From the NCBI GenBank assembly GCA_017517135.1, contig JAFXAK010000025.1, positions 1 through 49,914 of the forward strand: DNA of 49,914 nucleotides, written 5' to 3'. A model generated the notes under the pieces. That model saw nothing but the letters and a program-made list of their open reading frames with translations. It had not been told where the DNA came from and made no database searches. The position numbers and the translations under genes are program-made. The DNA is from Clostridia bacterium (GTDB lineage: Bacteria; Bacillota; Clostridia; Oscillospirales; Acutalibacteraceae). Shown here in pieces: positions 1 to 49,914 of this stretch (within the stretch, counting starts at the first letter, position 1; each line of letters begins with the position of its first letter).

Positions 1-334
1 CGCAGGTATATTCTCAGCAGGACTTCTTGCAGTAGGTTCGATTGCTCTCGGCTTATTTGCGGCAGGAGCAATCAGCGTAGGACTCATATCCTTCGGTGCA
101 CTCTCGGTTGGCTACTTCTCATCCGGTGCGCTTGCTATCGGTAAATATATCGCCGTTGGCGACCACGCCCACGCAATGATTGCTATAGGTCAAACACTGG
201 CAGACGGAAGTATTTACAGCCACATCGGAGATCTGACTACGGCAGATATACCAACTGTGGTTGAATGGCTCGATACAAATGTACCGTCTTGGCTATGCTG
301 GGCGAAAGAAATTTTCAAATTCTTTATACAGTAA
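1..334 (+). CDS. C-terminal end of a Gly-x-(Leu/Ile/Phe)-(Ala/Ser)-x repeat protein (partial)
   Basis: The reading frame enters at base 2 and runs 110 codons to TAA at 332-334; the start lies outside the window. The first 40 or so residues are a strict five-residue repeat with Gly, then any residue, then Leu, Ile or Phe, then Ala or Ser, then any residue (for example GLLAV, GSIAL, GAISV, GALSV). After a short YIAVG segment the remaining 60 residues are non-repetitive and end in an aromatic, Trp-rich helix. The five-residue period recalls pentapeptide-repeat beta-helices, but Gly replaces the usual Asp/Asn and the segment is hydrophobic, so a membrane-associated repeat is equally possible. I do not recognise the family. 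A promoter-like sequence follows at 347-375. Confidence 0.7.
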   Translation, partial: AGIFSAGLLAVGSIALGLFAAGAISVGLISFGALSVGYFSSGALAIGKYIAVGDHAHAMIAIGQTLADGSIYSHIGDLTTADIPTVVEWLDTNVPSWLCWAKEIFKFFIQ

Positions 335-346
335 AAGCTGAAACAC

Positions 347-375
347 TTGAATTTTCAAGTAAAATTATTTATAAT
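347..375 (+). promoter_or_regulatory. Putative sigma-A promoter in the 335-682 gap
   Basis: TTGAAT at 347-352 and TATAAT at 370-375 are separated by 17 bases. A transcript starting near 382 would end at the terminator at 531-568 and carries no convincing ORF, so it could be a small RNA of roughly 190 bases. It overlaps the -10 side of a direct repeat, so it may instead be a chance match in AT-rich DNA. Confidence 0.35.
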
Positions 376-386
376 ATTCTTGTCAG

Positions 387-408
387 TGTGGCAACACTAT
401 GGCAACAA
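387..408. repeat. Tandem 11-bp direct repeat, possible integrase arm-type sites
   Basis: Two abutting units, TGTGGCAACAC (387-397) and TATGGCAACAA (398-408), share 9 of 11 bases. A very similar pair (TATGGCATACAC and TATGGCATACAA) lies at 49619-49642 beside two tRNA-Ser genes and a lysin remnant. Short direct repeats of this kind often bind the N-terminal domain of tyrosine recombinases near element ends. No integrase gene is visible here, so this is inference. Confidence 0.45.
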
Positions 409-530
409 AAAATCTGATAGCCCATATTTTATGGATAATACAGATGTATGAAATACCACGAGCTAAACCACCTATACAAAATTGTTTAGGTTATCTTTTT
501 CGGGAGCGAATGGGAATAAAAAGCTTTTAT

Positions 531-568
531 CCTCACAGAAATGCAAAATTTTCTGTGAGGATTTTTTT
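531..568 (+). terminator. Intrinsic terminator
   Basis: CCTCACAGAAA (531-541) pairs perfectly with TTTCTGTGAGG (550-560), followed by a run of T. It ends any transcript entering from the left and isolates the XRE/hsd operon. Confidence 0.8.
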
Positions 569-611
569 GTTCTCAAATTATAGATATTTCAACACAAAAT
601 GCAGTTTAAAC

Positions 612-651
612 TCGATTTTTTATTGCAAAATCGATTTTACATTGTTATAAT
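612..651 (+). promoter_or_regulatory. XRE/hsd operon promoter with palindromic operator
   Basis: The promoter is TTGCAA (623-628), 17 bases, TATAAT (646-651). A perfect inverted repeat, TCGATTTT (612-619) and AAAATCGA (627-634) with a 7-base centre, covers the -35 box. A palindrome placed like this is what an autoregulating HTH protein would bind, and the first gene downstream encodes one. Confidence 0.65.
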
Positions 652-682
652 ATTAAGCAGATTATTTTTTAGAGGTGTACTT

Positions 683-889
683 ATGGCTGTTAGTTATAAA
701 AAACTCTGGAAGCTCTTGATTGACCACGATATGAAGAAAAAAGACCTTGCAAAGGTCGCAGATATCAGCAACTACACAATTACAAAAATGAGCAAGGGAG
801 AGAACGTTACTGTTGAGACCCTTGGCAAAATCTGCGCTGCATTGAATTGTGGTGTAGATGATATTATGGAATTCGTTCCGGAAGAATAA
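683..889 (+). CDS. XRE/Cro-family HTH regulator (68 aa)
   Basis: A single small helix-turn-helix domain fills the protein. Residues about 19-45 form the HTH (KKKDLAKVADIS, then SNYTITKMSKGE), followed by the typical closing segment LGKICAALNCGVDDI. This compact Cro/C1 type lacks a sensor domain. The start at 683 is chosen because GAGGTG lies just upstream; an upstream extension would overlap the promoter. It sits 13 bases before hsdM and probably represses its own promoter at 612-651, controlling the restriction operon in the manner of a C protein (inference). Such regulators typically delay restriction until methylation is established. Confidence 0.88.
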   Translation: MAVSYKKLWKLLIDHDMKKKDLAKVADISNYTITKMSKGENVTVETLGKICAALNCGVDDIMEFVPEE

Positions 890-902
890 GGTGGTAATAA
901 AT

Positions 903-2405
903 ATGGCTACAAATAATACAGCCGGAATCGGCTTTGAAAAACAGATATGGGATGCGGCCTGCGTATTGCGTGGTAATATGGATGCATCAGAATATAAATC
1001 TGTTGTACTTGGGCTTATTTTCCTCAAGTATATTTCTGACAGATTTGATGAAAAGTATCAGGCACTTGTCGCTGAAGGTGACGGATTCGAAGAAGATATA
1101 GACGAATACACTTCTGAAGGCATTTTCTTTGTACCCGAAAATGCACGTTGGAGTATTATTGCTTCAAATGCCCACACACCGGAAATCGGTACAATTATCG
1201 ATGAAGCTATGCGTGCAATTGAAAAGGAAAACAAACGTCTTAAAGATATTCTTCCGAAAAACTTTGCTCGTCCTGAATTAGACAAGCGCCGTCTTGGCGA
1301 TGTTGTTGACCTTTTTACAAACATTAAAATGGTTGATGCAGGCTCAAGTAAAGATATTCTCGGCAGAACTTATGAATACTGTCTTTCTAAATTTGCCGAA
1401 CAGGAAGGCAAACTTGCAGGTGAATTCTATACTCCCTCTTGTGTTGTTCGTACACTTGTTGAAGTTTTACAGCCATATAATGGTCGTGTTTATGACCCTT
1501 GCTGTGGTTCTGGCGGTATGTTTGTTCAGTCAGCAAAGTTTGTAGAGAACCATCGTGGTAATATCAATGATATTTCCGTGTATGGTCAGGACTCTAACCC
1601 TACCACTTGGAAAATGGCACAGATGAACCTGGCTATCCGTGGTATTGATGCTGATCTCGGCAAATTCAATGCTGACACTTTCTTTAACGATTGCCATCCT
1701 ACACTTCGTGCAGATTACATTATGGCAAATCCGCCTTTCAATCTTTCTGATTGGGGTGCAGACAAGCTCACAGATGATGTGCGTTGGCAGTACGGTATGC
1801 CACCTGCAGGTAATGCCAACTTTGCATGGCTTCAGCATATGATTCATCATCTTGCACCAAACGGTAAAATTGGTATGGTTCTTGCAAATGGCTCACTTTC
1901 ATCACAGTCCGGCGGTGAAGGAGAAATCCGCAAGAATATTATAAACGCTGATTTGGTGGAATGCATTATTGCGATGCCTACTCAGCTTTTCTATACAACA
2001 CAGATTCCTGTTTCCCTCTGGTTCCTTGCAAAGAACAAGAAGCAAAAGGGCAAGACCTTGTTTATTGATGCTCGTAAACTGGGTACAATGGTTACCCGAA
2101 AACTCAGAGAACTGACAGATGAAGATATTGCAAAAATTGCTGACACTTACAATGCATACGCTGACGGCACTCTTGAAAATGTAAAAGGCTTTTGTGCTGT
2201 TGTTGATACTGAAGAAATCGCAAAGCAGGATTATATCCTCACTCCCGGTCGTTATGTTGGTATCGAAGAACAGGAAGACGACGGCGAACCCTTTGAAGAA
2301 AAGATGACCAGACTGACCGATGAACTCTCTGAACTGTTCACGCAGTCTCATACGCTGGAGGATGAAATCCGGCAGAAGCTGGAGGCGATCGGATATGGCA
2401 TTTGA
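903..2405 (+). CDS. hsdM: Type I restriction-modification DNA methyltransferase subunit HsdM
   Basis: This 500-residue protein is the N6-adenine methyltransferase subunit of a type I system. It joins HsdS to methylate the bipartite target and joins HsdR to restrict unmodified DNA. Residues 1-165 match the HsdM N-terminal helical domain. The SAM-binding motif DPCCGSGG is at about 198-205 and the catalytic NPPF at about 276-279. The length is normal for the family. The ATG at 903 follows AAGGTGG with 8 bases of spacing, so the in-frame start at 858 inside the XRE gene is less likely. Its last 11 bases overlap the next gene, indicating translational coupling. Confidence 0.96.
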   Translation: MATNNTAGIGFEKQIWDAACVLRGNMDASEYKSVVLGLIFLKYISDRFDEKYQALVAEGDGFEEDIDEYTSEGIFFVPENARWSIIASNAHTPEIGTIIDEAMRAIEKENKRLKDILPKNFARPELDKRRLGDVVDLFTNIKMVDAGSSKDILGRTYEYCLSKFAEQEGKLAGEFYTPSCVVRTLVEVLQPYNGRVYDPCCGSGGMFVQSAKFVENHRGNINDISVYGQDSNPTTWKMAQMNLAIRGIDADLGKFNADTFFNDCHPTLRADYIMANPPFNLSDWGADKLTDDVRWQYGMPPAGNANFAWLQHMIHHLAPNGKIGMVLANGSLSSQSGGEGEIRKNIINADLVECIIAMPTQLFYTTQIPVSLWFLAKNKKQKGKTLFIDARKLGTMVTRKLRELTDEDIAKIADTYNAYADGTLENVKGFCAVVDTEEIAKQDYILTPGRYVGIEEQEDDGEPFEEKMTRLTDELSELFTQSHTLEDEIRQKLEAIGYGI

Positions 2406-2871
2406 GGATTATTCTGTAGTGAGCATAAAAGCGTTGGTTGAGCAAGCGTTACAGAAGCTATATGAGCAGGATTTATATTTGATTGTGAATCATCCGCGTG
2501 GAAACTCTCAAGATTGTCATGTTTCGGAAAGAGGTATTGTTTTTCGTTTTGGCATTTATCTTCAAGAATTGATCGCGACAACTCCGTTTAGTGAATTCAA
2601 TCTTGATGTTGAGTATAACCGCAATATGTATGAAAAGAAAATGTTGCCATCTTTTGCAAATGGCACTTTTCCTGATTTGATACTCCACAAAAGAGGAAGC
2701 AATGATCATAATGTTTTGATTCTTGAGTTTAAAACTTGGTGGAATTCTAATGCAACTGACGATAAGAAAAAGATAACTCAGTTTATGGATATTGATGGAA
2801 TTTATCGATATAAGTTAGGTGCTAGCATTGTCCTGAATCAAAAGGATTACGTAATTGCGTGGTTTGATTAA
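2395..2871 (+). CDS. Small PD-(D/E)XK nuclease-like protein inserted between hsdM and hsdS
   Basis: A 158-residue protein starting inside the end of hsdM. It shows a PD-(D/E)XK arrangement: Glu45 in a helix (SERGIVFRFGIYL), a VEYNRN segment near 72-77, PDLILH with Asp94, and LILEFKT with Glu111 and Lys113. From memory, this order (helix Glu, EYNR, PD, ExK) is shared by a set of small uncharacterised proteins on mobile elements. Catalytic residues appear intact. It is an unusual occupant of an hsd operon and could be an accessory nuclease, an anti-phage module or a passenger. Co-translation with hsdM favours a linked role (inference). An upstream in-frame start at 2320 was rejected as overlapping hsdM too far. 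Confidence 0.75.
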   Translation: MAFEDYSVVSIKALVEQALQKLYEQDLYLIVNHPRGNSQDCHVSERGIVFRFGIYLQELIATTPFSEFNLDVEYNRNMYEKKMLPSFANGTFPDLILHKRGSNDHNVLILEFKTWWNSNATDDKKKITQFMDIDGIYRYKLGASIVLNQKDYVIAWFD

Positions 2872-2956
2872 TTACTCATAATTGCGACACCACTATGCAC
2901 TACGTCATGGTGAAACAGCAAAATGTGAAAATAGTAGTACATAGGAGATATATAGG

Positions 2957-4147
2957 ATGAAAATACGATTAGAAGATTGCATAGAAACGACTATCGACAA
3001 CCGCGGTAGGAATCCAAAAGCATATTTTTCTCAGGAGAAATACCCTGTTATCGATAACTTCTTAATTAAGAATAGCTTGCACCCAGATATGAGCGCCGTT
3101 ACTCGATTCATTGACGAGGAAACATTTAACAACTTCCTTCGTGGGTATATACATAAAGACATGCCTATCATGACGCTTGTCGGAAATGGTATTGGCAATG
3201 TAACTCTTGCTCCGTCGGATGAATGCGCCATTATTCAGAATACTATTGGTTTTTTAGTTAATGAAAAAATCGATCAGATATACCTGTACTACTATTTTCT
3301 CTCTGAGCAGGAACGCATTAGAAAATTTGACAGAGGCAGCGGCCAACCAAGTATCCGCAAAACCGACATACTCGCAATGGAAATAGATATTCCAGACATA
3401 AAAACGCAAAAAAAGATAGCGGCTATATTGCGAGGAGTGGACGAGAAAATAGAGAGCAATAACTGCATAAACGATAATTTACAGCAGCAAGCACAAGCAG
3501 TGTTTTCTGCGTGGCTTGCCACCCACGCGCCGATTGCAGACGAGGTAACCCTTGGTAGCATATGCCTCAAGGTAACTGACGGATCCCATTTCAGCCCTAA
3601 AGATGAACCTTCTGCAAAAATCCCTATGCTTTCTGTTAAGGATATGGAGGAATTCGACTTTAACCTTACATCCTGCAAACACATCTCAGCTGTGGACTAT
3701 CAAAAAATGGTAGCCAATGACTGCGTTCCACAGGTAGATGATATCTTAGTTGCCAAAGATGGTAGCTACTTAAAAGAGATCTTTATTTGCAACGAACAAC
3801 GCGAACTGGCAATTCTATCATCCATTGCTATTTTCCGTCCCGATACTTCTATCATTTACCCGGAGATTTTGCTTGCTTTCCTCAAGAGTCCCCGCGTATT
3901 ACAAGAAGTTCGTGATAATTATGTTTCTGGATCAGCATTGCCAAGAATCGTTTTGAAAGACTTCAAAAAGTTGCAGTTTTTACTGCCTAATTTGACTGCA
4001 CAGGAAGAGATTGCACCCTTGCTGGCAGCTATTCGTTCGCAAATTGCTGTGAATGTGGCTGAAAACCAGCGGCTCAGCCAGTTGCGAGATGCGCTCCTAC
4101 CTAAGCTCATGTCTGGCGAGATAGATGTTTCTAACATTCAGCTTTAA
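2957..4147 (+). CDS. hsdS: Type I restriction-modification specificity subunit HsdS
   Basis: This 396-residue subunit decides the DNA target of the HsdM/HsdS and HsdR complexes. It has the usual two-fold layout: a first target-recognition domain (about 1-150), a central conserved helix (QKKIAAILRGVDEKIE, about 155-185), a second recognition domain (about 195-345) and a second conserved helix (QEEIAPLLAAIRSQI), ending LRDALLPKLMSGEIDV. The tail is typical of full-length HsdS, so the gene appears intact. Start ATG follows AGGAGATAT. The 85-base gap before it and the intervening small ORF separate it from hsdM. Whether inverted hsdS copies exist elsewhere cannot be seen here. Confidence 0.95.
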   Translation: MKIRLEDCIETTIDNRGRNPKAYFSQEKYPVIDNFLIKNSLHPDMSAVTRFIDEETFNNFLRGYIHKDMPIMTLVGNGIGNVTLAPSDECAIIQNTIGFLVNEKIDQIYLYYYFLSEQERIRKFDRGSGQPSIRKTDILAMEIDIPDIKTQKKIAAILRGVDEKIESNNCINDNLQQQAQAVFSAWLATHAPIADEVTLGSICLKVTDGSHFSPKDEPSAKIPMLSVKDMEEFDFNLTSCKHISAVDYQKMVANDCVPQVDDILVAKDGSYLKEIFICNEQRELAILSSIAIFRPDTSIIYPEILLAFLKSPRVLQEVRDNYVSGSALPRIVLKDFKKLQFLLPNLTAQEEIAPLLAAIRSQIAVNVAENQRLSQLRDALLPKLMSGEIDVSNIQL

Positions 4148-4210
4148 GCATCTGATTAATTATTCTCATTTAAGAACATATTTAGTTTATTTTACATAAA
4201 AGAGGTTACT

Positions 4211-5251
4211 ATGGATTTAAAAAAATCTGATTTTTCAATGATAGAAAATTTTCAATATGGAAAATCTTCTATAAGCAAAGCGACTATAAAATATCATTAC
4301 ACATCACCTTCCGCTTTTTTATCAATCATTCAATCTGGGAAAATTAGATTTACAGATACACACTTTTTGAATGATAGAAGTGAAATTGTATATTTCATTA
4401 AAGTGTTGTTGGATTTTTTGGAAATAAACGAAAATAAATACCCGTTATCGACAATATGTATTAAAGATTTGCTTAGCAATCATAGCTTGAATGACATTAA
4501 GGAGATGAATGTCGCTGATATTAAATTCAATTACAGTTTTGCAAAAATAAGTTCCAAAGGAGTAAAGCCAAAGCGCCATTATGTTTTTTGCTCATGTGGA
4601 GATTATGATAATTTAAACATGTGGAATTACTATGTTAATAACGGAAATTATCAAGGATATAACATTGGTTTTAATATCAAAAATCTTCTTAATGTGTTCT
4701 CATCTGTCGATAACAAAAATTATAATGATTTCAGAATATATTACGGTAAAGTCTTATATAAGCCAACAGAACAACAGAAAGAGATAGAATTTTTCTTAAA
4801 AATCATAGAAAAACTACTTTCGGAATCTATAGATTCTGTTAAAGACATTGCAAATGAAACATTAAAAGATAACTTTTTAAATTATGGAAAATTGTTGTTA
4901 CATAATTATATTGAAAAGACTTCCCCGTTTTTTAAAAGTAAAAAATTTTCAACAGAAGATGAATTTCGCATTGTTATTGAAATCAGCGAAGACTGTGTTC
5001 CAAAAAACGAACAAGAAGCCACATCATTTTTGGGTCCTGAAAACGGCAATATGTATGAAGAATTTTGTGCAAAAAACGGTCTTATTGTTCCTTTTATTCA
5101 AGTAGAAATCCCTAAAAACGCCATAAAGCAAATAACAGTATCTCCTATTATGGAGTTTGAAATAGCTGACAAAGGTATAAAAGAACTATTATTATGTAGC
5201 GGAATTGAAGATGTAGAAATTTTACATTCCGAAATACCTATTCGTTTTTAA
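4211..5251 (+). CDS. DUF2971-family protein between hsdS and hsdR
   Basis: A 346-residue protein. The N-terminus has YHYTS, then IIQSGKIRFTDTHFLNDRSE, which with FCSCGDYDNLNMWNYY (around 130) and a later EDEFRIVIE matches my memory of the DUF2971 family (YxYTs, flND..E, Fs...MW.hY, GfxI, ExExR). The biochemical role is not established. The spacing of Tyr-rich, Gly-Phe and ExExR segments loosely recalls ADP-ribosyltransferase folds, but that is a guess. It is clearly AT-richer than hsdR and hsdM, suggesting separate acquisition. Start ATG follows AAGAGG. It lies 16 bases before hsdR, in the place where many type I loci carry unrelated defence or toxin genes. Confidence 0.7.
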   Translation: MDLKKSDFSMIENFQYGKSSISKATIKYHYTSPSAFLSIIQSGKIRFTDTHFLNDRSEIVYFIKVLLDFLEINENKYPLSTICIKDLLSNHSLNDIKEMNVADIKFNYSFAKISSKGVKPKRHYVFCSCGDYDNLNMWNYYVNNGNYQGYNIGFNIKNLLNVFSSVDNKNYNDFRIYYGKVLYKPTEQQKEIEFFLKIIEKLLSESIDSVKDIANETLKDNFLNYGKLLLHNYIEKTSPFFKSKKFSTEDEFRIVIEISEDCVPKNEQEATSFLGPENGNMYEEFCAKNGLIVPFIQVEIPKNAIKQITVSPIMEFEIADKGIKELLLCSGIEDVEILHSEIPIRF

Positions 5252-5267
5252 TTAAGGAGGCATTGTT

Positions 5268-8200
5268 ATGCACTTCACAGAAGAATTATTTGAACAAGCG
5301 GTCATAGAGTTATTAGAAAAGATGGGCTATACCCATATCTATGCACCGGATATGAACAGAGAGGATTTTTCAAGTCCTCTTCTGGAATCGGCTCTTCTTG
5401 ACAGCCTTGTCCGCATCAATAAAGAACTGCCCATTGAAGCAATCAATGAAGCAATATACAAGCTCAAAAACTTTGAAAACGGAAGTCTTGTTCAGAAGAA
5501 TAAGACCTTTATGAGCTATTTGCAAAATGGCGTCGAGGTTAAATATTTCTTCAAGGGTGAAGAATGCTCTTCTATTGTTTATCTGATAGATTACAGCAAG
5601 GCAGAGAACAATACCTTCTACGCAGTTAACCAATATACATACATCGAAAACGGTAACAACCGTCGCCCTGATATAATTCTCTTTGTAAATGGTCTCCCTC
5701 TTGTTTTAATGGAACTGAAGAGTCCGTCCAAAGACGAAGTCGGTGCTGAAAATGCTTACAATCAGATACGCAACTACATGCAGGACATTCCGTCAATGTT
5801 CAATTACAATGCAATCTGTGTAATAAGTGATCTGACTGCCAATAAGGCAGGTACAATCACTTCAGGTCTTGACCGGTTTATGGATTGGAAATCAAAAGAC
5901 GGTATTGAAACTGTAACTTTAGCTGATTTTGAAACATTTTATGAAGGTATGTTCCAAAGAGAACGATTTCTTGATATTATTAAAAACTTTATTCTCTTTT
6001 CAGGTGATGCTCAGAATCCTATAAAGATTCTTGCAGGGTATCATCAGTATTTTGCTGTCAAAAAAGCTGTTGAAAGAGCAAAAATTGCAACTGCCACAGA
6101 CGGCAAAGGCGGCGTGTTCTGGCATACTCAGGGAAGCGGCAAATCACTATCAATGGTATTTTATGCTCACCTTTTGCAGGAGGCTTTAGACAGTCCGACC
6201 ATTGTTGTTATGACCGACAGAATTGACCTTGATGATCAATTGTATTCTCAATTTTCAAAGTGTGCTGACTTTCTCAGACAGACTCCGGTTCAGGCAGAAA
6301 GCAAAGTGCATTTGAAAGAACTTCTTGCAGGCAGACAGGCTAACGGTATTATTTTCACAACAATGTTTAAGTTTGAGGAAAGCGAAGAACCGCTTTCAAC
6401 TCGCAGAAATATTGTTGTTATGGCAGATGAAGCTCACCGTGGACAGTACGGCATGGACGAGCGTGTTGTATTGACTGAAAATGAGCAAGGCGAAGCCGAG
6501 GCTAGAATTGTCATAGGTAATGCACGTATTATCCGCGATGCACTTCCAAACGCAACATTCATCGGTTTTACAGGAACTCCGGTGTCGTCAAAAGACCGTA
6601 ATACCCGCGAAGTATTCGGTGAATATATTGATATTTACGATATGACTCAGGCTGTTGAAGACGGAGCAACACGTCCTGTTTACTACGAAAGCCGTGTAAT
6701 ACATCTTAAGTTGGATGAAAACACACTGAAACTTATCGACTCAACTTATGATGTTTTAGAGCAACAAGCTGATTCTGTAACCATTGAAAAGAGTAAGAAG
6801 ATGCTCGGTCAGATGGAAAGTGTTCTCGGTGCGGATTCAACTATTGAATCTCTTGTAGATGATATTGTTAAACACTATGAAAATGGCAGAGCAAATCTTC
6901 TGACAGGCAAGGCTATGATAGTTGCATATTCCAGACCGATTGCTATGAAGATATACCGCCGTATTATGGAAGTTAGACCTGACTGGAAAGAAAAAGTCGG
7001 CGTTGTTATGACAAGCGGTAACAATGACCCGGAAGACTGGAAAGAAATCATCGGAACAAAGCACCACAAAGAAGAACTTGCTCGTAAGTTCAAGGATAAC
7101 AACGATCCAATGAAAATTGCTATTGTTGTTGATATGTGGCTCACAGGTTTTGATGTTCCGTCTATGGCAACAATGTATGTCTATAAGCCAATGCACGGTT
7201 ACAACCTTATGCAGGCTATCGCACGAGTAAACCGAGTATTCAAGGACAAAGAAGGCGGTCTTGTTGTTGATTATGTTGGCATTGCTTCTGCTCTTAAAGC
7301 GGCAATGAATGAATACACCGCCCGTGACCGTTCAAGATACGGTGATATGGATATTGCAAAAACTGCATATCCTAAATTTCAGGAAAAACTGCATGTGTGC
7401 CGCGACTTGTTCCACGGTTTCGATTATAGCGGATTCATCAAGGGCTCTGCTCTTGAAATGGCGCAAGCAATTAAAAACGGTGTCAACTTTGTACTTGATG
7501 TAAAAGTCCCCGAAAGAAAAGATATGTATCTTAAAGAAGCATTGCTTATGAGACAGGCAATGTCGCTTTGTTCCAGTATGACAACTGATAAAGAACGTCG
7601 TGAGCAGGCATATTTTGAAGCCGTTCGTTCAGGCGTTATAAAGCTTATATACGGTGGTACTAACGGGAGACCGCTGTCACTTAAAGAAATCAATGCACAA
7701 ATCAACGAACTGCTGAAAGCAAGTATTCAGAGCGAAGGTGTTATTAACCTTTTTGACAGCAAAACAGTAGGTGAAAACTTCTCATTATTTGATCCCAACA
7801 TCTTGGAAGAAATCTCTAAGATGAAAGAAAAGAATATTGCTGTTGAAATATTGAGAAAGTTAATGGCAGAGCAGATATCACTTTACAAAAGAACTAATGT
7901 TGTTAAATCTGAAAAGTTCTCTGAAAAAATTGCAAAACTGATGAATGCTTATTATAACGGACTCATCACCAATGAGGAAGTAATAAAAGAGCTTCTTGAA
8001 GCAGCTCAGGAAATTGCAAATCTTCATAAAGAAGGAGAAAAGCTCGGCCTTACAACAGAAGAATTAGCTTTCTATGATGCACTTACAAAGCCACAAGCAA
8101 TTAAAGATTTTTACGAAAATGATGTGCTTGTTGAAATGACACGTGAATTAACAGAAATGCTTCGTAAAAACCGTACTATAGACTGGCAAAAGAAAGAAAC

Positions 8201-8333
8201 AGCCCGTGCTGGTATGCGTAAGATGGTTAAACGTTTGCTTAAAAAATATAAATATCCGCCTGAGGGTATGGATGATGCAGTTCAGACTGTTATGACTCAG
8301 TGCGAACTCTGGACGGATAATATGGAGGTGTAA
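5268..8333 (+). CDS. hsdR: Type I restriction endonuclease subunit HsdR
   Basis: The 1021-residue ATP-dependent translocase and nuclease subunit cuts unmodified DNA after translocation. The N-terminal nuclease motif is RPDIILF with Asp135 and LMELKS with Glu149 and Lys151. The helicase core follows: Walker A GSGKS (289-293), DEAH (387-390), FTGTP, and TGFDVPS with the QAIARVNR motif VI near 650. The remainder is the helical C-terminal region that contacts HsdM/S. Length and motifs are normal, so it should be active. AAGGAGG precedes the ATG. The next gene begins two bases after its stop, with its ribosome-binding site inside hsdR. Confidence 0.97.
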   Translation: MHFTEELFEQAVIELLEKMGYTHIYAPDMNREDFSSPLLESALLDSLVRINKELPIEAINEAIYKLKNFENGSLVQKNKTFMSYLQNGVEVKYFFKGEECSSIVYLIDYSKAENNTFYAVNQYTYIENGNNRRPDIILFVNGLPLVLMELKSPSKDEVGAENAYNQIRNYMQDIPSMFNYNAICVISDLTANKAGTITSGLDRFMDWKSKDGIETVTLADFETFYEGMFQRERFLDIIKNFILFSGDAQNPIKILAGYHQYFAVKKAVERAKIATATDGKGGVFWHTQGSGKSLSMVFYAHLLQEALDSPTIVVMTDRIDLDDQLYSQFSKCADFLRQTPVQAESKVHLKELLAGRQANGIIFTTMFKFEESEEPLSTRRNIVVMADEAHRGQYGMDERVVLTENEQGEAEARIVIGNARIIRDALPNATFIGFTGTPVSSKDRNTREVFGEYIDIYDMTQAVEDGATRPVYYESRVIHLKLDENTLKLIDSTYDVLEQQADSVTIEKSKKMLGQMESVLGADSTIESLVDDIVKHYENGRANLLTGKAMIVAYSRPIAMKIYRRIMEVRPDWKEKVGVVMTSGNNDPEDWKEIIGTKHHKEELARKFKDNNDPMKIAIVVDMWLTGFDVPSMATMYVYKPMHGYNLMQAIARVNRVFKDKEGGLVVDYVGIASALKAAMNEYTARDRSRYGDMDIAKTAYPKFQEKLHVCRDLFHGFDYSGFIKGSALEMAQAIKNGVNFVLDVKVPERKDMYLKEALLMRQAMSLCSSMTTDKERREQAYFEAVRSGVIKLIYGGTNGRPLSLKEINAQINELLKASIQSEGVINLFDSKTVGENFSLFDPNILEEISKMKEKNIAVEILRKLMAEQISLYKRTNVVKSEKFSEKIAKLMNAYYNGLITNEEVIKELLEAAQEIANLHKEGEKLGLTTEELAFYDALTKPQAIKDFYENDVLVEMTRELTEMLRKNRTIDWQKKETARAGMRKMVKRLLKKYKYPPEGMDDAVQTVMTQCELWTDNMEV

Positions 8334-8335
8334 AA

Positions 8336-9259
8336 ATGAAGCTCGGTAAATTAAAAGAATTAGATATCAGAACAGTATGGGCTCATGAGCAATATAACTT
8401 TTCAAAGTGGCTGGCTAGCGAAGAAAACATCAAAGAGCTTGGTGATGAATTGAATTTAGCATTAACTGATGTAGAAACTGAAAAATTTGTAGGTAATTAT
8501 CGCTGTGATATTCTCTGTAAAAATGAAATCACAGGTAAAGTTGTACTTATAGAAAATCAACTCGAAGCTACCAATCATGATCATCTTGGCAAAATTATAA
8601 CATATGCTTCAGGACTTGATGCGGCAGTTGTTGTATGGATTGTGGCTTCTGCCAGACAGGAACACGCAAGTGCAATTGAATGGCTCAATAAGCACACCAG
8701 CGATGATTTGTCTTTCTTCTTAATAGAGGTTCACGCGTACACTATCGGCAATTCTGAACCGGCACCTATGTTTAAGATAATAGAACAGCCAAATGATTTT
8801 GCTAAAAGTGTAAAAGCTATATCAAAAAATTCAGAGTTGAGTGTAGCTCAACAAAAAAGATTGGAATTTTGGACACAGTTAAATGAGGTTTTAGAGCAAC
8901 GTGGCAAACCCTTTAACAAACGTAAGGCAACAACAGACCATTAGTACTCCGTTGCTATGGGGTCCTCCGAATGCCATATATCTATGGATCTTGTTAACAA
9001 AGAACATAAAATCCGAGTTGGTATATGGATTGCCGATAATAAAGAGTTATACGATCAATTTTATGCTCATAAAGAAGAAATTGAAGCTTCATGTGGCTTT
9101 GAGTTATATTGGGATAGGCTTGATGATAAAAAAGCTTCATTAGCTTGTACATATATCCAGGGGCTTGATTTTGATAATCAAGATAACTATCCTGATCTTA
9201 TAAACAGAGCTATTGACTTGGTGTTAACTTTAAAGAAAGCGTTTGTACTATTTTTATAA
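8336..9259 (+). pseudogene. DUF4268-type PD-(D/E)XK protein interrupted by one in-frame TAG
   Basis: Codons 1-202 encode a nuclease-like domain: YRCDIL with Asp58 and LIENQLE with Glu73 and Gln75, then HDHLGKIITYA, a PD-(D/E)XK variant with Gln for Lys. The frame is stopped by TAG at 8942-8944, but continues in the same frame without shift: SVAMGSSECHISM, then IRVGIWIADNKELY and ELYWDRLDDKKASL, which look like the C-terminal DUF4268 domain. A one-base change (TGG to TAG) would restore Trp and a protein of 307 residues. So the gene carries a nonsense mutation, is read through, or acts as two pieces (an ATG at 8957 could restart). It follows hsdR by two bases and was probably part of the operon. 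Confidence 0.75.
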
Positions 9260-9304
9260 TGTTGTTCGTATTTAATAAATAGAATTTTTTATGAGGTGAA
9301 GATA

Positions 9305-9727
9305 ATGAAAGAAGGAAAAACAGAATATTTACAAATGTTACAAGAACCAATTTGTAGAATGTCTACAATATCTGCTATTTTTAAAGGCTTTGCAGCTTCT
9401 ATTGTTGCGGGAATTTCTGTAATTACATATTCAACGACAGATTTATGGATTTTAGGACTATCTTTTCTTCCTGTTTTAGCTTTTGCAGTTTTAGATATTT
9501 ATTATTTGAAATTAGAAAGAAAGTTTAGATTTTTGTTTGAACAAGTGCGATTGGATAAACATGAAATAGATTTTTCAATGAAACTAACGACCGATCCGTT
9601 GGAAATTATTAGTGCAAAGGCTAGAACTTGGGATTGTATTAAATCACCTAGTATCTATTTGTTTTATCCATTGATGTTGCTTATATTGATTATAGTGTTC
9701 GTATTAAAGTGCATAAAGGCAATCTGA
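9305..9727 (+). CDS. Small three-helix membrane protein, TIR-associated (140 aa)
   Basis: Hydrophobic segments lie at about 22-41, 47-66 and 115-137, with a charged stretch between. The second helix runs into LDIYYLKLERKFRFLFEQVR. From memory, this LD-x-YYL-x2-ER-x-FR signature marks a common family of small membrane proteins near TIR-type and other defence genes. Start 9305 is preferred over GTG 9296 because GAGGTGA lies at 9293-9299. Seventeen bases separate it from the TIR gene. In known TIR systems the TIR enzyme makes an NAD-derived signal that activates a separate effector, and many effectors are membrane proteins. This one could be the effector (inference). It has no recognisable nucleotide-sensing domain. 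Confidence 0.7.
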   Translation: MKEGKTEYLQMLQEPICRMSTISAIFKGFAASIVAGISVITYSTTDLWILGLSFLPVLAFAVLDIYYLKLERKFRFLFEQVRLDKHEIDFSMKLTTDPLEIISAKARTWDCIKSPSIYLFYPLMLLILIIVFVLKCIKAI

Positions 9728-9744
9728 TAAGAGGGTGTTATTTC

Positions 9745-10332
9745 ATGATAAAAATATTTGAACATGGTGCTTTTTCTACATATTCTCAGGTGCGTTTAGA
9801 TGAATCTCGTTCATCTGTTTTGGAACATTCACAGTATGGGGTTCGTAGTAAAACAACAGTATTCATTTCTCATAAGCATGACGATCTTGAAGACTTGAAA
9901 GGTATATTAGGCTTTTTGCAACAAAGATATGGAGTAAAGGTTTATATTGATAGTCAAGACCCTTCTATGCCACCAACAACATCAGCCGAAACCGCTTTAA
10001 ACATTAAGGAACGAATTAAACAATGCAATAAGTTTATTCTTCTTGCAACAAACGGAGCTATAGAATCAAAATGGTGTAATTGGGAATTGGGATATGGAGA
10101 TGCACAAAAATTTAAGAAAAATATTGCGTTATTTCCTATGAAACCCAAAGGGGCATATGATAGTGCTTATAAAGGCTCTGAATATATGAGCATATATCCA
10201 TATATTGCTTATTTTGATGGTACAGAAAAATATAAAAGTGGAAGACCTATTGAGAGAGGATATTATGTCCGCACTCATGAAAAAGATGGTAATTATATTA
10301 CTCCTCTTGTTGATTGGTTTAATGATGTATAA
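9745..10332 (+). CDS. TIR-domain protein, probable NAD-processing defence enzyme (195 aa)
   Basis: A TIR domain spans residues about 36-150: strand A TVFISHKHDDLED, then VKVYIDSQD, a KFILLAT strand, and WCNWELGYG, whose Glu114 fits the catalytic glutamate position. Prokaryotic TIR domains hydrolyse or cyclise NAD+. About 35 residues precede the domain and about 45 follow it, with no second fused domain, so it must act with partners. GAGGGTG precedes ATG 9745. Fourteen bases separate it from the next TIR gene. Association with 9305 and 10347 suggests a three-gene unit. Confidence 0.88.
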   Translation: MIKIFEHGAFSTYSQVRLDESRSSVLEHSQYGVRSKTTVFISHKHDDLEDLKGILGFLQQRYGVKVYIDSQDPSMPPTTSAETALNIKERIKQCNKFILLATNGAIESKWCNWELGYGDAQKFKKNIALFPMKPKGAYDSAYKGSEYMSIYPYIAYFDGTEKYKSGRPIERGYYVRTHEKDGNYITPLVDWFNDV

Positions 10333-10346
10333 AGGAGGAAATTGCG

Positions 10347-10913
10347 TTGGGTCGCAAAGTTTTTGTTTCTTATAAATTTAAAGACAACGATGTGAAAATG
10401 TTGTCGGGCGTTACTCAGCCAACATGGCCGTGCGATTATGTGGATTACATAAAAGAAAATGTATTATCTGATGATGATATTTATAAGGGTGAAGAAAGTA
10501 ATGAAGATATATCATCTTGGAGTGAATATGCTATTTGGGAACATTTAAAAGGGAAGATTTATGATAGTTCAATTACTATTGTGTTAATTTCACCAAATAT
10601 GAAAGAATACGGCAAATGGCAACGCTCACAATGGATTCCATGGGAGATAAGTTATTCCGTAAAAGAAACGGTTCGTAATGACCGAAAAAGCCACAGAAAT
10701 GCCATTTTGGCTGTTATTCTGCCAGATAAATTAGGTTCATATGACTATTATGATAAAAATAATCTTTTCCCTATATTGAAAGAAAATATAAACAGTGGAT
10801 ACATATATGTTGTAACTTGGGAGGATTTTTTGAAATATCCTCGGGTGGATATGGATATTGCGTTTAGTTGTATGGGAAAAACGCCTGATTATAAAATTAC
10901 AAAATCGTTATAA
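10347..10913 (+). CDS. ThsB-type TIR-like protein (188 aa)
   Basis: Residues 1-185 match the ThsB/DUF1863 TIR-like family: KVFVSYKFKDND at the start, a GEESNEDIS loop, SSITIVLISPNMKE, QWIPWEISYSVKE with Glu100 at the expected catalytic position, then NAILAVILPD and a GSYDYY segment. In Thoeris, ThsB makes a cyclic-ADP-ribose-type signal on infection and activates ThsA, an NADase or membrane effector. No ThsA-like gene is visible here. The start is TTG at 10347, with AAAGGAGG at 10331-10338, 8 bases away; no ATG is as well placed. It is the last gene of the island's plus-strand run. Confidence 0.85.
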   Translation: MGRKVFVSYKFKDNDVKMLSGVTQPTWPCDYVDYIKENVLSDDDIYKGEESNEDISSWSEYAIWEHLKGKIYDSSITIVLISPNMKEYGKWQRSQWIPWEISYSVKETVRNDRKSHRNAILAVILPDKLGSYDYYDKNNLFPILKENINSGYIYVVTWEDFLKYPRVDMDIAFSCMGKTPDYKITKSL

Positions 10914-10942
10914 CAACCAAAAAACTTTACTGCTTTAAAGTA

Positions 10943-10971
10943 TTGACATATACTTTTATATGTGCTACAAT
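10943..10971 (+). promoter_or_regulatory. Strong sigma-A promoter for the island ncRNA
   Basis: TTGACA (10943-10948), 17 bases, TACAAT (10966-10971), with TGC directly before the -10 (extended -10). Start of transcription is expected near 10978. It lies 30 bases after the ThsB-like gene. Confidence 0.8.
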
Positions 10972-10977
10972 TCATTT

Positions 10978-11301
10978 GCAATTGTAAATGAAGAGTGTTT
11001 CAGGTGGGTGTGAATCCGCCGGGGTTTGTGTTTTTGTTCTGTGATACTGTGATTGATACGGTTTCTCGGCAAAAAACTTAAAAACTTCAGTTTTGCCCCC
11101 TCAGAAACCCTTATTTTACGTGCCTTTTCACAAGTTAAATATCAAAACTAAGTGAGTGGGAATAATAAAACCAAGTAGCGGAAGCGTTGATATACCTCAA
11201 ATTTGCGTTTTCAATGAAACTCTGAGGCAACGCTCCGGTAACATTTGAATATCATAAAAATTAAGAGCTAACTGATTTTAAATGTCAGTCAGCTCTTTTT
11301 T
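10978..11301 (+). ncRNA. Candidate structured non-coding RNA, about 320 nt, unknown family
   Basis: Bracketed by a consensus promoter and a terminator, with no plausible ORF. Foldable elements in order: GGTGG/CCGCC around a GTGTGAAT loop (about 11003-11020); GGTTTCT/AGAAACC enclosing GGCAAAA/TTTTGCC (about 11060-11110); GGAAGCGTTG/CAACGCTCC enclosing CCTCA/TGAGG and GTTT/GAAAC (about 11178-11237); then the terminator. It has none of the signature sequences I know for RNase P, tmRNA, SRP or 6S RNA. The next gene points the other way, so it is not an ordinary riboswitch leader. Adjacency to the TIR genes may be functional or incidental. Confidence 0.65.
11263..11301. terminator. Intrinsic terminator of the ncRNA
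   Basis: AAGAGCTAACTGA (11263-11275) pairs with TCAGTCAGCTCTT (11285-11297) apart from one unpaired position, followed by TTTT. On the minus strand it is followed by AATTTTTATG, so it may also end the leftward sigma/membrane-protein operon. Confidence 0.85.
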
Positions 11302-11403
11302 ACATTTTAATTAACAGCATATAAATACTTATTATTGCATTTAGTGTTACAACACAAGAAAATGTTCCCCTCCACAACAAAACACATAACAATATTTTCT
11401 TTA

Positions 11404-12708
11404 TCAGTCATCAATAGCCCAACTGTCAAAAAATGTAAGTTTTTCGTTTTCAAAATGAAATTCAAGGAAGTCTTTATATCCGTTTGGATAACCATAGCTT
11501 TCTTTTACGGAAATATTGACTTTGCAAAGAGTTAATCGTTCTCCGTTATCTTCGATATATATAACTGAGAACGGAACTAAGCCAAAAGAACAAAGTTCTT
11601 TTATAACATAAGTTTCATCGTCGCCAAGCTTAAAATATTCGCCCATAGATATGCTTTTCATCTTGTCTTGTTTTATATACGGATTAATACAATAATATGA
11701 AAGATTGATATTAAGACTTCTGTGGCTTTCATTGTTGTCTTCGCCAAAAGATATACTTGCAGTCCTGTTATCGCTGCGCCCTTTACGATAAGAATCATAT
11801 TGGGGATAATATTCATATCCGAGGTTTTCCAGCTTGTTTTTCAGCTCATCATCCGATTTATCAAGGGGATTTGCCTTTAAAAATGTATCATCAAGCTCAT
11901 AAACGGCATCTTGTGCCAGTGCAGAGCCAATATAATCATGCGGAAACGATCCGTTATAATAATTGACTGCCGTGCTAACCCCTGACAATGCAATTGAAAA
12001 GACAAAAAATACTGATATAATTAACCTTGATTTTTTCTTTGAAATTGTCTTAAAAGCTTTTTGTTTCTTTGAAAAAATAATAGCGATAACAGAAAGAATA
12101 AGATTTACGGGAATCATCGCCATACCGATAACATGCATAATATTATAAACAATATCGGAATCAAAAATATCTGCAAAATATTGCGGAAGCGTTGAAAAAC
12201 CTAATATTATCGGTAAAGCAAAAGGTACTGCATCTCCGATTGCAATTGAAAAAATGAAACTCAAAGCGATTAATACAACATTCCAAGCAATAAGGAAAAC
12301 TGCGGTCTTCCAACTTTTTTTTGTAAAAATCCTGTAAAACAGCCAAAAATTAAACGAATAATATGCAGCGCTGAAAATACCGTTCAAAAAATGTGATGCT
12401 CCGTCTGATATCCCAACGCTATTCAGAATTCCTGTTCCGAATAAGAAAAACGCTATAAACAAAATGCCGATTACTAAAATTCTTACTGTTGATTTTTTTA
12501 TCCTCTTGTTAATAAGCTTATCAATCTGTTCTGAGAAAGAAAAATCATCACTGTCAGAAGACAAAACCGGAACAGGTTCCGATACAATCTTTTCATCAAA
12601 ATATTGCATCAAAACGGTAAATTTTTCAATGTCTTTTTCAATTTCCTGTGTTTCCTCAGGAGTGAGTTTTCCTTTTTTATATTCTTCAAATTTATCTCTG
12701 TAGTTCAT
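11404..12708 (-). CDS. Multi-pass membrane partner of an ECF sigma factor (probable anti-sigma factor)
   Basis: A 434-residue protein. Residues 1-70 are a soluble acidic/basic segment beginning YRDKFEEYKKGKLTPEE, typical of cytoplasmic sigma-binding tails. About six hydrophobic helices occupy roughly 74-265, and a C-terminal domain of about 165 residues would sit outside. Its ATG overlaps the TGA of the upstream ECF sigma gene by four bases, the classic sigma/anti-sigma coupling. I infer that it holds the sigma factor at the membrane until an envelope signal arrives. No zinc-binding anti-sigma motif is visible, so the assignment rests mainly on context. The outer domain is not one I recognise. 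Confidence 0.72.
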   Translation of the reverse strand: MNYRDKFEEYKKGKLTPEETQEIEKDIEKFTVLMQYFDEKIVSEPVPVLSSDSDDFSFSEQIDKLINKRIKKSTVRILVIGILFIAFFLFGTGILNSVGISDGASHFLNGIFSAAYYSFNFWLFYRIFTKKSWKTAVFLIAWNVVLIALSFIFSIAIGDAVPFALPIILGFSTLPQYFADIFDSDIVYNIMHVIGMAMIPVNLILSVIAIIFSKKQKAFKTISKKKSRLIISVFFVFSIALSGVSTAVNYYNGSFPHDYIGSALAQDAVYELDDTFLKANPLDKSDDELKNKLENLGYEYYPQYDSYRKGRSDNRTASISFGEDNNESHRSLNINLSYYCINPYIKQDKMKSISMGEYFKLGDDETYVIKELCSFGLVPFSVIYIEDNGERLTLCKVNISVKESYGYPNGYKDFLEFHFENEKLTFFDSWAIDD

Positions 12709-13190
12709 CCTTGTTCCTCCTCTATTAATTTTTTCAGCTTTTCTCTGGCACGGGAAGCGATTACTCTGACTGCCGAATATGAAATACCGGTTATTGCAGC
12801 AATTTCATACTGCTTGAATCCTGAAAAATAATGTAAGGTTATAACTTTGCGTTCATTTTCTTCAAGCTTTTGAATGCAGTGATAAAGCAGATGATATTCT
12901 TCTGAGGCAATCAACTTATCGGCAAAAGAAAAATCAATTAAGTCTTTTTGTGCTTCAATATCTGAATATCGCTTTTTCGCTCTGAAATAATCATATGTAA
13001 GATTAGATGCTACCTTGTAAAGCCAGGATAACACTGAACCGCAGTCTTTAGGTAATGAAACAATGGCTTTAACAAAGGTTTCCTGTGTCAAATCTTCTGC
13101 AACATGAGTGTCATGACATAACGAGAAAATATAGAGAAATATTCTTCTGCTGTGCTCTTGATATATTTCATCAATATTGTTATTTGCCAT
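12705..13190 (-). CDS. ECF-type RNA polymerase sigma factor
   Basis: A 161-residue group IV sigma factor with region 2 (YIFSLCHDTHVAEDLTQETFVKAI, then SWLYKVASNLTYDYFRAKKR) and region 4 (LEENERKVITLHYFSGFKQYEIAAITG, then SAVRVIASRAREKLKKL). Length is usual. AAGGAGGTGA lies directly upstream. The upstream DNA carries an ECF-like promoter (TGTAAC, 17 bases, CGTCAT), so it probably drives its own operon. Coupled to the membrane protein at 11404-12708. Confidence 0.93.
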   Translation of the reverse strand: MANNNIDEIYQEHSRRIFLYIFSLCHDTHVAEDLTQETFVKAIVSLPKDCGSVLSWLYKVASNLTYDYFRAKKRYSDIEAQKDLIDFSFADKLIASEEYHLLYHCIQKLEENERKVITLHYFSGFKQYEIAAITGISYSAVRVIASRAREKLKKLIEEEQG

Positions 13191-13212
13191 CGCTTCACCT
13201 CCTTACATCAAT

Positions 13213-13241
13213 ATGACGGATATCGGCACTAAATTGTTACA
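13213..13241 (-). promoter_or_regulatory. ECF-type autoregulatory promoter
   Basis: On the minus strand, TGTAAC (complement of 13236-13241), 17 bases, CGTCAT (complement of 13213-13218). The AAC and CGTC cores are the hallmark of ECF sigma promoters, and the sigma gene lies about 20 bases downstream. Confidence 0.7.
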
Positions 13242-13340
13242 CAAAAACAAAAATATTTACAAGTTTATTTTACATTAACAAATCCGAATTTTCAATATTA
13301 CAGCTTGACACCTGATTACTGTCCATAAAGAATAAAAAAC

Positions 13341-13382
13341 AAATCACCTGAAAATTTAATTTTAAATCTTTCGGGTGATTTT
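13341..13382. terminator. Intrinsic terminator of the murK-murQ operon
   Basis: AAATCACCTGAAA pairs with TTTCGGGTGATTT across an AT-rich loop; T-rich sequence follows on both strands. On the minus strand it lies just after murQ, insulating the ECF sigma operon. Confidence 0.75.
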
Positions 13383-13405
13383 TCTTTCGTTGTTAATTTT
13401 TGTCT

Positions 13406-14218
13406 TTACTGTCTGTCGCTTTCTGCCACAGCTCTGCGGATGTTCCATTCGTTTTCTTCGAGGAGCTGCTCGGCTTTTTCTGCTGTACAGCCGAGTATTT
13501 CTGTGACGATTCCTATCATTCTTTGTGTGAGCTTTTTATTTGTCGGTCTTAGGTTTATCATCATATTTTCATAAACACAACCACATTTTACCATTGATGC
13601 GGTTGAAATCATATTCAGGATGATTTTCTGTGCCGTGCCTGCTTTCATTCTTGTAGAGCCTGTTATAACCTCGGCACCCGTGTCTGCACAGATGTCTATA
13701 TCAGCTGCCTTTCCGAGGGCTGTGTCGGGGTTGTTTGTGATTGATGCGGTTTTTGCTCCTATGCTTTTTGCGTAGTTTACAGCCGAAATAACATAAGAAG
13801 CCGAGCCTGATGCGGAAATACCTATCAGTATATCTTTTTGACTGAAATTACGGCTTTTAAGGTCTTCAATTCCCGCTTCGGCATTGTCCTCTGCGTTCTC
13901 AGCGGGGGTAAACATACATTTCTCTCCCCCTGCTATAATACCGTTGAATAAATCGTGCGGTACTCCGAAGGTCGGGGGACATTCTGCGGCATCGCACACG
14001 GCAAGTCTGCCCGAGGTTCCGCTGCCTATATAATAAACCTTTCCGCCCGCTTTTATTGTGTCTGCAACCATATCGCATACAAGGGCTATCTCATTCAAAG
14101 CATTGTCAACAGCCTTTGTGACTGCGGCATTTTCAGCATTGATTACCGACAGCATTTCGTATGTTGTCATTTTGTCTATATTATATGTATTTTCATTTCT
14201 CATTTCGGTTTTCAGCAT
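13406..14218 (-). CDS. murQ: N-acetylmuramic acid 6-phosphate etherase
   Basis: A 270-residue SIS-domain lyase that removes the lactyl ether of MurNAc-6-phosphate to give GlcNAc-6-phosphate, part of cytoplasmic peptidoglycan recycling. Diagnostic segments are YYIGSGTSGRLAVCDAAECP followed by TFGVP, then ISASGSASYVI and GSTRMKAGTAQKIILN, with a C-terminal UBA-like helix pair. It is slightly shorter at the N-terminus than the usual 300 residues but keeps the TE-x-RN start region. It begins two bases after the kinase gene, so the two form one operon: the kinase makes the 6-phosphate that MurQ uses. Confidence 0.95.
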   Translation of the reverse strand: MLKTEMRNENTYNIDKMTTYEMLSVINAENAAVTKAVDNALNEIALVCDMVADTIKAGGKVYYIGSGTSGRLAVCDAAECPPTFGVPHDLFNGIIAGGEKCMFTPAENAEDNAEAGIEDLKSRNFSQKDILIGISASGSASYVISAVNYAKSIGAKTASITNNPDTALGKAADIDICADTGAEVITGSTRMKAGTAQKIILNMISTASMVKCGCVYENMMINLRPTNKKLTQRMIGIVTEILGCTAEKAEQLLEENEWNIRRAVAESDRQ

Positions 14219-14220
14219 AT

Positions 14221-15111
14221 TTACCCCACCTTATTTTTTGCTATAAGCACCGCACCGTTTACCATCGGCTCGTCCGAAAATGTAATCGGGAAATCCTGTG
14301 ACATATATTTATTGAAAAAAGACTGCAGAACATCCTTTTGCTTACACAATCCTCCGCAGATAACTGTTTTTTCGCCCTTTTTAAGGTATGTCTGTGCCGC
14401 ACGCAGAAGCTTTACGGATTCACGGACATTTCTGTCTAATATTTCCTGAGCCGTTTTGTCTCCCATTTTATACGCTTCAAAAATTACGGGAGCAAAGGAA
14501 GCAACAAAGCCTGCTCCCCTGTTATAAATTTCACCGACAAAGTCTTCGGGATTTCCGCCGAGCTTTTTTGCGACAAGCTCATAAATAATCAGGCTTTTTC
14601 CCCTTTTATCAAGGTATTCGTATGCGGCGTTAAGTGCCTCTGAGCCGAGACAAAACCCGCTTGTTCCCTTGTCCATCATAAAGCCTCTGCCGCCTATACG
14701 GTGCATTTCAGCACATGAACGGACAAAGGCTATAATTCCCGTACCCATAATCACGGCAGCACCGTTTTCACCTTTAAGGGCAAGCTCTACGGCAGAATCC
14801 GCATCCGTTCCGTTCAAAAAAGCGCCGAATCCGAATGATGCAAGAAAGCTGTTGATTTCTGTCTTTATTTCATCAGCACCGCCCCCTGCAAGTCCCGCAA
14901 AAACGGAAATTTCAGAAAATGAAATACCCTTGCATATTTCCTCTATGCCTTGCAGTAATACCGATTTTGTATTTTCAATTCCTGTATTGACGGGATTTGA
15001 TGTGCCGAGAATAATCCGTCCTACTTCATTTAAGCTCATATCCGTCAGCAGAAATTCGGTTTTTGTTCCGCCGCCGTCTATCCCGAGAAGATATTTTATC
15101 TTTTCCGACAC
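14221..15111 (-). CDS. BadF/BadG-type amino-sugar kinase, MurK-like
   Basis: A 296-residue ASKHA-fold kinase. The phosphate-binding LGIDGGGTKTEF motif is near the start, with FAGLAGGG, AAVIMGTGIIAF, and GGRGFMMDKGTSGFCLG in the middle and VICGGLC near the end. With MurQ directly downstream, the likely substrates are MurNAc and/or GlcNAc, as for clostridial MurK. The GTG at 15109-15111 is chosen because GAGGTG sits 7 bases upstream and the promoter -10 at 15143-15148 lies over the alternative ATG at 15144, which would therefore fall upstream of the transcript. Confidence 0.85.
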   Translation of the reverse strand: MSEKIKYLLGIDGGGTKTEFLLTDMSLNEVGRIILGTSNPVNTGIENTKSVLLQGIEEICKGISFSEISVFAGLAGGGADEIKTEINSFLASFGFGAFLNGTDADSAVELALKGENGAAVIMGTGIIAFVRSCAEMHRIGGRGFMMDKGTSGFCLGSEALNAAYEYLDKRGKSLIIYELVAKKLGGNPEDFVGEIYNRGAGFVASFAPVIFEAYKMGDKTAQEILDRNVRESVKLLRAAQTYLKKGEKTVICGGLCKQKDVLQSFFNKYMSQDFPITFSDEPMVNGAVLIAKNKVG

Positions 15112-15142
15112 AAAAAACACCTCACAAAATACATCTGAATTC

Positions 15143-15171
15143 ATAATATCAGATTATTTTATTGCGGTCAA
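15143..15171 (-). promoter_or_regulatory. Promoter of the murK-murQ operon
   Basis: Minus strand: TTGACC (complement of 15166-15171), 17 bases, TATTAT (complement of 15143-15148). It places the transcript start near 15136 and so decides in favour of the GTG start of the kinase. Confidence 0.7.
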
Positions 15172-15317
15172 TCGAAAAAATTAACGACTTATGCTATAAT
15201 ATATATTAAAAAAACAGAAATTTTTATTTTTTCTGTAATTTTTATAAGGAATTTACTCTGTCTGAATTGTATAATAAGTGAAAGGGCATCGCGAGCCCTT
15301 GTCAGGAGGAAAAAAAT
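15172..15317 (+). promoter_or_regulatory. Promoter and leader of the ECF sigma/serpin operon
   Basis: An extended -10, TGCTATAAT (15192-15200 region), has no clear -35. Downstream lie ACAGAAA/TTTCTGT (15214-15236) followed by T-rich sequence, resembling a weak terminator. AAGGGC/GCCCTT (15282-15300) then forms a hairpin just before AGGAGG. A second TATAAT-like box is at 15270-15275. Leader attenuation is possible but unproven. Confidence 0.4.
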
Positions 15318-15869
15318 ATGGATAACGGCGCAGGTAGCTACCGCCGTTTCCTTGATGGTGATGAGAGTGCCTTTGATGACATAATGAAAGAGCTGTTTGA
15401 TAAGCTTGTTTTCTTCATTGACCGTTATGTGCATGACATCCACGCCGCCGAGGATATTGCCATTGATACCTTTTCGGATCTGGTGGTCAATAAGCATCGG
15501 TATAATTTCAAGGTAACGCTGAAAACTTATCTGTTTATGATAGGAAGAAGCCGTGCATTGAACTACATAAAGCACCGCAAGCGTATTGACTTTGCCGAGC
15601 TTTCCGAGGCAGATAATACGGAAGATGACATTCACTCCTTAGAGGAAATTATCCTCGCGGATGAAAGGAAGCGTATTATAAACAATGCTTTGGAGTCTCT
15701 TAGTGAGGATATGCGTGTTGCAATTCACTTGATTTATTTTGAAAACTTATCTTACGATGAGGCGGCAAAGGTTATGAAGAAAAACCGTAAGCAGGTTGAC
15801 AATCTTTTATACAGAGCAAAAAAGGAGCTTCGCATCATTCTCGGGAAGGATGGTGAGCTGTTGTTATGA
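15318..15869 (+). CDS. ECF-type RNA polymerase sigma factor of the serpin operon
   Basis: A 183-residue sigma factor: region 2 (FFIDRYVHDIHAAEDIAIDTF, then LKTYLFMIGRSRALNYIKHRKR) and region 4 (LSEDMRVAIHLIYFENLSYDEAAKVM, then RKQVDNLLYRAKKELR). Length is normal. AGGAGG precedes its ATG, and its TGA overlaps the next ATG by four bases. The operon continues with a one-helix membrane protein, a PrcB-like protein and a serpin, so this factor probably answers an extracytoplasmic proteolysis or envelope signal (inference). Confidence 0.93.
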   Translation: MDNGAGSYRRFLDGDESAFDDIMKELFDKLVFFIDRYVHDIHAAEDIAIDTFSDLVVNKHRYNFKVTLKTYLFMIGRSRALNYIKHRKRIDFAELSEADNTEDDIHSLEEIILADERKRIINNALESLSEDMRVAIHLIYFENLSYDEAAKVMKKNRKQVDNLLYRAKKELRIILGKDGELLL

Positions 15870-16468
15870 GAAATTTTGAAGAAAGAAAAGCAGAAATTTT
15901 TCTGAGAAGCGAAAAGAGAATCAAACTGAAAAAAAGAAAACGCAGACAGCTTTTGGCGTTTTGTATTCCCGTATGTTTATTGGGTATTGTTTCAATAGCT
16001 CTTATCCCCGCATTGCCGTTTGTTTCGGACGATGCCGCATACGAAAACAATGCGCCTGTTTCGGATGATGAAGTAATTGCAGACGAGGATGCTCTTACCG
16101 AAAATGCACAAGACTTTGTTTTACTCGAAATCAAAGAGCTGTCCGGACAGTCCCAGCAGTATTACACAATAACCGACACAAAGCAAATAAACGATATTTT
16201 TACTAAGCTCGACGCTATTGTGTCATCATATGTATCACTTGATGATATTTCGGGAGAATTTTCAGACAGCTCTGCCGAGGATACTCAAAGTAATACTCTG
16301 AAAAACAAGGGCGGATATATCATAACAATAACAAGCTCCGACGGTTCAGAACGGACCTTCAGTCTTACAGATAACATCCTTTCTGATTCAAGGCACAATA
16401 TTGAAATTAAGCTCAGTGCCGCTCAGTTAACCGAGCTTAAATCGGCTTTAAGAGGTGACAGCAAATGA
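15866..16468 (+). CDS. Single-pass membrane protein, probable anti-sigma factor
   Basis: A 200-residue protein. It has a strongly basic cytoplasmic tail (RIKLKKRKRRQ), one hydrophobic helix at about 29-52 and an outer domain with an acidic linker (about 55-75). The outer part includes TITDTKQINDIFTKLDAI and KGGYIITITSSDGSERTFSL, resembling small clostridial extracytoplasmic beta-rich domains. Overlap of four bases with the sigma gene on one side and four bases with the next gene on the other shows tight coupling. No enzyme motif is seen, and the anti-sigma role is inferred from position and topology. Confidence 0.7.
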   Translation: MRNFEERKAEIFLRSEKRIKLKKRKRRQLLAFCIPVCLLGIVSIALIPALPFVSDDAAYENNAPVSDDEVIADEDALTENAQDFVLLEIKELSGQSQQYYTITDTKQINDIFTKLDAIVSSYVSLDDISGEFSDSSAEDTQSNTLKNKGGYIITITSSDGSERTFSLTDNILSDSRHNIEIKLSAAQLTELKSALRGDSK

Positions 16469-18099
16469 AAAAGAAAAAATTGTTTCTACCCATTGGTATT
16501 GTCTCGGGAATAATTATCCTGTTTATTGCCTCTGTTTTCGTCTTTGGTGCCGTTATCAGTGAACACGGCTACGGAATTTCAAGCGGTATCATATACTTCG
16601 CCAGCAACGGCTCTACTTATCTTATAGACAACAACGATATGGCAATGCGAGTATCTGACTGCAGCGATAATGCCGAGCTTTTCAACGGCTTTGAAAACGG
16701 CGACAAGGTGTTGCTTTTCCATGACGGTGTTGAAACAAGCTATCCGTCACAGACGGGCGGTTATTATCTTCTTCGTCTGGCAAAGGGGAACTCAGAGTAT
16801 AAGCCCGAGGATGAAATATTGGGTATTTACACAACAGACAGCGGTAAAAATACATCTGTTACTGAGAAAATAGATTTTGATGTTCAGTATATCCGCACGG
16901 GGTTACAGAATTTCGCGGGAGACTTTCCTGTTGTAAGCATTATCGGTTCCGTAGATGAGCTTAATGCATACAATGAGGAAAATAAAGATAATTTCTGCCT
17001 TGACTACCGCGAGGATAATGTTACGGATTATCTTGATGCCTGTGAAAAATATACCGCTGAGTTTTTTGAGGAAAACTTACTGATATTCATAGTCCTCGAA
17101 GAAGGCAGCGGCTCCACAAGCCATAATGTTGAATCGGTAAAAGCCGACACTAACGGCACTATTTATATCAATATCCTTTCCGTTGAGCCTGAGGTCGGAA
17201 CCTGTGATATGGCATATTGGCACATTATGACAGAGATACCGAAGATTTCTGTACCCGCTGAAGCTGATAATATTATTGTTTATTACAACGATATGATAAT
17301 AAACAACAATCATTCCCACTCCCCTGCTGCCGAGGAACAGACTGTTGAAAATCCTGTTTCGGGTTATTGCGGAAACACACAGACAACTGTATATTTTGAC
17401 AACGGCAAAAGCTATACCTTTATGTATGACTATTCTGTTACAATGACAGACATACTTATAAATCTGAATTATGATGAGAATAAGATTTGCAAATGCCTGC
17501 CTGAATACAAGGTTGACACCGAATTCGGAACAGGGTACTCAATAAATCTTTCTCAGGGCTATGCGAGAAGCGATAAAGGTCAGGCAGATTTAACACAAGA
17601 ACAGATAAACAAATTAAAAGAAATTATAATTTGGGCTAAAGAGGAAGCGGGTATTTCTTCTGAAAATACAGCTTATCCCGACTATTCCTTTTCGCTGACA
17701 TGGAACATCTACGGTATAAGCTCATATGACAGCGAAACAGGAACACTTATAAAAACCAAAGATGCAACAAATCCGAAAGAATACACAACAGCTCTTAAGC
17801 TTTCAGCTGAACAGTATTCTGAGATTTGGCAGCTTATAGAAAAGCTGGATATTGAAGACTATCCCGATGAATACAATCCGCATAACAACGGTGTTTCAAC
17901 TCCGTATATGACCTTGATTTTATCCGTAAAAGCAGACGGACTTGACAAAACTGTTACGGTTAAAGAAACTGTACTGTCTTATGAAACAAGTAACGCAAAG
18001 GGACAGAAATTCCTTGATGTGTGCAAGGGCATAAGAGACATACTTACCGCAACAGACGAATGGCTCGCTCTCCCCGAATATGAATTTTTCTATGACTGA
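16465..18099 (+). CDS. Membrane-anchored protein with a PrcB-like domain
   Basis: A 544-residue protein with one N-terminal hydrophobic helix (about 8-32) that would anchor it outside the membrane. Residues about 145-280 (FFEENLLIFIVLEEGSGS, then CDMAYWHIMTEIPK) resemble the PrcB C-terminal-type domain described in protease complexes, common in clostridial envelope proteins. Residues about 300-540 form another extracellular region, with two tracts (YSFSLTWNIYGISSYDSE and LSAEQYSEIWQLIEKLDIEDY) like those in other Clostridia surface proteins. It has no catalytic motif. It overlaps the upstream gene by four bases and lies 15 bases before the serpin gene, suggesting a shared role in handling proteases at the cell surface. 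Confidence 0.65.
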   Translation: MKKKKLFLPIGIVSGIIILFIASVFVFGAVISEHGYGISSGIIYFASNGSTYLIDNNDMAMRVSDCSDNAELFNGFENGDKVLLFHDGVETSYPSQTGGYYLLRLAKGNSEYKPEDEILGIYTTDSGKNTSVTEKIDFDVQYIRTGLQNFAGDFPVVSIIGSVDELNAYNEENKDNFCLDYREDNVTDYLDACEKYTAEFFEENLLIFIVLEEGSGSTSHNVESVKADTNGTIYINILSVEPEVGTCDMAYWHIMTEIPKISVPAEADNIIVYYNDMIINNNHSHSPAAEEQTVENPVSGYCGNTQTTVYFDNGKSYTFMYDYSVTMTDILINLNYDENKICKCLPEYKVDTEFGTGYSINLSQGYARSDKGQADLTQEQINKLKEIIIWAKEEAGISSENTAYPDYSFSLTWNIYGISSYDSETGTLIKTKDATNPKEYTTALKLSAEQYSEIWQLIEKLDIEDYPDEYNPHNNGVSTPYMTLILSVKADGLDKTVTVKETVLSYETSNAKGQKFLDVCKGIRDILTATDEWLALPEYEFFYD

Positions 18100-18114
18100 T
18101 AAGGAGGAAAGGAT

Positions 18115-19374
18115 ATGAAAACATCTCGCACCGGCCTTTTGTTAATAAGCTTACTGCTTATATGCGCTTTTGTCTTCAATATGAGCGGCTGTACTATGGA
18201 AGTTCAGGCAAAAAATCTTATGGAAAATATCTCCCCGAACACAGTAAGCACGCTTTCAGATATCAATTCACAAAACAGTAAGGTTACTGATTTTGCAATA
18301 CGCTTATTCAAGGCAACTCAGGAAGACGGAAAAAATACGCTGATTTCTCCTTTATCCGTGCTTTGTGCCTTGTCTATGACCGTCAACGGTGCTCAAAAAG
18401 AAACTCTTGAGCAAATGCAAGCCGTACTCGGAATGTCCTCTAAGGAGCTAAATGAGTATATTTACACATATGTCAACAGTCTGCCGCAGTCAGAAAAATA
18501 TAAGCTCAGTATTGCAAATTCAATATGGTTCAATGAAGACGAACGGTTCAGCGTAAATCAGAACTTTTTACAGACAAATGCAGATTATTATTCTGCGGAT
18601 ATTTATAAGGCACCCTTCAACAGTCAGACCTGCAAGGACATCAATAATTGGGTAAGCGAAAAGACGGATAAAATGATTCCCGAAATTCTTGATAAAATTC
18701 CTTACTCTGCGGTTATGTATCTTATCAATGCACTTGCATTTGAAGCAGAGTGGTCAAAGATATATGAAAAATATCAGGTGCGTGACGGTAATTTCACAAA
18801 GGAAGACGGCACAAAGCAGAAAGCTGAATTTATGTATGCAACCGAAGGGACATATCTTGAGGACGAAAAGGGCGCGGGCTTTATAAAATATTATAAGGAC
18901 GGCAAATATGCCTTTGTTGCAATGCTCCCGAATACAGGAGTAAGTGTATCGGAATATATAGCCTCTATTGACGGTGAAGCAGTATATACAATGCTTTCAG
19001 CTCCGATTAATACTACTGTTTACACAGCAATACCCAAGTTTGAAACCGAATATTCCGTTGAAATGTCGGAAATACTCAAGGCTATGGGAATTACAGACGC
19101 TTTTAATCCCGACAAGGCAGATTTTGAAGGTATCGGAACTTCAACCGAAGGACCGCTCTATATAAACAGCGTGCTTCATAAAACCTTTGTTTCCGTGGGA
19201 GAAAAGGGCACAAAGGCCGGAGCGGTAACCGTTATAGAAATGAATGACGGTGCAGCTGCCGAGCCGCTTGAGCCCAAGGAAATTTATCTTGACAGACCGT
19301 TTGTTTATATGCTCATAGACTGTGAAAACAATGTTCCGTTCTTTATAGGCACTATGACAGATATTGAAAATTAA
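18115..19374 (+). CDS. Serpin lipoprotein (serine protease inhibitor)
   Basis: A 419-residue serpin. The signal peptide ends in a lipobox (MSGC, Cys near 26), so it is lipid-anchored outside. Serpin signatures are present: FAIRLFKATQEDGKNTLISPLS, INNWVSEKTDKMIP, LINALAFEAEW, a GEKGTKAGAVTV hinge, and DRPFVYMLIDCENN followed by PFFIGTM. Small residues in the hinge fit an inhibitory serpin. By alignment to antitrypsin the scissile region falls in MNDGAAAEP, suggesting elastase-like proteases that cut after small residues (inference). Gut Eubacterium siraeum secretes comparable serpins (siropins). AAGGAGG precedes the ATG. It is the last gene of the sigma-factor operon. Confidence 0.94.
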   Translation: MKTSRTGLLLISLLLICAFVFNMSGCTMEVQAKNLMENISPNTVSTLSDINSQNSKVTDFAIRLFKATQEDGKNTLISPLSVLCALSMTVNGAQKETLEQMQAVLGMSSKELNEYIYTYVNSLPQSEKYKLSIANSIWFNEDERFSVNQNFLQTNADYYSADIYKAPFNSQTCKDINNWVSEKTDKMIPEILDKIPYSAVMYLINALAFEAEWSKIYEKYQVRDGNFTKEDGTKQKAEFMYATEGTYLEDEKGAGFIKYYKDGKYAFVAMLPNTGVSVSEYIASIDGEAVYTMLSAPINTTVYTAIPKFETEYSVEMSEILKAMGITDAFNPDKADFEGIGTSTEGPLYINSVLHKTFVSVGEKGTKAGAVTVIEMNDGAAAEPLEPKEIYLDRPFVYMLIDCENNVPFFIGTMTDIEN

Positions 19375-19380
19375 TAAAAT

Positions 19381-19412
19381 ATGTCCGCAGCCGTGTTGTG
19401 AGCTGCGGACAT
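19381..19412. terminator. Convergent terminator hairpin
   Basis: ATGTCCGCAGC (19381-19391) pairs with GCTGCGGACAT (19402-19412). The T-run is short. It sits between the serpin operon and the convergent GTPase gene and probably serves both. Confidence 0.6.
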
Positions 19413-19424
19413 ATTTGCTTATGT

Positions 19425-21443
19425 TTATAATTGTTCTGTACTTAAAGCACCTCTTGCCCATAAAATCCATTTTGATCTGTCGAGAGGATCAGCGCCTCTT
19501 CTCGGGGCATCTGCTCCCAGCCCCTCGGGACATTCTCTGTAGCCGTAAAAACAGGTTGAGCAGACTGCTCTGCCTGAGGACATAGCTGCAAGCTTTGCGG
19601 GAAAATCCATAAATTCTGAGAAAGGAACAACGGCATCAAGCGTTACGGTATCTCCGAGGGTAAACGGAGCATCGCACTCTCCTCTGCCCTGAATGATTTT
19701 TGTCAGAAGCTTACCCGAAAGCTCAGCGGGGGCAACAATACGCATTTTCATCAAGGGCTCGAGCAAGGTTGAGCCGCAGTCAACAAGAGTGTTCATAAAA
19801 GCCATAGGGGTTGCAACAAAAAAGTCAAGCGGATGGGTGTGTATGGTGTGATGCTCACCGCCTATGAGCGTACACTTAAAGTCCGTTACCTCCCAGCCGT
19901 GAAGTCCCTGTTCAAGACATGTGTTGAACGAGCGGTGAATATGGCTCTGATAGCGGTAAAAGCATTGGTTGTTGGGCAGCCTTCCGTGATAGCTCACTCC
20001 GTAGCCTCTCGGCATAGGCTCAAACATAAATTCAACCACAGCCCAGCAAGGCTTTGGCATAGTATATACACCTATACCTCTGCCTTTAGCAGAAGGAGTT
20101 TCACGGTAGATTACCGTCGGCGGGGAAAAATCCGCCCTGATATTATATCTTTCTTCAATAAGGGATTTGAGAATCTCGGACTGTATATTACCCGTAAGAT
20201 TTATAACAATTTCGGATTGTCCGTTTTCCCATTTTGCATCAATATACGGCTCCTCGTCGGACAGCTCTTTGAGTGCATTGGCAAGTCTCGGTAAAGCCTC
20301 GGGATGCGTGTCGGCAGGAGTTGCCCTTACTCTTAACAGCGGATGTGCAAGGGGATAATTTACGGACGGTGAAACAGAGCCTATGAAGCTTCCGACCTTT
20401 GCCTTGGTAAGACCGCAGACAGCGGCAATATCGCCTGCCTCAACAACACCCGCATCGGTAAATTTCCCTCCCGAAGCCTTGCGAATCTGAGAAATTTTGT
20501 CCTTGTTGTCGGGGACTTCTTCTATGCTGACAGCATCATTCTCCGAGGGATTTGTTTCTTTGCTTACACAATCGGGAGAAATTACCCTAACGATATCCCG
20601 ATTTTGTACACTTCCGCCGAACATTCTGATATGTGCTATTTTCCCCATTGCCTTGTCGTGCTCAATTTTGAAAATAACACCCGAGGTCTCCTGTGTTTTC
20701 TTATATTCCGAATGGGGCATATATTTTACTATGAAGTCTAAAAGCCCGTCTGTTCCGAGCCCTTTTTTTGCACAGCCGCAAAGCACGGGGGTTATTTTTG
20801 TATCAAAAATTGCTTTCGGTAATTTTTCCTCAACCTCTCGTTGCGACAAGACCTCGTCGAGCAGATAAAGCTCGGCAACCTCTTCATCAAATTCGGCAAG
20901 AGCCTGAGTTGCCGCACTCAGAAGATTGCACTCTGTAATACCACAGCTGTCGCTCCCCTCGTTCAGAGGCTTATTTATCGGCATAAAAACTGTTTTTTTG
21001 TCGGCAAGACGGGTAAGCTCGACAAGAATACCTGAAACATCAGAGCCTGCCATATCAAGCTTATTTATAAAAATCAGTCGGGGAATGTTAATCTCAATGA
21101 GTGCAGACAACAGATTCTGCGTGTGTGCCTTGATAGAGTCGGGGGCAGAAATCACAAGCACGGCAAAATCGAGAGCCGCAAGGCATCTTTCAACCTCGCC
21201 CGCAAAATCAATGTGCCCGGGGGTATCAATGATATTGATTTTCTCACCCCTCCACTCAAGTGAAGCTGTGGCGGAACGGACAGAAATTCCCCTCTGCTTT
21301 TCTATCAAAAGAGAATCGGTGCGGGTTGTACCGTCATCAACCGAGCCTATTTCACGGATAACACCCGACTTATATAATAGCTGTTCCGTAAGCGTTGTTT
21401 TTCCCGCGTCAACATGAGCTAAAATTCCTAAGTTGCGATACAT
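19425..21443 (-). CDS. TetM/EF-G-like translational GTPase
   Basis: A 672-residue ribosome-binding GTPase. G1 is HVDAGKTTL, G3 is DTPGHIDF and G4 is NKLD, followed by domain II and EF-G-like domains III-V with GGEHHTIHTHPLDF and TLLEPLMKMRIVAP. It most resembles the tetracycline ribosomal-protection family (GSVDDGTTRTDSLLIEKQRGI). However, the C-terminus (CFYGYRECPEGLGADAPRRG) differs from classical TetM, and it sits in a metabolic operon rather than on a resistance element. A house function in ribosome rescue is as likely as drug resistance. It lies 26 bases after the kinase gene. Confidence 0.85.
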   Translation of the reverse strand: MYRNLGILAHVDAGKTTLTEQLLYKSGVIREIGSVDDGTTRTDSLLIEKQRGISVRSATASLEWRGEKINIIDTPGHIDFAGEVERCLAALDFAVLVISAPDSIKAHTQNLLSALIEINIPRLIFINKLDMAGSDVSGILVELTRLADKKTVFMPINKPLNEGSDSCGITECNLLSAATQALAEFDEEVAELYLLDEVLSQREVEEKLPKAIFDTKITPVLCGCAKKGLGTDGLLDFIVKYMPHSEYKKTQETSGVIFKIEHDKAMGKIAHIRMFGGSVQNRDIVRVISPDCVSKETNPSENDAVSIEEVPDNKDKISQIRKASGGKFTDAGVVEAGDIAAVCGLTKAKVGSFIGSVSPSVNYPLAHPLLRVRATPADTHPEALPRLANALKELSDEEPYIDAKWENGQSEIVINLTGNIQSEILKSLIEERYNIRADFSPPTVIYRETPSAKGRGIGVYTMPKPCWAVVEFMFEPMPRGYGVSYHGRLPNNQCFYRYQSHIHRSFNTCLEQGLHGWEVTDFKCTLIGGEHHTIHTHPLDFFVATPMAFMNTLVDCGSTLLEPLMKMRIVAPAELSGKLLTKIIQGRGECDAPFTLGDTVTLDAVVPFSEFMDFPAKLAAMSSGRAVCSTCFYGYRECPEGLGADAPRRGADPLDRSKWILWARGALSTEQL

Positions 21444-21469
21444 CTGTGCACCCCACCTTCTTTGTAATA

Positions 21470-22528
21470 TCAGATATCAAATGCCATACTGCATCTGTTT
21501 TTTACATTCATTTCCCTAAAATATTCATTCTCTTTGGGTATCCATTCATTGAAAAAACGAACCGCCATTTCGGGAGAATTGCGTTTTTCTATGCGATTTT
21601 TCTGCTTTTCTTCCGAAATATCAATAAACACGGATAAATCATAATAAGCCGAAAGACACGGGTGCATAGAATATGTCCCCTCAATTACGGTAAGCTTTTT
21701 CGGATAAATTCTTTCCGACTCTTTGATTTCAAAGGAAGAGCAGTCAAAGCGCCTGTAGTCAATCGGCTTGTTTTGTGACAAGGGAATAAGCACCTCGGAC
21801 AAAAAGCGTTCTCTGTCAACATTTCCGCCGACCTCGGCAAAACGCCCGGGTGTTCTCTGCTCGGGACGAAGAAAAAAATCGTCCATATGAAGAACCGTAC
21901 AGTCATATACCCTTTCAAGCATTTTCCCGAGTGTTGATTTTCCGCCTCCGCACTTTCCGTCAATTGCAAGCACAACGCAGCCGCAGGAGAGCATTTTATC
22001 AAGCTGTACAAACAAGGGCATAAAGAAAACAAATTCATCTGCAATAACCCTGTAGGCGGGAGAATACACCTTTCGGAAAACATCAGAATGGTGTACGGCA
22101 GGATATCCGTTTTCTTTCCATTGTGCCGCTTGATTTTCAAAGTCTGATAATGAAACCTTAAGTATATTCTCAGATATCAGTTCTCTCACAGCTGAGAGCT
22201 TATTCTCAAGCTCCTTTTCTCCGTTTGCCTCTTTTTTTGCAGACAGATAAAACAGCTTTGCAAATGTGTTTATGCTTAATCCCTGCTGTAAAACAGAAAA
22301 ATGCACACGGGTATATTCACCGTCGAGCTTATCATACAATTCAGAAGAAAAAACTGCATTTTCATATTCTTTTCGTATATAATCGGTCACAGCATCCAAT
22401 GACGGCACCATATGCTCGCATCCGAATGAACTCTGATAGATATACTTAAAAATATCCTGAAGCTGTAATTCAGGATATTTCTTGTAATGTTCTGCAAGTA
22501 AATTACGGGTTACTTCGTTTGTTGACAT
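21470..22528 (-). CDS. Uridine-kinase-like P-loop kinase with an N-terminal extension
   Basis: A 352-residue protein. Residues about 1-180 form a helical region unlike classical kinases. Then VLAIDGKCGGGKSTL is the Walker A of the uridine kinase/phosphoribulokinase superfamily, with LHMDDFFLRPEQR and VIEGTYSMHP as the acceptor-binding and Walker B-like segments, and a basic RIEKRNSPE lid. The substrate is not evident: nucleosides and pantothenate-like vitamins are phosphorylated by relatives. It lies 13 bases after an ECF-transporter S component, so phosphorylation of the imported compound is an attractive but unproven role. Confidence 0.75.
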   Translation of the reverse strand: MSTNEVTRNLLAEHYKKYPELQLQDIFKYIYQSSFGCEHMVPSLDAVTDYIRKEYENAVFSSELYDKLDGEYTRVHFSVLQQGLSINTFAKLFYLSAKKEANGEKELENKLSAVRELISENILKVSLSDFENQAAQWKENGYPAVHHSDVFRKVYSPAYRVIADEFVFFMPLFVQLDKMLSCGCVVLAIDGKCGGGKSTLGKMLERVYDCTVLHMDDFFLRPEQRTPGRFAEVGGNVDRERFLSEVLIPLSQNKPIDYRRFDCSSFEIKESERIYPKKLTVIEGTYSMHPCLSAYYDLSVFIDISEEKQKNRIEKRNSPEMAVRFFNEWIPKENEYFREMNVKNRCSMAFDI

Positions 22529-22541
22529 AAATTTCTCCGTA

Positions 22542-23081
22542 TCAATCTCTTAATCGCTTCAAAGTCTTATTATTTTCAAGCAGCATAACAACCACGGGAA
22601 CAAGAACTATCTGCACGATAATTCCCGGAACTGCATTTATAACCGCCCCTGCAAGAAAAGCAGAAAATGTAAAGCTGTCTCCGTTAATCCCCATACAGAT
22701 AAACATTGCTGTACCCCACACAAGTCTGCCCGCAATCATAGACACAAGCAGAGAGATGTATATGTATATCTTTTTTTCTCTCAAAAGCTTATGCATTATC
22801 CCTGCAACCAGACCGTATGCCGCAAGCTCAAAAGCCATACATACGGCAGTCGGGAAAAGCGGCGGCATACCGAGAATAAGAGAACGAAGCAAGGGGGCAA
22901 TAAAACCGACAGCCAGTCCCCACGGAGCACCGCATATAAAGCCGCAGAGCAGCACGGGAATATGCAAAGGGCACAGCATTGAGCCGATTTCGGGAATCTG
23001 CCCCGTCAGAAACGGCATAACAAATGCCAAAGCAAGAAAAAAGGCGGATAAGGTCATTTTTAACAAGTTGCTGTTTTTCAT
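22542..23081 (-). CDS. ECF transporter S component (vitamin-type substrate binder)
   Basis: A 179-residue membrane protein with about six hydrophobic helices. It begins with SNLLKMTLSAFFLALAF, the short basic N-terminus and AxxxA-type first helix common in ECF S components, and has GAPWGLAVGFIAPLLRSLI in the middle. It would bind a vitamin or similar small molecule and use shared EcfA/EcfT modules, which are not in this window. Substrate cannot be told from sequence alone. GAAAGGAAA precedes the ATG. It is preceded by a leader with two terminator-like hairpins and followed by a kinase gene. Confidence 0.85.
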   Translation of the reverse strand: MKNSNLLKMTLSAFFLALAFVMPFLTGQIPEIGSMLCPLHIPVLLCGFICGAPWGLAVGFIAPLLRSLILGMPPLFPTAVCMAFELAAYGLVAGIMHKLLREKKIYIYISLLVSMIAGRLVWGTAMFICMGINGDSFTFSAFLAGAVINAVPGIIVQIVLVPVVVMLLENNKTLKRLRD

Positions 23082-23107
23082 AGAAATTTCCTTTCATAAA
23101 TACAAAA

Positions 23108-23242
23108 AGTGACATCATCTCTCCTGAGATAATGACACCTCCTCAAATTAAAACTGCTCTGCAAAAAAAAGGAAACTTCTGCTTCCGTGATATTCTTCTG
23201 AATATCACATTGATGATACAACACATAATGCTGCATTGTCAA
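23108..23242 (-). promoter_or_regulatory. Promoter and two-hairpin leader of the ECF S-component operon
   Basis: Minus strand: TTGACA (complement of 23237-23242), 18 bases, TATCAT (complement of 23213-23218). A hairpin GTGATATTC/GAATATCAC (23187-23208) lies at the predicted start. GGAAGCAGAAGTTTCC then folds weakly before eight T (23163-23186). A stronger hairpin (23108-23140; GTGTCATTATCTC with GAGATGATGTCAC) is followed by TTTTTGT. Two terminator-like elements within 100 bases suggest attenuation. I recognise no known riboswitch consensus. Confidence 0.55.
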
Positions 23243-23269
23243 GGCTTGTGTTTAATATTTTAATATATA

Positions 23270-23298
23270 TTGTAAAAACAGCACAATTATGGTAAGAT
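23270..23298 (+). promoter_or_regulatory. Promoter of the aminotransferase gene
   Basis: TTGTAA (23270-23275), 17 bases, TAAGAT (23293-23298), about 31 bases before the ATG. Divergent from the S-component promoter. Confidence 0.55.
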
Positions 23299-23328
23299 AT
23301 TGAAAAATCTTAGTTTTCGGAGAAAAAA

Positions 23329-24495
23329 ATGTTATTTTCAGATATAATCAACAGCTTCGGTGATGAAATATTCGCAGTCCTCAATGAAAAAAAAGCAGAG
23401 GTTGCAGCGACGGGCAAAAAAATATATAACCTCAGCATAGGCACACCCGATTTTGAAACACCCGAGCATATCCGCCGTGCGTTGGCTGATGCAGCTATGG
23501 ATTCTGCGAACTGGCACTACTCCTTAGGTGACACTCCCGAGCTTCTTGACGCTGTTTGTAATTACTATAAAAACAGATTCGGTGTTGAAATCTCTCACGG
23601 GCAGGTTGCAAGCTGTAACGGCTCTCAGGAGGGAATGGGACATATCGGTATGGTGCTGTGCAACAAGGGAGACACCGTTCTTCTGCCTTCCCCCTGCTAT
23701 CCCGTTTTCATAGCAGGTGCAAAAATGGCTCAGGCTGATATTCAGTATTATCCTATGACAAAGGAAAACGGCTTTTTGCCTGAGGTTTCAAAAATACCCG
23801 AAGAAATTGCAAAAAAAGCAAAATATATGATTGTATCTCTGCCCGCAAATCCCGTGGGAAGCATAGGAACACCCGAGCTTTACAGAGAAATAGTTGCTTT
23901 TGCAAAAAAATACGATGTCTTAATCATTCACGACAACGCATACAGCGATATTATCTATGACGGAGTAAAGGGCAACAGCTTTTTTAACACTCCCGGGGCA
24001 AAGGATGTGGGAGTTGAATTTTTCAGTTTGTCAAAAAGCTTCAATGTTACGGGTGTGAGAATAAGCTTTCTTGTCGGTCGTGAGGATGTTATTTCTGCCT
24101 TCAAAAAGCTTCGCTCTCAGATAGATTTCGGTATGTTTCTGCCGATACAAAAGGCTGCTGTTGCCGCATTGACAGGACCTCTTGACGGGGTAAAGGAACA
24201 GAATATGATATATCAGCAAAGAAGAGACGCTCTGTGCAAGGGACTTTGTGACATAGGCTGGACAGTACCCCAAAGCAAGGGCAGTATGTTCGTCTGGGCA
24301 CCCTTGCCCGAGGGATATACGGACAGTATGTCTTTCTGCTTACTGTTACTCGAAAAATGCGGTGTGGTCTGCACGCCCGGATGCAGCTTCGGACCTCTCG
24401 GTGAAGGATATGTGAGATTTGCACTCACCTTACCTGTTGAAAAAATCAATGAAGCAATAGAAATAATAAAAACAAGCGGTATTATCACAAACTAA
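23329..24495 (+). CDS. PLP-dependent class I/II aminotransferase
   Basis: A 388-residue fold-type I aminotransferase. LSIGTPDFETPEHI at the N-terminus, NGSQEGMGH for phosphate binding, LPANPVGSI, and SLSKSFNVTGVRISF with the PLP lysine near 233 are clear. The family covers aspartate, alanine and LL-diaminopimelate aminotransferases and the substrate cannot be fixed from sequence. It runs 23 bases into the GH38 gene with no terminator, so they may be co-transcribed, although a metabolic link is not obvious. Confidence 0.9.
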   Translation: MLFSDIINSFGDEIFAVLNEKKAEVAATGKKIYNLSIGTPDFETPEHIRRALADAAMDSANWHYSLGDTPELLDAVCNYYKNRFGVEISHGQVASCNGSQEGMGHIGMVLCNKGDTVLLPSPCYPVFIAGAKMAQADIQYYPMTKENGFLPEVSKIPEEIAKKAKYMIVSLPANPVGSIGTPELYREIVAFAKKYDVLIIHDNAYSDIIYDGVKGNSFFNTPGAKDVGVEFFSLSKSFNVTGVRISFLVGREDVISAFKKLRSQIDFGMFLPIQKAAVAALTGPLDGVKEQNMIYQQRRDALCKGLCDIGWTVPQSKGSMFVWAPLPEGYTDSMSFCLLLLEKCGVVCTPGCSFGPLGEGYVRFALTLPVEKINEAIEIIKTSGIITN

Positions 24496-24518
24496 ATTAT
24501 CAATCGAGGGAATATGTT

Positions 24519-27500
24519 ATGAAAAATAACAAGCCTAAAATTTATACCGTAGCAACAGCACATCTTGACACCTCCTGGTTATGGACGCTTGAGCAGACGA
24601 TCTCCGAATATCTGCCCGACACCATAAAGAAAAACTCTGCACTTATTGAAAAATATCCCGAATACAAATTCAATTTTGAGGGCAGCTACAGATATGAGCT
24701 TCTCAAGGAGTACTATCCCGAGGAATTTGAAAAGGTCAGAAAATACATAAAGCAGGGCAGATGGAATCCCTGCGGAGCGTGCTATGAAAACGGAGATGTA
24801 AACATCCCCTCCCCCGAGGCACTTATCCGTAATATTTTATACGGTAACGGCTTCTTCAACAAGGAATTTTCCGTAAAATCAAACGATATTTTTCTTCCCG
24901 ACTGCTTCGGCTTCGGCAAGGCTTTACCCACTCTTGCCGCACATTCGGGACTTACGGGCTTTTCTACGGGAAAGCTTTTCTGGGGCAGCAGCGTGCCTAT
25001 TCCCTTTGACACGGGAAAATGGACGGGAGCTGACGGCAAAGGAATATGGGCAGCTCTTATGCCCTTTTCATACACAACCTCCTTCAAGGCTATGAACAAA
25101 GCCGAAAGAGTGCTCAACAAGATAGAAGATAACAAAAAGAAAAATCTCCCGACCTTTACCTTTGCCTATCACGGCATAGGAGACAGAGGCGGTGCACCGC
25201 ACAAATCCTCTGTAAAAAATGTAATTTCGGCACAAAGAAAAAATGCTTCTGCAGATACTGAGATTATTTCAGCAACCACAAAAGAATTTTTCGATATGCT
25301 TGAAAGCAGAAGTGAAGAAGAAAAAGCCGCTATGCCCGTATACAACGGTGAATTTCTGCTTACAGCCCACGGAGCGGGCAGCTACACTTCAAGAACCGTT
25401 ACAAAACGCTGGAATAAAAGATGTGAGCAGTTAGCGGATGCCGCCGAAAGATTTTCGTCTGCGGCATTTATAAACGGACTTTCCGTGTATCCTCAATACG
25501 GCATTGATGAAGCGTGGAAAAAAGTAATCGCGCACCATTTCCACGACGATATCACGGGCACATCCTTTGAAAAATGCTACAAACGAAGCCATAACGACTA
25601 TGTTCAGGCTATGAATACTTTTTCCGCAGAATATACTGCCGCCTGCAAGGCTCTTGCTTCACAGCTCGACACTTCCTTTGCACTCGGCACACCTGTTATT
25701 GTATCAAATCCCGTACAAAGTTTATCGGGCAGAAAACAGGCTGTAAAGGTAAACATCACGAGCACAGCAAAGCATTTTCGTGTGTTTAATAAAGACGGAA
25801 TTGAAGTCCCCGCTCAATCAAAAATACTGAGCGAAAAAGAAAAAGAGGTTACTTTCTTAGCCGATGTTGCCTCCTGCTCTCTTACCGTTTACGATTTGAG
25901 AGAATCAGCAGAAGAATGTAATATCAGTAATGAACTGAAAATAAGCGAAAATTACATTGAGAACAAGTATCTTACGCTTAAGATTGATAATAACGGTGAT
26001 ATATACAGTATTTTTAACAAAAGACTGAAAAAAGAGCTTCTGAAAAAGCCTGTCCGTCTTTGTATTCTTAATAATGTCAACAGCTTTGACTGGCCCGCGT
26101 GGGAAATAAAGTATGAGGATTTGTGCGAAAAGCCTTATATGTATGCTAAAAATCCCGAAATAAAAATCAAGGATTCGGGCAGCGCTCTCTGCTCACTTGA
26201 AATTATCAGAACTGCGGGGAAATCGAAATTTACCCAGATAATTTCTCTTGACAGCGAAAGCGAATATCTGTCTGTTTACAATGAAACAGACTGGCGAGAG
26301 GAAGCATCTCTTCTTAAAGCAGAATTTTGTGTTTCAACGGAAAACGATAACGCAAATTACGATATAGGAACAGGCTACACAGCCCGTCCGACAAACACAA
26401 AGAAGCTTTGCGAGGTGCCCGCACAGAAATGGGCGGATATTACCGATAAAAGCGGAGAGTTCGGTGTCAGTATTTTCAGCGATTCAAGAACAGGCTGGGA
26501 CAAGCCCGACGGCTCTACAATAAGACTTACCTTAATTCACACTCCCTTTGCAAACTACCGCTGGGAATGCTCACAGCATATAATGGATATGGGACTTAAC
26601 CGCTATGCATTTGCTGTTATGGGGCATACAGGAAAGCCTGAAAGCGTTTCAGCCTTTGCAGATGAATTCTGCCAGCCTATGCATACCTTTATTGCAGACC
26701 ATCATACAGGCACACTCGGAAAAGAGTATTCTCTCGTAAAACTCAATACCGATAAGGTGAGAATTACCTGTATCAAAAAAGCGCAGGAATCCGACGAAAT
26801 AATTTTCAGAGTATGCTCCTGCTGTGAAAGCGATATAAACGGAGTTGAAGCAGTATTCTCATCCCCTGTTGCAGAAGCTTTTGAAATTCAGGGAGATGAA
26901 ACAAAGCTCAGCGAAAAAGATATTTCAGACGGTAAGCTGAGCTTTGATATAAAAAGCAATGAAATAAAAAGCTTTGCACTTACCTTCAACAAAGAAAAAA
27001 CAATAAACCCGTCTTCTCAGTTTATTCCTCTCAGTTTCAATGCCGTGGGAATAACAACAGACAAGACCTGCTCTTTGTCTACGCTCAAAAACGGTGTTTC
27101 TCTTCCCGCAGAAATAACCCCAGACAGCTTTTCGTTTGCGGGAATACAATATACTCTCTCAAAGGGAAATAAAAACTGCCTTGTGTGTGACGGCAGTTAT
27201 ATAGATGTACCGGACACTTGCGAAAAAGTACATTTACTGCTGACCTCACTTTCAGGGGATAAAACAGTAAATTTCTCCTGCGGGGGAAATATAACACAGG
27301 TGCCTGTTCCCGATTGCTTTGAAGCTCTCGGTCATTGGGATCTTATGCAAACAAAGGAAACGGGATATATAAAGAGCGTACCTCAGGCTCTTACCCTTTC
27401 ACACACTCATAACAAAAACGGCAATATGATTGCAAAACAGCTTTATCTTTTCTCTGTTGAAATTCCTTTGAACGGACAAAACAGAATAAAGCTTCCCGAC

Positions 27501-27827
27501 GACAAGGACATTGTAATTTTTGCCGCAAGCGGTGAAAAAAACGGCACAGGCTTTGTAAAAGGAGACTGTCATTTCGATACGCTCCAAAAACGAAAATTTG
27601 ACTATGAATTTTCAGAGTATGCAAAAAAGCGTATGAATCCGAACAGAATAGAGCGTATACTCAATAAGTTTATTGACAGCACCTTTACTCTGCGAGTAAA
27701 AGCCGGTGAATTCTATAATAAGTACGCAATAAATGAGGTCTACTTTATTCTCAGAAATCTCAGCAACAAGCTGTCTTACAAGAAAAATGTAAAAAAACTG
27801 ACAGACGGCAGAAAATTTTCGGATTAA
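24519..27827 (+). CDS. Glycoside hydrolase family 38 alpha-mannosidase (long form)
   Basis: A 1102-residue GH38 enzyme. The metal-binding HLDTSWLW (His15, Asp17) starts the catalytic barrel. Asp128 in LPDCFGFG fits the catalytic nucleophile, followed by the helical three-helix bundle and C-terminal beta-sandwich domains. There is no signal peptide, so it acts in the cytoplasm on imported oligosaccharides. Metal coordination would be completed by HHFHDD near residue 340. It is longer than most bacterial GH38 enzymes. GAGGGAATATGTT precedes the ATG. A GPH transporter follows 120 bases downstream and fits sugar uptake for the enzyme. Confidence 0.92.
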   Translation: MKNNKPKIYTVATAHLDTSWLWTLEQTISEYLPDTIKKNSALIEKYPEYKFNFEGSYRYELLKEYYPEEFEKVRKYIKQGRWNPCGACYENGDVNIPSPEALIRNILYGNGFFNKEFSVKSNDIFLPDCFGFGKALPTLAAHSGLTGFSTGKLFWGSSVPIPFDTGKWTGADGKGIWAALMPFSYTTSFKAMNKAERVLNKIEDNKKKNLPTFTFAYHGIGDRGGAPHKSSVKNVISAQRKNASADTEIISATTKEFFDMLESRSEEEKAAMPVYNGEFLLTAHGAGSYTSRTVTKRWNKRCEQLADAAERFSSAAFINGLSVYPQYGIDEAWKKVIAHHFHDDITGTSFEKCYKRSHNDYVQAMNTFSAEYTAACKALASQLDTSFALGTPVIVSNPVQSLSGRKQAVKVNITSTAKHFRVFNKDGIEVPAQSKILSEKEKEVTFLADVASCSLTVYDLRESAEECNISNELKISENYIENKYLTLKIDNNGDIYSIFNKRLKKELLKKPVRLCILNNVNSFDWPAWEIKYEDLCEKPYMYAKNPEIKIKDSGSALCSLEIIRTAGKSKFTQIISLDSESEYLSVYNETDWREEASLLKAEFCVSTENDNANYDIGTGYTARPTNTKKLCEVPAQKWADITDKSGEFGVSIFSDSRTGWDKPDGSTIRLTLIHTPFANYRWECSQHIMDMGLNRYAFAVMGHTGKPESVSAFADEFCQPMHTFIADHHTGTLGKEYSLVKLNTDKVRITCIKKAQESDEIIFRVCSCCESDINGVEAVFSSPVAEAFEIQGDETKLSEKDISDGKLSFDIKSNEIKSFALTFNKEKTINPSSQFIPLSFNAVGITTDKTCSLSTLKNGVSLPAEITPDSFSFAGIQYTLSKGNKNCLVCDGSYIDVPDTCEKVHLLLTSLSGDKTVNFSCGGNITQVPVPDCFEALGHWDLMQTKETGYIKSVPQALTLSHTHNKNGNMIAKQLYLFSVEIPLNGQNRIKLPDDKDIVIFAASGEKNGTGFVKGDCHFDTLQKRKFDYEFSEYAKKRMNPNRIERILNKFIDSTFTLRVKAGEFYNKYAINEVYFILRNLSNKLSYKKNVKKLTDGRKFSD

Positions 27828-27849
27828 AAAATTTATAAGCAACATTTTT

Positions 27850-27864
27850 TATCCGTAAGTTGCA
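27850..27864 (+). promoter_or_regulatory. 15-base motif shared with the other GPH transporter gene
   Basis: TATCCGTAAGTTGCA lies about 86 bases before the transporter start. The same motif with one change (TATCCGTAACTTGCA) is at 46153-46167 before the second GPH transporter gene. Both are followed within 20 bases by TTGTAAAAAA. This looks like a shared operator. Confidence 0.45.
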
Positions 27865-27949
27865 TATCAGTATTTTCTATTGTAAAAAAAGTAAATATCT
27901 GTTAACATAAACAGTATAGGTGTCAATTTATTTTTCGGGAGTGAAGAAA

Positions 27950-29563
27950 ATGGCAAAGAAGAATGAGTCAAATGCAAATGCAAAAGCATTTGAAGAGCTT
28001 AAAAGACTGCAGGAAAATGAAAACAACTCTGCCGAACAAACTCTTGACCGCCGATATGTAGGCAACAAGGAGACATTCGGCTTTGTTGCCTGGGATGCAG
28101 CGCAGAGCTTTAACATCAACACCTATTCAACACGCTTTATAACAAGCATCGTTGGTGTTGATTTAGGACTTCAGACCATTGTTAATACAGTCAACAGTAT
28201 ATGGGATATCGTCAACGATATTTTCTTCGGGGCTGTTATTGACAAAACACGAACCCGTTGGGGTAAATTCAGACCGTATCTGCTGTTTTTAGCAGGTCCG
28301 GGATGCTTGCTTACCTCTCTTTACTGGTTAATGCCATACATTTTCCCCGGAGTACCGCAGACAGATCCCACAATGTTTATTTTCTATCTGCTGTTAACCG
28401 TTGCCCGTGAGGGTGTTACCACATTCCAGACTATTTCAAGAACGGGACTTATGGCAACCATAACGCCGCACCCGAATGACCGAACGAGGCTTATAACTAT
28501 GGCAAACTTTGCCTCGGGCTTCTTAGGTGAAAAACTACCGGAACAGGCTGTAACGATTCTTATAGATGTATTGAGAAATATGTATCTTAACGATTCTGCA
28601 AAGCTTTCGAGTGCATACACAAGGCTCTTCGTCGGTATGGGTATTTTCACAACTCTTGCATCAAGCTTATCTTCCTTCTGGTTCTTCTACAACTCAAAGG
28701 AAAGAGTTATGCAGTCAATCAAATCCCCGAGCATATTGATGTCAATCAAATCTGTTATAAATAATAAGCCCCTGCTTCTCATAACACTTTCAGACTTCTT
28801 GAGCGGCTTTGCAATCAAGGGAAGTCAGGACGACTACTACACCGATGTTCTCCACTTCTCCTCAATGACGCTTGTTGCGGGTATTCCCGCAGCTCCCATA
28901 AGCCCCGCAAGCTATGCGTGGGTACCCTGGATGAGAAGGCATTTCTCAAGCCGTCTGCTTTACATACTTGCAAAGGAAATAGGAAATATTCTTTATATAC
29001 CTGTCTTCCTCTTCGGCTGTATCGGTATGAAAAAGGATTTCTCGGGCGGTATGTATCAGAAAATTGTTCCTATGGGAATTGCAATGGCTCTTTGGGAAAT
29101 CATATGGACTCTCTTCTTCGGTCTTAAATCCGTTATCGGCACCGAGCTTTATAATGAGGCTATGGACTACTGCGAATGGAAAAACGGCTACCGTACAGAG
29201 GCTATGGCTTCCGTTGCAAAGGGAATTGCCGCAAAGGTCTCCTCAAATACAAGCAATGTTGTAACAACAGCTCTTAAAAAATGGATGGGCTATGAGGCAA
29301 CAGCTTTCAGATCGGGCAAGGAGCAGACAAATCAGGTTAAATTCTATCTGTTTGCAATGTTCACAATTATCCCCACAATAACAGGCTCACTCGGTATTAT
29401 TCCGATGCTGTTCTATGATCTCAACAACGAAAAACGCGAGCGTATGTATGCTGAGCTTCTTGAACGCCGTAAGATGATGACAAGTGCAGTTGAAAGCGAT
29501 GATGCCGATATGCTCGAAAAGTTGTCTGCCGCACAGATAAACATAGGCAAATCAAAAGACTGA
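27950..29563 (+). CDS. GPH-family (MFS) sugar transporter
   Basis: A 537-residue multi-pass symporter of the glycoside-pentoside-hexuronide:cation family. RRYVGNKETFGFVAWDAAQSF opens the first helix, and NDIFFGAVIDKTRTRWGKFRPY is the typical loop 2-3 motif (NDxxxGxxxDxTRTRWGKxRP). About 12 helices follow. The soluble N-terminus of about 40 residues is charged. ATG 27950 is preceded by GGGAGTGA; the alternative start at 27920 lacks a site. It follows the GH38 gene and precedes an acetyltransferase by 18 bases. Substrate is probably a glycoside or mannose-containing oligosaccharide (inference). Confidence 0.9.
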   Translation: MAKKNESNANAKAFEELKRLQENENNSAEQTLDRRYVGNKETFGFVAWDAAQSFNINTYSTRFITSIVGVDLGLQTIVNTVNSIWDIVNDIFFGAVIDKTRTRWGKFRPYLLFLAGPGCLLTSLYWLMPYIFPGVPQTDPTMFIFYLLLTVAREGVTTFQTISRTGLMATITPHPNDRTRLITMANFASGFLGEKLPEQAVTILIDVLRNMYLNDSAKLSSAYTRLFVGMGIFTTLASSLSSFWFFYNSKERVMQSIKSPSILMSIKSVINNKPLLLITLSDFLSGFAIKGSQDDYYTDVLHFSSMTLVAGIPAAPISPASYAWVPWMRRHFSSRLLYILAKEIGNILYIPVFLFGCIGMKKDFSGGMYQKIVPMGIAMALWEIIWTLFFGLKSVIGTELYNEAMDYCEWKNGYRTEAMASVAKGIAAKVSSNTSNVVTTALKKWMGYEATAFRSGKEQTNQVKFYLFAMFTIIPTITGSLGIIPMLFYDLNNEKRERMYAELLERRKMMTSAVESDDADMLEKLSAAQINIGKSKD

Positions 29564-29581
29564 AAATCAGAGGTAAGCAAA

Positions 29582-30736
29582 ATGGAAATAAGATATATCA
29601 CCCCTGACGAAGCAGTTGATTTTCTCAAGGTTTCCGCCGCTTCGTTTATATGGAAATTTGATGCCGAGGTTGACAAAGCTGTGGATGTACCCGTTATGGC
29701 GGCCTTTCACGACGGAAAGCTCATTGCAGGTGTAGAGGTTTTCAATTTCAGAACTAACTATTGCGGAAACTTTCTCAACACCGTTGTGCTGAGCGGTGTG
29801 TGCAGTCTCCCTGAGTACCGCAGAATGGGCGGTATCAAGGAAATCAACTCCAAAATAGGCAATATCGCTCTCGAAAACGACTGGACATTGGGCTTTCTTG
29901 CTCCCTTTTCAATTTCTTATTACGAAAAATTCGGCTATGCAAATCTCAACCGTATGTTTGCGATAAAAGCTCCTTTCAGCAATATGACACACATTGAAAG
30001 AAATACAGATGTAATTCTTTACGATGGCAGTCAGTATGAGGAAATAAATGCTCTTCACGCAAAATGTGCAGTCAGAGAAAATCTGCTGACACTTCGTAAC
30101 GACAAAAAGTATTTCTGTGACACTCCTCTCGAAAACGCGGATTATACATATTTCAGACGCGATAAAAACGGTGTTGCAGACGGATATGTCCGCTTTAAGG
30201 TCAACAGACCTGATTCTCTTACGGTAGATGAGCTGTTCTTCCTGTCTCCCGAGGCACTTTACGGTTTAATCGGCTTCCTGAGAAATTATGACGGTATAGT
30301 TAAAACACTTATTGTCAAAAAGCAATATCCCGGCTCCCCGTTTGCCTGTCTTGCGGACAGGATTGACGGTGTAACCTATGAATATAACGGCGGCTCTGCA
30401 GGCAGAATTTACGATATGAAAAAGCTGCTTGAAAGCAACTCATATCCCGATGAGCACGGCTTTTTCCGCATATTAAGTCAGGATGAATTCACTCAGAATC
30501 AAGGCGTTTTCGAGGTTGAATACGAACACGGAAAAGCAAATGTCACACACAAAACAAGCGGTAACTATGATATTTCCCTCACCCCTCCCGCTGCTGCAAG
30601 GCTTCTTCTTGCAGGTGAAGGTCACACACGGGATACTGCAATTTATATAAACGGATTGCAGTTAAACTCCGATAATAATGATTTATTCAAAGCCTTCCCC
30701 TACCGTCCCACCCTCTTTTTTGACAGCGATATATAA
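29582..30736 (+). CDS. Eis-like GNAT acetyltransferase
   Basis: A 384-residue protein. It carries an N-terminal GNAT domain (VVLSGVCSLPEYRRMGGIKEI is the acetyl-CoA-binding region), a second GNAT-like domain and an SCP2-like C-terminal domain, the layout of the Eis family. SYYEKFGYANLNR is the typical end of the first domain. Eis proteins acetylate amines, but substrates vary. It lies 18 bases after the transporter gene and 24 bases before a secreted hydrolase gene. The acetyl group and downstream acetylesterase-like genes are suggestive but not proof of linkage. Confidence 0.82.
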   Translation: MEIRYITPDEAVDFLKVSAASFIWKFDAEVDKAVDVPVMAAFHDGKLIAGVEVFNFRTNYCGNFLNTVVLSGVCSLPEYRRMGGIKEINSKIGNIALENDWTLGFLAPFSISYYEKFGYANLNRMFAIKAPFSNMTHIERNTDVILYDGSQYEEINALHAKCAVRENLLTLRNDKKYFCDTPLENADYTYFRRDKNGVADGYVRFKVNRPDSLTVDELFFLSPEALYGLIGFLRNYDGIVKTLIVKKQYPGSPFACLADRIDGVTYEYNGGSAGRIYDMKKLLESNSYPDEHGFFRILSQDEFTQNQGVFEVEYEHGKANVTHKTSGNYDISLTPPAAARLLLAGEGHTRDTAIYINGLQLNSDNNDLFKAFPYRPTLFFDSDI

Positions 30737-30759
30737 AAATAATAAAGGAGAGTTTTTCA

Positions 30760-32622
30760 ATGAAAAAGATACTGAAAAAAGCTGTTGCATTCGCTCTTTG
30801 TGCAGTAATGCTTATGTCTGTAGGTATTCCTGCTGCATCTGCATACGAAACAGACTGCGAAGGCACTTGTGAGCATTCCCCAGTTATTGTTCTCCCCGGC
30901 ATAAACCATTCTCCCACTTATCTTTATGACGAAAATGACAATCCCGTTATGAACGGAGACACACAGATAGGCGGAACGCTGTTTATACTCAACGAATCCG
31001 CACTTTCAACAACTCTTATAATCAAGGCAGTTTTGCGTCTGCTTGCAACAATCACATTCCAGACAAATGTCGGACTTGACACACTTGCATATGATATGAT
31101 TTGCGAGCTTCTCAAGTATCAGAGATGTGACGAAAACGGTGACCATGTTGAAAACCTTAAAACCTTCCGTTGGAATTATTCTCTTGAGGGTATGTCCGAG
31201 GAAGACCTCGAATGGACCTACAGAATGGTACCTATGCAGACTCTTGTTGAAGAAATCGGCGAAGACCATGTTTATTTCTTCTCCTTCAATCTCGTAGGCG
31301 ATCCTATGGATTCTGCAGATGACCTCGACGAATATATACAGATGGTAAAGGAACAGACAGGTCACGACAAGGTAACTCTCCTCCCCGTAAGCCTCGGCGG
31401 TACAATCCTTACGGCATATCTCGACAAGTACGGCCACGATGACCTCGACCAGATAGTAAATGCCGTTGCCTGTCTTGACGGTACAGACATCATTGCAGAT
31501 ATGTATGCAAGAGAGTGGAGACTTGATGACGAATATCTTTATCACGAATTTCTTGCAAAAATTCTGACCGAAGAAGAAGGCAACCCCACACTCGGTTATC
31601 TTATAAACACTCTGCTTCATATAGTTCCCCGTTCGGGCATCGATGCACTTCTCACAGGTGCTATGAGCGGTATTCTTGATACGCTTATGCTCAACTGTCC
31701 TCAGTTCTGGGCAATGCTCCCCTCTTACAGATATGAAGAACTTGCCGAAAGATATCTTTCAGATCAGCCCACCCTTAAAGCAAGAACAGACCGCTTCCAG
31801 CAGGCAAGACTTAACCTTAACAAGAATATCCTTGCCGCAGTTGAAGACGGTGTCAGAGTAAACTCCATTGCCTGTGCAAACCTTGATCTCGGTGAACAGA
31901 TGTACAGCTATTTCAACATTGTTGCATCAGCCGAAAAGGTAAGCTCCGACGGTATTGTTAATCTCAGCTCCGCTTCAATGGGTGCTACAGGCGCTCCCGG
32001 TGAATATACTCTCGCAGACCTTGAGTATGAAAAGAACACCTACTGCTCAGATCCCACTCACAACCACATTTCTCCCGACAATATGGTTGATGCCTCAACT
32101 GCAATTCTCCCCGAAAATACATGGATTTTCCTTGAACAGCATCACGAGGTAGGCTACAATGATGTTGTGCTCAATCTCGCAAAGGCAATTATTCTCGGTG
32201 AGGTTACCGATGTAAACGATAACCCCGAAAAATATCCTCAGTTCAACGGCACCTGCACTACCACCTATCTTCGCCGTTGGAGACTTCCCGATGCATATAA
32301 GGTTGACACATCAACTCTCTCCGCTGAAGATAAGGCTGAGCTTGAAGCAGCTATAGCAGAGGGTGAAGCTGTGCTTCAGATGACAATATGCGACAAGGAA
32401 AGAGCCGAAAATGCTGATAAGAGGCTCATTGAGGTGCTTCATAAGATAGGCGCAGAAAACTATGAAACAATAGAAGAGGACTCACAGCCCGATCCTATTA
32501 TTGAAAGCATAGCCTGTGCTATGAGTAAAAGCTCACTTGCTCTGTTCGGTGGCGGCAGCCCCGTTGACAGACTTCTCAATCCTATCAGAACATTTTTCAG
32601 CAACATTTTCAGTGGCTGCTGA
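30760..32622 (+). CDS. Secreted alpha/beta-hydrolase, lipase/esterase-like
   Basis: A 620-residue exported protein. Signal peptide residues 1-28 (ALCAVMLMS to ASAYE). SPVIVLPGI provides the oxyanion region and LLPVSLGGTILTAY holds the putative nucleophile Ser211 (PVSLGG instead of GHSMGG), as in LCAT-like and other lipase families. HHEVGYNDV near 465 could supply the catalytic His. The substrate is unknown. The C-terminus ends in an aromatic amphipathic tail with a terminal Cys (NPIRTFFSNIFSGC), similar to that of the next gene product. Start is supported by AAAGGAG. Confidence 0.78.
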   Translation: MKKILKKAVAFALCAVMLMSVGIPAASAYETDCEGTCEHSPVIVLPGINHSPTYLYDENDNPVMNGDTQIGGTLFILNESALSTTLIIKAVLRLLATITFQTNVGLDTLAYDMICELLKYQRCDENGDHVENLKTFRWNYSLEGMSEEDLEWTYRMVPMQTLVEEIGEDHVYFFSFNLVGDPMDSADDLDEYIQMVKEQTGHDKVTLLPVSLGGTILTAYLDKYGHDDLDQIVNAVACLDGTDIIADMYAREWRLDDEYLYHEFLAKILTEEEGNPTLGYLINTLLHIVPRSGIDALLTGAMSGILDTLMLNCPQFWAMLPSYRYEELAERYLSDQPTLKARTDRFQQARLNLNKNILAAVEDGVRVNSIACANLDLGEQMYSYFNIVASAEKVSSDGIVNLSSASMGATGAPGEYTLADLEYEKNTYCSDPTHNHISPDNMVDASTAILPENTWIFLEQHHEVGYNDVVLNLAKAIILGEVTDVNDNPEKYPQFNGTCTTTYLRRWRLPDAYKVDTSTLSAEDKAELEAAIAEGEAVLQMTICDKERAENADKRLIEVLHKIGAENYETIEEDSQPDPIIESIACAMSKSSLALFGGGSPVDRLLNPIRTFFSNIFSGC

Positions 32623-32642
32623 TTATCAACAGAATAATAACC

Positions 32643-32675
32643 AAAATCCGGGATTTACATTGAATCCCGGATTTT
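32643..32675. terminator. Terminator hairpin
   Basis: AAAATCCGGGATT pairs perfectly with AATCCCGGATTTT around a 7-base loop. It ends the operon with the hydrolase. Confidence 0.75.
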
Positions 32676-32682
32676 ATATATA

Positions 32683-32711
32683 TTTACATTTCTGCTTTAA
32701 TTTGCTACAAT
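32683..32711 (+). promoter_or_regulatory. Promoter of the sialate O-acetylesterase-like gene
   Basis: TTTACA (32683-32688), 17 bases, TGC then TACAAT (32706-32711; extended -10). Confidence 0.6.
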
Positions 32712-32738
32712 AAAATAAAATGTAGGAGGTAAAAAATT

Positions 32739-34973
32739 ATGAAAAAAATAATTGCTTTATTTATCGTTGCAACACTTTTCATCTGCGGCAATACAACTGT
32801 TTTTGCTGCTCCGCAGCCTCAGGCTGAACTTTACAGTTATTACTCAAATGATATGCTGTTCAAGCAGAATGACGATGCTGTTTTTGCAGGAACTGCTGCA
32901 TCGGGCACAAAAATAAACTGTACACTTTATAATTCTGCGGACACAGAAATTGCATCTGCTGAAGCTATTGCCTCTTCTGACGGAACATTCAGCGTATACT
33001 TCACTTCCCCTTCAGGCAGCTTTGAGGAATATACAATCATCCTTACTGCAGACGGCACTGTTTTTGAAACTCTCACGGGTGTTGTTTTTGGTGAGCTCTG
33101 GCTTGCAGGCGGACAATCAAATATGCAGATGTCATTGATGGGCTCCAAAACAGGCTATGAAATGGCTGTAAACAACGAAAGAGGAAGTGATGCACTCCGC
33201 TTCTTCTATATCCCCTATATGGGCGGAAATTATAACGGAGATCCGACTTATATGCCTGCAACACCTCTCACAGACTATACTGACACCGTTGGCTGGTATA
33301 AAGGTAGCGATGTCAAGGTATTTGAATTAAGTGCCGTTGCTTACTATTTCGCAGAAAACCTTATAAAAGAGCTCAATATGCCCGTAGGTATTCTCAATGC
33401 CAATCTCGGAGGAACATCAATTCTCACATGGCTTTCAAGAGAAACAATTGAAAATGATGTTCAGCTGCTTGCCGATTGCAAAAGCGACAACCGTTATATT
33501 CCGCTTAACAAATGGAATGAGAAAAATGTGAATTTTTCACTTGATATGACCTGCACCTTCAATAAAATAACGGCACCGCTCAAAAACTTCCGCTTATCCG
33601 GTATGCTCTGGTATCAGGGTGAAAGTGATATTTCATGGGAATATGGCAGATATTCACGAGCTTTCAATGCTCTTCAGAAATCATACACAGAATATTTCAA
33701 CTACAAAAACGGGCTTCTTCCGATAGTTTTCACACAGCTTGCATCATATTCATACGGTGACCTCACCGTTTTACAGAATAAAAACATTGAATTTAGCGAA
33801 ATTCAGCAACAGAAGCCTGACAGCCGTGCGCTGACTACTATTCTGGATATCCCACTTGACTATACGATAGATACACATGCAATTCATCCTTTATGCAAAG
33901 AAGAAGTCGGCAATAAAATGGCATATGCCGCTATGGGACTTGTGTATGATAAATACGACACATACACGGCCGCTACAGTAAAATCAACCCAAATCAATGA
34001 TAACAGTATTTATGTTACTTTCCGTGATTTCGGAGACAAGTTGAGTTGTGACGGCGATAAACTCAATGCTTTTTCAATATGCGATTCTGACGGAATTTAT
34101 CTTCCGGCAAAAGCAGAAATAGTTTCTGCTGATACAATAAAGGTATACAGCAGTGCAGTAACAGAGCCTGTCAGCGTTGCATATGCTTATTCTCAGACAA
34201 ATATAAATGCCAATCTTTTTGCTTCTGAAAACGGAAAGAAAACACTTGCGGTATCTCCATTTGTAACAGATTTAAGTGTCGGCACACACTACTGGCATAA
34301 TGAAGCGTGGGCAAGCTGCGATTATGATACCTTCTGGCATTGCCACACAAATGAATATTCAGGCTTTTATATCACCTGGAAATCAATTAATTCAGCACAT
34401 TCTATTGAATCAAGCTCACACGATACCGGAAATGCTTTACGAGTAACAAACACTTCCAAAGAATTTTCTGTTCAGCCCAATTTCACATACACTGAAAACG
34501 GCAAAGAAAAATACTTTATGGATATTGACCGCGACTGGTCAGACTACTCCGCTCTTTCCTTTGACATTAAAGTAAATTCTGAAAACGCAGTAAAATTCAA
34601 CGGGCTGAAGCTTATTATAAACGGAGCTCTCTGGGTTATGCCTGCCGTCAACGCAACAAACAAGGCAGACTGCACAATTGAAGCAGACGGAAAAATGCAC
34701 ACCGTAACACTTGACCTTAATAAGCTCCTCTCCTACGGCAATGCAAACTTAATCAAATATAAAGCTGATAAGCTTACTGATATCCGCAGTGTTGAATTTA
34801 TTTTCACCGACACAGGTGACGGCAATGCAGATATAAGCATTGATAATATTTCTTTTACTGCTGATAACACAGACAATGAAAATAACAATAAGATGTCTTT
34901 CTTTGATAAAATAAAAGCATTTTTCGTTTCATTACTTGAAAAGCTTGCCGACTTTTTCAATATATCCTGCTAA
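32739..34973 (+). CDS. Secreted SGNH sialate O-acetylesterase-like protein
   Basis: A 744-residue exported protein. After a signal peptide (1-23, ending VFAAP) and an N-terminal beta domain, GELWLAGGQSNMQ provides the nucleophile Ser127 and LWYQGESD is the block typical of SASA-type carbohydrate esterases that remove acetyl groups from glycans. The His is probably DTHAIHPLCK near 380. Residues about 530-715 look like a carbohydrate-binding beta-sandwich. The protein ends in an amphipathic aromatic helix with a terminal Cys (FFDKIKAFF to NISC). It may deacetylate host or plant glycans so that glycosidases can act. AGGAGG precedes the start. Confidence 0.87.
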   Translation: MKKIIALFIVATLFICGNTTVFAAPQPQAELYSYYSNDMLFKQNDDAVFAGTAASGTKINCTLYNSADTEIASAEAIASSDGTFSVYFTSPSGSFEEYTIILTADGTVFETLTGVVFGELWLAGGQSNMQMSLMGSKTGYEMAVNNERGSDALRFFYIPYMGGNYNGDPTYMPATPLTDYTDTVGWYKGSDVKVFELSAVAYYFAENLIKELNMPVGILNANLGGTSILTWLSRETIENDVQLLADCKSDNRYIPLNKWNEKNVNFSLDMTCTFNKITAPLKNFRLSGMLWYQGESDISWEYGRYSRAFNALQKSYTEYFNYKNGLLPIVFTQLASYSYGDLTVLQNKNIEFSEIQQQKPDSRALTTILDIPLDYTIDTHAIHPLCKEEVGNKMAYAAMGLVYDKYDTYTAATVKSTQINDNSIYVTFRDFGDKLSCDGDKLNAFSICDSDGIYLPAKAEIVSADTIKVYSSAVTEPVSVAYAYSQTNINANLFASENGKKTLAVSPFVTDLSVGTHYWHNEAWASCDYDTFWHCHTNEYSGFYITWKSINSAHSIESSSHDTGNALRVTNTSKEFSVQPNFTYTENGKEKYFMDIDRDWSDYSALSFDIKVNSENAVKFNGLKLIINGALWVMPAVNATNKADCTIEADGKMHTVTLDLNKLLSYGNANLIKYKADKLTDIRSVEFIFTDTGDGNADISIDNISFTADNTDNENNNKMSFFDKIKAFFVSLLEKLADFFNISC

Positions 34974-34977
34974 TTTC

Positions 34978-35018
34978 AACAGCCGCATGCTCGGATGAAC
35001 ATACGGCTGTTTCTTTTT
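34978..35018 (+). terminator. Intrinsic terminator
   Basis: AACAGCCG (34978-34985) pairs with CGGCTGTT (35004-35011), extended by CATG/CAT, then TCTTTTTTT. Confidence 0.8.
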
Positions 35019-35036
35019 TTATTTATAAATATTGTA

Positions 35037-35891
35037 TCAGAATTCAACAGTATAATGACGGACAAAAATTCCTACAAGCTTGTTGTAATCAAGTACATGC
35101 ATAACAGCGCCGTCTTCATCCAGCCAAAATGTAAGTCCTTCTGTTTCAATGTTGTTACCGCCCACATCTCTCATTGCGGCAACCTCTACCTCACCTGTTG
35201 CAACATCAACGCTGAGTATTCTTTTTGTGTTTTCAATATCCTTTGTGTCGTTTGAAAGATAAAGCACACCGTTATAGAACTCGCCGCCCTGAATTCTGTC
35301 TATAGGCTCTGAAAGAGCAATGGTATCAACATTTTTCATTGAATCATTCACATCATAAACATAAATATGTTCTGCGTTACTCCATTTTGAAGCATAAAGC
35401 AGTCCGCTCTCGTTATCTACAGCAAGCCACGGAATACCGTCATCATAAAGCTCGTTGGGAAGGTCGTAAACCTCACCTGCTGCTTCAAGTGTTTCGCAGT
35501 CAAAAACAACTATACAAGCATAACACTCGTCACCGCCCTCAACGGATGCGTAAATCTTGCCGTCGTAATAGCTTATTCCGCCGATATGATTATTTCCTCT
35601 GTCTTCACACAAAGAGGGCAAGGGATTGATTTTTCTGTCAACGAGCTCCATATCATCAAATGTGAACTTTGCAAGTGCCTGTAAATCAAGTGCGGTGATA
35701 GAGCCGCTTGTGTAGTAATATTCACCGTCGGTTGTTATTCCCTGCCCCATAAAAAGAGCCTTTTCAAGCACAAAAACATCCTGAGACACAAGCTGTGCAG
35801 AGTCCGTTGACTGTGCGGCAGGTGTTGTTATAAGAGTTAAAAGCAAAAGGGGCATAGAGATAATTGCCCATATTTTTCTGAGAATAAACAT
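35037..35891 (-). CDS. Secreted beta-propeller-like protein
   Basis: A 284-residue exported protein (signal peptide about 1-26, ending TPAAQ). Four or more repeats have the form of a strand ending in YYDGKIYAS, LLYASKW or YNGVLYLSN, as in six-bladed propellers of the PQQ/NHL or SMP-30 type. No catalytic residues can be assigned. It is transcribed alone, convergent with the SGNH gene and divergent from the glycosidase gene, with about 140 bases in between. It could bind a sugar or metal, but the function is unknown. Confidence 0.65.
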   Translation of the reverse strand: MFILRKIWAIISMPLLLLTLITTPAAQSTDSAQLVSQDVFVLEKALFMGQGITTDGEYYYTSGSITALDLQALAKFTFDDMELVDRKINPLPSLCEDRGNNHIGGISYYDGKIYASVEGGDECYACIVVFDCETLEAAGEVYDLPNELYDDGIPWLAVDNESGLLYASKWSNAEHIYVYDVNDSMKNVDTIALSEPIDRIQGGEFYNGVLYLSNDTKDIENTKRILSVDVATGEVEVAAMRDVGGNNIETEGLTFWLDEDGAVMHVLDYNKLVGIFVRHYTVEF

Positions 35892-35973
35892 TTCTTTTCC
35901 TCCCCGAAATTTTATAACTTAAATATATCAGATATAACAGAAAATAGCAATACAATTTTGTTTTGTGTTTTCT

Positions 35974-36003
35974 ATTGTTTATTGATAACAATTATGATAA
36001 AAT
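35974..36003 (+). promoter_or_regulatory. Promoter of the GH63-like gene with an embedded palindrome
   Basis: TTGTTT (35975-35980), 17 bases, TAAAAT (35998-36003). ATTGTT (35974-35979) and AACAAT (35987-35992) form an inverted repeat over the -35 and spacer, a plausible operator. Confidence 0.5.
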
Positions 36004-36033
36004 AAATATATATATTCTGAAAAGGAGAATATT

Positions 36034-38799
36034 ATGGCTACATATTCAAAATGCTTCCCGGCGTGGGGACCTTACGGAAAAAAGTATATGGGTATTTCGA
36101 GAATTGCGGATCACAGCTTTGCAAAGGGTGTCCGCTTTGATTTCACGGTTGCTCCTGCAATTTTCGGCGGTGACATAAAGGTTCCCAACACTACCCTGCC
36201 CTCGGGTTGCCATCCGTGGAGATGCAGTAAGGATTATTCCGTATTCACATACAGACATGACCTTGAATGGAAGGATAAGGTTTATGCTGAGGTTTCATAT
36301 GTCAGACTTTCCGACGAAAGCACCCTGGTAAGAACAGAGCTTGTCAATAATACTCCTCTAATACAGAACTGTGTTATTAATTTCTTCGAGTCGGTTGAAT
36401 ATCCCACTCCTTCATACTGTAAGCTCACTCTCCCCGAAAAGTGCGATTTCAAGAAGGCACTCGAATACACAAGCTACAAATATGCAATAAAGCGTCCCTG
36501 GGACGAGCAGAATGCAGACGGCTTCAGAAAAGGCGAATTTGCAGATAACAGATTTGTCGGCGGCTTCGGTCTTGGTGACAGAGCGGGCAAATGGCATATG
36601 CCCCATCGCGTGCTTCTGCCCTTCGGCGGTGAAAAGGGTGACGCAGTTTCACTCACAATGAATATTGAAAACAGCTATAATAATCCCGTGCTTGCCGTCA
36701 GATACCGCAGTGCAGGCATTGAATACATACAGGGAAAAATGGTCGGTGTAAATATTGTACCCGCCGAAACTTTGGCAACATTCACGCTGAATGAAAATAC
36801 ACTTCTTGAATTTGAACCCGTTGACGAGCCTGCAGTTAAATTCTTTGACATAGGTAAAATCGATAAGGGTGAGTTCAATATATGCCTTGAAGCTCTCGGA
36901 ACGGGCGGAATTGAATTTGACTTTTTCTGTGTATGCGAAAAGGAGGACTGCGAAAAGGTAAGAGCAGATATGCTCCCCTATGAATTTACTCCCGAATACA
37001 AATGCGAAAAGCATCCCGACGGCGGATATATCACAAAATGCACATACAAGGATGTTGACGGCACATTTATTTTCCGCACATTCAATGACAACACCCGACT
37101 TCGTACCATTGAAACAGGAGCCCTTGAGGACTGTATGACAGCAAGACTGTCAAACTCCGATCCCACCTTTGATGATGTAACGGAAAGCTTTACGGGTGCT
37201 TTTTCGAGAAAGCACAGCGATGACGGCTTTTTCCTTAACTCAATAGTACACACAATTTTTGTTCAGCCCGAAAGTAAGCACATTGAGTATGCTGTAATTT
37301 CAAAGGGTGAAACTCAATATAAGTCCTCAGCAGAATACGAAAAGATTTTTGAAGAAAGTCTTAATGAGGTTGATGCGGCTTGCTATAACAGCGAGGGCAA
37401 AAAATATGAGCTCAGCTGCGATATTCTCAAATCAACCGTAATGGTAAATGCGGTTTATCCTATATACAAGCACGGTGAATATATCATTCACCACACACCC
37501 GGCAAGAGATGGGACTGTCTTTACACTTGGGATTCAGGCTTCATAGGCCTCGGAATGAACGATTATTCCGAGATGTTTGCCGAATACAGCCTTGACACCT
37601 ATTTCAGCGACGAGAGCAATACGGACTATGCATTTTTGCATCACGGCTCCCCCGTTCCCGTGCAGATGTATCTCTATCTTGAAATGCTCAAACGCAGAAA
37701 TGACAAAACAAAGCTTCTCGAAATGTACCCCAGAGCAAAGCTTTATTATGATTTCCTTGCAGGTAAAATTATGGGCTCAACAACAGCGAAGCTCAAAAGC
37801 GGACTTACCACGACCTACGATTATTTCTATTCAACAAGCGGTATGGACGACTACCCTGCTCAGGTTGCTATGATGGACAGAAATATCCGCGACACAACAG
37901 CTCCCGTAATCTCAACCTCACAGCTTATCAGATGCGGTAAAATCCTCAAAATGGTGGCTTCAAAGCTCGGCAAAGCAGATGATGTTACTGTTTACGAGAG
38001 CGACATTGAAAGACTCACCGAGGCACTTACAAAATATTCTTGGGACAAAGACAGCGGATATTTCAGCTATGTTCTCCATAATGAAAGCTATGAGCCTCAG
38101 GGCTTTATGCTTACCGAAGACGGCGAAAACCTCAACAAGGGACTTGACGGTATTTATCCGATAATTGCAGGAGCGTGCAATGAGGAGCAGAAAAATGCAA
38201 TCCTCGGACATCTCAAAAACGAAAAGGAAATGCTCTCTCCCTACGGCATCAGCGCTGTTGATGTAACCGCAGGCTACTTTATGGTCAACGGCTACTGGAA
38301 CGGCAACATCTGGTTCCCGCATCAGTGGTTTATATGGAAATCTATGCTTGACCTCGGTGAAAGTGATTTTGCATACACCATAGCAAAGCTCGCTCTCGAC
38401 ATATGGAAACGAGAGGTAGACTATTCATATTACACATTTGAAATGGTAAATGTTGTTACGGGCAGAGGCGGCTGGTTCCACAACTTCGGCGGTCTTTCAA
38501 CTCCCATCACAATGTGGGCAAACGCCTATTTCAAGCCCGGCACCTTCAACACAGGCTTTGATATGTGGGTTGATAAGGCTGAATTCAACGAAAATAATAC
38601 TGCATTTAATGCCGAGATAAACTATTTCGGAGAAAACAAAAAATCTACCGTAATTGTAACGATGGATGAAAATGAGAAATATAAGGTGACACTTGACGGT
38701 GAGGAAATTGAATTCGTTGAGAGATTCAACGGAACTGTTGAAATTACGGTTTCAATTAAAGATAAAGAAGTTCATAATCTCAAGGTAGAAAAGTTATAA
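36034..38799 (+). CDS. GH63-like (alpha/alpha)6-barrel glycosidase
   Basis: A 921-residue cytoplasmic enzyme, as no signal peptide is present. Residues about 1-440 are beta-rich. A barrel domain follows, beginning with HTPGKRWDCLYTWDSGFIGLGM. WDSGF and later GYFMVNGYWNGNIWFPHQWF resemble the catalytic region of GH63/mannosylglycerate-hydrolase-like and related trehalase-type families. A C-terminal beta domain of about 80 residues completes it. It would remove terminal glucose or mannose from imported sugars; the exact family and substrate are unsettled. AAAGGAG lies before the ATG. Confidence 0.78.
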   Translation: MATYSKCFPAWGPYGKKYMGISRIADHSFAKGVRFDFTVAPAIFGGDIKVPNTTLPSGCHPWRCSKDYSVFTYRHDLEWKDKVYAEVSYVRLSDESTLVRTELVNNTPLIQNCVINFFESVEYPTPSYCKLTLPEKCDFKKALEYTSYKYAIKRPWDEQNADGFRKGEFADNRFVGGFGLGDRAGKWHMPHRVLLPFGGEKGDAVSLTMNIENSYNNPVLAVRYRSAGIEYIQGKMVGVNIVPAETLATFTLNENTLLEFEPVDEPAVKFFDIGKIDKGEFNICLEALGTGGIEFDFFCVCEKEDCEKVRADMLPYEFTPEYKCEKHPDGGYITKCTYKDVDGTFIFRTFNDNTRLRTIETGALEDCMTARLSNSDPTFDDVTESFTGAFSRKHSDDGFFLNSIVHTIFVQPESKHIEYAVISKGETQYKSSAEYEKIFEESLNEVDAACYNSEGKKYELSCDILKSTVMVNAVYPIYKHGEYIIHHTPGKRWDCLYTWDSGFIGLGMNDYSEMFAEYSLDTYFSDESNTDYAFLHHGSPVPVQMYLYLEMLKRRNDKTKLLEMYPRAKLYYDFLAGKIMGSTTAKLKSGLTTTYDYFYSTSGMDDYPAQVAMMDRNIRDTTAPVISTSQLIRCGKILKMVASKLGKADDVTVYESDIERLTEALTKYSWDKDSGYFSYVLHNESYEPQGFMLTEDGENLNKGLDGIYPIIAGACNEEQKNAILGHLKNEKEMLSPYGISAVDVTAGYFMVNGYWNGNIWFPHQWFIWKSMLDLGESDFAYTIAKLALDIWKREVDYSYYTFEMVNVVTGRGGWFHNFGGLSTPITMWANAYFKPGTFNTGFDMWVDKAEFNENNTAFNAEINYFGENKKSTVIVTMDENEKYKVTLDGEEIEFVERFNGTVEITVSIKDKEVHNLKVEKL

Positions 38800-38811
38800 A
38801 CAATAAAAACT

Positions 38812-38858
38812 AAACACACAGAGCCGAGTACGGAAATGCACTTGGCTCTGTGTGTTTA
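38812..38858. terminator. Terminator hairpin after the glycosidase gene
   Basis: AAACACACAGAGCC pairs with GGCTCTGTGTGTTT, with a further short stem inside. The stem is symmetric, so it can work on both strands. Confidence 0.75.
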
Positions 38859-38974
38859 TAATATTTCAATACTTTAACAAAAAAAATCCCACCTGATAGC
38901 TTTACAGTTATAAAAACTGAAAGTTACATAGCGAAAAAAATAATACCAACATATTCTATTAATCCGATTCCGTT

Positions 38975-39144
38975 TGCCCGCCAGGGCAACTTCGTTGTGC
39001 CGAAGGCACACTTCATTGGCAAAGCCACTTCATTTGCCGAAAGACAACATCATTTTGTGTCCGCTTTTCGGACAATGAAGTTGACAGCAAGCTGTCAAAT
39101 GAAGTACTCGCTTCGCTCGTAACGATGTTGTGTCCTGCGGACAC
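38975..39144. repeat. Array of short hairpins separated by ACTTCATT boxes that flip orientation
   Basis: Hairpins such as GCCCGCCAGGGC, TGCCGAAGGCA, GGCAAAGCC, TGTCCG/CGGACA (39057-39073), GACAGCAAGCTGTC and GTGTCC/GGACAC alternate with 8-base boxes. Four boxes read ACTTCGTT, ACTTCATT, ACTTCATT and ACATCATT (38988-39054). After the central hairpin three are inverted: AATGAAGT, AATGAAGT and AACGATGT (39074-39128). The element is non-coding and next to a tRNA. It does not look like CRISPR (unequal units, palindromic spacers). Confidence 0.7.
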
Positions 39145-39154
39145 AAACACAAAC

Positions 39155-39185
39155 AAAAAAAGACTTGCAACGCAAGTCTTTTTTT
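39155..39185. terminator. Bidirectional terminator downstream of tRNA-Pro
   Basis: AAAAAAAGACTTG-CAAC-GCAAGTCTTTTTTT: a symmetric stem with A- and T-runs, so it ends transcription from either strand. Confidence 0.8.
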
Positions 39186-39188
39186 GTT

Positions 39189-39265
39189 TGGTCGGAGTGA
39201 GGTGATTCGAACACCCGACTTCTTCGTCCCGAACGAAGCGCTCTACCAAACTGAGCCACACCCCG
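39189..39265 (-). tRNA. tRNA-Pro (anticodon CGG)
   Basis: Reading the complement: acceptor CGGGGTG pairs with CACTCCG, the anticodon loop is TTCGGGA (anticodon CGG), the T-arm has GGTGTTCGAATCACC, and ACCA is encoded at the 3' end. A consensus promoter lies 40 bases upstream. Confidence 0.95.
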
Positions 39266-39305
39266 ATATTTTCGGCTGTATTGAATACAGCCGATTTGAG
39301 TTGTT

Positions 39306-39334
39306 ATTATAACATAAGTTGTTTCTATTGTCAA
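39306..39334 (-). promoter_or_regulatory. Consensus promoter of tRNA-Pro
   Basis: Minus strand: TTGACA (complement of 39329-39334), 17 bases, TATAAT (complement of 39306-39311). Between promoter and tRNA lies a hairpin, CGGCTGTAT/ATACAGCCG. Confidence 0.85.
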
Positions 39335-39346
39335 CCACGCATTAAA

Positions 39347-39967
39347 TCATTTTTCTGATTCGCTTTTTGCATAAGCTCTGAAAACAAAGCCTGAGATTAT
39401 GAAGCATATCAGCTCTATAACATATATTGCTAATGAAACATATGAATTTGATGCAAGGAAGGTTATAAGGCTTGCTGTTACACCGAAAACGGCAAGCAAT
39501 CTCGGCAATACATATATGACTACGGCTGCTGCAGTTAATCCTATAACGGCTTTCATTCTTTTATCATTTGCAAATTCCTTGTATACAAACAAAAAGAAAT
39601 AACAAAAGAATGCGGGGAATGAAAGTGCTAACAGTACAATTATAAACCATTCAGAGCCCATAAAGGCAACTGCATCAAAGAGAATGTTATATGTGGTTAT
39701 CAGCAAATTAAAAACCGGTATAAGCAAAAGGAAAATGAGCGGTATGCTTTCCCATACATGTTTATTGAGCATTCCTGCCGTGCTTCTTATAAGATGTACT
39801 GCTATTGCCATACTTAAAATTGCAAGCACCGTATTAGCCGCGTCGGCAAAAGCGCTGCCCGACATAAATACTGATATCAAGCAACGGACAATAAGACAAA
39901 CTGCTGTTGCAATACCCACAGTACTCGGCAAGAAACGATAATTGAACATCGGTTTCATATCACACAT
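39347..39967 (-). CDS. Polytopic membrane protein of unknown function
   Basis: A 206-residue protein with about six hydrophobic segments and only short charged loops. No motif lets me assign a family. Two starts are possible: ATG 39967 (GGAG only about 4 bases away) or ATG 39958 (spacing about 13). It sits between tRNA-Pro and the GH38 gene, 31 bases after the GH38 stop, and could be co-transcribed with it. A transport or signalling role is possible but not supported. Confidence 0.6.
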   Translation of the reverse strand: MCDMKPMFNYRFLPSTVGIATAVCLIVRCLISVFMSGSAFADAANTVLAILSMAIAVHLIRSTAGMLNKHVWESIPLIFLLLIPVFNLLITTYNILFDAVAFMGSEWFIIVLLALSFPAFFCYFFLFVYKEFANDKRMKAVIGLTAAAVVIYVLPRLLAVFGVTASLITFLASNSYVSLAIYVIELICFIISGFVFRAYAKSESEK

Positions 39968-39998
39968 TTTCTCCTTTCCTTATTTTTATTCTTCTTTA

Positions 39999-42900
39999 TC
40001 AGTATGATACCTTGAGTGTCTTTATTTCAAACGGTCTGAATGTAAGAGAAATATTCTTAACACCTGCAAGTTCGCTCTGAACCTCTTCAAGCATATTGGT
40101 AACTTCGACCTTTGTTGCACAGTCTGCTGCATCGAATACAGCATTTGTATATGAGCCTTCTGCTTCGTAAAGTCTTACGATATATGCCTTTTCGCTGTCT
40201 TCACAGGGCTTTATAGCTTCAATGATGATGTTGCTGCTGTCAATCTTTGCAAGAGTAGTCGTCTCAGCTTCACCTGAAGCTACAACAACGGGGATATTGA
40301 GCATATATGAGGGCTCAATTACGCTCTTTGCATCAAATGCACAGTTATGGGGAAGCAATGAATATACGCAACGGTGTATACCGTCCTTGTCACCCTTATA
40401 GTCGGGATGCGTGCCGCCCTTATGGAGTGAAAGACGAAGACTGCCTTCCTTTACGGTGATACCGTACTTACAGTCATTGAGAATTGCGATACCGTATTTT
40501 GCTTCGGAAAGGTCTGTATACTTGTGGTTTACAACCTCAAACTTTGCTTCTTCAATGCTGTTGTTTCTTGTTGTGGGACGCTTAGCGTAACCGAACTGAA
40601 TTTCATTACGGGCAAAGTCATCATATACACAGGTATCAAATGCAGCTTTTAAGAAGCGGTGGTCGTCATTCCAGTCCATAGCTGTGTCAAATCTTACCTC
40701 TGCAGAATCTGCAAAGAAAATGATATCCTGCTTTACGGTTGATTTCTTGCTGATTTCATATTCACAACGGATAATGTATGCAACTGCACCAACAGAAATA
40801 ACTTCTCTTGAAACAAGCTTTGATGCGTTCTGATATTTAAGCTCAATATCAGCATCAACATCCCAATTGTCCCAGAATGCGGGATAGTCTTCCGCAATGA
40901 GAAGAGTATTGAAGTTTTCACCATCAACAAGCTCTCTGTTAACTCTCTTGTCTACAAATGAAGACATTGTGCCGTTATCAGCAAATGTAACCTTTGCAAA
41001 GGGTGTTTCAAGAGTGTTTTCAGTAGCAACGAATGTGCTGTTATCTTCAACAGCTCCGTCTTTGAGCTTTAATGTTACGCTTGAAAGAGCGGGTACGGTT
41101 ATACCTGACACAAGCAGCTTCTTGTTTCCGTCAAGGTCGGTATAAATCTGCTGTCTGCAGTCTGCATCAACTATCTTGCCGTTATAGTCAAGGAAAATAC
41201 AGTCGTTTCTGTCAAAGGAAAGGGTGTTGATAAGTGTAACAGCATCATCGCCCTCGGCATTTACAAGCAATGCGGTCTTTTCCTCAGCTTCCTTTATAAG
41301 TGCTGATGTCTGTGCACGGCTTTCCTCATGTGCTCTGTTTATACAGGTGCCGGGGAGAATATCGTGGAACTGATTTATAAGTAATGTTTCATACAAGGGA
41401 GCAATTTCTGCGCTGTCTGCAGCCTTTTTGTTCTTTACGCTGTCCATAACAGTTGCAATTTCAAGATCACGCAGAGCAAATTCTGCCTTACGGTTATTTC
41501 TCTTTATTGTATGCTGGTTTGTGAGAGTGCCTCTGTGAAGCTCAAGATAAAGCTCGCCTCTGTATGTATTGGGATTCTGACAGGACTGCTCAAGCTCCTT
41601 CATAAAGTCGCCTACGAACTTGTGCTCCATCTTAGGACAGCCGTCAAGGTCCTTGCAACGGCGTGCAAGCTCAACCATTTCAAACTGAGGTCCGCCGCCT
41701 CCGTCACCGAAGCCGTATGCAAGATATCTCTTGCTTGTTACAGTCTTCTGCTTTATGCCGCTTTCACCGTCAATTCTGTGGTGTGCAGCTTCAACATCGG
41801 GATAGTGGTGAGTTGTGTTAAAATGAGTGAATACCTTTGTTCCGTCAAGTCCCTGCCAATAGAAGGTATCAATCGGGAATTTGTTTGTATCATTCCAGGA
41901 AATCTTTGTGGTAAGAAAATAATCAACAGCACAGCCCTTCATAATCTGAGGAATTGCTGCCGAGTAACCGAAGGTATCGGGAAGCCAGAAGCAGTTGGAG
42001 GTGTAATTGAAATGCTTACGGGTAAATCTCTGTCCCCACAGGAACTGTCTTATCATAGATTCACCTGAAGTGATATTACAGTCACATTCTACCCAAACAC
42101 CGCCGTTGGGCTCATATTTGCCGTCTGCTACTGCCTTTTTGATTCTTTCAAAAAGCTCGGGATAGTGCTTGAGAAGCATATTTGAATGACAAGCAGAGCT
42201 CTGTATGAACTTGTATTCGGGATACTGCTCCATAAGATTGAGCTGATTTGCATATGTTCTTGCACACTTTTTGATTGTTTCATCAACATGCCAAAGCCAG
42301 GCTGTGTCCATATGAGAATGACCGATGATAGCTGCCTCGGGAGCAGAATCTGCATTCTTCTTTGCGAGAGCCTCTTTCATAACAGGCTTTACAGCCTCCA
42401 TTGATGCTTTTACATCCTCCCAGTCTGTATCATCAACGGAAAGATATACACCGCAGAAGACCTTGTACAGCGCATTTACCGCATCTGCTCTTCTGAAGGA
42501 GTTTTCGGGAAGAGTCTGAGCCAGCTGAAGAAGGATAAGAAGGTCAAAATAGAATTCCTGTACCTCATAATCCTTTATACAGATATCAACACCGTTGAAA
42601 TCAAAGGTGAAATCTGTTATCGGGTATGTATCCTCGGGCATACAGCCGGGATAGAGATGACCTGCATAATATTCCAGAGCAACATCAATTTTTTCATTTG
42701 CTTCGGGGGCATATTTTATCATATCACAATAGTGATTTCCGTGGCCTGTATAAACAATTTTTGTTGCAAATGTGCCGAAGGGCTTGCCGTTTACAAAAAG
42801 CATTGCCTCATAGCCGCCGATGTGGGGCTTGACAAACAAAGTTTTACCTGCAAGAGCCTCGGGAACGGTATATTCGCCTCTGAACCAGCAATATGTACCC

Positions 42901-43091
42901 TCGCCTGACCACTTACTGCCGTTTTTTACCTCTTCAAAGGGCAGCTCGGGGATTGAATGATACTGCTTGTTGACATGGCATTTTCCCATATTTTTAAGTT
43001 CATCAACCTTTATAAAAATATGGGGCTCAACAGCCTCGGCAAAGCGGTTAAGCTTTGTTATCATTCTGTCTATCTGTGCCTGATTAAGCAT
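39999..43091 (-). CDS. Glycoside hydrolase family 38 alpha-mannosidase (standard form)
   Basis: A 1030-residue enzyme. After an N-terminal beta domain (about 1-240), GHSHMDTAWLWH (His260, Asp262) opens the catalytic barrel, LPDTFGYSAAIPQIM holds the likely nucleophile Asp372, and INQFHDILPG near 560 gives further metal ligands. There is no signal peptide. It differs clearly from the other GH38 in layout (long N-terminal domain), so the two are likely to hydrolyse different alpha-mannosides. AAAGGAAG precedes the start. Confidence 0.94.
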   Translation of the reverse strand: MLNQAQIDRMITKLNRFAEAVEPHIFIKVDELKNMGKCHVNKQYHSIPELPFEEVKNGSKWSGEGTYCWFRGEYTVPEALAGKTLFVKPHIGGYEAMLFVNGKPFGTFATKIVYTGHGNHYCDMIKYAPEANEKIDVALEYYAGHLYPGCMPEDTYPITDFTFDFNGVDICIKDYEVQEFYFDLLILLQLAQTLPENSFRRADAVNALYKVFCGVYLSVDDTDWEDVKASMEAVKPVMKEALAKKNADSAPEAAIIGHSHMDTAWLWHVDETIKKCARTYANQLNLMEQYPEYKFIQSSACHSNMLLKHYPELFERIKKAVADGKYEPNGGVWVECDCNITSGESMIRQFLWGQRFTRKHFNYTSNCFWLPDTFGYSAAIPQIMKGCAVDYFLTTKISWNDTNKFPIDTFYWQGLDGTKVFTHFNTTHHYPDVEAAHHRIDGESGIKQKTVTSKRYLAYGFGDGGGGPQFEMVELARRCKDLDGCPKMEHKFVGDFMKELEQSCQNPNTYRGELYLELHRGTLTNQHTIKRNNRKAEFALRDLEIATVMDSVKNKKAADSAEIAPLYETLLINQFHDILPGTCINRAHEESRAQTSALIKEAEEKTALLVNAEGDDAVTLINTLSFDRNDCIFLDYNGKIVDADCRQQIYTDLDGNKKLLVSGITVPALSSVTLKLKDGAVEDNSTFVATENTLETPFAKVTFADNGTMSSFVDKRVNRELVDGENFNTLLIAEDYPAFWDNWDVDADIELKYQNASKLVSREVISVGAVAYIIRCEYEISKKSTVKQDIIFFADSAEVRFDTAMDWNDDHRFLKAAFDTCVYDDFARNEIQFGYAKRPTTRNNSIEEAKFEVVNHKYTDLSEAKYGIAILNDCKYGITVKEGSLRLSLHKGGTHPDYKGDKDGIHRCVYSLLPHNCAFDAKSVIEPSYMLNIPVVVASGEAETTTLAKIDSSNIIIEAIKPCEDSEKAYIVRLYEAEGSYTNAVFDAADCATKVEVTNMLEEVQSELAGVKNISLTFRPFEIKTLKVSY

Positions 43092-43188
43092 TTTTCATAA
43101 CACTTCCTTTTCTCTTATCCGACTGAAAAGCATCACCTTTCAGCATATTTAATGATATTTTAATATATAAAAAAATTTTTTTCAATAC

Positions 43189-43479
43189 TTACTTTGAAAA
43201 TATATCAAAAAGAGGTTTATTTTGTTTTAATGGCTCAGCGGGACAGGCATTTTTAACAAGTATGACATCGTCACCGATAACACAGATATCCTCCCAGCTG
43301 ACCTTGAGCATATCCCCTTTTCTGAAGCCTGACATACGGCTTTGTGCAAGCACAAGCAAGGACACAAGTTTACCGCTGCAAACATCAACCTCAACATCTG
43401 TAACCGTGCCGATACAAGCCGCATTTTCAACATTTATCACATCTTTTTTACATAAATCCTCAATACTGCAGCAACCCAT
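43189..43479 (-). CDS. YlmC/YmxH-type PRC-barrel sporulation protein
   Basis: A 96-residue PRC-barrel-like protein. CSIEDLCKKDVINVENAACIG, LVLAQ and VSWEDICVIGDDVILV are features of the YlmC/YmxH family, whose members are often found immediately after sigG in Clostridia. It lies 52 bases after the sigG stop. The role in sporulation is conserved by context but its mechanism is unclear. The start is preceded by AGGGGG. Confidence 0.85.
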   Translation of the reverse strand: MGCCSIEDLCKKDVINVENAACIGTVTDVEVDVCSGKLVSLLVLAQSRMSGFRKGDMLKVSWEDICVIGDDVILVKNACPAEPLKQNKPLFDIFSK

Positions 43480-43531
43480 TATCCTGCCCCCTGAAAATAC
43501 TTGTTTTAATATATATTTATAAAACAGCTTT

Positions 43532-44299
43532 TCAGTTTATGCCCCGCAATTTATCCATAGCCGCTTTTTCAAGTCTTGAAACCTGCGCCTGTGAAATTCC
43601 TATTTCCTCGGCAACCTCTGTCTGTGTTTTACCGACCATAAAACGCCTGTGAAGAATCTGTTTTTCCCTCTCTCCGAGATTTTTGATAGCCTCTCTGATA
43701 TTTATTTCATCTATCCAGTCAGCCTCCGAGTTGCTGTCGCCTAACTGATCCACAACAAAAATTGTATCTCCCGAGTCGGAATACACCGGCTCATACAGGG
43801 AAACGGGCTCAACAACGGCTTCAAGTGCTATCACAACCTGCCTTACGGGCAAATGCATTCTCTGTGCAATTTCTTCAACAGTAGGCTCACGGTTGTTTTC
43901 GTTTATAAACTCCTCTTTTATCTGCATTGCGTGATAGGCGGTATCCCTCATTGAACGGCTCACCCGCACAGAGTTATTATCTCTGAGAAAGCGTCTTATC
44001 TCGCCTATTATCATAGGCACACCGTAGGTGGAAAACTGCACGCCCTGAGATAAATCAAAATTGTCTATTGCCTTTATAAGCCCGATACAGCCCACCTGAA
44101 ACAAATCGTCGGGGCTGTCACAGCGTCCCGTAAATCTTTGTATCACACTCAGAACCAATCTTAAATTGCCGCAAATCAGCTTCTCCCGTGCCTTTTTGTC
44201 TCCACAGCGTGCCTTTTCAAGAAGCTTCAGGGTTTCCTCATTTTTAAGTCCCTTGAGAGTAGCGGTGTTGACACCGCAAATTTCAACCTTTGCAATCAC
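43532..44299 (-). CDS. sigG: RNA polymerase sporulation sigma factor SigG
   Basis: A 255-residue sigma-70 family protein that directs late forespore gene expression. The N-terminal VEICGVNT matches the sigma-G signature, followed by region 2 (NLRLVLSVIQRFTG, DLFQVGCIGLIKAIDNFDLS, then STYGVPMIIGEIRRFLRDN), region 3 and region 4 (REKQILHRRFMVGKTQTEVAEEIG, then QAQVSRLEKAAMDKLRG). The start is GTG at 44299 with GGAGG upstream. Its presence shows the organism is genetically equipped for sporulation. YlmC/YmxH follows as usual. Confidence 0.96.
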   Translation of the reverse strand: MIAKVEICGVNTATLKGLKNEETLKLLEKARCGDKKAREKLICGNLRLVLSVIQRFTGRCDSPDDLFQVGCIGLIKAIDNFDLSQGVQFSTYGVPMIIGEIRRFLRDNNSVRVSRSMRDTAYHAMQIKEEFINENNREPTVEEIAQRMHLPVRQVVIALEAVVEPVSLYEPVYSDSGDTIFVVDQLGDSNSEADWIDEINIREAIKNLGEREKQILHRRFMVGKTQTEVAEEIGISQAQVSRLEKAAMDKLRGIN

Positions 44300-44730
44300 C
44301 TGATGATAACCTCCGAAACATTTTCACGCTTAGTATTGGCTTTTACGGAAAATTTAACAGATGCAATGATTACCATATAAAGCAATTATGCATATACTGA
44401 AAATGAAAAGAAAGTATCATAAATTTAATTTATCGCTTACAGCTGTTTACGGCATATTATTGAAATCTGCCACAGCAACAATAAGTTTTTTTTATACCCG
44501 TTTTGTAAGTTATAAATATGAATAATAATACAGAAAAAATTTCAGAAAAATATGGTTTTTTGCAGAAAAATTTAAAAAAATACACTTGACAACTAAATTT
44601 TAAAAGCGTATTGTATTAACATTATTTTTTATTCGCACCCCTGTTTAGAGCATTACAACAAATCTTCTGATATTGATTCATAAAAATTTTTTATCAGACT
44701 CTTACAGAAGTGTATACGGAGGTTAACACT
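44300..44730. other. Divergent sigG/gdhA intergenic region
   Basis: This 431-base AT-rich gap holds the gdhA promoter (44586-44614), the two ribosome-binding sites and long A/T runs. No additional ORF, clear hairpin or known RNA is visible to me. A sigma-F type promoter for sigG is expected on the minus strand, but no good match was found. Confidence 0.55.
44586..44614 (+). promoter_or_regulatory. gdhA promoter
   Basis: TTGACA (44586-44591), 17 bases, TATTGT (44609-44614). It gives a leader of about 110 bases before the ATG, whose role is unknown. Confidence 0.65.
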
Positions 44731-46080
44731 ATGAACAATTACATTGAAAGTGCTATTGCAAATGTAACAAAAAGAAATCACCATGAGCCTGAATTCATTC
44801 AGGCTGTTGAAGAGGTTTTAAGATCTATTGAACCCCTTATTGAAGCACATCCCGAATACGAAAAGTTCAACATTCTTGAAAGAATAACCGAAGCAGACAG
44901 AGGTATTACCTTCAGAGTTGCATGGGTTGACGACAACGGCAAGGTACAGGTAAACAGAGGCTACCGCTTCCAGTTCAACTCCGCTATCGGTCCCTACAAG
45001 GGCGGACTTCGTTTCCATCCCTCAGTTTACAGCGGTATCATAAAGTTCCTCGGCTTTGAGCAGATGTTCAAGAACGCACTTACAGGTCTTCCCATCGGCG
45101 GCGGTAAGGGCGGCTCAGACTTTGATCCCATCGGCAAGAGTGAAGCTGAGATTATGAGATTCTGTCAGGCATATATGTCTGAGCTTTACAGACATATAGG
45201 TCCCGACATTGATGTTCCCGCAGGCGATATCGGTGTAGGCGGCAAGGAAATAGGCTACCTTTTCGGTCAGTACAGAAGACTTAAAGGCAACTTTGAAAAC
45301 GGTGTACTTACAGGTAAAGGTCTTTCCTACGGCGGCTCTCTTATCCGTCCCGAGGCTACAGGCTACGGTGCTGTTTACTATCTCCTTGAGGTTCTCAAGC
45401 ACTTCGGGGACGATATCAGGGGCAAGACCGTTGCTATTTCAGGCTACGGTAATGTTGCATGGGGTGTTGCTAAGAAGCTTGACCAGCTCGGTGCTAAGGT
45501 TGTTACTCTTTCAGGTCCCGAGGGTTATGTTTACGATGAAGAAGGTGTAAACACCAACGAAAAGATTGAATATATGCTTGAACTCAGAGCAAAGTCAGAG
45601 CTTGAGCTTGATTCCTATGCTGAAAAGTTCGGTGCCGAATTCCATCCCGGCGAAAAGCCCTGGAAGAATGTTAAGGTTGACATTATTATGCCCTGTGCTA
45701 CCCAGAATGAGGTCGGTATGGAAGAAGCTGAGGCTATCGTTGCAAACGGTGTTAAGTACTACATAGAGGTTTCAAATATGCCCACAACAAATGAGGCTCT
45801 TTCCTATCTCAAGGAACACCTCACAGCTGTTGCTCCCTCAAAGGCAGTCAATGCAGGCGGTGTTGCAGTTTCAGCTCTTGAAATGTCACAGAACTCAATG
45901 CGTCTTTCCTGGACTGCAGAAAAGGTTGACGAGGAGCTTCACACAATTATGAAGAACATCCACGACTCCTCTGCAAAGGCAAGTGCACAGTACGGTCTGG
46001 GTTATGACCTTGTTGCAGGTGCAAATATCGCAGGCTTCCAGAGAGTTGCAGATGCAATGATTGCTCAGGGTATATTCTAA
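44731..46080 (+). CDS. gdhA: NADP-type glutamate dehydrogenase
   Basis: A 449-residue hexameric-type glutamate dehydrogenase, interconverting glutamate with 2-oxoglutarate and ammonia. GPYKGGLRFHP, PIGGGKGGSDFDP with the active-site Lys, and the Rossmann segment VAISGYGNVAWG are clear. Length and the residue pattern (no extended insertion) fit the small bacterial enzyme used mainly for ammonia assimilation. ATG 44731 follows GGAGG 9 bases upstream; an upstream in-frame start at 44710 lacks a site. Strong codon preference suggests high expression. Confidence 0.96.
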   Translation: MNNYIESAIANVTKRNHHEPEFIQAVEEVLRSIEPLIEAHPEYEKFNILERITEADRGITFRVAWVDDNGKVQVNRGYRFQFNSAIGPYKGGLRFHPSVYSGIIKFLGFEQMFKNALTGLPIGGGKGGSDFDPIGKSEAEIMRFCQAYMSELYRHIGPDIDVPAGDIGVGGKEIGYLFGQYRRLKGNFENGVLTGKGLSYGGSLIRPEATGYGAVYYLLEVLKHFGDDIRGKTVAISGYGNVAWGVAKKLDQLGAKVVTLSGPEGYVYDEEGVNTNEKIEYMLELRAKSELELDSYAEKFGAEFHPGEKPWKNVKVDIIMPCATQNEVGMEEAEAIVANGVKYYIEVSNMPTTNEALSYLKEHLTAVAPSKAVNAGGVAVSALEMSQNSMRLSWTAEKVDEELHTIMKNIHDSSAKASAQYGLGYDLVAGANIAGFQRVADAMIAQGIF

Positions 46081-46105
46081 AATCAGTATCATATATATTA
46101 ACAGT

Positions 46106-46144
46106 CCCGCAAGCACAGTTTTTTTGTGCATTGCGGGCTTTTTT
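46106..46144 (+). terminator. gdhA terminator
   Basis: CCCGCAAGCAC (46106-46116) pairs with GTGCATTGCGGG (46126-46137) with one bulge; CTTTTTT follows. Confidence 0.85.
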
Positions 46145-46152
46145 GATATTAT

Positions 46153-46167
46153 TATCCGTAACTTGCA
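46153..46167 (+). promoter_or_regulatory. 15-base motif shared with the first GPH transporter gene
   Basis: TATCCGTAACTTGCA, one base different from 27850-27864, lies about 58 bases before the promoter at 46225-46253, with TTGTAAAAAA in between. Confidence 0.45.
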
Positions 46168-46224
46168 GAAAAAACTATGATAAGTGTTGTAAAAAATAGC
46201 AAAATAATTGTAAGAAAAGACTAA

Positions 46225-46253
46225 TTGACCAAACTCCACATATTTGCTAAAAT
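46225..46253 (+). promoter_or_regulatory. Promoter of the second GPH transporter gene
   Basis: TTGACC (46225-46230), 17 bases, TAAAAT (46248-46253). Confidence 0.7.
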
Positions 46254-46288
46254 ATATCTGTATAATTATGGAAAGGAATTCTGCAATT

Positions 46289-48226
46289 ATGGCAAAGAAC
46301 AAATCAAACTCAACAGGCGAGAAGCTGAATTACAAGCAAACTATACTGACCGGATTCGGTTTCCTCGCAACCTCAATCGCATGGGCGATTTATGATCCTT
46401 ACATCACAAAAATCCTCAACAAGCTGCTCTCCTCCAGCGATATGATTACCGCATGGAGCAATACGCTGGTTGAAAAAATCCCCTTTATAACAAAATTTGC
46501 CGAAGCACAGGGCGAAAATGTTGCTCTTGCAGGCGGCGGTTTTACTCTTGTTCCTCTTTTCATCGGTATTATTATGACATTCGATAACATCTTCGGTGTT
46601 ATCTTCCAGCCTACCTTCGGCAGACTTTCCGATGAATGTCACTCAAAGCTCGGCAAGCGCCGTCCCTTTATTGTTTTCGGTGCTCCCATTTCTGCTTTAC
46701 TTTTCCTGCTCATTCCTATTATTTTCTTAAATACCCACTCTCTCCCCCTGACAATGGCTTGCATTATTCTCTTTGTATTCACAATGTCCCTGTGGAGAGC
46801 TCCCGTTGTTGCACTTATGCCCGACCTTACTCCTCCCGCACTCAGAAGTGAGGGCAATGCAGTTATCAACCTTATGGGCGGCTTGGGTTCTGCCGTGGGT
46901 ATGATTGCAGGTACACTTGCTATCGCTCTTTGCACAATCTTCTCCGGTGTAACCAAAGAACAGATTGTTGCTGACGAAACACTCTCCTTCCCCTATGTTT
47001 TTGCAATCGGTGCTGTTGTTATGATAGCAGGTATGCTTGTTCTTCTTTTCTTCGTCAAAGAACCCGATTCAAGAATAAAGCTCCAGGGCGATATGAATGC
47101 CTATGCTGATGCAAAGGTAAAGAAGCAGGCTGAAAAAGAAGCTCTCAAGGCTGCAAAGAAGGCTGAAAAGGCTGCAAGAAAGGCTATAAAGCTTTCTCCC
47201 GCTGAAAGACGCAGTCTCATATTTATGCTTCTGTGCTTATTCTTCCTCTTCTGCGGTGCTAATGCAATCACCACATTCTTCTCACTCTTTGCTCAGGAAA
47301 TTCTCCACAAGATAACCTCCGAAGCTACCATTCTTATGCTTATCTTCGCTGTTGTTGCAGCTGTTGCGGCTCTTCCTGCAGGTAAGATGGGTAAGAAATT
47401 CGGCAGAAAGAAAACTATAACTGCAGGTCTTGCAGTATTCCTTGCGGCTTTCATTGTTTTCTTCGGTATCTTTGTTGCTATGCTCGGCGGCAAGAATCTC
47501 ACCATAACAAGCTATGTAAATGTAAATAACGCATACAGCACAATCAACAACCAGATCAACGAATACAACTCTGCACTTTCCGAAAAAGCTGATAACGAGG
47601 GTGTTGAGCTTAAGGCTGAGGATATGGTTGAAATGAAAGAGTATATCGACTACAGACTTGCTCTTGAAAACAATGCAGATGTTTCCGAATACGAAAACTG
47701 CGTTGCATTCGATGAATTTCTTACCGCATATTCAGAACAAACAAAGCAGACAGCTATAGCAAACGGTGCTGATGAAGCAAGCCTTACAGATGTATACAGC
47801 GGTATCGTTGCCGTTGCACAGGACATTCTCGGTGTTGAAACAAACAGCTTCGGCACAGCACTCAATGCACTTTCCGAAGCAGTTACAGATGTAACAGCAG
47901 TTCTTAATATCCTTATTTACCCCGTTCTTATCCTCGGCGGTGCCGCTAATATGTTTATCACCGTAAACACCCTGCCCCTCGTTCTCGAAATCGGCGGTGT
48001 TGAAAAGGTGGGTACATTCACAGGATATTATTACACAGCCACATTCTCCGCACAGATCGCTTCTCCCATTATTTACGGCTTCATAAGAATGTTTGCAGGA
48101 ACTTATATGTCGCTGTTCTACTACAGCCCCGTTGTTTTCCTGATTGCAGTAGTAATGCTTGTCTTTGTCAAGCACGGTGAAGCAATTCCCGATAATGTAA
48201 TAAAAGAAGCTGCTCAAGACGATTAA
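46289..48226 (+). CDS. GPH-type MFS transporter with a large extracytoplasmic insertion
   Basis: A 645-residue multi-pass transporter. FGFLATSIAWAIYDPYITKIL and DNIFGVIFQPTFGRLSDECHS give the N-terminal half; GKRRPF is the loop 2-3 motif. A long Lys/Ala-rich cytoplasmic stretch (about 265-305) separates the halves. The motif GKKFGRKK precedes helix 9, and about 130 residues (about 402-535) lie between helices 9 and 10, which places them outside. Typical GPH proteins are 450-500 residues, so this insertion is notable. The start at 46289 is chosen for GAAAGGAA. A sugar substrate is inferred only. Confidence 0.85.
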   Translation: MAKNKSNSTGEKLNYKQTILTGFGFLATSIAWAIYDPYITKILNKLLSSSDMITAWSNTLVEKIPFITKFAEAQGENVALAGGGFTLVPLFIGIIMTFDNIFGVIFQPTFGRLSDECHSKLGKRRPFIVFGAPISALLFLLIPIIFLNTHSLPLTMACIILFVFTMSLWRAPVVALMPDLTPPALRSEGNAVINLMGGLGSAVGMIAGTLAIALCTIFSGVTKEQIVADETLSFPYVFAIGAVVMIAGMLVLLFFVKEPDSRIKLQGDMNAYADAKVKKQAEKEALKAAKKAEKAARKAIKLSPAERRSLIFMLLCLFFLFCGANAITTFFSLFAQEILHKITSEATILMLIFAVVAAVAALPAGKMGKKFGRKKTITAGLAVFLAAFIVFFGIFVAMLGGKNLTITSYVNVNNAYSTINNQINEYNSALSEKADNEGVELKAEDMVEMKEYIDYRLALENNADVSEYENCVAFDEFLTAYSEQTKQTAIANGADEASLTDVYSGIVAVAQDILGVETNSFGTALNALSEAVTDVTAVLNILIYPVLILGGAANMFITVNTLPLVLEIGGVEKVGTFTGYYYTATFSAQIASPIIYGFIRMFAGTYMSLFYYSPVVFLIAVVMLVFVKHGEAIPDNVIKEAAQDD

Positions 48227-48233
48227 GCTCTCA

Positions 48234-48268
48234 ACCGTCCGTGTTAATTTCGCACGGACGGTTTTTTT
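48234..48268 (+). terminator. Terminator after the transporter
   Basis: ACCGTCCGTG pairs with CACGGACGGT around a 9-base loop, followed by TTTTTTT. Confidence 0.9.
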
Positions 48269-48281
48269 GTCAAATAATTAC

Positions 48282-48310
48282 TTGACTACCCGAGGATTTT
48301 ATATTAATAT
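48282..48310 (+). promoter_or_regulatory. Promoter of the EamA gene
   Basis: TTGACT (48282-48287), 17 bases, TAATAT (48305-48310), 33 bases before the ATG. Confidence 0.65.
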
Positions 48311-48343
48311 TTATGCATATTTTTTATTTCCAGAGGACTTAAC

Positions 48344-49231
48344 ATGAACAAGCAGAACAAATCCAGATTAATGTTGATTGTATCAATGACAATATTCGGC
48401 ACCCTGGCTCCCTTTGTGCGTAACATAGCAGTATCATCGGGAGAGCTTGCACTTTACAGAGCAGTTCTTGCTGCCGTGCTTATCGGTGCGGTTTTACTGA
48501 TAACAAAGCAAAAAATACCTTTCGGAAAAATAAAAAAAGAAATTCCTCTGCTTCTGCTTTCAGGTATGGCAATGGGAATAAACTGGATATTGCTGTTTGA
48601 GGCATACAAATACACAACCGTTTCTGCAGCAACATTAAGCTACTATTTTGCACCCGTAATCGTTACTCTTGTGTGTCCGTTCCTGTTCAGAGAAAAATTA
48701 TCGGCAAAACAGATTATCTGTTTTGTTATGTCCACAATAGGTCTTATTCTCGTTATCGGCATAAATCCGTCCGAAGCAGGTACTGCCGGTATAAAGGGAA
48801 TTCTTTTCGGTATAGGTGCGGCATGCTTTTATGCAACAGTTATTCTTCTTAACAAATTTATCAAAACCGTTGAGGGTATACACCGCACATTTCTGCAGTT
48901 TTTATCTGCAATTATTATTCTCATTCCCTATGTTCTTTTCACAGACGGCATAAATGTTATGTCACTTGATTCTGCGGGTTGGATAAATCTGCTTATTGTA
49001 GGCTTGGTTCATACAGGAATAACATATTGCCTGTATTTCTCCTCTCTCAAGGAGCTTCCCGGTCAGAAGGCGGCAATTCTCAGCTACATAGATCCGTTGG
49101 TTGCCGTTCTTATTTCTGTTACCGTACTGCAAGAAAGCATAAGCATTTCACAGATAGCGGGCGGAGTACTCATCCTCGGATTTACTCTGCTGAACGAAAT
49201 TAACCTCAAGTCCTATAAAAAAAATCCGTAA
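48344..49231 (+). CDS. EamA-family (DMT) membrane transporter
   Basis: A 295-residue protein with ten hydrophobic helices in two EamA halves. MLIVSMTIFGTLAPFVRNIA, ELALYRAVLAAVLIGAVLL and the SAATLSYYFAPVIVTL/EKLSAKQ pair are typical, and the second half repeats the pattern (KAAILSYIDPLVAVLIS, then LQESISISQIAGG). EamA proteins usually export amino acids or small metabolites; substrate is unknown. AGAGGA precedes the ATG. It is followed by two tRNA-Ser genes with their own promoter. Confidence 0.88.
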   Translation: MNKQNKSRLMLIVSMTIFGTLAPFVRNIAVSSGELALYRAVLAAVLIGAVLLITKQKIPFGKIKKEIPLLLLSGMAMGINWILLFEAYKYTTVSAATLSYYFAPVIVTLVCPFLFREKLSAKQIICFVMSTIGLILVIGINPSEAGTAGIKGILFGIGAACFYATVILLNKFIKTVEGIHRTFLQFLSAIIILIPYVLFTDGINVMSLDSAGWINLLIVGLVHTGITYCLYFSSLKELPGQKAAILSYIDPLVAVLISVTVLQESISISQIAGGVLILGFTLLNEINLKSYKKNP

Positions 49232-49247
49232 AATTAAATTTTTCTGC

Positions 49248-49276
49248 TTGACAATCCCTTTGCAGTATGCTAATAT
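49248..49276 (+). promoter_or_regulatory. Promoter of the tRNA-Ser pair
   Basis: TTGACA (49248-49253), 17 bases, TAATAT (49271-49276). Confidence 0.75.
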
Positions 49277-49288
49277 ATTTTAGCACAC

Positions 49289-49379
49289 GGAGAGATACCG
49301 AAGTGGTCATAACGGAACGGTCTTGAAAACCGTCGTACTCTTACGGGTACCGTGGGTTCGAATCCCACTCTCTCCGCCA
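49289..49379 (+). tRNA. tRNA-Ser (anticodon TGA)
   Basis: Acceptor GGAGAGA pairs with TCTCTCC. The anticodon loop is CTTGAAA (TGA), a long variable arm is present as in class II tRNAs, the T-arm GTGGGTTCGAATCCCAC is intact, and GCCA closes the 3' end. Confidence 0.96.
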
Positions 49380-49418
49380 TTTTTTTTAATTGAATAGCCT
49401 TAGCGGCGTTATCAATTT

Positions 49419-49512
49419 GGAGCAGTACTCAAGTTGGTGACGAGGCGCCCCTGCTAAGGGCGTAGGTCGGCTAAACCCCGGCGCGAGAGTTCGAGTCTCT
49501 CCTGCTCCGCCA
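49419..49512 (+). tRNA. tRNA-Ser (anticodon GCT)
   Basis: Acceptor GGAGCAG pairs with CTGCTCC. The anticodon loop is CTGCTAA (GCT), with a long variable arm, T-arm GAGAGTTCGAGTCTCTC and encoded CCA. It is 39 bases after the other tRNA-Ser, so both share one transcript. Confidence 0.96.
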
Positions 49513-49515
49513 GAG

Positions 49516-49557
49516 CACCGCAATCCTTGTATATCAAGGCTTTGCGGTGTTTTTTTG
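49516..49557 (+). terminator. Terminator of the tRNA-Ser transcript
   Basis: CACCGCAA pairs with TTGCGGTG, with CCTTG/CAAGG continuing the stem inside, then seven or more T. Confidence 0.9.
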
Positions 49558-49618
49558 TTTTAAAATTCTGTTTCCTGAAAAAATCAAAAATTACCTCAAA
49601 TTACATAAAATTATTTTC

Positions 49619-49642
49619 TATGGCATACACTATGGCATACAA
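49619..49642. repeat. Tandem 12-bp direct repeat, possible recombinase arm sites
   Basis: TATGGCATACAC (49619-49630) is followed directly by TATGGCATACAA (49631-49642). It lies about 110 bases after a tRNA-Ser and close to a lysin remnant, a common position for prophage or island ends. Similar pair at 387-408. Confidence 0.5.
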
Positions 49643-49649
49643 GAAAAAC

Positions 49650-49675
49650 GAGCACAGTACAGCAATACTGTGCTC
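49650..49675. terminator. Bidirectional terminator
   Basis: GAGCACAGTA pairs perfectly with TACTGTGCTC around CAGCAA. T-rich sequence follows on both strands, so it can end the lysin-like gene on the minus strand. Confidence 0.75.
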
Positions 49676-49694
49676 AAAATTTTTTCTGTCTGCC

Positions 49695-49912
49695 TTATCT
49701 TTTAAATCCCTCATCCTCAAGAGCCGCCACTGTCAACGGCCCGAATAATCCGTTAGGCTCAAGACCTGTTCTCTTCTGGAACTCCGTTACTGCACAATAA
49801 GATTGTCAATATGAAAGGCTGTGCAAATCCCCTTCTTATCAAGCACGGCTCTTTTGCCGTTAAGCTCGTCAACCTTGTATACATTATTGTATACGAAAGA
49901 AGCAACCTTTTG
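49695..49912 (-). pseudogene. Frameshifted C-terminal end of a cell-wall hydrolase (SH3-like plus peptidoglycan-binding domain)
   Basis: On the minus strand one frame gives KVASFVYNN, VYKVDELNGKRAVLDKKG and HIDNLIVQ, ending with TAA at 49787-49789; this resembles the SH3/Cpl-7-like segment of phage lysins. Another frame, overlapping at 49790, gives VTEFQKRTGLEPNGLFGPLT and VAALEDEGFKR to TAA at 49695-49697, a peptidoglycan-binding (PG_binding_1) pattern. A single base gain or loss would join them in one protein. The gene starts beyond the window. It is probably a phage-type endolysin, decayed, or carries a sequencing error. Confidence 0.6.
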
Positions 49913-49914
49913 AC

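Follow-up and report, generated by a model that had tools for sequence, protein, structure and literature searches.

What chiefly distinguishes the known types of Thoeris defense is the effector responding to the TIR signal. The type II effector, a TM-macro ThsA, is made to oligomerize and disturb the membrane by His-ADPR, according to the accessible part of PMC12847820. In the Staphylococcus aureus ThsA-B1-B2 system, as far as the available text of PMC12578639 describes it, ThsB1 binds the capsid protein of a phage and brings in ThsB2, without whose Glu no signal is made, so that one TIR protein senses and the other synthesizes. Phages also carry pairs of a TIR protein and a 2TM SLATT protein, in which the 2TM protein was predicted by sequence analysis to be an ADPr-controlled membrane effector (PMC9503650, accessible portion). 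With this predicted pairing, the general idea of a TIR protein coupled to a small membrane protein is already in print.

Here, we analyzed a 49,914 nt stretch of DNA from a Clostridia bacterium (in the following called the window), in which three closely spaced genes encode a small membrane protein (TM) and two TIR proteins (TIR1 and TIR2). In an ORF check of the window, all three genes were located on the same strand, separated by gaps of only 17 and 14 bases. The genes and the Shine-Dalgarno-like stretches preceding them are:

9293–9299: Shine-Dalgarno-like stretch before TM, GAGGTGA
9305–9727, + strand, start codon ATG: TM, small membrane protein of 140 amino acids, PADLOC PDC-M50A family, predicted effector
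9730–9737: Shine-Dalgarno-like stretch before TIR1, AGAGGGTG
9745–10332, + strand, start codon ATG: TIR1, 195 amino acids, companion-TIR family, Glu114/Phe40
10332–10339: Shine-Dalgarno-like stretch before TIR2, AAGGAGGA
10347–10913, + strand, start codon TTG: TIR2, 188 amino acids, ThsB-class TIR, Glu100/Phe6

An earlier sequence-only reading had described this arrangement as a three-helix protein followed by TIR proteins with Glu114 and Glu100 in place, and the ORFs, profiles, alignments and structure model all agree with that description. Compared with defense-system models, as that reading had suggested, the three proteins were assigned by PADLOC to PDC-M50A, ThsB and ThsB.

Upstream of the trio, type I restriction genes occupy positions 858–8333 of the window, with HsdM at 906–2405, the specificity subunit at 2957–4147 and HsdR at 5268–8333; a DUF2971 gene and, by eye, a nuclease-like ORF lie among them. 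The gene directly upstream of the trio (PADLOC PDC-S11, DUF4268) consists of two ORFs, 8336–8944 and 8957–9259, and looks broken because these match successive parts of one profile. Since the trio lies on the same strand as the restriction genes, a single long defense transcription unit is possible. Downstream of the trio, the region 10943–11308 contains a strong promoter-like site (11 of 12), and ~330 nt fold better than shuffled sequences (z −3.4), ending in a hairpin and a T run. No Rfam family scored above the gathering score here, and no match was found in plasmids or in the other compared loci. This element is possibly a small RNA.

The assignment of both TIR proteins to the Thoeris ThsB class was consistent across several resources. 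In Pfam, TIR1 matched TIR_2 with 40.5 bits (cut-off 28) and ThsB_TIR with 22.1 bits (cut-off 21.2), while TIR2 matched ThsB_TIR with 25.3 bits (cut-off 21.2). The respective PADLOC ThsB models are PDLC00423 for TIR1 (6.8e-86) and PDLC00428 for TIR2 (6.8e-60). Searching the PDB, we found 8btn_B for TIR1 (5.9e-17) and 9vyl_A, “Putative cyclic ADP-D-ribose synthase TIR1”, for TIR2 (5.5e-39 with the sequence alone and 2.6e-86 with a profile), 9vyl being the nearest solved structure for the TIR2 class. The name in this entry belongs to a two-TIR Bacillus Thoeris. Glu114 and Glu100 both lie within WxxxE motifs. Glu114 and Phe40 of TIR1 are invariant in a mixed TIR alignment of 10 rows, as are Glu100 and Phe6 of TIR2 in a TIR2-clade alignment of 7 rows. 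In S. aureus Thoeris, a putative catalytic Glu was identified opposite a comparable Phe, according to the available text of PMC12578639. Judged from sequence, both proteins of the window are thus Thoeris ThsB-class TIRs that keep the putative catalytic Glu. By analogy to S. aureus, one of them may sense and the other synthesize. As both keep their Glu, there may also be two enzymes, and that the two TIRs serve different triggers, as proposed in the sequence-only reading, is one option.

A ThsA gene is missing from the operon, and we found none in the host genome either (2.27 Mb, 42 contigs, 94% complete). STALD domains were absent from the host genome in a search that was positive in another genome (G055), and the ThsA_Macro model PF20016, which matches two of the compared loci (L062 and L102) by hmmscan, found nothing there. 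One SIR2-STALD ThsA protein, used as query without a positive control, likewise gave no host-genome match, and no type III ThcA was detected in this genome. The previously noted absence of a SIR2/SLOG or macro ThsA therefore holds for both operon and genome, and a ThsA-like gene just outside the trio, which would have altered the picture, was not found across the host genome.

The TM protein matched PADLOC PDC-M50A (PDLC04686, 1.2e-26), also in a search of its own genome, and thus represents the PDC-M50A membrane component. Its structure model (mean pLDDT 88.3) shows three long helices at residues 5–40, 54–82 and 115–136, with hydrophobicity peaks at residues 22–40, 47–65 and 119–137. Among 25 TM proteins, no variation was seen at R18, K27 and E71 and almost none at Q13, I16, M19, F60, L68 and R75; with viral relatives added, R18 is the sole invariant residue. 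Following the helix limits of the model, R18, K27, E71 and R75 are placed at those ends of helices 1 and 2 that are predicted to face the cytosol; a gate or a ligand-binding site could be located there. A profile search detected no recognizable nucleotide-binding domain in TM, and the PDB contained no sequence match and no significant fold match. The SLATT models of Pfam matched none of the 25 family members at E ≤ 10, while one relative matched NCBIfam SLATT_4 weakly (E 0.13). The Pfam family 8xMP (PF24838) matched five of the 25 members, all below the cut-off of 30 bits; the best was L005 with 25.3 bits over nearly the full length, and L013 reached 17.4 bits, also over nearly the full length. 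The TM protein of the window itself did not match 8xMP, and hhalign comparisons of the TM family with 8xMP gave probabilities of 43 and 0.5. From these sequence comparisons, a distant kinship of TM with SLATT or with 8xMP is conceivable. 8xMP genes neighbor ThsB_TIR genes in two loci (L107 and L108), and in a third a TIR domain and 8xMP are fused in one protein of 302 amino acids (L110:1453–2361). In another locus, TM forms the C-terminal part of an ORF of 370 amino acids with an unrecognized N-terminal part (L002:1580–2692).

To what extent TM and TIR genes belong together was examined by searching for TM homologs regardless of TIRs (TM-led searches), with a neighbor window of 1.5 kb. In 30 of 37 distinct loci, a TIR or SEFIR gene was located within this distance, and in 28 of these 30 the nearest gap was ≤50 bases. 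The 37 loci comprise 36 plus L040, whose pair was counted from annotation; five weak matches (L015, L016, L017, L054 and L055), which had no TIR nearby, were left out. This survey of TM neighborhoods, likewise suggested in the sequence-only reading, established that TM + TIR recurs widely. All six loci from named genomes had a TIR or SEFIR gene in this 1.5-kb neighborhood, with one TM gene and one TIR gene cut short. In 391 genomes of the class, we identified 11 TM matches, eight of them with a TIR nearby, the other three being the weakest matches. Across the phylum (398 genomes), with all matches kept, a TIR was nearby in five of 13 cases; those lacking one were six members of a single clade and two weak matches with stops. 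Among plasmid and phage records, 13 of the 14 examined (of 30 with a TM match) had a TIR within 1.5 kb. Taking all 58 TM genes together (TIR-led searches included, duplicates removed), 50 had a TIR or SEFIR neighbor no more than 1.5 kb away, with the nearest gap ≤50 bases in 48 and the same strand in 49 of them. The WxxxE motif was present in 62 of 67 neighboring TIR-type ORFs, fragments included, compared to 27% with shuffled letters. TM + TIR pairs occur in several bacterial phyla, one archaeon, plasmids and a phage. The latter, the 14-kb Vibrio phage 10N.286.55.A5_PE002, encodes a ThsB-like TIR and TM directly after an integrase-like gene (L042:1347–2635).

Seven of the 37 loci are exceptions without a TIR, six of them forming one clade (L046–L050 and L052). 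The seventh lies on a Piscirickettsia plasmid, where an IS30 element cuts the TM gene in a prophage-like region and no TIR was found (L036:3498–3863). Two of the six clade members are near contig ends, and the clade is mostly found among restriction-type genes. In its wider neighborhoods (L067–L072), Pfam scans, one of them covering six proteins from four of the six loci, yielded matches to DUF499, DUF1156, ResIII, N6_Mtase and patatin, and in L050 the TM gene adjoins a DUF2188 protein. The existence of this clade means that a TIR is not obligatory for the TM family and that there is a second, TIR-free setting.

We further asked how constant the TIR partners are. On one viral contig (L079), TIR1-type, TM and TIR2-class genes lie side by side, the TIR1-type protein sharing 29% identity with TIR1 of the window. 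Two Sulfitobacter plasmids (L041 and L123) combine TM with a third ThsB-type TIR and a TIR1-type protein. In a tree of 56 TM proteins (without the truncated L006, the weak L015 and second copies of one place), a minimum of 16 changes is needed to explain the label “nearest TIR class, or none”, with 5 being the least possible and 29 the shuffled mean; support is weak for 18 of 53 inner branches, and on the starred branches alone fewer changes are forced, namely six for the TIR2 class, four for TIRB and three for TIRC. The link between TM and TIR hence survives the exchange of the TIR, a pattern that a common signal would allow.

Searches that start from TIR proteins favor TIR partners, but they reveal other occupants of the effector slot. 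The TIR2 class (A3) yielded ten matches in the 391 genomes, six strong and four weak. Five of the strong matches were near a TM gene and the sixth (L073) adjoined a SIR2+STALD ThsA, while one of the weak ones (L062) was found with a ThsA_Macro gene. In viral contigs, four of six TIR2-class loci contained TM; of the other two, L082 had a SIR2+STALD gene and L084 a DUF4231/SLATT_1 protein. For a TIR class of 265 amino acids (A5), 17 of 22 viral loci possessed a TM gene, a count that includes two near-identical pairs; the others had SIR2+STALD (L100), ThsA_Macro (L102), patatin-SLOG (L098) or no recognized effector (L094), or ended at the TIR gene (L090). Relatives of TIR1 on plasmids had a further TIR gene no more than 4 kb away in eight of the nine cases examined (of 64 records). 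These loci contained SIR2+STALD (L127 and L128), a caspase (L125), TM (L123) or, by annotation, a TPR protein (L126) or a CBASS-type phospholipase (L131), and two had no recognized effector (L124 and L129). The Cupriavidus locus L127 combines the SIR2+STALD gene with a TIR2-class gene (9e-86) and a TIR1-type gene and is, by sequence comparison, the TIR pair of the window with ThsA replacing TM. Because related TIRs adjoin SIR2-STALD ThsA, macro ThsA, caspase or patatin-SLOG proteins elsewhere, TM occupies the effector position. The earlier suggestion that the short membrane protein is the effector is therefore likely.

One TM gene is accompanied by three separate TIR genes and a protein of 639 amino acids with TIR and SLOG domains (L074:4114–9131), which the ThcB4 and ThcA models match below their cut-offs. 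A viral contig encodes a patatin-SLOG protein, assigned by Pfam, among several TIR genes, one of them TIR1-type (L098:2241–7398), and a Klebsiella plasmid has a phospholipase gene, by annotation, among TIR genes (L131:3995–8073). The patatin-SLOG protein and the phospholipase are perhaps further effectors of the same scheme.

With ThsB_TIR above the cut-off, PADLOC ThsB models and conserved Glu residues, the window contains the ThsB component of Thoeris. Type I systems with multiple ThsBs (S. aureus ThsA-B1-B2; the “TIR1” of 9vyl) likewise combine two ThsB-class TIRs with one candidate effector, and the TIR2 class also adjoins SIR2-STALD ThsA (L073, L082 and L127). However, the type I effector is a SIR2-SLOG ThsA and the candidate here a membrane protein of 140 amino acids, which places the trio outside this type. 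Type II shares ThsB-class TIRs and a membrane-located effector, predicted in our case, but its macro domain is absent from the 140-amino-acid protein and, by PF20016, from the host genome, so the trio does not belong there either. Type III (NCBIfam ThcA/ThcB4) shares several TIRs per locus, and a weak match of TIR1 to ThcB4 (25.3 bits, cut-off 220) brought it into consideration. We rejected this assignment, as ThcA is absent here and ThcB4 stays below the cut-off; in genome G121, where a TM gene lies near a TIR-SLOG protein, ThcB4 and ThcA both match below their cut-offs and the ThcA match overlaps the SLOG domain. A TIR1-type companion is present in a TIR-caspase locus (L125) as in type IV, whereas a Pfam scan of the trio’s three proteins found no caspase, setting it apart from that type as well. 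The TIR-SLATT phage pairs resemble the window in having a TIR beside a small membrane protein, and L084 is one such pair.

Compared by component models, the closest entry is the PADLOC candidate PDC-M50, which shares the PDC-M50A membrane protein. Its listed partner PDC-M50B (PDLC04688) matches TM-adjoining proteins in genomes G353 (8.1e-68) and G266 (8.5e-50), which in turn score 99.7 and 75.9 bits against ThsB_TIR. PDC-M50B being a ThsB_TIR protein, TM + TIR is already a listed candidate. The PDLC04688 model had no match in the host genome at E ≤ 1, and the partners in the window are two other TIR classes. By these sequence criteria, the window is a version of the catalogued TM + TIR pair with two other TIR classes. 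In a literature search, mostly of papers outside subscription, we found none naming PDC-M50, and among the matches listed on Thoeris, ThsB and membrane effectors there was no functional study of such a TM. The claim of a new TIR signaling system is thus supported in part: the trio is a real unit lacking ThsA, and the TM + TIR pairing recurs, but the PDC-M50A/M50B entry, the assignment of both TIRs to ThsB classes and the published SLATT idea speak against a categorically new system. The trio is a variant of Thoeris-type signaling, catalogued in part; it is a real and recurrent TIR immune operon, probably a functional one, with a membrane protein in the effector slot.

We consider it reasonably probable that this operon mediates Thoeris-like anti-phage TIR signaling, leading to abortive infection through a membrane-disrupting effector. 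The two TIRs would detect infection, either as a sensing and synthesizing pair or in response to separate triggers, and one or both would turn NAD into an ADP-ribose-derived signal. This signal, or contact with the activated TIRs, would activate TM in the place of ThsA, and TM would oligomerize and breach the membrane. We propose that the cell consequently stops before phage progeny form. The outcome at the membrane would be like that of type II ThsA, here without a macro domain. The gene layout, the ThsB class, the conserved catalytic residues, the recurrence of TM + TIR with partner exchange and the ThsA-adjoining relatives were observed directly; that the TIRs are active, which signal they make, how TM is switched on, that it damages the membrane as an effector and that the operon protects against phage is inferred.

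A different use of the same proteins, in which the TIRs are toxins that deplete NAD directly once activated and TM anchors, scaffolds or restrains them, appears unlikely. It has a precedent in TIR NADases such as SpbK, which act directly according to the accessible part of PMC12847820, and it would fit a small TM in which no ligand domain was found. However, both TIRs are of the ThsB class with relatives adjoining separate effectors, the layout of signal producers, and one TM family serves unlike TIR classes, which is not what one would expect of a dedicated binding partner. The frequent exchange of TIR classes favors a shared small-molecule language and so also speaks against gating of TM through direct contact with a phage-triggered TIR complex, without a diffusible signal. 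We regard such gating as rather improbable, even though ThsB1, ThsB2 and the capsid protein form a complex in S. aureus (PMC12578639, available text) and the conserved charged residues at the TM helix ends could serve as a docking face.

That the three defense genes form no unit and are chance neighbors in an island following the type I restriction genes is already disfavored and seems very improbable to us. The restriction genes directly upstream and the TIR-less TM clade among mostly restriction-type genes speak for chance, but TM-led loci contain a TIR in the large majority of cases across several bacterial phyla and one archaeon, and the three classes recur together in L079. Moreover, TIR_2 matches are scarce, 12 in 12 genomes, although this model misses many ThsB-class TIRs. 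We give the least credit to the idea that TIR1 and TIR2 are orphan extra ThsBs serving a ThsA elsewhere in the host genome. Several ThsBs are possible per Thoeris locus (PMC11204291, accessible portion), but with no STALD, ThsA_Macro or SIR2-STALD ThsA found in the nearly complete host genome, we rejected it.

Returning to the signaling operon with a membrane effector, we tentatively suggest a wider view, to which we assign somewhat less than an even chance. PDC-M50A-type TM proteins might constitute a further class of Thoeris effectors that is opened by a TIR-made, NAD-derived signal without a separate ligand domain and swaps freely with SIR2, macro, patatin-SLOG and caspase effectors within a common pool of sensor TIRs, while TIR1-type proteins would be add-on TIRs across types.

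As far as we searched, a TM + TIR operon of the window’s type is catalogued in part, without a published characterization found. If our interpretation is correct, the minimal three-helix TM in the effector position would be a very small effector of the Thoeris kind that occurs in bacteria, an archaeon, plasmids and a phage. It would allow a direct test of how an ADP-ribose signal is read by a protein in which no ligand domain is obvious. The pattern of partner exchange suggests a signal language common to TIRs and effectors, as well as a use of TIR1-type companion TIRs in several types of Thoeris.
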